Below the pieces are notes generated by a model. The model searched no databases, was not told the DNA's origin, and was given only the letters and a program-made list of their open reading frames with translations. 21,637 nucleotides of DNA from a virus. This document shows, piece after piece, positions 1 through 21,637 of this stretch. Made by a program: the position numbers and the translations under genes. The stretch's first letter is position 1; every line of letters starts with the position of its first letter. The DNA is taken from positions 1 to 21,637 of IMG/VR virus record IMGVR_UViG_3300022752_000448; one strand, given 5' to 3'.

Positions 1-1
1 T

Positions 2-532
2 ATAGCTAAACAAGCAGTTGAATTTGTTGATAGTGAAGATTATCAAATTGAGATGAAATTTTTCTCAAGAGATACTCACACTATTTATCCTCCACAATTA
101 GAATTTAGATGGAGAGATTATGCTTTTAACACAGGATCTTCAACTACTACCATTTTATCAACCCAAACCGCAACAGTAGCTATAGATGAAAATCCTGGTT
201 TATTTTACCCTGAAAGTGTAAATAAATTTAGAGTAAACTCAAGACCAACATACCCAGCAAGAACATTTCAAACATCTTCATATTATACAACAAATTATTA
301 CTTACCAACAGCATCATTTTTTGCTGTAAAAGACTTGGATACTAACGAATTTGTTATAGATTTTGATGATCAATATACTCAATTAAGTGCAGATGAACAA
401 GGAAATTATTTTACTCTTTATATGAACGGATTAGAACCTGAAAGGTATTATAAAATTTTAATTAAAAGTATTATTAATGGTTCAACTATAATTTTTGATA
501 ATAATTATTCTTTTAAAGTAGTTAATGGCTAA
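2..532 (+). CDS. Virion tail/fibre-like protein, C-terminal part (5' end outside window)
   Basis: The reading frame is open from the left edge and runs through the ATG at 53 without a stop, so the gene very probably begins upstream and that ATG is internal. The 176 visible residues are rich in Tyr, Ser, Thr, Asn and Phe and have the alternating pattern of beta-sandwich virion proteins, with no transmembrane segment. The last 60 or so residues (acidic FDD, then GNYFTLYMNGLEPERYYKI and a closing beta-hairpin) look like a fibronectin- or Ig-like terminal domain. It overlaps the next gene by 8 nt, so the two are probably translated together. The position directly before a long run of tail genes supports a tail or baseplate role. 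I do not recognise a named family. Confidence is high that it is coding and low for exact function. Confidence 0.75.
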   Translation: MAKQAVEFVDSEDYQIEMKFFSRDTHTIYPPQLEFRWRDYAFNTGSSTTTILSTQTATVAIDENPGLFYPESVNKFRVNSRPTYPARTFQTSSYYTTNYYLPTASFFAVKDLDTNEFVIDFDDQYTQLSADEQGNYFTLYMNGLEPERYYKILIKSIINGSTIIFDNNYSFKVVNG

Positions 533-872
533 TTATTCTTTAAATAAAACAGTCTATAATAAAGAGGCATATGAAAAAACAATTGATACTTCATTTGCTC
601 AAATTCAGACACCTCCTCCTCCTTTAGAGGATACTATAAGTGTTGCTGAGTTTTTTAATCTTTATACAGCTATTTTTTATGATATTCCAACAGAAGGAGA
701 TATAAATTCACATGCTTATTTAGTAAAAACAAGTGGTGATTACATAGGTGGAGAACAAATTAATGCTGATGTTCAAGCGTTACTAGATGAAATAACTGCT
801 TTAAGACAAGAAAATTTATCTTTACAACAAGAATTAGTTTCAACAATATCATCTTCTATTACCACAGCATAA
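525..872 (+). CDS. Small structural protein with C-terminal coiled coil
   Basis: This 115-residue protein starts inside the end of the preceding gene (8-nt overlap) and stops one base before the next ATG, so it is translationally coupled on both sides. The N-terminal half is polar with a Pro run (PPPP, about residues 31-34) and an aromatic stretch (FFNLYTAIFYDIP). Residues about 80-108 form a heptad-like segment (VQALLDEITALRQENLSLQQ), followed by a Ser/Thr-rich end. This suggests an oligomeric, perhaps trimeric, attachment or connector protein. There is no signal peptide or catalytic motif. Placement between tail genes supports a minor tail or fibre component, but the family is not recognised. 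Confidence 0.7.
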   Translation: MANYSLNKTVYNKEAYEKTIDTSFAQIQTPPPPLEDTISVAEFFNLYTAIFYDIPTEGDINSHAYLVKTSGDYIGGEQINADVQALLDEITALRQENLSLQQELVSTISSSITTA

Positions 873-873
873 A

Positions 874-3800
874 ATGGCAGCTACAATAACCAATATAGAC
901 CCAGTTACTTTAAAAACTCAAACATATTCTTTTCAGGATTTAAACTTGGTTCCTGCTGAATCTGTTCCTTCACAGTTTGATCCTTCTAAAAATTATATTG
1001 AATATATAATTCAATCTTTAGATGGGGTTTTTTCTATTACAGAACAAAATTATGGTGGTTATAAAGTTATAAATGATACTTCACCTGTTGGTGAACCTGT
1101 TATATATGACATAGATATTAATCCTGAACAAGATGTAATTGATAGAGGTTTTTCTCAAGGTTCATGGAATACAATTTATAATTTTTTAAATAATGAATTA
1201 AGTTCCTCTTCTGAAACCCAACCATATTATATAAAAGAAATATCTTCGGACAGAACAGAAATTAGAATTGCTTCTAATGTTATTTCTAATTCAGATGTAG
1301 AATTTTTAGTAAATGACTTTTTAAATAAATTAACATCAACTGAATATTTTCAAGATTTTTACCTTAATTTTGGTAGCAATAATCTTATCATAGCAAATAA
1401 TTTATTGCTTGATAATACTAAAGAACAATATGAAGTTCTAATTAATTTATACGAACCACTCCCCACACAATTTACAAATAAAAATACTTTGTGGGTTGTA
1501 ACAAAAGTAGCTGATTCATTAGCATTTAATATTACTTTTCAACCTACATTAGTTGTTCCTCAAAGTTTTAGCCCTACAATTAAAGGCCCAAATTTTGATT
1601 TACCTTTAAAAGATCAACTTAATAATTCAAGTTTTTATGTTAATTATGAACAATTATTAACCACTGAAGTAAATGCTTCTTATCAACAAATGTTATCGTA
1701 TTTAAACGATAAAAGTATAAATATTGGAATTAACTTTACAGATTTTAGTAATTTTGTTCATTTATCATCAGCTGAAACCAGAATAAATAGGTTTTTTTAT
1801 AAAATTCAACTATTAGAACAATATAATGCAGACTTAGGAAGTTTATCAGTAGTAACATCATCTTCACTTAATTCTAGTATTACCGTTTTAAATGAAAAAA
1901 TTGATAATATATTTAAAAATTTTGATGCTTTTGAATATTATCTTTATTACGAATCTGGTTCAAACACATATCCAAAATCAAACTCAATCCCCCCATACTC
2001 AGTTGTTACTTCAACCAGTCCTCAAGCCATAACATGGTATAATGAACAAATAATAAGTGCATCAGCATATGATAGGAATAATCAAGATTATTTGGTAAAT
2101 ACAATACCTGATTATTTAAAAGACGATCCTCAAAATGATCCGTATAAAGTATTTGTAGATATGGTTGGTCATTTTTATGATAATATTTATGTTTATTATA
2201 AAGATGTTTCTAATCGTTACAATGGTGATAATAGATTAGAATACGGTATTTCTAAAGACTTAGTAGCAGATGCTTTAAGATCATTTGGTTTAAAAATTTA
2301 TCAAAACAATTTTTCAACAGATAATTTATTTGCAGCTTTTACAGGTGTTAGTACTGATACAAATTTACCTCCTGGTGGATATATAATTAGTGGTAATTTA
2401 TATGTTACTTCTTCATACATTGTAGAAGATGCTGATCCTCCAACTTTTAATGGTTATTTTGAAGAAGAATATACAGAATTTTTACCAAATCCTTTTGAAT
2501 TAATAACAGATGCTATTTCTATTGGTGATCAATATACTCCAACAGATGATTTAATAAAAGAAATTTATAAACGTTTATATCATAACTTACCTCTTTTATT
2601 AAAACAAAAAGGTACAGTTGCTGGTTTAAGAAACCTTATAAACATTTATGGTATTCCTGACACTATTTTACGTATAAGTGAATTTGGAGGAAGAGATAAA
2701 GATGAAACCACTTATGATTATTTTTACGATAAATATAGTTTAGCAGCTACAGTATCTGGTTCTTCACTTGCATATGTAAATACATTTTTTGAATTAAATA
2801 CAACTTGGAGTGCTCCTGATGATCGTCCAGCGTGTGTACAATTTAGGTTTAATACTAATCAACATCCTTCTGCATCGATGGCTCCATTAGGATTATTCCA
2901 AATTGATACTGGATTTATTTATCAAAGGACCAGTAGTTTAATATTAACATATACTGGATCAGGATACACAACAGCTTCATATTCATACCCAGATTCAGGT
3001 TCAAAACTAGCCCCAGATTATCAATATGCTAAACTAGATTTTGTTCCTAACAGTGCTAATCCTAACACTAGTGCTAGTGTATACTTACCATTTTTTGACC
3101 AAAATTGGTGGTCAGTAATGATTAACAGATCTGGAAGTACAAATCCTACATTTACTTTATATGCAGGAAACAAGGTTACTTATAATGGATATGATGGAAA
3201 CCAAATTGGATTTTTTGCTTCTTCTTCTATAACTTCTACTTGGAGTTCAGGTTCAAATAGATTTGCACGATTTTTCTTAGCTAGTTCTAGTTTAGGGTTA
3301 TTTCCTTTTACAAGTGGTTCTATACAAGAAATAAGATACTGGACTAGAACCCAAAGTGCAGAATCATTTAAGGATTTTATAATGAATCCTAGTTCTATTG
3401 ATTTTGTAGGAGAAAATGAAGACTATGCTAATTACTTAGCTTTTAGAGCACCTTTAGGAAATGAATTATACACAGGATCATCTTCTGTTCATCCTAAAGT
3501 TTCTGGTAGTTGGCCTACTACTGCTTCTCTTTATGATTTTGCAATTGGTTATATAGGAGAAACAAATGAATTTACTATTAATACTTCATCTATAACATTT
3601 GTTCCTACTACAGATTCAGTATTATTTAATTCTCCAATTGGTGGTTTAAAAAACAGAGTAACAGATAAAATACAAATAGTATCTTCAAGTTACCCTCCAG
3701 TTAACTTATTTTATACTCAATCTGGTGATACTTTATCACAATACAGAAGTATAGAACAGTTTCCACTTTCTACAAATAGTGAATCGCCTGACGTAAATGC

Positions 3801-4644
3801 TTTAGAAGTTGCATTTTCACCTCAAAATGAAATTGATGATGACATAATATCTTCTTTAGGATACTTCAACATTGGAGAATACATTGGTGATCCAAGACAA
3901 ATATCTTCTTCTGCTACTTCTTATCCTGATCTTGTTAGAATAAGGGACGATTATTTTAAAAAATATTTTGATAATTATGATTTAGTAGATTACATCAGAT
4001 TAATTAAGTTTTTTGACAATTCATTATTTAAAATGATTAAAGATTTTGTTCCCGCAAGAACAAATCTAAGATCAGGAATTGTTATAAAACCACACATGTT
4101 AGAAAGAAATAAATATCCTCAACCACAAGCAAGTTGGAGAGATGAAGTAATAACAGCATCTGTTTATACTCAACAAGTATGGGATCCTGTTACTCAAGAC
4201 ACATATATGTCTTCTTCATTAATAGAAAAAATATATGGTAGTACAGGTGGAACATTTAATGAATTTAATGGTCTAGATACTTCTCCTTATGGTATTAATA
4301 CTTTAGGATTATCAAACAGATTCTTTTTAACACAATCCTGGTATGAAACAACAATAGGCCCTTCAGGTTCTACCCAATTATTACATGATGATCAAAGTGA
4401 ATTTTATAATGGAGAATTACAAGGAACAATTATTGAAGCATCAAATGGAGAATTAAATGAAGCTAATGTTTTTAAACATCCTAACACATTAGATATACCT
4501 TACTATGATTTAACATTTTATATAAGTACTATAACCTCAGAAACAGAATTTACAAATCCTTTAACTTCACCAAATCAAGGAGAAATGTATTTATGGTATG
4601 ATTCAGGTAGTATAATAAGAGATTCATTTAGTGGAAGAAAATAA
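874..4644 (+). CDS. Large composite baseplate/tail protein (1256 aa)
   Basis: This is the longest gene in the window. The first ~400 residues are Asn/Ser/Tyr-rich. Residues about 420-480 are helix-rich (DNIYVYYKDVSNRYNGD). Around residues 565-605 is the motif LLLKQKGTVAGLRNLINIYGIP, which resembles the conserved 'KGT...al..yGi' region of P2 gpI-type baseplate proteins. That link is inferred from pattern, not alignment. Residues about 620-860 are beta-rich with WWSVMINRSGS and IQEIRYWTRTQS, as expected for a LamG/concanavalin-like jelly-roll domain. Residues about 1020-1085 (DYFKKYFDNYDLVDYI, then FVPARTNLRSGIVIKPHMLERNKYP) form another compact segment. The gene starts one base after the upstream stop, and a 12-nt gap precedes the next gene. 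A baseplate wedge or fibre-attachment role is likely; the exact component is unknown. Confidence 0.8.
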   Translation: MAATITNIDPVTLKTQTYSFQDLNLVPAESVPSQFDPSKNYIEYIIQSLDGVFSITEQNYGGYKVINDTSPVGEPVIYDIDINPEQDVIDRGFSQGSWNTIYNFLNNELSSSSETQPYYIKEISSDRTEIRIASNVISNSDVEFLVNDFLNKLTSTEYFQDFYLNFGSNNLIIANNLLLDNTKEQYEVLINLYEPLPTQFTNKNTLWVVTKVADSLAFNITFQPTLVVPQSFSPTIKGPNFDLPLKDQLNNSSFYVNYEQLLTTEVNASYQQMLSYLNDKSINIGINFTDFSNFVHLSSAETRINRFFYKIQLLEQYNADLGSLSVVTSSSLNSSITVLNEKIDNIFKNFDAFEYYLYYESGSNTYPKSNSIPPYSVVTSTSPQAITWYNEQIISASAYDRNNQDYLVNTIPDYLKDDPQNDPYKVFVDMVGHFYDNIYVYYKDVSNRYNGDNRLEYGISKDLVADALRSFGLKIYQNNFSTDNLFAAFTGVSTDTNLPPGGYIISGNLYVTSSYIVEDADPPTFNGYFEEEYTEFLPNPFELITDAISIGDQYTPTDDLIKEIYKRLYHNLPLLLKQKGTVAGLRNLINIYGIPDTILRISEFGGRDKDETTYDYFYDKYSLAATVSGSSLAYVNTFFELNTTWSAPDDRPACVQFRFNTNQHPSASMAPLGLFQIDTGFIYQRTSSLILTYTGSGYTTASYSYPDSGSKLAPDYQYAKLDFVPNSANPNTSASVYLPFFDQNWWSVMINRSGSTNPTFTLYAGNKVTYNGYDGNQIGFFASSSITSTWSSGSNRFARFFLASSSLGLFPFTSGSIQEIRYWTRTQSAESFKDFIMNPSSIDFVGENEDYANYLAFRAPLGNELYTGSSSVHPKVSGSWPTTASLYDFAIGYIGETNEFTINTSSITFVPTTDSVLFNSPIGGLKNRVTDKIQIVSSSYPPVNLFYTQSGDTLSQYRSIEQFPLSTNSESPDVNALEVAFSPQNEIDDDIISSLGYFNIGEYIGDPRQISSSATSYPDLVRIRDDYFKKYFDNYDLVDYIRLIKFFDNSLFKMIKDFVPARTNLRSGIVIKPHMLERNKYPQPQASWRDEVITASVYTQQVWDPVTQDTYMSSSLIEKIYGSTGGTFNEFNGLDTSPYGINTLGLSNRFFLTQSWYETTIGPSGSTQLLHDDQSEFYNGELQGTIIEASNGELNEANVFKHPNTLDIPYYDLTFYISTITSETEFTNPLTSPNQGEMYLWYDSGSIIRDSFSGRK

Positions 4645-4656
4645 TATAAAAATATA

Positions 4657-5673
4657 ATGGGAACATCACAAGCAAACCAAGGTGTAGGTTACGGGCAAAT
4701 AAAAGCTGACGGAGTTAGATACATAAAAATCAATAAAGCTGATGGTAATGGTGTTGATAGATCATCATATTTAAATCAACTTGAACAGTTAACCATTAAA
4801 TATACAGATATTGGTACAAAAACATATCAAATTGTTAATATTCAAGAACAACCAACCTCTTATCTATACTCAGTATATCCATTTGTTGTTCAACCTTCAG
4901 GAGCAAATGATTCTGTAAATTATACAGTATTAGATTATAGTTTTTTAGCAACAAAAATTAGTCCTGGAGTTAACTCTGGAAAACCCACATTTTCAAATAT
5001 AATAACATCATATAATAGTGTAACAGGTAATACTTTAGGATATTTTACCGGCTCTTCAGGTACATACATAGCGGGAAATACACCTAATGTTATACTAAAA
5101 GTCCAAGTAAGTGGAAGTGGAACAGGAAATGCAGGAGGAGATCTTCAATTTTGGGTTGTTAGAAACCCTTTTTCAGAAGATAGGGTAGAATTTACATTAG
5201 CTTCTAGTTATAGTGGTGGAACTTTTAATAAAACGTATTATTTTAGTTCTTCTTTTAATATTATAGAAACTGATCAATTTGGATTTCTTTTATTTAAAAC
5301 TGGGGGAACAATAACTGTAAATGAAGTACATTTTAGTATGTCTATACATCAAGCTAATGTTAATTCTCCTAGTACTCCTCTTCCTTTAATAGTATTTGAA
5401 CCTGATTTTATTGATTTTACGTATAATGATTATAATGTAGTATTAGGAAATGCGGATGGTAATAATACTTCAAATACGTATTTAGAAATAGATTATGTTC
5501 CTAATTCTTTAACACCTATAAATTTTGCTCAAATTATAGATGGAGTAGCAGTTCCTGCTCAAATTCAAGATTCTAATTATGCTTCAAAATCTTGGTCTAA
5601 TATTCGTTATAATGGATCAAGACAAAGTGCTTATGATTTTAATAAACCTTTTATTAATCCTAATCAAACTTAA
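4657..5673 (+). CDS. Tail/baseplate structural protein (338 aa)
   Basis: The protein is beta-rich and Ser/Thr/Asn/Gly/Tyr-rich, with no enzyme motif, signal peptide or membrane segment. The N-terminus is GQIKADGVRYIKINKADGNGVDRSSYLNQLEQL (read here in overlapping pieces). The centre, about residues 140-230, contains a possible jelly-roll with repeated Gly/Ser turns and aromatic strands. It begins 12 nt after the large tail gene with an A/T-only leader and no Shine-Dalgarno, and ends 14 nt before the next gene, so it belongs to the same unit. Composition and placement support a virion protein, perhaps a baseplate-attached fibre. No named family is recognised. Confidence 0.75.
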   Translation: MGTSQANQGVGYGQIKADGVRYIKINKADGNGVDRSSYLNQLEQLTIKYTDIGTKTYQIVNIQEQPTSYLYSVYPFVVQPSGANDSVNYTVLDYSFLATKISPGVNSGKPTFSNIITSYNSVTGNTLGYFTGSSGTYIAGNTPNVILKVQVSGSGTGNAGGDLQFWVVRNPFSEDRVEFTLASSYSGGTFNKTYYFSSSFNIIETDQFGFLLFKTGGTITVNEVHFSMSIHQANVNSPSTPLPLIVFEPDFIDFTYNDYNVVLGNADGNNTSNTYLEIDYVPNSLTPINFAQIIDGVAVPAQIQDSNYASKSWSNIRYNGSRQSAYDFNKPFINPNQT

Positions 5674-5687
5674 TAAAGTTATATTTT

Positions 5688-7406
5688 ATGGTAGATAATT
5701 ATACATACGACTCACTTAATGATCCTGGTTATTACACGGGAGACTTATCAACTACTTCTATAGTAGACCAAAAAGACACATATATGGCGTTTTGTGCTGC
5801 TGTTGGAGGACGCAATGAACCCGAAATTATAAAATCACAAAAATACGAAATAACCACTTTAATAGATGAAAATGGAGAAATTTATACTCCAAATGATACT
5901 GATATAGTATCTACTTCTATTATAAAAAATGTTTTTGGCCGTGGAAAAAGAACCGAAATCAGAGTAATTTCAAACCCAGGTAACGCAAACCTTAATTATC
6001 CAGGATATAAAGGTACTCACACCAGTCAAGGAGTAGGATATTTTCAAAACATACTAGTAACTACTTATGGTACAGGAGCAGGAGACTGGGCACAAACAAT
6101 GAGTTTTGCTAATGCCATATCTCAAGACTTTGTAGCAGAAAATCTTAATGCAAAATGGGGAACAAATACTGGTTTTCCTGCAAATGCTGGTGTTACTTTA
6201 TCAAGAGTTACTTGGCAAAGTGCTAGTTATATGTTTTCTCGTGGATTAACAGATATGCCTAATTTTCAAACTGGAGGACTAGATAGTTATAAATTAATAA
6301 ATTATAGTACAGATACAGCTAATACTAGGTTTAAAGTAAAAGTAAAAATGCCTTTTAGTAAAAGAATATATAGGAGTGATAGTGGAACCTATTTAGTTGC
6401 TGATACTTATCCTCTTATTCAACCTATTAATATTCAATGGAGAGTAAGAAATTTAACCACAAACACTGTTTTATATACTTCCCCATATAGCCAAGTTTTC
6501 TACCCAGGAGATGGTGCTGCGTATCAAGGAGTAGAAGGAGAATCTTCATATTTTGATATGAATCAAAATGATACATTTCAAATTGAATGGAGATATAATA
6601 CTACTCTTCCTAATTCTTCTCTTTTTCCCTCTATTTATCAAATTGTTCCATTTTTTGATTTAAGATCATCATCAACTGAATGTTATTATCAATTCATTCC
6701 TGAAAACCCAGCAGCATCTGTAGTAGGACAAATTACTTATATTAATGGTCAAAATTCATGGTTTGCCCCTTATATAAAAGATGTTTGGACTATTACTGGT
6801 TCTATTCAAAGTACAGATCCTGATACTGGTGATCCATTTGGTTACAATGCTGGTTCTTCACTTTTATTTTGGTCACCTACTGCTTCTGCTAATGCATTTA
6901 GTAGTTATCCTCAACAATTACCTGCTGCATCTGAAACTTTTGGTTTTGGAGGAGTAGAAGTACTTCCATTTAATCAAATAAGAGCTGGAGACTTTATACG
7001 ATTTGGTTATTGGAAACCAGATCTTGAATCAGCTGTTCATTTTATTGAAAAAAAGTATATAAATGGCCTTAATTTTGGATTATTAGTCACACCAGCAGTA
7101 ACAACTACAGGAACTCCTCTTGGTGGACTTCCTGCACTAGTAGGAACAGGAAGTCAATACCCTTCAGGATCAATTAATAATTTTAATATTTACAGAATAG
7201 ATGAAAATAATAATACTTCAACAGTAAATTTATACATAAATGAACTTTATCCTGCTAGAGGTCCTTTTAGTTATTTAAATCCACTTCCTGGAGGAAATGG
7301 AGTACCTCCATCTGTAATTTTGTTTCCTGAAAATGCTTCTCAAAAACTAAAAGATAATTATAATTCAATAATTAAAAGACTTACGGCAGAAGGTATAGTA
7401 TACTAA
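5688..7406 (+). CDS. Tail/baseplate structural protein (572 aa)
   Basis: A long Tyr/Asn/Ser/Pro-rich protein with virion-like composition. The N-terminus is MVDNYTYDSLNDPGYYTGD and an early segment, about residues 40-90, is more charged (ENGEIYTPNDTDIVSTSIIKN). The rest alternates beta-strand-like aromatic stretches with Gly/Pro turns and ends in a short basic helix (LKDNYNSIIKRLTAEG). There is no catalytic motif. It follows the 338-residue protein with a 14-nt A/T gap, and its stop codon runs directly into the recurring ATATTTATAATAA motif that precedes the next gene. Probably a large baseplate or fibre component; exact role unknown. Confidence 0.75.
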   Translation: MVDNYTYDSLNDPGYYTGDLSTTSIVDQKDTYMAFCAAVGGRNEPEIIKSQKYEITTLIDENGEIYTPNDTDIVSTSIIKNVFGRGKRTEIRVISNPGNANLNYPGYKGTHTSQGVGYFQNILVTTYGTGAGDWAQTMSFANAISQDFVAENLNAKWGTNTGFPANAGVTLSRVTWQSASYMFSRGLTDMPNFQTGGLDSYKLINYSTDTANTRFKVKVKMPFSKRIYRSDSGTYLVADTYPLIQPINIQWRVRNLTTNTVLYTSPYSQVFYPGDGAAYQGVEGESSYFDMNQNDTFQIEWRYNTTLPNSSLFPSIYQIVPFFDLRSSSTECYYQFIPENPAASVVGQITYINGQNSWFAPYIKDVWTITGSIQSTDPDTGDPFGYNAGSSLLFWSPTASANAFSSYPQQLPAASETFGFGGVEVLPFNQIRAGDFIRFGYWKPDLESAVHFIEKKYINGLNFGLLVTPAVTTTGTPLGGLPALVGTGSQYPSGSINNFNIYRIDENNNTSTVNLYINELYPARGPFSYLNPLPGGNGVPPSVILFPENASQKLKDNYNSIIKRLTAEGIVY

Positions 7407-7418
7407 TATTTATAATAA
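7406..7418 (+). promoter_or_regulatory. Recurring ATATTTATAATAA intergenic motif, copy 1
   Basis: The 13-base core begins at the last base of the upstream stop codon and ends 12 nt before the next ATG. The identical 13-mer occurs at 10558-10570 and 12948-12960, with near copies at other gene borders. The central TATTTATA is the reverse complement of the T4 late-promoter consensus TATAAATA. Function (promoter, 3'-end signal or processing site) is inferred only. Confidence 0.45.
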
Positions 7419-7430
7419 AAATAATATAAA

Positions 7431-8087
7431 ATGGGATTTCTTAACAACTCAGTAGTCACAGTTGATGCTATTTTAACTCGCAAAGGTAGAGAGTTATTAG
7501 CCAAAAATGATGGTTCATTTCGTATAACACAATTTGCTTTAGCAGATGATGAAATTGATTATACACTTTATAATCCAACCCACCCATCAGGTTCTGCTTA
7601 TTATGGACAAGCAATTGATAATATGCCTTTATTAGAAGCATTTCCAGATGAAACACAGGTAATGAAATATTTGTTAACAACTTTACCTAGAGGTACTTCT
7701 AAACTTCCAATTTTAGCTTTAGGTCAAGCATCTGTTACCTTAAAACAAGGTGAATCTAAAACTATTACTCCTCAAACTTTAAATTACTTAGGAGGACTTA
7801 ACACATTTGAATCATCAGGTTATAATGCTATAGTAGCAGACGTAAGATTATTAAACACATTTACTGGTACAGGTATTAATACAACTCAAGCAACCGCTTT
7901 AAATTCAACAACAACTATAGGAACAAATGTTTCTAAAACGGTTGTAGGAACATCAATAAGTTTTACAGCAACAACTGTTAATGTTTTATTCCCAACAGGA
8001 GTAACTCAAATTTCTACTACTTTAACTGTTATTGGTAGAGACAGTGGTGCTCGAATAACTATACCTCTTATTGTAACTAAATCTTAA
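7431..8087 (+). CDS. Conserved tail/neck-type protein with C-terminal Ig-like domain (218 aa)
   Basis: The N-terminal ~75 residues (MGFLNNSVVTVDAILTRKGR, then FRITQFALADDEIDYTLYNP and MPLLEAFPDE) look tightly conserved, and I associate this pattern with marine T4-like phage contigs from memory. The C-terminal ~90 residues are Thr-rich and beta-patterned and end in LTVIGRDSGARITIPLIV, as in bacterial Ig-like domains of phage tail proteins. It is the first gene after an ATATTTATAATAA motif, so it may open a new transcript. A small 16-nt gap precedes the next structural gene. A tail-associated structural role is inferred from context; no T4 counterpart can be named. Confidence 0.75.
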   Translation: MGFLNNSVVTVDAILTRKGRELLAKNDGSFRITQFALADDEIDYTLYNPTHPSGSAYYGQAIDNMPLLEAFPDETQVMKYLLTTLPRGTSKLPILALGQASVTLKQGESKTITPQTLNYLGGLNTFESSGYNAIVADVRLLNTFTGTGINTTQATALNSTTTIGTNVSKTVVGTSISFTATTVNVLFPTGVTQISTTLTVIGRDSGARITIPLIVTKS

Positions 8088-8103
8088 TTTAAAAAATAAA
8101 TAA

Positions 8104-9153
8104 ATGGCTTATAAAAGATTAGACCCAGAAGATTTTGTAGTTAGTGCAGATAGCATAACTGCTCCATGTTGGTCAGACAATATTCCTACTTTATCTAACT
8201 TATATACATCTTCAATACAAGAAGCAGGAAGTACAGGTACATATTATTTAAATGTATACCAAACAGAATCCAATAATTCACAAGCAGAAATCCAGTTTAA
8301 CATAGCATATGGTGATGAAACAGGAGGTGGATCTTTATTATACCAAGCTGGTATAAGTGGTTTATCCCCAACTAGAACTATTTATGGACAATTTAGAAAT
8401 TTAATATACCCCGATGCTGAGGATGCAAGTTTTATATTTAGTACTATAACAAGTTCTTATTTTTATGCTTTAACAGTAGAAAGAGCTAGATCAAAACAAT
8501 CACTTTTCCCGGGTAGTTTAAATTTAACTTTATACAGTGCTTCCAGTCAAATCCAGCTTACTGATAATAGTAATGACTTAACAGTTGTCCCATTTGTTGG
8601 TAATTTAAGAATGTACCAAATAGTTTCAGGTAGTAATGGTAATGCTATTACTTTAGCTAATAGTGCTCCTAGTGCAACTGCTGCTGGAATGACAAGTCAA
8701 GGATCATACGGTTTATTTTTCCCAGACATTAGTACTATTATTTTAAATGGAGCAGCACTTGATTTAACATTTGCTAATGGTGGTATTAATTTAGCAACAA
8801 CTAGATCATCTAATGTTGATGCTAATAATAATTCAAGATTATTTAGTAGAATAACAAGTGGTAGTAATAATAATAGTTCATTTGGTCTTAATAGTCAAGA
8901 AACAATAACCTCAGACTTTGTATTCTGCAGAGCCCGAAACGCAGAATTTAACTACTCAGAAAATCCAAGTTTTATATCTGGTAGTACTGGTACAATTTTA
9001 TATGATGTATTTATTAATAATCCTCAAACATATGTTACAACTATAGGATTATACAATGATACAAATGAATTGTTAGCTGTAGCTAAATTGTCAAAACCAC
9101 TTAAAAAAGATTTTACTAAAGAAACTTTAGTAAGAGTTAAGTTAGATTTTTGA
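8104..9153 (+). CDS. Tail-associated structural protein, tandem family copy 1 (349 aa)
   Basis: The protein starts MAYKRLDPEDFVVSADSITA and continues with beta-rich, Ser/Thr/Gly-rich sequence. Its last ~75 residues share a clear pattern with the next gene product: EFNYS-N-S-ISGST, then YVTT-GLYN, then ELLAVAKL--PL. The two are therefore tandem relatives at least in the C-terminal domain, presumably the assembly interface. There is no catalytic motif. The leader is purely A/T (AAAAAATAAATAAATGG) without Shine-Dalgarno, and the stop codon is separated from the next ATG by only 3 nt. Likely a baseplate or neck component; the precise role is unknown. Confidence 0.75.
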   Translation: MAYKRLDPEDFVVSADSITAPCWSDNIPTLSNLYTSSIQEAGSTGTYYLNVYQTESNNSQAEIQFNIAYGDETGGGSLLYQAGISGLSPTRTIYGQFRNLIYPDAEDASFIFSTITSSYFYALTVERARSKQSLFPGSLNLTLYSASSQIQLTDNSNDLTVVPFVGNLRMYQIVSGSNGNAITLANSAPSATAAGMTSQGSYGLFFPDISTIILNGAALDLTFANGGINLATTRSSNVDANNNSRLFSRITSGSNNNSSFGLNSQETITSDFVFCRARNAEFNYSENPSFISGSTGTILYDVFINNPQTYVTTIGLYNDTNELLAVAKLSKPLKKDFTKETLVRVKLDF

Positions 9154-9156
9154 TGA

Positions 9157-10101
9157 ATGAGCGCCTTCAAATCTCTCACATCACAGGATGTTATTATAAC
9201 ACCCTTTGTAGTTAACAAAAGTTTTACTTTTGAAGGAAGTGCTTCTTTTGTTAATTCTAATGTTTTTATAGAAAGACTTTTAGGCAAAAACATTACTGGT
9301 TCTTTTAATGTTTTAACTGAACCAACTACTGGCACTACAGGATCAAATGGGTATTCATCTTCTTATTACCAAAGAAACATATACAATAGTATTAAACAAC
9401 TATACTATTCAAATGAATTGCCTAATCCTGAAGGAACATATATTGTAACAGATTATAATAATAACATAGTTGAAAGTAATTTAACAACTAATGTTCATAG
9501 TAGATTTGATAATTATCTTCAAACTACACTATCACAATCAAGATTTTTTCCTACTGCTTCTAACACAGAAATATATGTGTTATCTATTCCTTCTCAATTA
9601 TTTGGTGATTACATAAACCCAAATTCATTTAGTTTAACAGTAAAAAATCCTGCTTCTCCGTCTACAACAGTTACATATTATGATGATGGAGAAGGATCTA
9701 TATACAAATCAGGTTCATCTGATTTTAGAGGAGTTATTACATACCAACATGGTTTAATAGCATTTACTCAACCTGGAGCAGATAGTGCTATGAGTTACTT
9801 TTTTGGTTCCCAAGTGAGTTGTAGTTTTCAAAGTGCAAGAACCATTTACGAAACCCAAGTTAAATGTACTATTAGAGAAAATGAATTTAATTATTCACTA
9901 AATGCGAGCCTAATTTCAGGTAGTACACAAGACGGATACGTATATAATTTTGTTACAGGTTCTTCAGGTTTTTCTCCATATGTAACAACAGTAGGTTTGT
10001 ATAATGAAGCACAAGAGTTATTAGCAGTAGCAAAACTTGCTCAACCTCTTCCTACTAGTAGAACAACAGACATGTCAATTTTAGTAAACATCGATAGATA
10101 A
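9157..10101 (+). CDS. Tail-associated structural protein, tandem family copy 2 (314 aa)
   Basis: The protein starts MSAFKSLTSQDVIITPFVVN and contains the middle motif IYVLSIPSQLFGDYINPNSF, followed by YYDDGEGSIYKSGSS and GVITYQHGLIAFTQ. I associate this arrangement with structural proteins of marine T4-like phages, from memory. The C-terminal ~75 residues match the preceding protein (ENEFNYS, SLISGST, YVTTVGLYN, ELLAVAKLAQPL), whereas the N-terminal parts are unlike. This looks like duplication of an assembly domain or recruitment of different N-termini. The ATG lies 3 nt after the upstream stop, so coupling is likely. Virion protein; exact place unknown. Confidence 0.78.
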   Translation: MSAFKSLTSQDVIITPFVVNKSFTFEGSASFVNSNVFIERLLGKNITGSFNVLTEPTTGTTGSNGYSSSYYQRNIYNSIKQLYYSNELPNPEGTYIVTDYNNNIVESNLTTNVHSRFDNYLQTTLSQSRFFPTASNTEIYVLSIPSQLFGDYINPNSFSLTVKNPASPSTTVTYYDDGEGSIYKSGSSDFRGVITYQHGLIAFTQPGADSAMSYFFGSQVSCSFQSARTIYETQVKCTIRENEFNYSLNASLISGSTQDGYVYNFVTGSSGFSPYVTTVGLYNEAQELLAVAKLAQPLPTSRTTDMSILVNIDR

Positions 10102-10105
10102 AAAT

Positions 10106-10546
10106 ATGAGTAATTGGTTGTATCAAAACAAAGTTATAGATAAAATAGAAGATTTTCCTGAAGGGTGTTTTGGTTTTGTTTACAAAATTACTAACCTCCA
10201 GACTAACCAATTTTACATTGGTAAAAAGTTTTTAACCCATAAAAAAACTAAAAAATTAGGAAAAAAAGCATTATTAACACAAACAGGCCCTGGTCGTAAA
10301 AAAACAAAAGAAATTACATTTTCTGAAAGTGACTGGAAAACATATTGGGGTAGTTGTAAACCTTTATTAGAAGATGTTAAAACTTTAGGTGAACATTTAT
10401 TTTATAAAGAAATACTTGAATTTGCCTTTACATCAAAACACTTATCTTATTTAGAGGCTAAACACCAATTTGTTACTAATTGTCTAGAAATAAATAGCTA
10501 TAACGATAACATACAAGCTCGTTATTATCGTAAAGATTTGCCCTAA
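10106..10546 (+). CDS. GIY-YIG endonuclease-like protein (SegE-like)
   Basis: The 146-residue protein has a GIY-YIG core: GFVYKITN (residues 23-30), FYIGKKFL (36-43), a basic stretch (THKKTKKLGKKALL) and a possible catalytic Glu in LSYLEAKHQF (residue 117). The spacer with SDWKTYWGSC and the KEIL segment fit the SegE-like phage group. Proteins of this group either cut DNA as free-standing homing endonucleases or have been taken over for phage DNA processing; which applies here cannot be told. No NUMOD DNA-binding repeats follow, unlike the gene downstream. It starts 4 nt after the last tail gene, so it may be co-transcribed with structural genes, and is followed by a 107-nt non-coding stretch. 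Confidence 0.8.
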   Translation: MSNWLYQNKVIDKIEDFPEGCFGFVYKITNLQTNQFYIGKKFLTHKKTKKLGKKALLTQTGPGRKKTKEITFSESDWKTYWGSCKPLLEDVKTLGEHLFYKEILEFAFTSKHLSYLEAKHQFVTNCLEINSYNDNIQARYYRKDLP

Positions 10547-10547
10547 G

Positions 10548-10572
10548 TTTTATTATTATATTTATAATAAAA
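10548..10572 (+). terminator. A/T-only inverted repeat overlapping ATATTTATAATAA motif, copy 2
   Basis: Two bases after the stop codon of the SegE-like gene, TTTTATTAT (10548-10556) pairs with ATAATAAAA (10564-10572) around a 7-nt loop. The exact 13-mer ATATTTATAATAA lies at 10558-10570. An A/T-only stem is weak, so this may be a 3'-end signal or a consequence of the shared motif. Confidence 0.35.
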
Positions 10573-10594
10573 TTAAATAAAAATATTTAAAGTT

Positions 10595-10620
10595 AAACTT
10601 GAGAAACTAAGTTTTCTTTG
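10595..10620 (+). terminator. Small stem-loop followed by T-rich run
   Basis: AAACTT (10595-10600) and AAGTTT (10609-10614) are complementary around the loop GAGAAACT. The 3' arm continues into TTCTTTG. This resembles a weak intrinsic terminator. A similar ACTTG...CAAGTTTTG element lies at 12964-12984 before another gene, so the element may be conserved. Strength is uncertain because the stem is short and A/T-rich. Confidence 0.35.
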
Positions 10621-10640
10621 TTATATTATGATTATGTTCA

Positions 10641-10653
10641 ATATTTATAATTA
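10641..10653 (+). promoter_or_regulatory. ATATTTATAATTA motif directly before homing endonuclease start
   Basis: A near copy of the recurring intergenic motif ends immediately before the ATG at 10654. TATTTATA at 10642-10649 leaves only 4 nt before the start codon. If it acted as a -10 box, the transcript would be essentially leaderless. Confidence 0.35.
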
Positions 10654-11259
10654 ATGGATAAAAAAACTAATATATATTACTTACATAATGGTGACAATGT
10701 TCCTTTTTATATAGGAAAAACAGTTCAAAAACCATCAAAACGATTAAATAATCATAAAAAAGTTTTTGGAAATAATACATTATTAGAAGTTATAAATATA
10801 GTTGAAAATAATAATTGGTTATTTTGGGAAAAACATTATATTTCTTTATTTAAATTTTGGGGTTTTAATCTAAAAAATAAAAATGAAGGTGGAGGAGGAT
10901 GTATAACTCATGAAGTATCAAAATCTGCTAGAGAAAAAATAAGTAAAACTCATAAAAATCTTAAAAAACCATTTACTGAGTCTCATAAAATAAACCATAA
11001 AAATTCTTATAAGAACAGAAATGTAACTTGGGGAGATAAAATATCAGAAAGATTAAAAGGCAGAAAAATAACATGGGAACAAGGAAATGTAGGAAAACCA
11101 TCTTCACCAATTAACCAGTATGATTTAGAAGGAAATTTTATTAAAAAATGGGATAATATAAAAGATCCTTCTTTAATTTATAAATGTTATATAAGTGGTT
11201 GTCTTAAAGGAAGGCAAAAAACAGCTGGAGGTTATATTTGGGAATATGCAAATAAATGA
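10654..11259 (+). CDS. Free-standing GIY-YIG homing endonuclease with NUMOD-type DNA-binding repeats
   Basis: This is a site-specific DNA endonuclease of the selfish homing type. The catalytic GIY-YIG domain occupies about residues 5-75: IYYLHN (7-12), FYIGKT (18-23), Arg30, Glu59 and FNLKN (71-75), all the expected catalytic elements. Residues about 88-145 contain NUMOD3-like helices (SAREKISKTHKN, GDKISERLKGRKITW). Residues about 152-199 resemble NUMOD1 or the common terminal HTH-like domain (PINQYDLEGNFIKKWDNI, then GYIWEY). The gene is very A-rich and Lys/Asn-rich. It appears inserted between the SegE-like gene and the primase, and its last 14 nt overlap the start of the primase gene. The open frame looks intact. 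It is the best candidate for a recently mobile element here. Confidence 0.9.
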   Translation: MDKKTNIYYLHNGDNVPFYIGKTVQKPSKRLNNHKKVFGNNTLLEVINIVENNNWLFWEKHYISLFKFWGFNLKNKNEGGGGCITHEVSKSAREKISKTHKNLKKPFTESHKINHKNSYKNRNVTWGDKISERLKGRKITWEQGNVGKPSSPINQYDLEGNFIKKWDNIKDPSLIYKCYISGCLKGRQKTAGGYIWEYANK

Positions 11260-12181
11260 ATCATTAGTAGCGCTAGTTAATTCAGTTTTAGGAACAGGTA
11301 AATCTGCTGCTAGGGGAAATAAATCATATACCTGTCCAAAATGTAATCATCATAAACCTAAATTAGAAATTAATTTTGATATTACATCTTCCCATTATCA
11401 AAAATTTGCTTGTTGGGTTTGTGGTTTTAAGGGTAAAAAAATCATTCAGCTATTTAAACAAACCCAAGCATCTCCAGAGGTACTTTTAAAGTTAAAATCT
11501 ATTGTTAAAACAGAAATCTCCGATAGAGAATATGCTGTTACAGAAACAGTTACTTTACCTAAAGAATTCATTTCATTATCTGCTATTACTCCAAATAATC
11601 TTATTGGAAGACGCGCTTTAGCTTACCTAAAACGCCGTGGTATTACTAAACAAGACATTTTAAAATACCAAATCGGATACTGTGAAGATGGACCATACTC
11701 TAATATGATTGTTATACCTTCATATGATGAAAAAGGAGTATTAAACTATTTTACTTCTAGAGGATTTGAAGAATTTTCTAGATCAAAGTATAAAAACCCA
11801 AACGTATCCCGAAACATTGTTCCATTTGAATTTTTTATAAACTGGAATGTTCCTATCATTTTATGTGAAGGCCCATTTGATATGATGGCTATTAAACGTA
11901 ATGTAATACCATTACTAGGCAAAAACATCCAGGACAAGCTAAAGAAAAAACTCGTTACTTCACAAGTACAAAAAATATATATAGCATTGGATAAAGACGC
12001 AATTAAACAAGCTTTATCTTTTTGCGAAGAATTATTAAATGAGGGTAAAGAGGTTTATTTAGTAGAATTACAAGACAAAGACCCAAGTGAAATGGGATTT
12101 GAAAATTTTACTAAACTAATTCAAACCACTCAACCCCTAACATTCTCAAACCTATTTGAGAAAAAATTAACCTTAGTATGA
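11246..12181 (+). CDS. DNA primase, T4 gp61-like (TOPRIM)
   Basis: This enzyme synthesises RNA primers for lagging-strand replication, normally with a gp41-type helicase. The 311 residues contain an N-terminal zinc ribbon (CPKC at 30-33, CWVC at 56-59) and a TOPRIM fold with ILCEGPFDMMA (Glu208), ALDKDA (Asp249, Asp251) and LQDKDPSE (Asp279 region). Length is close to the ~340 residues of T4 gp61. A longer in-frame start at 11195 would lie deep inside the homing endonuclease gene and add a sequence that does not look like a primase N-terminus. MQINESLVALVNSVLG is a natural start, so the ATG at 11246 was chosen. A GGAGG sits at 11227-11231 but spacing is long. The gene overlaps the upstream gene by 14 nt and the next one by 4 nt (ATGA). 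Confidence 0.92.
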   Translation: MQINESLVALVNSVLGTGKSAARGNKSYTCPKCNHHKPKLEINFDITSSHYQKFACWVCGFKGKKIIQLFKQTQASPEVLLKLKSIVKTEISDREYAVTETVTLPKEFISLSAITPNNLIGRRALAYLKRRGITKQDILKYQIGYCEDGPYSNMIVIPSYDEKGVLNYFTSRGFEEFSRSKYKNPNVSRNIVPFEFFINWNVPIILCEGPFDMMAIKRNVIPLLGKNIQDKLKKKLVTSQVQKIYIALDKDAIKQALSFCEELLNEGKEVYLVELQDKDPSEMGFENFTKLIQTTQPLTFSNLFEKKLTLV

Positions 12182-12948
12182 GTACAATTAAACATTCCTA
12201 TGATCGAATTTTAGAAATATCTGACGACCATAAACAAATCACATTACCAGATTCTCGTTTTTATAGGAGAAATGGTAATTATTATCCATCTGTTACTTAC
12301 ATTTTAAGTTATTACCCTAAAGGTAAGTTTTTTGAAGATTGGCTTAAAAAAGTAGGATATGCTTCAGAATACATTGTTAAAAAAGCAGCTGAAGAAGGAA
12401 CACAAGTTCATGAAATGATTGAAGAGTATTTAAATGGTGAAGAATTACAGTTCTTAAACAAATTTGGAACACCACAATATAATCCTGATGTGTGGCAAAT
12501 GTTTTTACGTTTTGTAGAATTTTGGGAAACCCATAAACCTAAACTTATAGAAACTGAAGTACACCTATTTTCAGATGAATTAAAAGTAGCTGGTACTTGT
12601 GACATGGTTTGTGAGATAAATGATGAATTATGGGTTATAGATTTTAAAACATCCAACCAAATCCAAACTACATATGAGTTACAAACAGCTGTTTATTCAC
12701 AGTGTTATAAAGAGTGTTATGGAAAAGATGCTCAACGCAACGGGATACTGTGGTTAAAATCATCTAAGCGTGGTTCTAAAAAAGATAAAATGCAAGGTAA
12801 AGGATGGGAAATAGTTGAACCGGAACGTACATTTGAGGAAAATATTGAAATATTTAAAACTATACGTAAGTTGTTTGATTTAGAAAATCCAACATCTTCT
12901 CCTTCATTTGAGTCGTTTCGAACAACTGCAAAACGGGAAGACATTTAA
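12178..12948 (+). CDS. PD-(D/E)XK nuclease, RecB/Cas4-exonuclease-like
   Basis: The 256-residue protein shows the RecB-family nuclease signature: His78 in GTQVHEMIEEYL, VAGTCDMV (Asp142), LWVIDFKTSN (Asp155, Lys157) and YELQTAVYSQCY (Gln169, Tyr173). This is the complete H-GxxD-DxK-QxxxY arrangement, so an active Mg-dependent exonuclease is expected. The family takes part in DNA recombination and end processing. There is no iron-sulfur Cys cluster as in Cas4 (the Cys residues are scattered), so a plain PDDEXK_1-type protein is more likely. It overlaps the primase by 4 nt (ATGA), placing it in the replication/recombination unit, and its stop codon abuts an ATATTTATAATAA motif. Confidence 0.88.
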   Translation: MSTIKHSYDRILEISDDHKQITLPDSRFYRRNGNYYPSVTYILSYYPKGKFFEDWLKKVGYASEYIVKKAAEEGTQVHEMIEEYLNGEELQFLNKFGTPQYNPDVWQMFLRFVEFWETHKPKLIETEVHLFSDELKVAGTCDMVCEINDELWVIDFKTSNQIQTTYELQTAVYSQCYKECYGKDAQRNGILWLKSSKRGSKKDKMQGKGWEIVEPERTFEENIEIFKTIRKLFDLENPTSSPSFESFRTTAKREDI

Positions 12949-12960
12949 TATTTATAATAA
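12948..12960 (+). promoter_or_regulatory. ATATTTATAATAA intergenic motif, copy 3
   Basis: The exact 13-mer begins at the last base of the upstream stop codon, as at 7406-7418. It marks the border between the primase/nuclease unit and the block of packaged-protein candidates. Function is inferred. Confidence 0.45.
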
Positions 12961-12963
12961 GAG

Positions 12964-12984
12964 ACTTGGTTTAGTCAAGTTTTG
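12964..12984 (+). terminator. Short stem-loop ACTTG/CAAGT followed by TTTG
   Basis: ACTTG (12964-12968) pairs with CAAGT (12976-12980) around the loop GTTTAGT and is followed by TTTG. It resembles the stem-loop at 10595-10620 in sequence and in position between two TATTTATA motifs. A weak terminator or a conserved regulatory element. Confidence 0.35.
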
Positions 12985-12989
12985 TTATT

Positions 12990-13001
12990 ATATTTATACG
13001 A
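12990..13001 (+). promoter_or_regulatory. ATATTTATA motif directly before kinase gene
   Basis: TATTTATA at 12991-12998 is followed by only 3 nt before the ATG at 13002, as at the homing endonuclease gene. It is preceded by TTGTTATT. A late-type promoter giving a leaderless mRNA is one possibility. Confidence 0.35.
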
Positions 13002-13799
13002 ATGATCAAACTAACAGATTTATTAAGAGAAGTTATAAATAACCCAAAAGCCATAATCATGGCTGGCGGTGCATCAGTTGGTAAATCAACAGTACTAAAA
13101 TCGTTACAACCCGTATTAAAAGGATTTGTAGACTTAAATGCTGACAAATATGTTGAAGATAAAGATTCTCCAATGTATGGTAATTTATCTGCTGCCTCTG
13201 TTCAAATAAAAAAAACGGATTTACCTAACACTATTGACAACCAACAAAATCTTATTTACGACACTACAGCTTCTAATTTATCAACCCTTCAACCTACATT
13301 AGACATGTTAAATGATAAAGGGTATGAAATAATGATGATAATGGTTTATGCTCACCCCATAGTATCATTTTTAAGAAACTATAAACGTGAACGTAAAGTA
13401 CCAGCAGTTGGTGTTTTAGGAACATGGGTTAATGTTTATAATTTATTAGAAGAATATAAAAATATATTTGGTGATAATTTTGTATTAGTACATACACCTG
13501 CTAGTTCCGAAGAACAAACAGAAATAGATAATTTTGAATCTGCTTATCAACAGGGTACTTTAAAAGAATACTTCTCAGATCTATTATCTTCAGGTCAATT
13601 TCAATCAACCTTTAGAAAAAGTGATGTTGGTTTATCACCTGAAGAATTAGAAAAACGAGAAAAAGACAGAGCCAAAACTAAAATTGTTTTAGAAAAAAAC
13701 ATAGATAAAATAGCTGATACATACGAAAATATCCAATCAAATTTAACCCCAGTTGATATGAAAGAATTGCCTAACATTGTTAAAAATTTTGTTAGATGA
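13002..13799 (+). CDS. Zeta-toxin-like P-loop kinase with capsid-targeting-like leader
   Basis: The 265-residue protein carries a Walker A loop AGGASVGKST (residues 21-30), a VDLNADKYVED segment (Asp48) and IYDTTAS (Asp87). Later come basic residues in FLRNYKRERKV (Arg125, Arg129, Arg131), in the order expected for zeta-toxin/AAA-type small-molecule kinases. Zeta proteins phosphorylate UDP-N-acetyl sugars; relatives phosphorylate other small molecules or nucleic acids, so the substrate is unknown. The first ten residues, MIKLTDLLRE, end in LRE and nearly repeat those of the HAD gene at 15597 (MIKLTDLLKE). I interpret this as a T4-like capsid-targeting leader with a prohead-protease site. The C-terminal ~60 residues are charged and helical. 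No antitoxin gene is adjacent. The next gene overlaps by 4 nt. Confidence 0.82.
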   Translation: MIKLTDLLREVINNPKAIIMAGGASVGKSTVLKSLQPVLKGFVDLNADKYVEDKDSPMYGNLSAASVQIKKTDLPNTIDNQQNLIYDTTASNLSTLQPTLDMLNDKGYEIMMIMVYAHPIVSFLRNYKRERKVPAVGVLGTWVNVYNLLEEYKNIFGDNFVLVHTPASSEEQTEIDNFESAYQQGTLKEYFSDLLSSGQFQSTFRKSDVGLSPEELEKREKDRAKTKIVLEKNIDKIADTYENIQSNLTPVDMKELPNIVKNFVR

Positions 13800-15604
13800 A
13801 ATCATTAGTAAAATCACTTATAACACCGTTTTTAGCAGAAGTTGATATTCCTGTTCCAACTAAAACAATAGGTGTATTTGGAGGTGGGTTTCAACCACCA
13901 ACAAAAGGCCATTTTGAAGTTGTTAAAAAAGCATTAGAATACCCTAACATAAACGAATTTAACATTTATGTTGGTACAGGTGGAGGCAGATCAGAAACAA
14001 TTACCCAAGAACAATCAGTGGCAATTTGGAATATATATAAAAATTATTTACCTAGTATAGTAAATATTATTCCAACAGATAATCCAATTACTTCAATTTA
14101 TTCTTTAGCTAAAAATGAACCTGACACTCAAATCAAATGGTTTTTAGGGTCACGTGAAGGTAAAGAAGAAGATTTTGCTGATTTTGAAAAACGTACCAAA
14201 TCTGCTTTAGGCAAAACAAATATTGAACCCATCAACATTATAACTTCAGATGGTATTAGTGGTACTAAAGCTAGAGCAGTATTAGACGATAAAGAAAAAT
14301 TATTTGCTTATTTGCCTGACATTGAAGAAACAGATAAAGAACAAATATACTCTATTCTACACCCAGTAGAAGAAGGAGAAGAAATAACAAATTTTCTTGA
14401 AGAAAAAATTCAAGGTGATAGTATAGTTTGTGATAATTGTGGTTGGACATGGAAAATAGAGGATGGCGGAAACGATTTATTTATTTGTCACAAATGTGGA
14501 CATGATAATACTCCTAAAAAAGAAACAACTAATTTCTTTGAACCATTACAAAACCAAGACATAGACATTAAAATATCTTCAGAACCTACTAGAGTTGACT
14601 ATTATAAAGACCATATTAAAAATGTAGTACCATCTGATTTTAAAGTTGAAAAACATAAAGATAAAATAGTAGTTTCTAACATTTCTAAACCAGGACTAGA
14701 ACATAACCCTGAATTTAAAGATAAATTAGTATCATTAACATTGTCTATGATAGATAATGGTATAAACATTGAACCGTTACCCGATTTAGTTTTTATAGAA
14801 GATGATAAGAAAAATGCAAACAACATATTAGGACGTACTGCTCATTATGACCCTAATAATAAATGTATTACTTTATACACTTATGGTCGTCATCCTAAAG
14901 ACATATTACGTTCATACGCTCATGAAATGATTCATCACATGCAAAATCTTGAGGGTAGAATTCATGGTATTGAAGGACAAAACATAAATGAAGATGAATA
15001 TCTAAAAGAATTAGAATTAGAAGCATATAGTAAAGGCAATATGTGTTTTAGAGGATGGGAAAATTCACTTAAAGAAAATATTAATGAATGGATTATTGAT
15101 ATTCCAAAATTTAATCAACCTAAAACATTTATAGATAATTTACGTGAATCTTTAAATGAAATTGTTTTGTCTAAAGAAAATGCAGTTGATATAGAGGGAA
15201 GTTTAACCGATGGACAATTTGTAGTAGGAGACCAAAAATATATTTATAAAATTAAAGAATTTCCAACACCTCCATATTACGACCCAGGTGTATTCTACAA
15301 TATAGAATTTTATCCTGAAGGAAACATAAGTTCAGAACCGCAAGGAGGAAAAGAAAATTATGTAAAAATATTATCTACTATGTATAAAATAATAGTAGAT
15401 TTTACTGAACAAGAAAAACCAAAATACATAGGTATTGCTTCTCTTGATAATGAAGGAAGCAAAAGTTACCATACAGTATATGCTAATTTAACAGACAATA
15501 AATTTAACAGAATACCTGGATACTTTAGAAAAGATGTATCTTTAAAATTTGATGGGCCTAGGGGAAAAGGAAAAATGATAGTACTAAAAAGAAAAGATGA
15601 TTAA
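13796..15604 (+). CDS. Nucleotidyltransferase / zinc ribbon / metallopeptidase fusion (602 aa)
   Basis: The leader MKSLVKSLITPFLAE (LAE at 13-15) resembles a capsid-targeting signal. Residues ~23-190 form a HxGH-type cytidylyl/adenylyltransferase fold: GVFGGGFQPPTKGHF (TKGH at 36-39) and ISGTKAR (154-160). Residues ~208-240 are a zinc ribbon (CDNC 212-215, CHKC 231-234), a linker I have seen in other marine phage proteins. A zincin-like domain follows, with HEMIHH at 376-381 and ELEA at 407-410 as the likely third-ligand region, so a gluzincin-type peptidase is plausible. A second leader-like helix ending SLNE (452-455) precedes a distinct C-terminal domain of ~147 residues of unknown function. 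Four-domain fusions of this kind are unusual. ATGA overlap with the kinase and 8-nt overlap with the phosphatase indicate one operon. Substrates are unknown. Confidence 0.85.
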   Translation: MKSLVKSLITPFLAEVDIPVPTKTIGVFGGGFQPPTKGHFEVVKKALEYPNINEFNIYVGTGGGRSETITQEQSVAIWNIYKNYLPSIVNIIPTDNPITSIYSLAKNEPDTQIKWFLGSREGKEEDFADFEKRTKSALGKTNIEPINIITSDGISGTKARAVLDDKEKLFAYLPDIEETDKEQIYSILHPVEEGEEITNFLEEKIQGDSIVCDNCGWTWKIEDGGNDLFICHKCGHDNTPKKETTNFFEPLQNQDIDIKISSEPTRVDYYKDHIKNVVPSDFKVEKHKDKIVVSNISKPGLEHNPEFKDKLVSLTLSMIDNGINIEPLPDLVFIEDDKKNANNILGRTAHYDPNNKCITLYTYGRHPKDILRSYAHEMIHHMQNLEGRIHGIEGQNINEDEYLKELELEAYSKGNMCFRGWENSLKENINEWIIDIPKFNQPKTFIDNLRESLNEIVLSKENAVDIEGSLTDGQFVVGDQKYIYKIKEFPTPPYYDPGVFYNIEFYPEGNISSEPQGGKENYVKILSTMYKIIVDFTEQEKPKYIGIASLDNEGSKSYHTVYANLTDNKFNRIPGYFRKDVSLKFDGPRGKGKMIVLKRKDD

Positions 15605-16166
15605 ATTAACTGATTTATTAAAAGAAGTAGAAGATCAAAAATATACTATCTATTGTGACATGGATGGAGTATTAGTAGACTTTGATAAGGGTTATAAGGA
15701 TTTAACAGGAATGTCTACTAAAAAAGCTAATACGTATCCTAAAATGTTTTTTTGGAGATTTTTTAGAAAGAAATTAAAAGAAAAAAAAATGGATGAAAAA
15801 GATTTTTGGGCTAATTTAGAATCTTATCCTGGAAAAGAAGAATTATGGTCCTATATATCACCATACAAACCAAATATACTTTCATCCCCATCAATAGACT
15901 TTAAACTCCCTCCAAATCAACAACTTGACCCAGAGTATAATGAAGCTATTCAGGGTAAAAAAGCATGGATTTCAAATAATTTAAATAATGTAAATAAAGA
16001 AATTTTTGTTCCTGCCTCTCAAAAACAACAATTTTCTGGCGAAAATAAAATACTTATAGACGATAGAGAAGACAATATAGAACAATGGAAAAGTAAGGGA
16101 GGAATAGGTATCCTTCACACTTCTGCTTCTGACACAATTAAACAATTAAAAGAATTAAAATTATGA
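15597..16166 (+). CDS. HAD-family 5'-nucleotidase-like phosphatase with capsid-targeting-like leader
   Basis: The 189-residue protein has HAD motif I, YCDMDGVLVDFD (nucleophile Asp21, acid Asp23), a possible motif II Ser in ILSSPS (94-99), a conserved-looking Lys region (GKKAWISNNL) and motif IV KILIDDREDNIEQW (Asp155/Asp156). This fits the 5'(3')-deoxyribonucleotidase-like branch, which removes phosphate from nucleotides. The first ten residues, MIKLTDLLKE, differ from those of the zeta-like kinase only at Arg9/Lys9, although the enzymes are unrelated. That points to a shared, transplantable leader ending in an LKE cleavage site. The gene overlaps the upstream fusion gene by 8 nt and the downstream small gene by 4 nt. 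Confidence 0.87.
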   Translation: MIKLTDLLKEVEDQKYTIYCDMDGVLVDFDKGYKDLTGMSTKKANTYPKMFFWRFFRKKLKEKKMDEKDFWANLESYPGKEELWSYISPYKPNILSSPSIDFKLPPNQQLDPEYNEAIQGKKAWISNNLNNVNKEIFVPASQKQQFSGENKILIDDREDNIEQWKSKGGIGILHTSASDTIKQLKELKL

Positions 16167-16504
16167 AAAAATCACAATTACAACAGATTATTAAAGAAGA
16201 AATTCAAAAAGTATTAAATGAAAACAAAGCTAATGATTTAAAAAATTTTATTAAAACAAATAAAGAAGAAGTAATAAACCAATTAAATCAAAGAGAAAAA
16301 AAGAACAAAGACGCTAAAACCATTGATTTTAACATAATATATACTAAAGGAGACAAGGTTTATGCGGAGAGAGATTATCTTCCTATTGGAGAAACAAATA
16401 AAGAAAATACAAGTCTAGATGAAATATCATTTAGTAAAACTACAGGTAAATACGAAATAACAGTATATGGACAAATATTGAAATATTCAATATATAATAT
16501 ATAA
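16163..16504 (+). CDS. Small protein with capsid-targeting-like leader (113 aa)
   Basis: The start MKKSQLQQIIKEEIQKVLNE (residues 1-20) is an amphipathic helix with two (I/L)xE sites (IKE at 10-12, LNE at 18-20), the clearest leader of the set. The remainder is Lys/Asn-rich at first, then a small beta-patterned domain (TIDFNIIYTKGDKVYAERDY and KTTGKYEITVYGQILKYSIY). No catalytic motif is visible. Cleavage would leave a basic mature protein of about 93 residues, comparable in size with T4 internal proteins. ATGA overlap with the HAD gene ties it to the same operon. Function unknown; an internal head protein is the working guess. Confidence 0.72.
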   Translation: MKKSQLQQIIKEEIQKVLNENKANDLKNFIKTNKEEVINQLNQREKKNKDAKTIDFNIIYTKGDKVYAERDYLPIGETNKENTSLDEISFSKTTGKYEITVYGQILKYSIYNI

Positions 16505-16507
16505 ATA
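16500..16507 (+). promoter_or_regulatory. TATAAATA, exact T4-late-promoter-like box
   Basis: The octamer overlaps the stop codon of the upstream gene and lies 28 nt before the ATG at 16536, a normal distance for a T4-type late promoter. The same octamer also occurs by chance within genes of this A/T-rich sequence (for example near 10793), so support is modest. Confidence 0.3.
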
Positions 16508-16535
16508 CTAATACAAGATTAGAAAAATTAGGATT

Positions 16536-16994
16536 ATGAATAAATATAGTTTAGTAAAATTAATGGAGAATGAAGAAGATGGAACATCTAAAAGATTAAT
16601 TCTTAAAAAAAATTTATTATTAATACCTAAAACAAAAACAGCAGAAGAATTTTTAAAAATTATTAATGATCCTAAAAATACAAAAGGAGTATTTGTAAAA
16701 ATCAATACTGATTTATATAATGGGTATTTTGGTCCTCCTGGTCCTCCAAATGTAAAACAAAAATTAGAAAGAGAAAGAGGAGAACCATTTCCTCCTAAAA
16801 CCTCAGATAATATAGAAAAATTCAAAACTGGTTCAAAAGATTTAGGAGCCCAAATACAAGGAAAAAATATTATTTTTACTACTAATGAATTTACTACTAT
16901 TAATTCTATTAAAGGAGATTTAGAAAAAATACTTAAAAATGCTAATTTAGAAAAAGGAACAGATTATACTTTATTAGAAAAAGAAGCCATATAA
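16536..16994 (+). CDS. Small protein with LME-ending leader and collagen-like turn (152 aa)
   Basis: The N-terminus MNKYSLVKLME (LME at 9-11) fits the leader pattern of this block and is followed by an acidic NEEDG. The body is Lys-rich, with FVKINTDLYNGYFGPPGPPN (GPPGPP near residues 66-71) and a C-terminal charged region (INSIKGDLEKILKNANLEKG). No enzyme motif or membrane segment is recognised. It stands 31 nt after the upstream gene behind a TATAAATA box and ends one nt before the next ATG. A weak purine stretch (TTAGGATT) precedes the start. Function unknown; a packaged internal protein is possible. Confidence 0.68.
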   Translation: MNKYSLVKLMENEEDGTSKRLILKKNLLLIPKTKTAEEFLKIINDPKNTKGVFVKINTDLYNGYFGPPGPPNVKQKLERERGEPFPPKTSDNIEKFKTGSKDLGAQIQGKNIIFTTNEFTTINSIKGDLEKILKNANLEKGTDYTLLEKEAI

Positions 16995-16995
16995 T

Positions 16996-17565
16996 ATGCC
17001 AGAAAATGTTCTAAAAAAAGAGTTCCAACAAAAGGACGTACAACGCCTCCGTAACCTAATGACAGGTAAATATGGTGAAAAAACCATTGTTGGAACAGGT
17101 TATACTAAACAACAAGAATTTCATGAAGAAGGTGAAATTTGGGAAGAAGATGGAAGACAATGGACCATCAAAAATGGTATCAAACAAAACATTACTAAAC
17201 TGGATAAAGCAAAAGAATCAATCCATTTACCAATGTTTTGTCCTTGTTGTAGTAATTTAATGAAACCCCACCTTGATAAACGTTTTTATTTACAATATAA
17301 AAGGTGTTTTAATTGTCAGGTTGATTTTGAAACCGAATTAAAAATTAAAGGTTTATGGAACGATTATGAAAAACATATCATCAATTCAGACATTGATGGT
17401 ATAACACAAGAATTTAATATATGGATGGACGAAGAAATAAACGAGTCTAATACATCATACATTACAGAAGCTGGAGACGTAGAACGTTGGGTAGGTTCTT
17501 CAAAACAAAAACTGTTAGAAAGTAAAGAAGAAACAATTAAATACTTACAAAGTTTAAAAAAATAA
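16996..17565 (+). CDS. Zinc-binding phage protein of unknown function (189 aa)
   Basis: Residues 15-70 contain a conserved-looking segment (LMTGKYGEKTIVGTGY, EGEIWEEDGRQWTIKNGIKQ), and a zinc ribbon follows: FCPCCSNLMK (Cys82, Cys85) and CFNC (Cys104, Cys107). A helical, acidic region ends in KEETIKYLQSLKK. I associate the pattern with hypothetical proteins of marine T4-like phages, from memory. Unlike most neighbours it lacks an obvious leader ending in (L/I)xE, so it may act in the host cell rather than in the capsid. It follows the previous stop by one nt. DNA/RNA binding or protein contact through the zinc site is plausible but not shown. Confidence 0.75.
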   Translation: MPENVLKKEFQQKDVQRLRNLMTGKYGEKTIVGTGYTKQQEFHEEGEIWEEDGRQWTIKNGIKQNITKLDKAKESIHLPMFCPCCSNLMKPHLDKRFYLQYKRCFNCQVDFETELKIKGLWNDYEKHIINSDIDGITQEFNIWMDEEINESNTSYITEAGDVERWVGSSKQKLLESKEETIKYLQSLKK

Positions 17566-17567
17566 AC

Positions 17568-17591
17568 CATATTTATTATAAAAATATATGG
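17568..17591 (+). promoter_or_regulatory. Inverted repeat CCATAT...ATATGG enclosing a start codon, with TATTTATT motif
   Basis: CCATAT (17568-17573) pairs with ATATGG (17586-17591) across 12 nt. The start codon at 17588 lies within the 3' arm. The intergenic motif variant ATATTTATTATAA occupies 17569-17581. The hairpin could limit access to the start, or it may be chance in A/T-rich DNA. Confidence 0.3.
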
Positions 17592-17950
17592 AATTTTCTA
17601 AGTTTATATCTTACCTATTTCATTCAAGAACCCAAACCCACATATTTCATTTACAAACACCTTCATTCGCCGAGCATATTGCTTTACAAGCATACTATGA
17701 AGGAATTGTTCCTTTAATTGATGGTTTAGTAGAATCATATCAGGGTAAAAACGGTATAATTAATGATTATACCAATTTTAATTTACAACAATACCAAGGT
17801 AAAGACCAAGTAATAGCATACTTGGATATGTTGTGTAAAGCAGCATACCAAGTGAGAGAAACAATTGAAGATAGTTACTTGCAGAACCAAATTGATACTA
17901 TAACTGAATTAATTAAATCAACTATTTACAAACTAACATACTTACAATAA
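17588..17950 (+). CDS. Helical phage protein, DUF5856-like (120 aa)
   Basis: The conserved-looking pattern HIFHLQTPSFAEHIALQAYY, then YEGIVPLIDGLVESYQGKNG, matches what I recall of the DUF5856 family of phage proteins. The protein is almost entirely helical, with His, Glu and Asp placed at helix-like spacing (His18, His21, His30, Glu39, Asp45, Glu49). This is reminiscent of ferritin/Dps-like four-helix bundles, although metal binding is not demonstrated. There is no leader of the (L/I)xE type. The gene ends one nt before the next ATG. A role in the capsid or in DNA protection cannot be separated by sequence. Confidence 0.75.
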   Translation: MEFSKFISYLFHSRTQTHIFHLQTPSFAEHIALQAYYEGIVPLIDGLVESYQGKNGIINDYTNFNLQQYQGKDQVIAYLDMLCKAAYQVRETIEDSYLQNQIDTITELIKSTIYKLTYLQ

Positions 17951-17951
17951 C

Positions 17952-18200
17952 ATGGCATACAAATACAAATTAGTAAAAGAATTAGGGCCTCAAGACTTTG
18001 AAAAAGAAGAAGGTTATTATAAGGATCCTAAAACCGGAGAAATCAAACAAGGTTCTTTACAAACATCTTTAAATGCAAGAATGAAATCTATGTTTGGTGA
18101 ACCTAACCCTAATAAAGTTAAAAACACTTTTAAATCACCTGAAGAACAAGGTAAAGAAAAATTAACCCAAGAAGTTTTACGTAGACTTAAAAACCGTTAA
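17952..18200 (+). CDS. Small charged phage protein (82 aa)
   Basis: The protein starts MAYKYKLVKELGPQDFEKEE and continues with GYYKDPKTGEIKQGSLQTSL, MKSMFGEPNPNKV and a basic helical tail (KLTQEVLRRLKNR). It is small, highly charged and without Cys or membrane segments. It is preceded by the DUF5856-like gene with a one-nt gap, and its stop codon abuts a TATTTATC motif. The coding frame is supported by compact spacing and amphipathic composition. No family is recognised; a scaffolding or virion accessory role would fit its neighbours. Confidence 0.68.
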   Translation: MAYKYKLVKELGPQDFEKEEGYYKDPKTGEIKQGSLQTSLNARMKSMFGEPNPNKVKNTFKSPEEQGKEKLTQEVLRRLKNR

Positions 18201-18208
18201 TATTTATC
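18200..18208 (+). promoter_or_regulatory. ATATTTATC intergenic motif directly after stop codon
   Basis: Another variant of the recurring motif. It begins at the last base of the upstream stop codon and lies 14 nt before the ATG at 18223. Same placement as at 7406 and 12948. Confidence 0.35.
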
Positions 18209-18222
18209 ACAAATCATTAATA

Positions 18223-18582
18223 ATGGAAAACAAATTACGTATCCTAATAAATCAACTTGTTAAAGAAGAGTTATCGATTTTTGAAAAAAAACTTAAAAAA
18301 GACGAAGAACCTCCTGTTGACGACGTTGAATTAGACCTTAGTGCTTCTGAAGAAACACCTGCTGAAGCTCCTTCTACCGATATGCCTTCAGTTGAGCCAA
18401 GCATGGACATGGGAGGTGGAGAATCAGTTGAAAAACGTATTGGGCAACACTTACAACAAGCATTAGACGCTGCTCGTGAAATGCCTGAAAGTGAAAATAA
18501 AAATAAATTGATAAGACAAATTGGAAACACAGCTTTATTCTTCCTGAAAACCCAAATTCCGGTTGATGGAGGACAAGCTTAA
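18223..18582 (+). CDS. Acidic small protein with leader, possible prohead core/scaffold component (119 aa)
   Basis: The N-terminal helix MENKLRILINQLVKEELSIFE contains VKE (13-15) and IFE (19-21), similar to the leaders of neighbouring genes. It is followed by an acidic, Pro-rich linker (about residues 26-63, with EETPAEAPSTDMPSVEPS) and a C-terminal helical part (RIGQHLQQALDAAREMPESE, then NTALFFLKTQIP). The acidic low-complexity plus helical layout is like prohead core or scaffold proteins. The downstream 175-residue protein has a comparable acidic Pro tail. No catalytic motif. Role inferred from composition and neighbours only. Confidence 0.7.
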   Translation: MENKLRILINQLVKEELSIFEKKLKKDEEPPVDDVELDLSASEETPAEAPSTDMPSVEPSMDMGGGESVEKRIGQHLQQALDAAREMPESENKNKLIRQIGNTALFFLKTQIPVDGGQA

Positions 18583-18605
18583 TATTAACTAAATAAATTA
18601 AATCT

Positions 18606-18779
18606 ATGAACAGTCAAGAGTTATTTGAACAAATGCAAGGTTTATGGGAAGAGTTTACAACTGAACATGCCAAAGCTTCTAAAGCAGCTCATAATAGAGC
18701 TCGCAAAGCAGCTGGCAATTTAAAAAAGTTGGTAACTGAGTACCGTAAAGCATCGGTTGCTGAAGACAAAGCAAAGTAA
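18606..18779 (+). CDS. Short Hc1/histone H1-like DNA-binding protein (57 aa)
   Basis: A short gene that is easily missed: ATG at 18606, TAA at 18777. The product starts MNSQELFEQMQGLWEEFTTE and continues with an Ala/Lys/Arg-rich helix (HAKASKAAHNRARKAAGNLK, then KLVTEYRKAS). The RARKAAGNLKKLV part matches the 'KAAGTRVRK.MQELK.LAQ' style of short Hc1-like proteins common in Bacteroidetes, from family memory. An acidic N-terminal helix followed by a basic one fits non-specific DNA binding. LFE (6-8) and LWE (13-15) near the N-terminus could act as prohead protease sites, which would remove the acidic part and leave a strongly basic peptide suited to packaged DNA. It has an A/T-only leader and a strong hairpin downstream. 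Confidence 0.82.
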   Translation: MNSQELFEQMQGLWEEFTTEHAKASKAAHNRARKAAGNLKKLVTEYRKASVAEDKAK

Positions 18780-18790
18780 CCAAAAACAAC

Positions 18791-18827
18791 AATAAGTTAT
18801 AAGGGGGTAAAACCCCTTATTCTTATT
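18791..18827 (+). terminator. Strong hairpin, likely transcription terminator
   Basis: ATAAGGGG (18799-18806) pairs with CCCCTTAT (18813-18820) around the loop GTAAAA. The stem extends outward through AATAAG (18791-18796) and CTTATT (18822-18827), with a small bulge. It lies 12 nt after the stop codon of the histone-like gene and is the only G/C-cored hairpin noticed in the window. There is no long T run, so termination is probable but not certain. Confidence 0.7.
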
Positions 18828-18840
18828 AAAAACACTTAAT

Positions 18841-19503
18841 ATGCCCTACGAAAGAAAAGGAAAATGCATATACAATAAAAAAACAGGCGAAAAAAAAGGC
18901 TGTTCATCCTCTGTGGGAAAAGCAAAATCTCATATGAGGGCTTTGTATGCTGCTGAAAAGGGTAGTATTAAAGAAGAAACAAGTAAAATTACACAAGCAA
19001 TTCTAGACAGAGCAGAAGACATTTACCAGGCTATGAAAGCCTCTTCTGGTAGAAAAGCTGTAAAAAAATATGGAGCGGATGCTGAAGATGTGTTACGTGG
19101 TAGAGCAATGAACATAGCTAAAAAACAAGTCAAAATGAAAAACACAGACAGACTAAAAGAAATTATTAAAGATGCTTTAAGTGAGAAAAAAAATAAAAAA
19201 TTTCCTGATTTAACAGGTGATGGTAAAGTAACTAAAGCTGATATTTTAAAGGGAAGAGGCGTTGAGTTAAAAGAAGAAGAACTTGATTATGAAGGTGAAA
19301 TGGCTAAATCTGAACTTCTTCGCATCATGCAAAATGCTCAAATGTTAATGTCTTCACTTGATGATGATACACAATTAGAAGCATGGGTACAAAGCAAAAT
19401 TACTAAAGCAGCTGATTACTTAAATTCAGTAACCCAATACTTAACATATCAAAATACAAAACAAGGCCCTGTTGATGAAGAGGCCTATTATTTAGACAAA
19501 TAA
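18841..19503 (+). CDS. Modular phage structural/core protein with Ca-binding-like loop (220 aa)
   Basis: Residues 1-40 (MPYERKGKCIYNKKTGEKKG, then CSSSVGKAKSHMRALYAAEK) form a small basic Cys-containing module known to me from other phage proteins. Residues ~48-100 (ILDRAEDIYQAMKASSGRKA, then KKYGADAEDVLRGRAM) are helical. From Met99 a leader-like segment RLKEIIKDALSE (104-115) appears, followed by DLTGDGKVTKADILKG (123-138), an EF-hand/dockerin-like Asp-rich loop. Residues ~150-205 (MAKSELLRIMQNAQMLMSSL, then AWVQSKITKAADYLNSVTQY) are helical and seem conserved in marine phages. The gene starts 13 nt after the terminator hairpin and ends one nt before the next ATG. It looks like a composite of two proteins. 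A capsid-associated role is inferred. Confidence 0.78.
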   Translation: MPYERKGKCIYNKKTGEKKGCSSSVGKAKSHMRALYAAEKGSIKEETSKITQAILDRAEDIYQAMKASSGRKAVKKYGADAEDVLRGRAMNIAKKQVKMKNTDRLKEIIKDALSEKKNKKFPDLTGDGKVTKADILKGRGVELKEEELDYEGEMAKSELLRIMQNAQMLMSSLDDDTQLEAWVQSKITKAADYLNSVTQYLTYQNTKQGPVDEEAYYLDK

Positions 19504-19504
19504 A

Positions 19505-20032
19505 ATGGCAAGTAAACAGGAACTTATAGATAAAATTCAAACAATAGCTAAACGTGTTTATTCTTCTAAAATAAAGGATAACACGTTAGGTGTTACTCCT
19601 AGTGACGTAAATTTTGATAAAGAAACATTTCCTGTTTTATCAAAGTTTCCAACTCTAAAACAAATTATTATAAATCTTTTAACAAAACAATACGAAGATT
19701 TTATTTCTGACATTCATTGGGTTGCTCCTCGTCCTACTACTTTTAAAATCCTTTTAGCAAATGGACAGTATTTTTACTTAATATACACTGAACGTTCATG
19801 GATTGCTCAAGTTGAAGGTAAAAAGTACTATATGTTAAACTTAGACGAGGAAGAAAGAGCAGCTGAATCTATTGCTCGCATACTAATGTATGGTAGTAAA
19901 AACAAAGAAGAAGAAACACCAGCCGAAGTACCAACAGGAGGAGAAACACCTGCTGACGAAACAGTACCTGAAGCACCCCCAACTGAAGAAACACCTCCAA
20001 CAGAAGAAGTACCTGAAGAAGTTCCAGCATAA
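19505..20032 (+). CDS. Conserved phage protein with acidic Pro-rich tail (175 aa)
   Basis: Residues 1-125 form a compact alpha/beta domain with ISDIHWVAPRPTTFKILLAN, GQYFYLIYTERSWIAQVEGK and YYMLNLDEEERAAESIARIL. I have the impression of seeing this sequence pattern in other marine phage genomes. Residues ~136-175 are a low-complexity tail built from degenerate ETP/EVP/EAPP units (about 40 residues, strongly acidic). The tail is reminiscent of the acidic linker in the 119-residue protein at 18223, so both may take part in one assembly, such as a prohead core. The start is one nt after the preceding stop, and there is a 2-nt gap to the next gene. Function unknown. Confidence 0.75.
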   Translation: MASKQELIDKIQTIAKRVYSSKIKDNTLGVTPSDVNFDKETFPVLSKFPTLKQIIINLLTKQYEDFISDIHWVAPRPTTFKILLANGQYFYLIYTERSWIAQVEGKKYYMLNLDEEERAAESIARILMYGSKNKEEETPAEVPTGGETPADETVPEAPPTEETPPTEEVPEEVPA

Positions 20033-20034
20033 TT

Positions 20035-21012
20035 ATGAATATGTTTGACAAATTTTTAAATAGTATTTCTCATAAATTCCCTAAAGGATATCCTGACATG
20101 AATAATGAACAGGATATTTTATTGTTAGAAACTTTAATAAATAAAGTGTTAGGTGAAAATGTAAAATTAAATGAAATGGGAATTTTAACTGAAAACGATA
20201 ATTCATATGATGATTTAATAAAATTATCTTTAAAAGTTAAAACAATCCCAAAATGCCAAACTCCCTTAGTTGTAGGCAAATCATTTTCTTTAACAGGAAA
20301 AGACGCTAAAATATGGGCTAGTCTATACTCAATTAAACCTTTAAAAGCAGATGGTACACCAACCGCAGGTTCAGGAAATGGAGAAGTGGCTACATATTGG
20401 GCTTATCAACATAATATAAAACCAATAAGTACTCAAGATGGTAGAGGAGGAGACAATCCCGATTTAATTATTAGTGGAATTGGAGTTGAAGTTAAAGCAT
20501 ATGACACTTCAACTATTACTTTAGGTAAATTTAAATCTGATGGAGAAAGTGTAAGTTTATTAAATAGAGTATTTGGAGTTTTAACTTTATTTGGTGAAGA
20601 AGATACTAAAGCTAATGCAGGTGGATTTAAACCTCAAGATTTATTAAACAGTTTTACTATAATATCAAGTGTGTATAATAATAAAGAATTAAGATCTTTA
20701 TCTGTTACTCAACCATTTTTTGTTAAAATAGATAATCTGTATAAAGAATTAGGATTAGAATCTAATCCCACCCCAAAACAAGCTACTGTTGCTTTGTTAC
20801 GTAAACTTTTATGGAGTAAATTAATTAAAAAACCTAATAAAAATCAAGAAGTAGGATACATTTTAAATGTTGCTCTTAACGGAGCAGGAGAATATACTAA
20901 AATTACTAAACAAATAATAGATAGTATACCTGATGATAGTTTTATAAACAACGGAGTTACAGTTAAATCTTCTGAAATACAAATGAATTTTAATCAATTA
21001 TTCAAATCATGA
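20035..21012 (+). CDS. PD-(D/E)XK nuclease-like protein with long removable N-terminal leader (325 aa)
   Basis: The N-terminal ~53 residues (MNMFDKFLNSISHKFPKGYP, then NEQDILLLETLINKVLGE) end in LNE (45-47) and LTE (51-53), two possible prohead protease sites. The rest forms a globular domain. GSGNGEVATYW (Glu117), NPDLIISGIGVEVKAYD (Asp143, Glu152, Lys154) give the E...PD-x8-ExK pattern of restriction-type PD-(D/E)XK nucleases. It is followed by an alpha-helical part with a Gly-Ala-Gly turn (LNVALNGAGEYTKITKQ). The motif is short and needs structural confirmation. If real, this would be a nuclease that matures in the capsid and is delivered with the DNA. The start is 2 nt after the preceding stop; the end overlaps the next gene by 4 nt (ATGA). 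Confidence 0.75.
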   Translation: MNMFDKFLNSISHKFPKGYPDMNNEQDILLLETLINKVLGENVKLNEMGILTENDNSYDDLIKLSLKVKTIPKCQTPLVVGKSFSLTGKDAKIWASLYSIKPLKADGTPTAGSGNGEVATYWAYQHNIKPISTQDGRGGDNPDLIISGIGVEVKAYDTSTITLGKFKSDGESVSLLNRVFGVLTLFGEEDTKANAGGFKPQDLLNSFTIISSVYNNKELRSLSVTQPFFVKIDNLYKELGLESNPTPKQATVALLRKLLWSKLIKKPNKNQEVGYILNVALNGAGEYTKITKQIIDSIPDDSFINNGVTVKSSEIQMNFNQLFKS

Positions 21013-21637
21013 AACAACGCCTCCTAGAAATAATAAAAAAAGCATTAACAGAACAACCCAAAAAGAAAAAATGCGATTGTGGTTGCACTGAATGTACTAG
21101 TGCTCCTTTATTAAACGAATCTAAACAATACAACATGGCTATTTCTGAAAACATGAGATACCATTTAGACAACAAGATTCAAATCCATGACAACATTTTC
21201 AGACCAGGCTCAAAATCACACATTGAACTGATTCATGAAGCTCGTTTGTTATGGAAAAAAGAAATTATTGAATTAAAAGAAACTGATAAACATTTATTTG
21301 AAAACACAGATTTAGGTCGTTTTGGAATGTATGAAGGTGAGGTGGTTCCACTTGATTATCCAATGATGGAAATTGAAACTTTAACAGAAGCCGAATTAGA
21401 AGAAGAAAAAAAACAACCTGCTTTAGGTAAACCAAAACGTGGTGGTTCTAAAAAGTTTTATGTTTATGTTAAAGATCCTAAAACCAAGCGTATTAAAAAA
21501 GTATCATTTGGTATGGCAGGTGGTGGATTAAGAGCAAAACTTAATAATCCTAAAGCACGTCAAGCGTTTTCAAAAAGACATGATTGTCCTAATAAAAAAG
21601 ACAGAACAAAGGCGTCGTACTGGAGTTGTGCATTGCC
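21009..21637 (+). CDS. Multi-module phage protein with capsid-targeting-like leader (3' end outside window)
   Basis: The gene is open to the right edge (209 complete codons visible). The start MKQRLLEIIKKALTE (LTE at 13-15) matches the leader pattern, followed by a basic Cys cluster KKKKCDCGCTEC (Cys22, 24, 26, 29) that may bind zinc. Residues ~42-120 (ISENMRYHLDNKIQIHDNIF, then LGRFGMYEGEVVPLDYPMME) and ~145-209 (KKFYVYVKDPKTKRIKKVSF, then NNPKARQAFSKRHDC and SYWSC) are two domains I recall from many marine phages and also from large algal viruses. The second has His191, Cys193 and Cys207. The ATGA overlap with the nuclease-like gene indicates coupling. A virion or capsid-core role is likely; exact function is unknown. 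Confidence 0.8.
   Translation, partial: MKQRLLEIIKKALTEQPKKKKCDCGCTECTSAPLLNESKQYNMAISENMRYHLDNKIQIHDNIFRPGSKSHIELIHEARLLWKKEIIELKETDKHLFENTDLGRFGMYEGEVVPLDYPMMEIETLTEAELEEEKKQPALGKPKRGGSKKFYVYVKDPKTKRIKKVSFGMAGGGLRAKLNNPKARQAFSKRHDCPNKKDRTKASYWSCAL

What the first reader, a model, noticed from the sequence alone, without database searches (positions are those of the whole stretch)
13002..16166. Overlapping kinase, nucleotidyltransferase-peptidase and phosphatase genes: a possible injected effector operon
A zeta-like P-loop kinase, a nucleotidyltransferase/zinc ribbon/metallopeptidase fusion and a HAD nucleotidase overlap by 4-8 nt, and each starts with a leader ending in LxE. Kinase plus HAD phosphatase recalls polynucleotide kinase-phosphatase chemistry; the added transferase and peptidase could modify host nucleotides, RNA ends or proteins at once on infection, as Alt does in T4. 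No antitoxin is present, so keeping the kinase inside proheads could itself limit toxicity. This is a hypothesis built on gene content and order.
Basis: partly seen in the sequence, partly recalled or inferred. Interest (0 to 1): 0.7.

Follow-up and report, generated by a model that had tools for sequence, protein, structure and literature searches.

The report
Phage-packaged enzyme trio beside head genes
Three overlapping phage genes encode a kinase, a nucleotide-joining enzyme with a peptidase attached, and a phosphatase; their start tags match the signal phage T4 uses to load proteins into its head, so the phage probably injects this ready-made enzyme set into the bacterium, though what it does there is unknown.

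Summary
In detail: three intact ORFs at 13002-16166 overlap by 4 and 8 nt, and a fourth overlaps by 4 nt. Kinase, adenylyltransferase/metallopeptidase and HAD nucleotidase form a conserved co-translated module in T4-type phages related to Flavobacterium phage immuto (all three in 51/51 testable kinase-seeded loci). Active sites are kept. Relatives encode gp21, and a cyanophage cytidylyltransferase starting MKKFSAFLNE|A was found in virions by mass spectrometry. Genes inserted in the module reuse the leader; one matches ART-PolyVal, an injected-effector family. Weak points: about a fifth of the adenylyltransferases lack a leader; virion presence in this lineage is unmeasured; the substrate is unknown. 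PNKP-like chemistry is not supported: the HAD is NT5C-type and the kinase acceptor site lacks the PNK arginine. A zeta toxin-antitoxin pair is not supported either. Best reading: capsid-packaged, probably ejected nucleotide- or dinucleotide-modifying enzymes. New variant of a known kind (T4 internal proteins, polyvalent effectors).

The parts
13002..13031 (+). Leader of the kinase, MIKLTDLLRE, predicted capsid targeting sequence cut after E10
   Evidence: E10 72/72, [LI]8 72/72, L4 69/72, L7 63/72 in non-redundant kinases; 5, 6, 9, 11-14 variable; same register as T4 IPII/IPIII
13002..13799 (+). Zeta/PNK-clan P-loop kinase, 265 aa; Walker A at 13065-13088, N46-x-D48, D87-x-T89, lid R129/R131
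   Evidence: PF06414; AF2 pLDDT 92 with zeta, CthPnk, PSTK and AvrRxo1 as neighbours; invariant active site
13796..13840 (+). Leader of the fusion protein, MKSLVKSLITPFLAE
   Evidence: LxE leader in 70 of 94 non-redundant homologues; 20 have no room for one, 4 carry an N-terminal domain
13859..14371 (+). HxGH-type adenylyl/cytidylyltransferase domain (GGGFQPPTKGH at 13880-13912, GISGTKAR at 14252-14275)
   Evidence: AF2 fold matches PPAT (Z 17.6) and NadD (Z 14.6); profile matches MJ0541 NMNAT and PPAT
14429..14497 (+). Zinc-ribbon-like CDNC...CHKC
   Evidence: sequence; weak DZR and DUF5817 matches
14669..15073 (+). Zincin-like metallopeptidase domain; HEMIHH at 14921-14938, downstream Glu ligand
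   Evidence: H376, E377, H380, E407 invariant in 34 homologues; 97 sequences
15146..15595 (+). C-terminal DUF6934-like domain
   Evidence: homologous domains match PF22028 down to E=1e-9
15597..15626 (+). Leader of the HAD protein, MIKLTDLLKE
   Evidence: 57 of 63 non-redundant standalone homologues have a leader
15597..16166 (+). HAD 5'-nucleotidase of the NT5C / deoxyribonucleotidase type, 189 aa
   Evidence: PF06941; PHROG 2643; DxDG, K121, K143, DD155-156 conserved
16163..16504 (+). Fourth overlapping leader-bearing gene (MKKSQLQQIIKE...), function unknown, 113 aa
   Evidence: 4-nt overlap; strict leader pattern

Best explanation
A co-translated module of three active enzymes that are loaded into the prohead core by T4-type N-terminal capsid targeting sequences, clipped by the gp21-type prohead protease after the leader Glu, kept in the head with the DNA and ejected into the host at infection. 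There they act at once on nucleotides or dinucleotide cofactors: a zeta/PNK-clan kinase, an NMNAT/PPAT-type adenylyltransferase and an NT5C nucleotidase. The peptidase in the middle protein most likely trims the polypeptide or a host protein. Shown: the genes, overlaps, conservation, active sites and leader register. Supported only through a homologue: presence in virions. Inferred: cleavage, ejection and substrate class. If a substrate must be named, NAD-type dinucleotides and their precursors are the first choice (about 0.25), because an NMNAT-like fold sits beside a kinase whose structural neighbours include AvrRxo1, an NAD kinase.
For: Conserved module: 51 of 51 testable kinase-seeded loci have the adenylyltransferase, peptidase and HAD downstream, 47 with kinase/transferase overlap, and the commonest spacing is -4. 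Leader columns match T4 CTS residues 4, 7, 8, 10 (PMC9026906); the same pattern recovers IPII, IPIII and gp2 in T4. Relatives encode gp21 and gp23, with predicted L/I/V-x-E sites in MCP, scaffold and protease. Leader genes are enriched in immuto's accessory cluster, 7/15 against 0.43 expected, and not significantly in its replication/metabolism genes, 5/109 against 2.6. A homologous cytidylyltransferase was detected in S-SM1 virions (PMC3037559) and begins MKKFSAFLNE|A. An ART-PolyVal gene and other genes inserted in the module carry the same leader. Standalone HAD proteins have leaders in 57/63.
Against: 20 of 94 non-redundant adenylyltransferases have no room for a leader. No proteomics was found for this lineage. 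The S-SM1 protein belongs to a divergent subfamily without the peptidase domain. The module is nearly universal in its group, which is less typical of arms-race effectors. The leader can indicate packaging but not ejection. HTVC008M homologues have weaker leaders.
Confidence: 0.6

Rival explanations
1. The proteins are packaged through the leader but serve the head itself, as enzymatically active core components or assembly factors, and are not host effectors.
For: Same leader motif on scaffold, protease and MCP; near-universal conservation of the module.
Against: Conserved catalytic residues in all enzymes; an ART-PolyVal gene shares the slot and the leader.
Confidence: 0.17
2. The proteins are ordinary late cytosolic nucleotide or NAD salvage enzymes and the leader is unrelated to packaging.
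For: NMNAT plus P-loop kinase resembles NadR; phages carry NAD salvage genes (PMC9503650); 20/94 transferases lack a leader.
Against: Leader register and position-specific conservation; a leader-bearing homologue in virions; the kinase matches the zeta/PNK clan.
Confidence: 0.13
3. Polynucleotide end healing: the kinase and phosphatase repair or block host RNA or DNA ends, as T4 Pnkp does.
For: CthPnk is the closest VIA-align structure (Z 14.5) and Pnkp1 a profile match; the N-x-D and D-x-T motifs are PNK-like.
Against: The HAD is NT5C-type; the position of the PNK acceptor arginine is hydrophobic, V/Y/F/I (role of that arginine from general knowledge); no ligase or CCA enzyme in the window module.
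Confidence: 0.07
4. A zeta toxin proper that phosphorylates UDP-GlcNAc to weaken the wall during entry or stop host growth.
For: PF06414 E=1.4e-13; zeta toxin is Foldseek's first match; zeta-like kinases fused to phage MuF were proposed to act on the wall (PMC5512222).
Against: Low identity; the acceptor-side motif follows PNK (DxT) and not the E-G-T of zeta; no antitoxin.
Confidence: 0.05

Closest known systems
T4 internal proteins IPI-IPIII and Alt with capsid targeting sequences cleaved by gp21
   Same: N-terminal leader of about 10 residues with the same critical positions 4, 7, 8, 10 and L/I-x-E; gp21-type protease in relatives; genes near head genes
   Different: Cargo is a conserved three-enzyme operon without ART or IP similarity; virion presence not measured here
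Polyvalent proteins of phages and conjugative elements (PMC5512222)
   Same: Fusions of zincin peptidase, nucleotidyltransferase, zeta-like kinase and ART domains predicted to be injected
   Different: Separate or partly fused overlapping genes with T4-type leaders instead of one giant polypeptide or MuF/portal fusion; HxGH adenylyltransferase and NT5C not named there in the passages read
Cyanophage virion cytidylyltransferase T4-GC190 (S-SM1 SSM1_190, PMC3037559)
   Same: HxGH transferase with leader MKKFSAFLNE|A, detected in virions
   Different: Divergent subfamily, no peptidase domain and no kinase gene beside it, function unassigned
Flavobacterium phage immuto gp088-gp087
   Same: Adenylyltransferase-peptidase fusion followed by leader-bearing NT5C, after primase and exonuclease as in the window
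   Different: Kinase replaced by Pol-beta-type nucleotidyltransferase domains
Epsilon/zeta toxins and AvrRxo1 (kinase fold)
   Same: Fold and catalytic Asp
   Different: No antitoxin or chaperone gene; acceptor-site motifs differ from zeta

Membership tests
T4-type capsid-targeted (CTS) gp21 substrates | N-terminal leader with targeting residues 4 and 7 and processing residues 8 and 10 ([LI]-x-E) | tested here: met
   Kinase columns 4, 7, 8, 10 conserved, others variable; T4 IPII/IPIII recovered by the same pattern
T4-type capsid-targeted (CTS) gp21 substrates | gp21-type prohead protease encoded by the same phage | tested here: met
   PF03420 in five long relatives and annotated in immuto; the window itself is a fragment and was not shown to hold it
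T4-type capsid-targeted (CTS) gp21 substrates | Leader kept in all homologues of each of the three proteins | tested here: not met
   Kinase 72/72 and HAD 57/63, but adenylyltransferase only 70 of 94; the window's own three proteins all have it
T4-type capsid-targeted (CTS) gp21 substrates | Processed protein found in the virion | not testable with these tools
   Only a divergent homologue in S-SM1 is known
Polyvalent proteins | Several unrelated effector domains in one injected polypeptide, often with a zincin peptidase | tested here: inconclusive
   Fusion has transferase, ribbon, peptidase and DUF6934; in relatives fused with HAD, Pol-beta NTase or SOD; injection untested
Epsilon/zeta toxin-antitoxin | Adjacent antitoxin gene | tested here: not met
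   Upstream ORF is an exonuclease homologue; downstream the kinase overlaps the adenylyltransferase
Epsilon/zeta toxin-antitoxin | Walker A and catalytic Asp | tested here: met
   G27-K28 and D48 invariant
Polynucleotide kinase-phosphatase | Kinase acceptor-phosphate Arg three residues after the catalytic Asp | tested here: not met
   Position 51 is V/Y/F/I in 72 sequences; role of that Arg from general knowledge
Polynucleotide kinase-phosphatase | PNKP-type HAD 3'-phosphatase | tested here: not met
   HAD matches NT5C and PHROG 2643; PNK PHROG 415 only E=0.014
NMN adenylyltransferase (NadM/NadR/NadD) | HxGH and SGTxxR motifs with a curated-level match | tested here: inconclusive
   Motifs present and fold matches, but no NCBIfam model reaches its cut-off for the window protein and PPAT fits equally well

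The most novel reading that the evidence does not exclude
A virion-delivered NAD-type cassette: kinase, adenylyltransferase and nucleotidase injected together to rebuild or rewire the host dinucleotide pool before any phage gene is expressed, defeating NAD-depleting defences or poisoning host NAD.
Probability: 0.18. Interest if true: 0.82.

Novelty: new variant of a known kind. Interest (0 to 1): 0.62.

Why it matters
If right, a widespread group of T4-type phages (hundreds of environmental contigs and one cultured Flavobacterium phage) delivers a conserved set of nucleotide enzymes inside the head. Leader grammar would let injected proteins be recognised from sequence alone across T4-like phages, and it suggests a role for the unexplained cytidylyltransferase in cyanophage virions. 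It makes the question of what T4-type phages inject, beyond Alt and the internal proteins, directly testable in a cultured phage.

Tried and rejected
Polynucleotide kinase-phosphatase and epsilon/zeta toxin-antitoxin memberships (see tests). NadR-type kinase: NadR did not appear among the PDB sequence hits of the kinase profile, which is absence only. Internal leader-like motifs before the HAD in fused forms: 13 of 18 have one there, but such motifs are common by chance and few of the fusions are independent, so no polyprotein claim is made. Weak RegB and Tox-ART-HYD1 matches in relatives are below cut-offs and are not used. The peptidase and DUF6934 parts of the model were not searched alone (model pTM 0.36); no fold statement is made for them. 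A search of the papers for the literal T4 leader found nothing; the sequence was read from the T4 record instead. A first, looser leader pattern was replaced by the stricter T4-register pattern.

Full report
Observation. The three ORFs exist as described. Kinase 13002-13799 and fusion 13796-15604 overlap by 4 nt, fusion and HAD 15597-16166 by 8 nt, HAD and the next ORF 16163-16504 by 4 nt. The window is the whole of a virus record of 21,637 bases, clearly a genome fragment, so head genes and protease must be taken from relatives.

Domains. The kinase matches Zeta_toxin PF06414 at E=1.4e-13. A structure model built on 60 homologues is good (pLDDT 92, pTM 0.86). Foldseek ranks zeta toxin and PezT first and Clostridium PNK next; VIA-align gives CthPnk Z 14.5, O-phosphoseryl-tRNA kinase 13.7, zeta 12.0 and AvrRxo1, a zeta-like effector that phosphorylates NAD, 12.0 (PMC5491322). 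K28, N46, D48, D87, N126, R129, R131 and W142 are invariant. The fusion protein has an HxGH adenylyl/cytidylyltransferase domain (PPAT Z 17.6, NadD Z 14.6; best PDB profile match MJ0541 NMNAT), a CxxC ribbon, a zincin with invariant H376-E377-H380 and E407 and a C-terminal DUF6934-like domain. No NCBIfam NMNAT or PPAT model reaches its cut-off for the window protein, so the substrate is open. The HAD is NT5C with its catalytic residues conserved.

Module conservation. Relatives were fetched from IMG/VR with each protein and scanned with iterated profiles. Of 51 kinase-seeded loci with at least 4.5 kb downstream, all 51 have the adenylyltransferase, peptidase and HAD, and 47 keep the kinase/transferase overlap; -4 is the commonest spacing (99 loci). 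These loci are not all independent; 72 kinases remain after redundancy removal. Of 48 transferase-seeded loci 38 have the kinase; 8 of the 10 without it have a long N-terminal extension on the transferase instead, recognised as a Pol-beta-type nucleotidyltransferase in L174 and L136 and similar by eye in immuto. Domain borders move: HAD fused to the transferase-peptidase, or transferase alone followed by peptidase-HAD. Flavobacterium phage immuto keeps the order primase, exonuclease, transferase-peptidase fusion, NT5C, and Pelagibacter phage HTVC008M has kinase and cytidyltransferase adjacent and NT5C four genes on.

Leaders. In 72 non-redundant kinases E10 is invariant, position 8 is L or I in all, L4 is kept in 69 and L7 in 63, while 5, 6, 9 and 11-14 vary. 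Kinase starts with upstream extensions were trimmed at MI[KSRGLP][LFI], which biases positions 1-4 but not 7, 8 or 10. In T4 IPIII, mutagenesis placed targeting mainly at residues 4 and 7 and processing at 8 and 10, and gp21 cuts after L/I-x-E (PMC9026906). The T4 leaders read from the record are MKTYQEFIAE|A (IPII, IPIII), the same register. A strict pattern in that register finds IPII, IPIII and the DNA-end protein gp2 in 60-82 kb of T4, finds the three window genes and the next one, and in immuto hits 7 of 15 genes in the 101-119 kb accessory cluster (0.43 expected) against 5 of 109 replication/metabolism genes (2.6 expected). gp21-type proteases occur in five of eight long relatives searched, gp23 in six of nine, and their capsid proteins, scaffolds and proteases carry [LIV]-x-E sequences that I read as likely cleavage sites (not measured). 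Standalone HADs have leaders in 57 of 63; the transferase in 70 of 94, with 20 starting directly at the domain.

Virion evidence from relatives. Sullivan et al. 2010 detected a putative citidylyltransferase, T4-GC190, in purified S-SM1 virions (PMC3037559). The genome record marks SSM1_190 as T4-GC190, and it begins MKKFSAFLNE|AERS, hydrophobic at 4, 7, 8 and E at 10. So a leader-bearing HxGH transferase of a T4-like phage is a virion protein. It is a divergent relative without the peptidase.

Effector context. In several loci extra genes sit between kinase and transferase or before the HAD, and many begin with the same kind of leader. One, in L067, matches ART-PolyVal, the ADP-ribosyltransferase of polyvalent proteins (E=9e-7, just under the curated cut-off). 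A scan found 284 further leader-bearing ORFs in 51 sequence clusters. Polyvalent proteins combine zincin peptidases, nucleotidyltransferases, ARTs and zeta-like kinases and are predicted to be injected; their peptidases are thought to process the polypeptide (PMC5512222). This is the closest published idea.

Mechanism. I hold packaging at about 0.75, ejection at about 0.6 and an NAD-type substrate at about 0.25. The acceptor side of the kinase looks like PNK (D-x-T) but the PNK arginine position is hydrophobic, and the HAD is not PNKP-type, so end healing is unlikely. No antitoxin is present; keeping the kinase in proheads as a safety measure is possible but untested.

Limits. Start codons in loci are mechanical; loci were chosen by similarity to the window; the fusion model has low pTM (0.36); no proteomics or biochemistry was possible.

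Noticed in passing
L062:1485-5402: A 1306-aa transferase-peptidase fusion contains a full Fe/Mn superoxide dismutase (Pfam E=9e-30), possibly a packaged SOD.
   Followed up: no
L067:8831-9364: ART-PolyVal domain gene with leader MIKLIDILKE inserted between kinase and adenylyltransferase.
   Followed up: partly
L157:1372-6213: Several nearby genes with different bodies all start MEN-FDLKKFLVENKLT-NS, a second shared leader family.
   Followed up: no
L002:13218-16851 (immuto gp089, gp088): Pol-beta-type nucleotidyltransferase-like domains stand where the kinase is in other relatives; 8 of 10 kinase-less loci have this kind of extension.
   Followed up: partly
L078:2651-3235: Leader gene MIKLSKILLE... 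of unknown family inserted between kinase and transferase in three loci with identical copies.
   Followed up: no
L074:10175-10540: Separate small metallopeptidase-like ORF (VHEYQH) between transferase and HAD.
   Followed up: no
L198:24569-24994: Immuto gene in the replication/metabolism region starts MIKLIDLLTE|S, a perfect leader far from the head genes; possibly another packaged protein.
   Followed up: no
window 10106-11259: Two ORFs with GIY-YIG-like starts (FGFVYKIT..YIGKK; NIYYLHN..FYIGKT) between tail genes and primase, perhaps homing endonucleases; read by eye only.
   Followed up: no
window 18841-19503: ORF with a dockerin/EF-hand-like DLTGDGKVTKADIL motif (Pfam Dockerin E=0.01); a similar motif is in an immuto protein of the same region.
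   Followed up: no
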